Origin: Carex sylvatica
Taxonomy: Eukaryota > Streptophyta > Magnoliopsida > Poales > Cyperaceae
Direction of reading: 5' to 3'
Assembly: GCA_964058845.1 (NCBI GenBank)
Contig: CAXKVR010000851.1
Span: forward strand, 1-17,048
Length of the DNA stretch: 17,048 bases
Positions 1 to 17,048 of the stretch are shown piece by piece (the stretch's first letter is position 1; the number at the start of each line of letters is the position of its first letter). The position numbers and the translations under genes were made by a program. The notes under the pieces were generated by a model. That model saw only the letters and a list, made by a program, of their open reading frames with translations. It did no database searches and was not told the DNA's origin.

Positions 1-76
1 GAGATAAGACGAGAGAAAGAGAGGAAGCCATAACAGTGCGTTAACTCTGGATTCGAACTTGGAAAGGGGTGATTCC

Positions 77-257
77 GCGAATTCATATCACCTGAGGTAA
101 CAGAAATTTTGAGTTTATATCCAGACCGTCCGATTTATATTAGCACGAAAATTAATGGATCCCTTGCATTCCACCTCGGCCGGATTGGGCCGGATTCTGA
201 TCGGACAGTCCGGATCTAACCTCAAATATTATGTTACCCCAAAGGATACGAACTCGC
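77..257. mobile_element. Fold-back MITE with imperfect ~58-bp inverted termini
   Basis: The two ends are inverted copies. The inner part of the match (96-134 against 200-238 reversed) agrees at about 32 of 39 positions, and the similarity continues outward (GCGAATTC at 77 against the reverse complement of CGAACTCGC ending at 257). The flanks carry ATTCC on both sides (72-76 and 258-262), which may be a short TSD. No coding capacity is visible. The superfamily is not assigned because the TSD is short and ambiguous. Confidence 0.6.
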
Positions 258-272
258 ATTCCGCAAAGACAG

Positions 273-400
273 GACATGTCCATTTCCTTTTTTTTTTGAA
301 ATCGCGAGGGAAATCGAACTCTTGACCTTTGGGTACAACAACTCTAAGATATTTTTCTAACCAATTGTGCTACTTTTCCTTTCTCGACGTGTCCATTTCC
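273..400 (-). mobile_element. tRNA-derived SINE with flanking target-site duplication
   Basis: Read on the minus strand, this starts near 385, has a tRNA-like A box (TAGCACAATTGG, reverse complement at 361-372), a B-box-like AGTTCGATTTCC (309-320), and ends in an A-run (288-297). It is bracketed by a 15-bp direct repeat, GACATGTCCATTTCC at 273-287 and GACGTGTCCATTTCC at 386-400, with one mismatch. Pol III boxes, a short length (about 98 bp without the TSD), an A-tail and a long TSD together describe a SINE moved by target-primed reverse transcription. It is not a functional tRNA gene: no cloverleaf is apparent and the boxes deviate from consensus. Confidence 0.75.
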
Positions 401-481
401 TAACGGACAAAATCTATTATTAAATTGGAAACGTCGTTTTTTTTATATCTATATCATATTTTCATTTTAGCAGATGATCAC

Positions 482-1104
482 TGACAGGGTGATTAATGAG
501 CGAGCATGAGTGAGTTGAGGATATACTCATGCTCGGTTCATTAAATAAGTAAGTGAGTTGATAAATGAACGAGTTTTTAATGATGAGTTATGAGCGAGTC
601 ACGAGTTACATAATTTAACAAATTGTCATAATTAATTTAACATTTTTTTTTACAATAAAAATCTGTAATAGCATCAACATATTACAAAGTTTCTCACAAA
701 AAGAAGGTTCTCAGTTCTCATAAAGTTTATCCTCAGAAACTAGAATAGCATCAACATATTACAAAGTTTCTCACAAAAATAAAATAAAAATCCAAAAGTC
801 GAGAGGGTTTTGGTAAGATTGAACGCTTTAGGTTTTGCTGATTTGGTTTGGTCTGCTGACTTTGGCGTATGACACAGAGATTTAATGAGGCAACAATGAT
901 TTTATGAAGCAAAAATTTAGTTTATTGATTTATTTGGAATTGGATGTGGCAGGGATTGAATATGACAATTTTTTAATGAGCGAGTTGGGGTATGCTCATG
1001 CTCAGCTCATTAAGTAAATATGCGAGTTGTTAATGAGCGAGTTTAAATGAGTTGATAATGAGCGAGTCACAAGTTATGAGCAATTTACTCACCAGTCACC
1101 CCTA
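482..1104. mobile_element. hAT-like non-autonomous element with GAGCGAG repeats
   Basis: Two related stretches in the same orientation (about 493-608 and 973-1079) are rich in GAGCGAG, GAGTTGATAA and TGCTCATGCTC words and lie near the two ends. The right end reads CAGTCACCCCTA, the reverse of a TAGGGGTGA-type hAT terminus; the left end has CAGGGTGA. Flanks ATGATCAC (474-481) and ATGACAAC (1105-1112) agree at 6 of 8 positions and could be an eroded 8-bp TSD. The interior (610-960) is A+T-rich with no coding region and holds an exact 36-bp duplication. The family is plausible but not proved. Confidence 0.45.
667..779 (+). repeat. Exact 36-bp direct repeat
   Basis: A 36-bp block beginning AATAGCATCAACATATTACA occurs at 667-702 and again at 744-779 with no mismatch, separated by 41 bp. 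It lies inside the GAGCGAG-rich repeat element, so it is probably a recent local duplication. Confidence 0.85.
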
Positions 1105-1108
1105 ATGA

Positions 1109-1184
1109 CAACGGTAGTGGAGTCTGGTTCTACTCTGCGCTGCTTCAGCCTAAGCAAGCCCGCTCCACTCCAACGGTAGTGGAG
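1109..1184 (+). repeat. 14-bp direct repeat around a 48-bp insert
   Basis: CAACGGTAGTGGAG occurs at 1109-1122 and 1171-1184. The 48 bp between are more GC-rich than the surroundings and have no A-tail. This may be a small insertion with a TSD or a repair duplication; the sequence does not decide. Confidence 0.6.
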
Positions 1185-1225
1185 GCTGTTGTTTCCTTTT
1201 TTACTAGGGCTTAAAAGTATGTTAG

Positions 1226-1626
1226 CAAAAGAGCTTCCTCTTTTTTTAATTGATTTATGTCCTTAGGTAGCGGTGTAAACGGAGGTAAAACCATATCCGT
1301 ATCTGTTTTTATTTTTTGGATACGGATCAGATATTAGACAGATACAGATACAGATTGGATATTAACCGGATACAGATACGGATATGGATATCTGTTTTTT
1401 ATAATAGTGAATAACATATTTTTTTTCATAATACATATTAAATTATCTAATATATTTACTATTCGGATACAGATAATAAAAATTCAAAACCATATCCGTA
1501 TTTGTATCCGCACGGATATTTAGATATCGGATATCCGTATTAAATTTTTTGATACAGAGTCGGATACGGTCAGATAATATCCAACTTATATGCACCCCTA
1601 CCCTTAGGCCAACAAAAGAGCTTCCT
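1226..1626 (+). repeat. 14-bp direct repeat enclosing a T-rich scrap and the 1268-1600 MITE
   Basis: CAAAAGAGCTTCCT occurs at 1226-1239 and 1613-1626. Removing the MITE and one copy of its TSD leaves only about 32 bp between the copies, beginning CTTTTTTTAATTGATT. Read on the minus strand this is a short A-tailed scrap with a TSD, into which the MITE later jumped. Confidence 0.6.
1268..1600. mobile_element. hAT MITE, CGGATAC-rich family
   Basis: The left end is TAGCGGTGTAAACGGAG and the right end is GCACCCCTA, an eroded version of the TAGGGGTGTAAACGG terminus seen intact at 8321. It is flanked by TCCTTAGG (1260-1267) and CCCTTAGG (1601-1608), a 7/8 match to an 8-bp TSD. The interior is full of GGATACGGAT and ATATCCGTAT words in both orientations, as expected for hAT subterminal transposase-binding repeats. 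No ORF of note. Confidence 0.8.
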
Positions 1627-1858
1627 GACTGGGATAAGAAAGTATACAAGTCAAAAGAGAATATTTATAACTTAGGTACAATTTGACTTTAGCATATATT
1701 TTTTTAACATGTTAAACTTCCATAGCTCATAGCCCATTCGACTAACATGAAAAAGTAAACAATTGGCTACCAACCCCAACAGAAGAGACCAATCCCAAGC
1801 AACGAGCCCTCCTCCCCGCAAAAATAATAAAAAAACATAATATTAATAAAAAAAATGA

Positions 1859-2338
1859 ATTAATATAGTATCAATAGCTCTTTTTCATGTTTGTATGTCC
1901 CCATGATTAATTCACGTTGACCACGACCAATAGAGACCAAGCTATCTACTGCTTTTAACTCAGTTTCCATAGGTTCTTGTACGAATTTATGCTCAATAAT
2001 ACCTGATGCTTTTACTTCAACATGTCTTCATTCGTGATTGCTGAGAGCTCCTTTTCCATCTAGTGCGCTTGACAAGATCTCCTTCTTTGATAGCCGTATC
2101 ACTACCAAATACAACAATCCTTACATTTTTATTCTCCAAATTCAGTATTATTCCTTTGACACCGCTGGTGAATTCCACCATTTCACTTGCTTTAATCTCG
2201 TTCAATCCATAAACACGTGCAATCCCATCTCCAACTGAGACTACATGCTCGATTTCATCCACTTTCGAATCGGTATAATAGTTGATTATTCTATTTTCTA
2301 AGAGTGGTAAGTTCTACAACTCTTGGAGTGAATTCCAT
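1859..2338 (-). pseudogene. atp1: Mitochondrial atp1 fragment in nuclear DNA (NUMT)
   Basis: On the minus strand the ATG at 2338-2336 opens an [13 protein letters not shown] segment, a frameshift follows near 2300, and then comes a readable stretch including [16 protein letters not shown] and [18 protein letters not shown]. This is the N-terminal region of the F1-ATPase alpha subunit in its plant mitochondrial form, not the plastid atpA form. At about 2062-2064 the sequence jumps from KRT to DGKGALS, so roughly 25 codons are missing. Downstream an in-frame stop replaces a conserved position, after which EVKASGIIE and SIGRGQREL are recognisable; homology fades near 1859 at the position of the P-loop. 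Only the first third or so of the gene is present. The stops, frameshifts and deletion make it a dead insert. The true gene makes the catalytic-core alpha subunit of mitochondrial ATP synthase. Confidence 0.9.
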
Positions 2339-2387
2339 AATTAGATACTCTAATTTTTTTCACTTCTAGTACTGAGGTTGTATTGGG

Positions 2388-3436
2388 TTGCACGGTTCCA
2401 GTTCCAGTGAAGGCAATCCTAATCTGTTAGGGCAGCAGCAACACAGAGGTAGGCCGGGCAGGAGGAGTGCAACACCAAACCACCGTAGGGCTGTCTCAGC
2501 AGATCTGAAAATGCCAACTGCACACCTACTGGACGCTCCAGTCACCAAAAGGCCAAATAAGCAGTTGTCTCCAAAGAAAATGTTGAGGTAATTAATTAAA
2601 GAAGGATCAAAATTAACATATAACTTTATACAGGAAAATCCTTCCTTGTTTATGCAACCTCACAAATTCAACGGTTGGACAGTCATGCCATTAAACTTAC
2701 CACAACTACTGGAGACCAGCATGCAAACTTAGCACTATTGAGTTCCCTGCCTCTTAGCCTGGGGCAAAATGAAGGTAAAACCTTTCTGATTTCAAATGGA
2801 CACACATACTATCAGAGCAGTGATCAGGGCATGCACAGTAACCAAAGCATGTAAGAGAACTTTGACCACATGAACAGTACGAGGGATGCACGTGAAAGCC
2901 AACATGGCATTGAAATTCGGGGCCAATGTGCACAAGGCCCACAAACAAAAACGCACAACGGAGTGCAAAACAAAGATGAAGGGTTTCCAACTGTAAGGCC
3001 CGATCCGACACCCCAAGAGAAAGAAATCACTGAACCTAACGGGCCTCTGGTCATTATTAAAGAAGCCCAAAATTCACCACCGGGCTTTGAGGGCCCACCA
3101 AGGTACAAAAAGACCAACAGAGCAAGCTCCCGTTTGCAGGCCAAGCAAGGAGGCTGATATATTTTGGTGGTTGACAAAGCCCAAGCTAATAAAGGATTTA
3201 TTAGCATAGCGGGTCTGATGCAAAGGGTGAAGATGAAGAAGAACAAGCCTTACAAGCATGTCCCTGAATACTTAAAGAACTTTGAAGCACTCACCAGAGA
3301 GCATGCACAGGCATTGCTGACAACAGCGGGAGTGGAAGAGGATGACACGATTCGGGCGGTTGAAGAAGCTCTTGCAAATCCGGGAGGGAGCCCCAATCAT
3401 CTCCAACTAAGGGACTCTAACAAATCAAGCCAATAG
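2388..3436 (+). pseudogene. LINE ORF1 C-terminal remnant
   Basis: Two frames carry coding-like sequence. The first (2388-2591) is a Gln/Arg/Pro-rich stretch ending TKRPNKQLSPKKMLR, the sort of basic tail found after the zinc knuckle of plant LINE ORF1. The second (from about 2870 to 3436) contains NSPPGFEGPPRYKK followed by NRASSRLQAKQ, a common linker in plant L1 elements. A single TGA at 3155-3157 interrupts it before a segment containing KYKHVPEYLK-like and EALTREHAQALL words (read here as KPYKHVPEYLKNFEALTR). Between 2592 and 2870 the frame is lost. No DUF4283-like domain or CCHC knuckle remains, so RNA binding would be lost. Identification rests on composition and position rather than catalytic motifs. 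Confidence 0.65.
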
Positions 3437-3671
3437 AGGAAGGACACACCATATTTATGTATCTTATAATTTCAATATCGTTTTTTAGAATTTCTGTCTT
3501 TAGTTATTTTTATTGTTTAAATTGGGATGAGGATAGAATTTTGGGGGTTAGCAGATGGTATGAGTACAAATTGTGGTTCAAAGCCGTTGAGGCGGGTGTG
3601 TATCGTGCGCGATTGTCTAAATGAAATTTTAATTGGTGTTATAAATGAGTCACAAAATAAAATTAAAAGTC

Positions 3672-4400
3672 ATGACTTAGAATGTCAGGGGTTGAATGAC
3701 AGGAAAAAAAAGATTGGCTGTGCGCCAAGTAGTTTTGATAGAAAGGCCCGATTTAATTACACTACAAGAAACTAAGCTCCATCAGATCGTCCGAGCAATT
3801 TTCAGAGAAATATGCGGAAGGCGCATCAATCAATATATTTTCTTGTCGGCACTAGGGACAAGAGGGGGAATCCTCATTGCATGGAAGCAGAGCACTCACA
3901 CACTGCTAAGTCACACAATGGGTCAATACACACTGACAGTGTCGCTACAGAGAAACACTGACCTAAGTGAATGAGACTTCACAGCTGTATATGGTCTAAC
4001 GGCAGACCAACACCAAGACCAATTCTATGAAGAACTGAGACAAGCAAAACCACTCAACGGAAAATCATGGCTAATCGGAGGGGACTTCAATGTCACGGCA
4101 GCGATGCAAGATCAAAATATTAATGACAATATATGGAGACACACGGTTTCATTTGCATCACTAATCTCAAAATTGGAATTATTAAACCTAAACCTAACTG
4201 GAGGACAATTCACTTGGTCCAATGACCATCACTCACCGCATCTAGCACAGCTCGATCGATTTCTGCTCTCTTCAGAATGAAACAGTAGGTTCCCCAACTC
4301 AAATAAAAGAAAGACGACAAACACGTCGTTAGACCATACTCCTTTGATCTTGATAGCGCAGACCAAATTCAAGAAAATGAGATTTTTCCGATGAGAAAAT
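3672..4400 (+). pseudogene. LINE ORF2: APE-type endonuclease domain, broken
   Basis: This is the N-terminal domain of ORF2, which in an active LINE nicks the target DNA to prime reverse transcription. The opening TWNVRG-type motif is damaged (TAG at 3678-3680 in place of the Trp codon, then a frame slip at GLNDRKK). The main frame then runs from 3696: PDLITLQETK holds the metal-binding Glu, GGDFN lies at about 4077-4091, QFTWSN and QLDRFL follow at about 4207-4264, and a SLDHTP segment (about 4328-4345) carries the catalytic His. In-frame TGA codons at 3972-3974, 4278-4280 and 4392-4394 stop it. All these pieces share one frame with the reverse transcriptase that follows, so this is one gene broken mainly by nonsense changes. 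Confidence 0.85.
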
Positions 4401-6298
4401 TTCTGGTTGAAGATACTCGAATTTAAAGAGCTGGTTACTAAAATCTGGACTGAAATGGCAACAACTCAGTCACCACAACACCTGAGTCATAAGCTAAAAA
4501 TTCTACAGCAAGCAATTAAGGAATGGGCCAATGAAAGAATAGGCACAGTCAAGTTTCAAATCATGGCATGTAGGGAATTCTTACAATGGATAGACAGATG
4601 TAAAGAATTAAGGCAAATCATAAGATTAGAAAGGCTAATCACGGCGGTTATAAAGAAAAGGCATGTGATATTGTCAGTAATTGAAGAACACATATGGCGG
4701 CAAAGGGCTAGAACAATGTGGGATTTTCAAGGTGATTGGGGTACAAAATACTTCCATGCTATCGTATCAGGGGCAAAAATGGCAAATCTAATTGCACAAA
4801 TTGAACATGAAGGAAATATTTACTCAGACTAGAACACTAAAGCGAAAGCTTTCTTTGAATTCTTCATAGAATTAATGGGCACCTCACCAAAGCAACTGCT
4901 GAACTTGAACTGAAATAGCCTATACCCTTCGCAACTCAATCTGCAGCAGCTAGATGAACGGGTAACAGCCATTGAAATAGAGAAGGCAATCATGCAATGG
5001 CCAAATAACAAAGGCCCGGGTCCGGACAGATTTTCGGGTGAGTTTTACAAACAATTTGCTTCACTATTGCTGCCGGACATATATGAGGTATTTAAGCATT
5101 TGATGGAAACAGGAGGTCAGATTCATTCGCTAAATGTTTCGTATATAGTACTAATACCAAAAAAAGATGTGCACTAAAACTGGAGAACTATAGACCAATC
5201 AGCTTGCTACACGAAATGCAAAAAATCTTCTCAAAAATGCTTGCAAATCCGGTTGCAAGAGCACATGCCGACACTTCTTTCAGATGTGCAGTCAGGATTC
5301 CAAAAAGGCAGGCAGATGACTGAAAGTTATGTATATGTGCAACAAATCTTACACCATTGCAAGAAGCAAAAGATACCGCTGGCACTCCTGAAACTTGACA
5401 TTATAAAGGCCTTTGATACGATTAGTTGGGAATTTGTATTAAGGGTAATGAAAGAATTGGGATTTCCAAATGCTTGGTTATAGTGGATACAAAATTTGGT
5501 TCTCCATGGATCATCTCAGGTGCTAATAAATGGTCAACTTGGCAAGAGATTGTCTTTGAGAAGAGGCGTTCGTCAAGGCGACCTATTGTACCTGAGCTTT
5601 TCATAATAGCGATAGACTTCTTGGCCCGTTACTTGCAAAAACTCAAAGAGGCAGGCACAATCCGATTGCCATCTGCAAGCATGCGACCGTGCTTGCTATA
5701 TGCGGATGATGCATTATTCCTAAAACCGAATTCAAACCAGGCAATGGCAGTCAAATTAGCCCTCTCGGTATTCCAACACATATCGGGGCTTGCAATTAAC
5801 CTCGATAAATCTGAATTGATGCTAACCAGTGCTGACAACCAACAAGCAATAAACCTAGAGTGCATCTTTGGCTGCCGGCTCAAACCATTTCCATTCAATT
5901 ATTTGGAAATTCCTCTCCCTGACAAGCAACTGCCAAGGACAGCATATATCCCATTAATCGAAAAATTGAACAAGAAACTCGTAGGATGGGCAGCAAACTT
6001 TTTATCAATAGCAGGGCGCTTGGTGCTGCTAAATTTCATCCTTTCATCCTTACCAATACACTATATGTCAGTACTGGCACTACCGGCATGGGTTTTGCTA
6101 AAGATAGATAGGATTCGAAAGAGGTTTTTGTGGAAAGAAGCATCTGAACAAGCAAAAGGGTACCATTTGGTTGACTGGGAAATGGTATGCCAACCAAAAT
6201 CAATAGGCGGATTGGGAATTCAAGATATGAATATTTTCAATCAAGCATTGCTCCTAAAATGGGTATGGTGGTGGTTAAAGGGAGAAGATAAAATCTGA
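4401..6298 (+). pseudogene. LINE ORF2: linker and reverse transcriptase domain, broken
   Basis: After a linker with EEHIWRQRARTMWDFQGDWG and TKYFHA (about 4684-4760), the reverse transcriptase begins: GPGPDRFSGEFYK (about 5013-5050), LNVSYIVLIPKK, ENYRPISLL (about 5185-5211), SGFQKGR, LLKLDIIKAFD with the first catalytic Asp (about 5388-5418), RGVRQGD (about 5563-5583), and LLYADDALFL with the catalytic YADD at 5699-5710, then GLAINLDKSEL. TAG at 4830-4832, TGA at 4911-4913 and TAG at 5481-5483 interrupt it. A one-base slip near 5168-5172 is undone near 5249, and another slip near 5582 moves the reading frame for the rest of the domain (to TGA at 6296-6298). All core catalytic residues are present, but no continuous protein could be made. 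Confidence 0.92.
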
Positions 6299-7135
6299 AA
6301 ACCAGTAATGGAATTGGAGGGAATATGCAAAATACACTGCCAATGGTGTCCATTTTCAAAGCTGTAAGAAAAGAAATCATTGGTTTCTTTAATAATTCAA
6401 CATCATTCATTCCGGGAGACGGCACAACAATATTATTTTGGGAGCATAATTGGGGATTCGGTATTATCAAGCATAGATTCCCGGCACTCTACTCATATAA
6501 CCTGCAGCCGGAATTCACACTGTAGCAATTCAAAAACTCACAAGATAGGAAACTAACCTTCAGACCGAATCTGACTACAGAGGCACAATCAGAACTGGAA
6601 ACAATAGGGCAGTGGCTCTCAACAACAACACTACAGCCAACTCGGAAGGATGAACCAAAATGGGATGGACTGACAATGGACAGTACACGGTTCAATCAGC
6701 TTACAGAGCTCTCAAGACGGGGCCGTGTATCGACACTGACATAAAGAGAATATGGAAACTTTGGTAACCGCCGCGAATGATCATCTCTGGATGGCTAGCA
6801 TGGCGTAACAAAATCTAACCCATAATAACCTAAGGAAAATGGGACTACATATTGTCACTTAATGAACACTGCAGAAACAATGCGTCATCTATTACACAAA
6901 GCAGGTGTACCAACAGTAAAAGGAAAGCACCCCATCGGCCAATTGGCCTGCCAATCCGATACTAAACATAGTTGAAAAGTCATCAAGAAGAAGGTTAACA
7001 GCAAAACAAAGATCAATGGTATTGATCATGCAGTTCATAATTTGGCGAGAGAGATGTGCAAGATCATTCACGGAGGTAGCAAGAACACCAACCGACCTCA
7101 CCCAAGACATGCTACAGCAGATACACATGATAGAA
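6299..7135 (+). pseudogene. LINE ORF2: C-terminal zf-RVT-like region, broken
   Basis: The segment continues ORF2 after further frame shifts. GDGTTILFWEHNW (about 6416-6457) matches the GDG..FW.D.W motif downstream of plant LINE reverse transcriptases; WTDNGQYTVQSAYRAL (about 6667-6715) and IKRIWKLW with the nearby GWLAWRNKI come next, then NNLRKMGLHI (about 6823-6850), ETMRHLLHK (about 6874-6900) and IIWRERCARSF (about 7036-7070), the usual IWRERN-type end of the protein. TAG at 6523-6525 and several other stops and slips break it. The order and spacing are those of the zf-RVT region, which is thought to help bind element RNA. The zinc-ligand Cys/His pattern is eroded here. Confidence 0.8.
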
Positions 7136-7527
7136 TACTAGAAAAATCAAACTGGTAACAGGGCTGGTACAGTACAGGGCCGTGCAGAGCAGATTGGTAC
7201 GATGAACAGTGCCGAAGGGCATGCAGGCACTAACACGGGTGCAATGCAGAATGGAGAAACAGAGGCTAGACGTAACGATAGAAGGAAGGAATAGCATAAC
7301 CAAGAAACAAGAATTTAAGGCAGTACCATTCTGTTACCGTTTTGTTTGAACTTTATCTTAACTACTTAAATTTAGTGTGTTTTAAAATTCAGTATTTCTT
7401 TTTAATCAATTTTGACTCAAGTGTTTTGAGCAACTGCAAATTTTCATTTTAATTAATGTAGGTTACAAACCTTGTAATCGAACAATCTAATCAAATATGG
7501 GCTAGACCCTTATTTTTACTCAAAAAA
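7136..7527 (+). other. LINE 3' UTR and A-tail
   Basis: No coding sequence follows the IWRERC segment. The stretch becomes T-rich after 7320 and ends with a small hairpin, GGGCTAGACCC, and a short A-run. This hairpin plus tail is where LINE reverse transcriptase is expected to start copying. The A-run is only six bases, in keeping with an old copy. Confidence 0.7.
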
Positions 7528-7690
7528 GGTTCTTGGATTTGCTAGCAGAGAAATAGCTTTAGCATAGATGATACATAATCATAATGAAGGAAACACCGGG
7601 CTATAAGATAGAGAAAAAGCCTTCTCCCTTTCAACATATAGCATTGGAAAAGAATGTGGACGAGACAACATAGTATTCTGATTGAAAGTG

Positions 7691-8255
7691 CTATGTTGTA
7701 TGGATACATGTTATAAGGTATCATATCAGATAGATACAATATAGATACAATGATACGATAATTTTAAAAAATTAAGGATACGATATATATTATATATATT
7801 ATATTTTATTATTTTAATTATATTTTTTAGTTTAACATTTATATTATATAAATTAAATATCAAAAATTCCGAGTATAGTAAAATACAATAGCTCAGGTAT
7901 ACATAAAATATAAAAAATACTGGTGTATGGACTTGAGCCCTATCTACTGGTGTATGCGCGGTGCATGCGGTTCACGTTGGGCTCTATTATATAGAGCGCG
8001 TCAGAGACGTATTCAAAAGTGTCATAGACGTATCGATGCGAGTCAATCTATATTGGAGGCCGTATTGAATAGTTTAAAATATGTTATGTAAATCGATACG
8101 CTAACTGACTTCAGATACGTATCGGAACTGTGTTGAACACGTATCGATATTAGGCACCCGATACGTCGATACGTAGTTTAAGATATGTCCTGTGAGTCGA
8201 TATGCTAACTGGCGCATCAGATACGTATCGATATTAGACACCTACGAGCACATAG
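7691..8255. mobile_element. GATACGTATC-rich element, probably hAT-like
   Basis: The left part begins CTATGTTGTATGGATAC and the right part ends in CCTACGAGCACATAG, whose reverse complement begins CTATGTGCTCGTAGG, giving a weak inverted terminus. The interior repeats GATACGTATCG and TATCGATA words. Two direct units sit near the right end (8071-8158 and 8175-8242), each with AGTTTAA.ATATG, GCTAACTG and CAGATACGTATCG. The left half is almost pure A+T (7770-7900). No TSD was recognised, so the class is inferred from subterminal repeat style only. Confidence 0.4.
8071..8242 (+). repeat. Two diverged direct units, 68-88 bp
   Basis: Unit 8071-8158 and unit 8175-8242 share AGTTTAA, ATATG, GCTAACTG, CAGATACGTATCG and GATATTAG.CACC in the same order. 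The first has about 20 extra bases before its last GTATCGATATTAG. Confidence 0.65.
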
Positions 8256-8320
8256 TCCAATATAAAATATCCGAGTACAGTTGGGCACTGTAGATGCCAT
8301 GTAAACATTAGTAGTTGGTG

Positions 8321-8919
8321 TAGGGGTGTAAACGGAGCCGGATTATCAGTGGATATCCGCTCCGTATTTTAGAATTATCCGAATCTAGTTCGGATAATTT
8401 TTGAATACGGATTCGGATAATTTTTGGATATCCATAGAAGATCCGGATACAAAGTTCTAAATAGAGCGGATATCCAGACTATCCGAAATTCAATAATTTC
8501 CGGATACGGATTCGGAGTCCTAAACAAAGCGGATATCCGAACTCTGAACCCATGTACTACACCACAACTTCTTTTGTTACCATTCCTTTATTTGATATAT
8601 ATATTATATGAATATATTATCTCTCATCTCTCCATCTACTTATAATTATCATTAATATTTATATTTAATTTTTTAATTAATATTTGTATCTTAGAAATTT
8701 ATATATCTTAATTATCCGACCATTATTCGTTTTATATCCGTATTTGAATCCGTATCCGTAAACTATCCGTTCCGTATCCGTATCCGTTAAAGACGAATTT
8801 GGTTTTGAATTTTAATATCTGTTTACTATTCGTATCTGTATTCGTATCCGCTCATTATCCGACAGATACGAATATGGTATGAGCATTATCGCTCCGTATC
8901 CGCTCCGTTTACACCCCTA
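8321..8919. mobile_element. hAT MITE with perfect 18-bp TIR and 8-bp TSD
   Basis: The element starts TAGGGGTGTAAACGGAGC (8321-8338) and ends with its exact reverse complement (8902-8919). Both sides carry AGTTGGTG (8313-8320 and 8920-8927). An 8-bp TSD with a TAGGGGTG terminus is diagnostic of the hAT superfamily. The 599-bp body is packed with CGGATATCC, CCGTATCCG and TCCGAAT-type words in both orientations, and contains no transposase, so it depended on another element. It belongs to the same family as 1268-1600, but its ends and TSD are intact, so it is younger. Confidence 0.93.
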
Positions 8920-8927
8920 AGTTGGTG

Positions 8928-9495
8928 CCATTGCGCCCATTTTTATTTAATCAATACATTATCTTGGCAGCTGCTGCCATGGGATTTTCCAAAAGAAGAA
9001 GACAACGGCAGTGGAGTTTATCCTTTAGAAATTTGAGAAAGGCATATTATTTGATTATTCAAGTTATTCGTTGGGCTGAAATAAGTGGCCTAATATTGAT
9101 ATTCGTCATATACTGGGCCTCAGGTCCTGCGATAGATGATATTCAATTCATGAGATAACAAATACATAAATAAAACAGATCAACAAAAAATTATTCGTTG
9201 TAGTTGGTCCAGCGTAGAATCCAACATTGCCCCTTAGTCTGTGATTCAATGCAAGTTTAACTAACAAAACTGACTAAAATACATGAAACAATTAGTGACG
9301 CACCTGTAATAAAAAAAGGACTCTCTTTGTGGATGAAAATTTTGCAAATGGGTCCAATTATCCATAAAAACGGCTATCAAAGCCCCCAAATCAATATACA
9401 TCTGATGACATGTGATCCGAACCCACAAGACCATCACATGGACAAAGCGCGAAAGCAACTTTTTGTACTATTTGACTTATTGCTGCAATTGCTAC
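8928..9495. other. Unassigned stretch with one small open frame
   Basis: Apart from the open frame at 8979-9158, I see no gene, repeat or RNA here. Composition is mixed and there is no long inverted or tandem structure. A 10-bp inverted word around 9408-9440 (ATGTGAT and ATCACAT) is too small to interpret. Confidence 0.5.
8979..9158 (+). CDS. Small open frame of unknown nature (59 aa), doubtful
   Basis: An ATG in a good context (GCCATGG) opens a 59-residue frame: a very basic start (KRRRQRQ), a middle with NLRKAYYLIIQVIRW, and a hydrophobic stretch LILIFVIYW that could be one membrane segment, ending at a TGA-less TAA stop at the 3' side. I do not recognise the protein and it matches no organelle gene that I could recall. 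The frame starts 60 bp right of the MITE at 8321-8919. At this length a chance frame in plant DNA is quite likely, and there is no splice, promoter or codon-use evidence for it. Confidence 0.15.
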   Translation: MGFSKRRRQRQWSLSFRNLRKAYYLIIQVIRWAEISGLILIFVIYWASGPAIDDIQFMR

Positions 9496-9727
9496 TGGTA
9501 CATTTCGAGATAGGAGTAGGTCCGATGGGCATTGGATCTATTTGTAGGTTCAATTAGCTCTATCACTGTACAATTAGCATTAAAATCTGTGTACACGAAA
9601 ATTGATAAAAGCTCATACGAATTTTAATACAGAGTGCACGATTCTGGATGCAATTGGATGGTCAGATCACCCATCAAACCAAAGTAGATCCAATGGGCAT
9701 CGGACCTACTCCGAAGTGGTACATTTC
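9496..9727. mobile_element. Small MITE with 11-bp direct repeats at its flanks
   Basis: GGAGTAGGTCCGATG..CATT (from 9513) and its inverted partner (ending at 9712) match over about 28 bp, broken only by GG against CC. Outside them TGGTACATTTC occurs at 9496-9506 and 9717-9727 as a direct repeat, giving a 210-bp insert. TSDs of 9-11 bp suggest a Mutator-like origin. The short unequal spacers between the repeat and the inverted ends leave the exact termini uncertain. Confidence 0.65.
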
Positions 9728-10010
9728 ATAGTTTTGAACCAAATTTAACAAAATTTCTGTGTTTTGATTCTATCTTTGAATTTGTTTCGTACAGTTAAGA
9801 GACCGAAAATTGAATGAACTAAAATTCATTTACTACGATCAAATAATTCAATTACATTCTTTTATCTAATTTATAATAAAAATAAATAGTTATATAAACT
9901 TTTGATGTGCAGACGTTCGGTGACGAAGTCTAGTATAGTCACGATCTATATTATGATTTTTTATAAATGTATGTTTCGTTATAAAATTTTGCACACAAAT
10001 ATCTAGTATA

Positions 10011-10215
10011 ATGTACTGACGAAACGCTATTTTCTGCAGAGGTGTGCGGAGTTTTTAATCTGATTCGTTTGTTTTGATCGGATGGATCAGATAAGATCTC
10101 AAAATTTGAGCCTCCTCTGATCTGATCCGTCCGATCAAAACGAACGGACTAGATTAAAAGCTCCGCACAGCCCTGCGGAGTATTCTCTGCAGAGAATACT
10201 CTCCCATGTACTGAC
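10011..10215. mobile_element. Fold-back MITE with 10-bp TSD
   Basis: ATGTACTGAC occurs at 10011-10020 and 10206-10215. The 185 bp between form a near-complete hairpin: GTGCGGAGTTTTTAATC and GTTTTGATCGGAT on the left pair with CCGATCAAAACGAACGG and GATTAAAAGCTCCGCAC on the right. The outer part holds CTGCAGAG on both sides; the right arm has an extra 24-bp perfect palindrome centred on CTGCAG (10178-10201). TSD length points to a Mutator-like source. Confidence 0.82.
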
Positions 10216-10335
10216 TCCCCTCTGCACAGGCAGCACTTGATAAGTTGATAGGATCAAAATGAGTAGTTTGATTCATCATTTCAACTTCAAATGCACAAAA
10301 AAAAAACTTCAATTTTATACTTGACGGATAAAAGT

Positions 10336-10521
10336 GGCTCTCTATATATGAAAATAAATCTGCTACGATTCTAAGAGACTGTAAGGTCTTGCGATTCTAA
10401 TTCCAACATTTTATTTTTTTGAGTTATACGAATCTCTATAAAAATTATTTTTATGTACAAATTTCAAAATAAATAAAAAGTTAGATTTAGAATCGTAGGA
10501 CCTTACAATTCACTCAGAGCC
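10336..10521. mobile_element. Inverted-repeat element (TACGATTCTAA family)
   Basis: TGTAAGGTCTTGCGATTCTAA (10379-10400 region) faces its inverted partner TTAGAATCGTAGGACCTTACA (10486-10506 region), with similarity going further inward through T/A-rich sequence. GGCTCT at 10336 and AGAGCC ending at 10521 mark likely outer ends. No TSD was found. The middle is A+T-rich and non-coding. Confidence 0.55.
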
Positions 10522-10540
10522 AACTCTGATCCATGATACC

Positions 10541-12200
10541 CAGGGCGATGACTCTGGATTCCAAACCCTAAAAGGGCCCCAAATCCAAAAAAAAAAAAGT
10601 TGTATATGTTAAAACGGAAAAGTAGATAGGATAAAACCTAGATAACCGATGGCCCAAATTAATGTATTTGTTTTTTTTTTCGTTTCTTCAATCTTCCGCC
10701 TAAATTAGAGGTTTACAATCCTTTGATTTTGTTATTTCCTATTTTTCATTTCTTTGTTCTTCATCCAAAAATTTCTTGTTTTGACTTTTGAATAACTTTT
10801 CAATTCAAATAGCAAAGCAACAGTCGACAAAGTAAAAAAAATTATTGAACATCTAGTTTCATTGTAAGAAGAAAAATATCTGTAAATAATTTTTTGAAAA
10901 CCTAGTTCCGCCGTAGAAGAAAAATTCAAAAATCTAGTTTCATTGTTCTTCTCTGTAAATTAATAAATGAGAAAAAAAAATTAAGAAATCTAGCTCTTCT
11001 CACGAGTAGCGGTTGCGGCAGCGGCAGCGCGGCAATGCGACAGCGACTGAACTGAGTGAGGCAAGACAACGGACCGCAGCCTCTGAATTGGACTGCCTCT
11101 GCCTAATTACCTAGGTTCCATCCTTCTATTATTTTGTGTTATTTTTTAATTTAAAACAATGCTTCCTAAAAAATATGCATCAGGTAGCGAAAAAAGAAAC
11201 AGAAAAAGAGAGAAAAAAAAATAAAACCCCAAAAAGGTTCTATTAAAAAACTTTAGAAGAAAATTAAACCACATAATGAGTCTTTGAAAAACCAAATTGA
11301 AAGTGACATGAACGAAGAAACAAAAAATGTATATGAAAACCAAAATCAAAATGAGGTAAATCAAGAAACAACAAATGTGTTTGAAGATGAAAATGAAGTT
11401 AATGAAGAAATAACAAATGTGCTTGAAAATGAGACTAGTGAAAATAGTAAAGAAATTAATCATGTGTCTAAGTGCTTAGATTCTTCGTTATCTGTAAATA
11501 TATATGATCCTAGAGTGTGGGATGGATTAGATTCAAAATTGAGAGATTTTCTTGTTTAGAATGGTCTTATTAGAGATTCTAATATTAATTTTCCTAAGAA
11601 TTATTACGGTAGGGGATTCTCTACATATTATTTTGATTAAAAATTAAGAATTGAAGAACTTGTTGATAGGAAATGGTTAGTTTACTCAAAAGATTTAAAT
11701 AAAGTGTTTTGTTTTACTAACTGTACCTATTACTATGGCATCTGCAGAAAGAAGTTTTTCAATATTAAAATTGATAAAATCTTATTTACGGACAACTATA
11801 ACTCAAGATAGGTTGAATGAATTAACAATATTAAGTATTAAAAAAATATGTTGTAAACTATTGATGTTGAACATATAATTGATGATTTTGCTTCAAAAAA
11901 GTAAGGAGAGGTCATTTCAAATGAGATTTGATTTATACGTGTTTTTTGTGCAGGTACAACATACAAGGAATGTTTTAGAATTGATTTATCAAGAAGTAAA
12001 AAGCAAAAAACAAGTAGCAAGAAGTAAGATATAGGTATATTAATTATTGACTCATTATATATATTTTATTTTGAGATGTATTGGTTTTATATCATTTCTA
12101 TTTTGTACGATCTATTGATATATTAATAAAAAAAATATTTATATTAAGATTTCAATTTTTTTTTTCACTTCAGATTCCAAAATTTTTAGGACCGGCTCCT
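10541..12200 (+). mobile_element. Internally deleted hAT transposon (zinc-finger/dimerisation type)
   Basis: The left end, CAGGGCGATGACTCTGG at 10541, resembles the CAGGGGCGG-type terminus of this hAT group; GGATTC and CCTAAAA words recur inverted at the right end (12182-12206), followed on both sides by runs of A or T. The body holds the two ends of a transposase gene with its middle missing. The right terminus is eroded and no 8-bp TSD was recognised, so the outer limits are approximate. The 10620-11150 stretch is a long non-coding leader, A/T-rich except for a GC-rich patch at 11005-11100. Confidence 0.6.
11159..11900 (+). pseudogene. hAT transposase remnant: N-terminal part fused to C-terminal dimerisation part
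   Basis: ATG at 11159 opens MLPKKYASGSEKRNRKRE, the usual lysine-rich start of plant ZMYM1-like/TTF-type hAT transposases. A stop and frameshift follow before 11284. The next frame has an acidic Asn/Glu-rich spacer with three copies of an ET.NV.EN motif, then NIYDPRVWDGLDSKLRDFLV (11500-11556), a TAG stop at 11557-11559, NINFPKNYYGRGFS, a TAA at 11638-11640, and RKWLVYSKDLNKVFCF (to about 11715). This is the TTF zinc-finger region. At about 11716 the sequence jumps in another frame to LTVPITMASAERSFS and LKLIKSYLRTTITQDRL, the hAT C-terminal dimerisation segment, ending in HIIDDFASKK near 11903. The catalytic RNase H-like core is absent, so it cannot transpose itself. Confidence 0.85.
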
Positions 12201-12245
12201 GAATCCACTTAGGATCATAGCAGATTTATTTCTCTCTATGTACTG

Positions 12246-12586
12246 CTGATTGTAAAGGGCATTCGCAGCTAGTAAATTATTGAAAATATTTTTTTATGTT
12301 CGAAACCAGACACTTGCAATTTGATGTCCTCGTAATTAGCATGCTTAACGACAAACACAATCTCCGACTGGTACTACTTGGATCTGTTTTCACTTTTCAG
12401 CCACCAAGAATCCTAAGAGGACATCTACATCATTTACACGGCAACCGACCATGGGCAGTGGGTCCCCGTGTGAAGCTGGCCATGGCCCCACATTGAGCTG
12501 TCTCCCAAATCCAAGACTGCTACGTGTCGAATAATTACCGATTCATCTCCCCTGAGTAATTCCGAGTTCCGACAAAATCCCACTCC
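12246..12586. other. Unassigned spacer
   Basis: This stretch has ordinary base composition, becoming GC-richer at 12430-12500, with two CCATGG sites. I see no gene, conserved motif or repeat in it. It separates the hAT remnant from the satellite-bearing element. Confidence 0.5.
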
Positions 12587-12673
12587 CAACAAATCCCGAT
12601 ATTTTTAAAAATACAAAAAAAATAAAAACAAATTATTAAGAATAATCGAGTTGTTGAAAAAAAATTTAAAATG

Positions 12674-12800
12674 TTCAAACCGCTTTAAAATTTGGCGGTC
12701 CGAAATTTTAATTCCTAACCACTCTGAAATTCGGTGGTCCGAGATTTTTTTTTATTTCCAAACCGTCTAGAAATTCGGCAGTCCGAAATTTTTTTTTTTT
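12674..12800 (+). repeat. Three subterminal ~42-bp repeats in the left arm
   Basis: Three adjoining copies of an AACCG(C/T)...AAATT.GGCGGTCCGA-type unit start near 12678, 12717 and 12760, each followed by a T-run. AACCGC and GCGGTCC within a unit are partly self-complementary. The right arm holds two comparable units at 14221-14310. These are good candidates for transposase-binding sites. Confidence 0.7.
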
Positions 12801-12814
12801 TTTGCAAATCAAAT

Positions 12815-13125
12815 TTTCACCTCTGGTTAACATAGCAAAACACCTTCAAAAATAGTGAAAATTAACCGACATGCAGTCTTGACATCGCAGAACATGAATG
12901 TGAAGTTTCATACAAAATCTCCGAACAGGTCGTGAGATATTGACTCTCAAAAATTATCCGAATTGCTGAATATTTCATTCTGAGCCCAACTTTGCACATC
13001 TGGTTAACATAGCAAAACACCTTCAAAAATCGTAAAAATTGACCGACATATAGTATTGACATCGTAGAACAGGAATGTGAAGTTTCATACAAAATCTCTG
13101 AACAGGTCGTGAGATATCGGCTCTC
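12815..13125 (-). repeat. 177-bp satellite, reversed array (~1.8 units)
   Basis: Read on the minus strand, one full unit spans 13125-12949 (starting GAGAGCC) and a partial unit 12948 to about 12815, breaking off after CCAGAGGTG. The spacing of the GAGAG(C/T)C landmarks is exactly 177 bp. The full unit shares CTACGATG and AGATGTGC variants with the first forward unit (13174-13350), so these two may descend from a single inverted duplication. Confidence 0.9.
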
Positions 13126-13173
13126 AAAATTTTTCACAACTGCTGAAACTTCACAGTCCTGTTGGAGATTTTT

Positions 13174-14192
13174 GAGAGCCGATATCTCATGGCCTGTTCG
13201 AAGATTTTGTATGAAACTTCACATTCCTGTTCTACGATGTCAAGACTGCATGTCGGTCAATTTTCACGATTTTTTAAGGTGTTTTGCTATGTTAACCAGA
13301 TGTGCAAAGTTGGGCTCAGAATGAAATATTCAGCAGTTCGGGCAGTTTTTGAGAGCCAATATCTCACGACCTGTTAGGAGATTTTGTATGAAACTTCACA
13401 TTCCTGTTCTGCGATGTCAAGACTGCATGTCGATCAATTTTCATGATTTTTGAAGGTGTTTTGCTATGTTAACCAGAGGTGCAAAGTTGGGCTCATAATG
13501 AAATATTCAGCAGTTCGGATAATTTTTGAGAGCCGATATCTCACGACCTGTTCGGAGATTTTGTATGAAACTTCACATTCCTGTTCTCCGATGTCAAGAC
13601 TGCATGTCGATCAATTTTCACGATTTTTGAAGGTGTTTTATTATGTTAACCAGAGGTGCAAAGTTGGGCTCAGAATGAAATATTCAGCAGTTCGGGCAAT
13701 TTTTGAGAGCCGATATCTCACGACCTGTTCGGAGATTTTGTATGAAACTTCACATTCCTGTTCTGCGATGTCAAGACTGCATGTCGGTCAATTTTCATGA
13801 TTTTTGAAGGTGTTTTGCTATGTTAACCAGAGGTGCAAAGTTGGGCTCAGAATGAAATATTCAGCAGTTTGGATAATTTTTGAGAGCCGATATCTCACGA
13901 CCTGTTCGGAAATTTTTTTATGAAACTTCACATTCCTGTTCTCCGATGTCAAGATTACATGTCGATCAATTTTCACGATTTTTGAAGGTGTTTTATTATG
14001 TTAACCAGATGTGCAAAGTTGGACTCATAATGAAATATTCAGCAGTTGTGAAAATTTTTGAGAGCCGATATCTCACGACCTGTTCGAAGTTTTTGTATGA
14101 AACTTCACATTCTTGTTCTGTGATGTCAAGACTGCATGTCGGTCAATTTTCACGATTTTTAAAAGTGTTTTGCTATGTTACCTAGAGGTGCA
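13174..14192 (+). repeat. 177-bp satellite, forward array (~5.8 units)
   Basis: GAGAGCC landmarks lie at 13174, 13351, 13528, 13705, 13882 and 14060, so four steps are 177 bp and one is 178. Each unit contains ATATCTCA, GTATGAAACTTCACATTC, GATGTCAAGA, GGTGTTTT and AATGAAATATTCAGCAG in order. The last unit stops at GAGGTGCAA, the same phase where the reversed array stops. Because 177 is a multiple of three, some frames stay open across units (for example 13450-13800), but this follows from the period and is not evidence of a gene. Confidence 0.93.
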
Positions 14193-14386
14193 ATTTTTTT
14201 TTTTTTTTTTAAAATATTCTCGGACCGCCAAATTTCTGGGCAGTTCGGAAAAAAAATAAAACATAAAAAATCTAAGACCGCGGAATTTTGAGGCGGTTTG
14301 GATATTTTTAAATTTTTTTCAACAATCCAGTTATTCTTAATAATTTTTTTTTTTTTTGGTATTTTTAAAAATATCGGCAACAAATC

Positions 14387-14700
14387 ACTAGATATTGATT
14401 AAATAGACTTGTTTCTTTTTAAACAGGACGCAAAGGATCCTTTGAAACAGAGGACGCAAAGGACGCGAAGGATCCCACGCAAAGTCGCAAAAGATCAGAA
14501 AAGTTTCCAAGGAAGTTCTCTGAAACCAACTCTACATACATTTATGTACATTGGCTCTTTGTAATCGTACTAAAACTAATCACTAATCAGTACAAACTGG
14601 CCTTCTGATCCTCAATCAGAAAACCGCTACAGGATCACACTATAGAAGTTGATAGAGACGAAATATATTGTCATGGCGCAAAAACCGCTCCACCTGCAGA
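14387..14700 (+). promoter_or_regulatory. Upstream region of the BAG gene, with short GGACGCAAAGGA repeats
   Basis: This lies between the satellite-bearing element and the likely TATA box. GACGCAAAGGA recurs with small changes between 14427 and 14476 (three copies, two of them followed by GATCC). No other clear element is seen. If the gene is active, this is its proximal promoter, and the repeats are the only internal structure. Function is not known. Confidence 0.4.
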
Positions 14701-14710
14701 CTGCGGTTAC

Positions 14711-14722
14711 TATAAGTATAAA
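14711..14722 (+). promoter_or_regulatory. TATA-like box of the BAG gene
   Basis: TATAAGTATAAA at 14711-14722 sits 77-88 bp before the ATG at 14799. A start site about 30 bp downstream (near 14745) would give a leader of roughly 50 bases. There is no transcript evidence in the sequence itself. Confidence 0.5.
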
Positions 14723-14759
14723 CTGTCGGCGAACAAACTCCCCCTCTGTCTTTATCTAC

Positions 14760-14771
14760 ATGACCAAATAG
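14760..14771 (+). other. Three-codon upstream ORF
   Basis: ATG ACC AAA TAG lies 27 bases before the main start codon, within the predicted short leader. A minimal uORF like this could lower or condition translation of the main frame. It matters only if transcription starts upstream of 14760. Confidence 0.4.
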
Positions 14772-14798
14772 ATCGAGAAGCAAAAAGAGAAAGGTTTG

Positions 14799-15030
14799 AT
14801 GGACCGGTCGGTGGAGAGGCGGCGGAGGTCGGGATCGGACGGTGGATCTAGCAGCGGATGGACTGAAGAGGAGACTGACGGGTTCGGTTGGGAGGTCAGA
14901 CCAAGCGGCCTCCTCGTACAGAGACGAGGGGAGGGTTCCTTCGCCGGCGCGGCGCCGCCGACGATTCGAGTCACAGTGTCTTACGGCGCAGCGAGACACG
15001 AAGTCTTTGTTTCTTCAATTGCTACATTCG
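14799..15030 (+). CDS. BAG-family co-chaperone, first exon (partial gene)
   Basis: BAG proteins bind the ATPase domain of Hsp70 through a C-terminal BAG domain and act as nucleotide-exchange co-chaperones; plant BAG1-4 types also carry a ubiquitin-like domain. The exon encodes 77 residues plus one base. A low-complexity start (basic, then Gly/Ser- and Glu-rich) leads to WEVRPSGLLVQRR, the signature just before the ubiquitin-like domain, then TIRVTVSYGAARHEVFVSS and IATF, its first two strands. The exon stops at TTC G, followed by GTAAGT, a strong donor; the next exon should begin with the rest of a Gly codon and the usual E/D-L-K-K. ATG at 14799 is chosen as the first in frame in the GC-rich block. 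The rest of the ubiquitin-like and the BAG domain lie outside the window. Family identity is firm; the subtype is not. Confidence 0.85.
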
Positions 15031-15445
15031 GTAAGTAATTAATTGACGCCTGAGCTGATCCTTTTTCTCGGTTACTTACTATTATTGAAGGAATTAAATT
15101 TGATTAAGTGATTAGATATTTTAATAAAATATTGCAATAATATTCAGTTTCGGTCCATTTTCTAATAAAAACAAAAACAATTGAGTCTCGTTTTGCAATA
15201 AGAAAACAATTAGCCTATTTTTGTCTCTGTAATTTGTTGACCTTGACTAGAGTTCCATGGCTTTCGTGCAATCGTGCTGCAGCATTGGTGTAGCGGATTG
15301 TATATTCTAAAGCTTCATCCGGTTTCCAGTTTTCTGTAAAAATATCAATGTTATAGTCTTATAAATAATCGCCAAATATCCAGTCTCTCGACTTTGTTTT
15401 TGTCATGAAAAATCAGTTATCCTTTTTACCTTTTGCTTTTGCCAC

Positions 15446-15493
15446 AACAATTGCGTTGAGTAATAAAATAAAAAAAAACAATTGCGTTGAGTA
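15446..15493 (+). repeat. 17-bp direct repeat around a 14-bp A-rich insert
   Basis: AACAATTGCGTTGAGTA occurs exactly at 15446-15462 and 15477-15493. The 14 bases between are only A and T (ATAAAATAAAAAAA). This looks like a target-site duplication around nothing but a poly(A) tail, as left by an extremely truncated retroposition. Confidence 0.7.
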
Positions 15494-15993
15494 TTAACGG
15501 GTTGATTACGATAATGCCCTTCATTTACTATTTGGCGCCGTATGTGAAGCCACGTGCAGTGCAATTCCAAAAGTTGCACTATTTTTTTACTGGCGAGGTA
15601 CCGGGAATGTACTGTCCAGCCAGATTATGCCACGTGTTAAATCAATTAAATCCAGCGGTAAATAGTACTCATTGTGGTGACACGCTGGTTTTATTTGACT
15701 AAACTTGACGGTCTTAAATCCCACCGACAATTGCAGTTGGGCGCAGGAATCTCTGGAGAGCATGTCCGTTAGTCTGGTTCTTTGATACATTAAAAAAATC
15801 CATAGGACATTTGGACCGTTTGTATCTAAGAAAACATTAAAATAGTGTTCTGACCTATATGCACTTCCTCTATATTCATCCCGCGACAACCAGTCACGCT
15901 CTGGTCCGATAGTTAGTAGCCCGTAGCCCGCTGATTCCGTGGATTAGGCCGAGATAGCGGTCCAGATTGTTGAAAGAAAAGTATCAATAATTA

Positions 15994-16065
15994 AGGAGGG
16001 CACAATACGGACTAGAGTAGACCCATATTTTTCTTTAAAGAAAAAAAAATTTTAGGAGGGCACAA
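15994..16065 (+). repeat. 12-bp direct repeat around a 48-bp A-rich-ended insert
   Basis: AGGAGGGCACAA occurs at 15994-16005 and 16054-16065. The 48-bp insert ends in an A-rich run and TTTT. It could be a second short retroposed scrap in the same intron. Confidence 0.5.
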
Positions 16066-16105
16066 GCGTAACGGTTTTCCTTTGCTGAAGAGAGTATACA
16101 AATAC

Positions 16106-16573
16106 AACACAGCTAGTGTGGAAAAACCGTGATGTGACTTGTCGTGCCGTGATTAACACGTTGTGACTTTGGTCACGTGCCATGCTGTGCTGTGACCAAA
16201 ATTATGAGGGGTGGTCACGGCACGCGAGTCACGTCGTGACCAAGTCGTGCCGTGACCGGTCACGTTAATAATTTTTTTTAAACCAATAACTAATTCTAAT
16301 TCTTGATTTAGAACATAATATAGAAATTATAAGGATTTTTTATTTGACCTTCTATAGTCAAAACAGAAGAAAGGATGAATCTAAAAATTGATTCACAAGG
16401 ATGAATCTCCCGTTCTGTGCCGTGTCGTATCGTGTTTCGTGCCGTGTTGTGTTGTGTCTTCTTTGCTAACAATTGATCACGGCACGCGAATGGTCACGGC
16501 ACGGCACATATCTGACACCCGTGCCGTGACGAAGCAGGCTCCGGCGTGCCATTTTTCCCACACTAAACACAGC
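16106..16573. mobile_element. hAT MITE in BAG intron 1, with 8-bp TSD
   Basis: AACACAGC occurs at 16106-16113 and 16566-16573. The 452-bp element between them (16114-16565) begins TAGTGTGGAAAAA and ends with the inverse, TTTTTCCCACACTA. Both ends are packed with CGTGCCGTGAC, GGTCACGGCAC and related words in both orientations, typical of hAT subterminal repeats. The centre (16265-16400) is A+T-rich. No transposase. It differs from the TAGGGGTGTAAACGG family elsewhere in the window. Confidence 0.92.
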
Positions 16574-17048
16574 TGCACAGGTTGTTGCCTGTTGGTTTGT
16601 TTGTATTGAAACTGCCTCCAAAATCCAGATGGTTAATTACACATCATGGTAACAACCGCACAATTGCGCGGTCACCACTTGAATTTTAATAACTAGATAA
16701 AGTGTAAAATTCCCTTAAAGCGGACTCAATTCAGCAATACACATACTAAATCAAATATTTTGCGCCTGGTATTCTTTTGTAATATTTTTTTTTTTAGTGA
16801 TGAAAAATGGAAGGTATTAAAAATTTGAGTGTAAAACCTATACGATGAGGTGTTTAAGAAATATGTGAAGTATTATTAGAGGAATTAGATTAATACTTAA
16901 TGGGGCCAATTCGAAGGTTGAAATCAGGTGAACAGAGAGTAGTGCCTGTGAGCTGCAGTGCCCTCAGGTTGGCGTAGCCCTTGTTGCAGCATGGGTTGCA
17001 TGCTGCACAGAGAGCAATGCAAACCACAGTTGGCTCAGTCTGGTGCAG

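What the first reader, a model, noticed from the sequence alone, without database searches (positions are those of the whole stretch)
12587..14386. Foldback-like plant element that carries its own 177-bp satellite
Directly seen: exact 9-bp TSD, about 105-bp inverted ends, and an interior made only of opposed tandem arrays of a 177-bp unit. Both arrays stop at the same phase (after AGAGGTG) before entering the T-rich border of the terminal arms. Foldback elements in animals are Mutator relatives with tandem-repeat TIRs and 9-bp TSDs; a compact plant counterpart with a nucleosome-length satellite unit would be a plausible route for seeding satellite DNA.
Basis: partly seen in the sequence, partly recalled or inferred. 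Interest (0 to 1): 0.82.

Follow-up and report, generated by a model that had tools for sequence, protein, structure and literature searches.

The report
Satellite-armed foldback transposon from a sedge
This is one copy of a family of jumping DNA hairpins in a plant, built from two mirror-image stacks of a 177-letter repeat; larger related elements that encode the jumping enzyme carry a similar repeat inside them, which suggests a concrete route by which such hairpins and scattered repeat arrays arise.

Summary
Window 12596-14377 is a 1,782-bp element with an exact 9-bp target-site duplication (TSD), similar inverted ends of about 110 bp, and two opposed arrays of a 177-bp unit around a short rearranged centre. 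It belongs to a dispersed family: of 25 main-family loci read with flanks, 17 have both ends, 10 of them with exact in-register 9-bp TSDs and 7 matching 7-9 of 9 (3 of these after a one-base shift); full units per copy run from 1 to 14.

The class is fixed: 9.5- and 10.5-kb elements with nearly the same tips and exact 9-bp TSDs carry Mutator-type (MULE) transposase sequence. At 20 near-identical loci of the larger type a related 176-bp array (0-8 full units) lies beside the transposase gene. The foldback arm is best read as an end-plus-array deletion derivative of the transposase-side half of such a MULE, duplicated head-to-head. A second foldback (C31) has different junctions, so this probably happened at least twice.

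Foldback MULEs and a satellite-bearing foldback (Tetris) are known. New here: a transposase-bearing relative with the repeat in its body, the inferred route, and a probable sedge host. Seeding of free satellite arrays is not shown.

The parts
12587..12595 (.). left copy of the 9-bp target-site duplication CAACAAATC
12596..12809 (+). left terminal arm: inverted end (outer ~110 bp, tip CCGATATTTTTAAAAATA) and 44-bp subrepeats; aligns to position 207 with the transposase-side end of the C526 MULE
12810..13147 (-). left array of the 177-bp unit (one full, one partial; BLAST units end at 13129, TRF array at 13147)
13130..13167 (.). centre: rearranged unit sequence joining the opposed arrays; same junction motif in 20 of the 24 main-family loci scanned for it, in both orientations
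   Evidence: fold
13168..14193 (+). right array of the 177-bp unit (five full, one partial)
14194..14377 (-). right terminal arm, inverted copy of the left
14378..14386 (.). right copy of the target-site duplication CAACAAATC

Best explanation
The element is a non-autonomous Mutator-like (MULE) foldback transposon. Shown: MULE-type 9-bp TSD and inverted ends, no transposase in it, a dispersed TSD-flanked family with varying unit numbers, and longer elements with nearly the same tips that carry MULE transposase sequence and a related 176-bp repeat. Inferred: (1) an ancestral satellite-carrying MULE lost its transposase region, fusing its transposase-side end (about 207 bp) to its internal array in the original orientation; (2) that half-element was duplicated head-to-head, by template switching at a few shared bases between unit copies, giving a palindrome with an end on each side; (3) a MULE transposase acting in trans spread it, leaving 9-bp TSDs; (4) unequal exchange or slippage in the arrays changes unit number. 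A second foldback with different junctions suggests that steps 1-2 happened at least twice.
For: TSDs: of 16 main-family foldbacks with both ends, 9/9 in register in 9, 8/9 in 3, 7/9 in 1, and after a one-base shift 9/9 in 2 and 8/9 in 1; L068 9/9. Cross-pair control: 5 of 272 reach 6 or more in register; with 16 offsets allowed 8 of 272 reach 7 or 8 and none 9. Unit numbers 1-14. C526 (9.5 kb, TSD TCAAGCTTT) and C60 (10,545 bp, TSD GCAATGTTC) share the tip. The C157 copy has PF10551 63.4 bits, PF03108 30 bits and SWIM 29 bits, all over cut-off, and is 99.5% identical to C60 over 7,252 bp. C526 is 89.6% identical to C157 over 3,448 bp spanning that gene. Unit orientation relative to the transposase-side end is the same in MULE and foldback. 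28 of 32 foldback ends are closer to C526's transposase-side than to its other end (p = 3e-6, ends not independent). One junction motif is found in 20 of 24 main-family loci scanned. Array length 0-8 full units at 20 loci that are 99-100% identical over 351 bp beside the array. C31 foldback differs in tip, centre and array border.
Against: The direct parent is not in hand: main-family units differ by about 22% from those of C60, C157 and C526. C60's two ends are 99.1% identical and do not tell the sides apart (11 of 32, p = 0.40). By my count, 12 of 32 ends are closer to C157's end than to C526's, so no single MULE lineage fits every copy. C526's transposase pieces are broken and only SWIM passes its Pfam cut-off there. 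No transposition, expression or empty site was seen; both flanks are single-copy. Eight of 25 main-family loci lack a recognised end.
Confidence: 0.8

Rival explanations
1. The 177-bp unit is a host satellite (for example centromeric) that MULEs captured, so the element is a passive carrier of host satellite DNA.
For: Unit length is nucleosome-like, and a sedge satellite of 172 bp (Tyba) is reported linked to a Helitron (review passages). Some 176-bp arrays (C942, C336, C107, C56:20 kb, C34, C703:4.3 kb) had no match to the neighbouring MULE region among the 40 loci scored.
Against: 32 of 36 unit loci visible are tied to an element end. In the MULEs the array sits at a fixed place beside the transposase gene in 20 near-identical loci. 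No long free array was seen in the listed matches.
Confidence: 0.12
2. The foldback form came first and the MULEs acquired their internal array from it.
For: Main-family units and MULE units are separate groups (support 100/99), so sequence alone does not give the direction.
Against: The foldback lacks coding sequence; both foldback types (main family and C31) have different end-array junctions but the same array polarity as the MULE half, which is what repeated derivation from MULEs predicts.
Confidence: 0.05
3. The two foldback types share one old origin and C31's junctions were later rearranged.
For: Same overall plan and polarity; centres do get deleted or changed (L050, L054, L041).
Against: C31 differs at the centre and, identically on both arms, at the array border, so both junctions would have to be replaced on both arms; its units are about 19% different from the main family.
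Confidence: 0.15
4. The opposed arrays are an assembly artefact.
For: Some copies sit at contig ends (L043, L057), as expected where assembly struggles.
Against: The 16 foldbacks each have their own flanking sequence, with matching TSDs and varying unit numbers; no N run in the 10 loci checked.
Confidence: 0.02

Closest known systems
Tetris, foldback of Drosophila virilis (PMC4079207; abstract, passages and section 19 seen)
   Same: Non-autonomous foldback with 8-10 bp TSDs whose arms hold a variable number of ~220-bp tandem repeats; unit-number change by unequal exchange proposed.
   Different: In Tetris the transposase source was not found, the repeat shares 37 bp with the terminal domain, and longer free satellite arrays are shown. 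Here a transposase-bearing relative carries the repeat, the unit shows no similarity to the end beyond chance, and free arrays are not shown.
Tm1, Mutator/foldback family of root-knot nematodes (PMC3169594; passages seen)
   Same: 9-bp TSDs, tandem-repeat arms of variable length, non-autonomous forms plus an element with a MULE transposase.
   Different: Its repeat is about 14 bp and lies in the ends of all forms; here it is 176-177 bp and lies in the body of the transposase-bearing element.
MuTAnT (Medicago) and FARE (Arabidopsis), plant foldback MULEs (PMC4486113 passages; the FARE paper itself not seen)
   Same: Plant MULEs with foldback structure; MuTAnT has a mudrA-like relative.
   Different: MuTAnT arms are short modules and it targets TA repeats; no satellite-length array was mentioned in the passages seen.
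MULEs carrying a plant mobile domain (PMC5418596 passages) and Abermu MULEs with an opposite-strand ORF (PMC9168764 outline and passages)
   Same: Captured PMD gene or a second, opposite gene in a MULE.
   Different: PMD-MULEs there are fusions with the transposase; here the PMD gene is separate and convergent. No tandem array was mentioned ('tandem' 0 occurrences in the Abermu text).
Tyba satellite of Rhynchospora sedges, partly linked to a Helitron (review passages)
   Same: A sedge-family satellite of similar unit length linked to a mobile element.
   Different: Different transposon class; sequence relation to Tyba was not tested.

Membership tests
Mutator-like elements (MULE) | 9-bp (7-12) target-site duplication | tested here: met
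   exact in the window copy; 16 further copies 7-9 of 9, 9 of them exact in register
Mutator-like elements (MULE) | terminal inverted repeats shared with an element encoding a MULE transposase | tested here: met
   C60, C157 and C526 ends; PF10551, PF03108 and SWIM on C157
Mutator-like elements (MULE) | own transposase gene | tested here: not met
   none in 12596-14377 (ORF list of the window: no ORF of 120 aa or more there); hence non-autonomous
Mutator-like elements (MULE) | mobilised by a MULE transposase | not testable with these tools
   needs an assay
Foldback elements | long inverted arms of tandem repeats that snap back, little or no unique loop | tested here: met
Tetris-type foldback | repeat unit partly derived from the terminal domain | tested here: not met
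   best score reached by 211 of 300 and 101 of 300 shuffles
Tetris-type foldback | longer free satellite arrays of the same unit | tested here: inconclusive
   32 of 36 visible loci tied to an end; C1, C858 not read, C82, C884 ends not checked; context of six arrays unknown
Holocentromeric satellite (Tyba-like) | sequence relation to Tyba or association with CENH3 | not tested
   no Tyba sequence or ChIP data at hand; the paper sought is not held

The most novel reading that the evidence does not exclude
The internal array itself is what turns these MULEs into foldbacks: its tandem copies supply the short matches for head-to-head template switching, so satellite-carrying MULEs keep producing palindromic offspring that scatter nucleosome-length arrays across a (probably holocentric) sedge genome, as ready-made seeds for dispersed, even centromeric, satellite DNA.
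Probability: 0.2. Interest if true: 0.85.

Novelty: new variant of a known kind. Interest (0 to 1): 0.6.

Why it matters
How foldback elements arise, and how satellite repeats become dispersed, are old questions; for Tetris the transposase source was not found. Here one genome holds transposase-bearing MULEs with an internal 176-bp array, array lengths of 0-8 full units at 20 loci that are 99-100% identical beside the array, and two foldback types whose arms look like halves of such MULEs. That makes the route testable. The host is probably a sedge, a family in which a transposon-linked satellite (Tyba with a Helitron) is already discussed.

Tried and rejected
Unit derived from the terminal repeat, as in Tetris: not supported. 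Unit as coding sequence: one frame of the 177-bp unit is open, but the MULE version is 176 bp and would shift frame; not pursued. Empty site: both flanks are single-copy, so none was found. Arm-specific evolution of units: within an element units are more alike than between elements (15 of 18 elements, p = 0.0004), but opposite arms are no more different than the same arm (14 elements, p = 0.14), so only weak homogenisation is claimed. L005, L041, L050, L054 and L065, whose centre orientation could not be set, were left out of that analysis, and L068 came later. Host by a PPR gene: uninformative (28-41% identity among the 120 of 2,101 hits listed). Host by phytochrome: no match in the held assembly. 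Host by the ABC transporter gene in L039: 94% unnamed, 84% Rhynchospora tenuis, 72% Juncus effusus, so a sedge is inferred. Tyba comparison: not possible.

Register choices: the left end of L042 was moved by one base from the pattern hit after seeing the flanks, and the ends of L065 were placed with the help of its TSD.

Full report
What is there. Window 12596-14377 is bounded by an exact 9-bp duplication, CAACAAATC, and begins CCGATATTTTTAAAAATA with the reverse complement at its other end. Two terminal arms of 214 and 184 bp enclose a minus-strand array (12810-13147) and a plus-strand array (13168-14193) of a 177-bp unit, joined by rearranged unit sequence (38 bp between the BLAST units). 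Both flanks are single-copy in the held genome. The centre folds into a long hairpin (-188.8 kcal/mol, 100 shuffles -39.6, sd 4.2).

A family. Searches of the window's own genome (G000, 64 Mb in 950 contigs) gave 40 matches to the end (256 candidates, 40 scored) and 259 unit matches (206 candidates, 40 scored). I read 25 main-family loci with flanks: the window, L002, L003, L005, L039-L058 and L068. Each has at least one end; 17 have both (16, and L068). TSDs of the 16: 9/9 in register in 9; 8/9 in 3; 7/9 in 1; after a one-base shift 9/9 in 2 and 8/9 in 1. L068 is 9/9. In the cross-pair control, which also includes C526, 5 of 272 pairs reach 6 or more in register, and with 16 offsets allowed 8 of 272 reach 7 or 8 and none 9. 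Full units per copy with both ends run from 1 (L003, L050) to 14 (L068: 3 and 11). Eight of the 25 lack a recognised end: contig end (L043, L057), or no end found in the stretch read (L002, L049, L051, L053, L054, L055). The 10 of these and other loci checked have no N run.

The transposase-bearing relatives. C526:30474-39949 has the tip CCGACATTTTT and TSD TCAAGCTTT on both sides, one unit 79% identical to the window's, and is 89.6% identical to C157 over 3,448 bp spanning the transposase gene; its own ORF pieces are broken, and only SWIM passes a Pfam cut-off there. C60:685796-696340 (10,545 bp) has TSD GCAATGTTC on both sides. C60 and C157 are 99.5% identical over 7,252 bp and carry a 665-aa ORF, a 280-aa ORF, a convergent gene with a plant mobile domain, and 4.2 copies of a 176-bp repeat between the two genes. 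Pfam, run on the C157 copy, gives PF10551 (63.4 bits, cut-off 27.6), PF03108 (30, cut-off 25), SWIM (29, cut-off 19.6) and PMD PF10536 (72.2, cut-off 34.9). The left end of the C157 element was not found in the stretches read.

Array length varies fast. The DNA beside the array is 99-100% identical over 351 bp at 20 loci (70 candidates, 40 scored). Counting full-length rows in the (truncated) list, these have 0 (C265, C48), 1 (C86), 2 (C645, C473, C221, C138, C15), 3 (C157, C321, C60, C238, C179), 4 (C575, C282, C56), 5 (C158), 6 (C499, C506) and 8 (C201) full units, each with one terminal partial unit. Whether any copy is active was not tested.

How the foldback probably formed. Read from the transposase-side end inwards, the units lie in the same orientation in MULE and foldback. 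The window's left arm aligns with C526's transposase-side end up to position 207, next to the array. Of 32 foldback ends (16 copies), 28 are closer to that end than to C526's other end (p = 3e-6, but ends are not independent); C60's two ends, 99.1% identical, do not tell the sides apart (11 of 32, p = 0.40), and by my count 12 of the 32 are closer to C157's end than to C526's. One asymmetric centre motif is found in 20 of the 24 main-family loci scanned, 11 in one and 9 in the other orientation; L045, L053, L055 and L057 have a shorter spacer, and L005, L041, L050 and L054 lack the motif. By eye the junction shares a few bases with both unit stretches it joins, which fits one founding inverted duplication by template switching. 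These steps are inference: main-family units differ by about 22% from those of the MULEs in hand (16 of 94 main-family units used), so the direct parent is not identified.

A second foldback. L065 (C31:84700-87100) has the same plan and polarity but a different tip, TSD TAACATCTA (ends placed with its help), units about 19% different from the main family, a different palindromic centre, and on both arms a different array border with a shared (TG)n spacer. I take it as an independent origin (about 0.85).

Unit evolution. Among 94 full units of 20 oriented loci the mean difference is 6.3-6.4% within and 7.4-7.5% between elements; it is lower within in 15 of 18 elements with two or more units (p = 0.0004). 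Opposite arms are as alike as the same arm. This is weak homogenisation.

Free satellite? Of 36 distinct loci visible in the list, 32 are tied to an element end (25 read; C618, C149, C94:159 kb, C240, C9, C99 and C128 by an adjacent end match), C82 and C884 show opposed arrays without a check of ends, and C1 and C858 were not read. In one search arrays at C942, C336, C107, C56:20 kb, C34 and C703:4.3 kb had no match to the neighbouring MULE region among the 40 loci scored; their context is open. So seeding is neither shown nor excluded.

Host. The transposase's best named relative is from Carex rostrata (75% over 59% of the query; unnamed ones reach 79%), and a flanking ABC transporter matches Rhynchospora tenuis at 84% and Juncus effusus at 72%. 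I infer a sedge; holocentric chromosomes are then likely from general knowledge of the family. The held assembly may be partial, as no phytochrome domain was found.

Known and new. Foldback MULEs are known in plants (MuTAnT, FARE; passages) and nematodes, there with a transposase-bearing form (Tm1); a satellite-bearing foldback is known in Drosophila (Tetris); PMD-carrying MULEs in grasses and Amborella; a sedge satellite linked to a Helitron. In the listings of searches I saw no paper on this combination; the library holds open-licence papers only and few were opened. I therefore call it a new variant of a known kind.

Noticed in passing
window 8313-8927: Another inverted-repeat element, 8321-8919, tips TAGGGGTGTAAACGGAGC on both sides, with an exact 8-bp duplication AGTTGGTG; looks like a hAT-type MITE (8-bp TSD, class recalled).
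   Followed up: partly
window 4395-6298: Broken reverse-transcriptase-like ORFs (YADD motif by eye) of a probable LINE; no family search run.
   Followed up: no
G000, one search list: At least 150 MULE domain matches (305 candidates, 150 scored) in 64 Mb, with groups of equal-scoring matches in 665-, 900- and about 716-aa frames: several recent bursts.
   Followed up: partly
L062 8800-9951; L060 7757-8067: The MULE also carries a 246-bp tandem array (4.7 copies in the stretch read) near its PMD-side end and 30/60-bp repeats near its transposase-side end: a multi-satellite carrier.
   Followed up: partly
L046 2412-2544 (C157:194911-195043): A foldback copy lies 131 bp from the end of a MULE that carries the 176-bp array.
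   Followed up: no
L053 3615; L055 3951: Two copies lose their right half within 5 bp of the same unit position (107 and 102): a hotspot, chance or an assembly effect.
   Followed up: no
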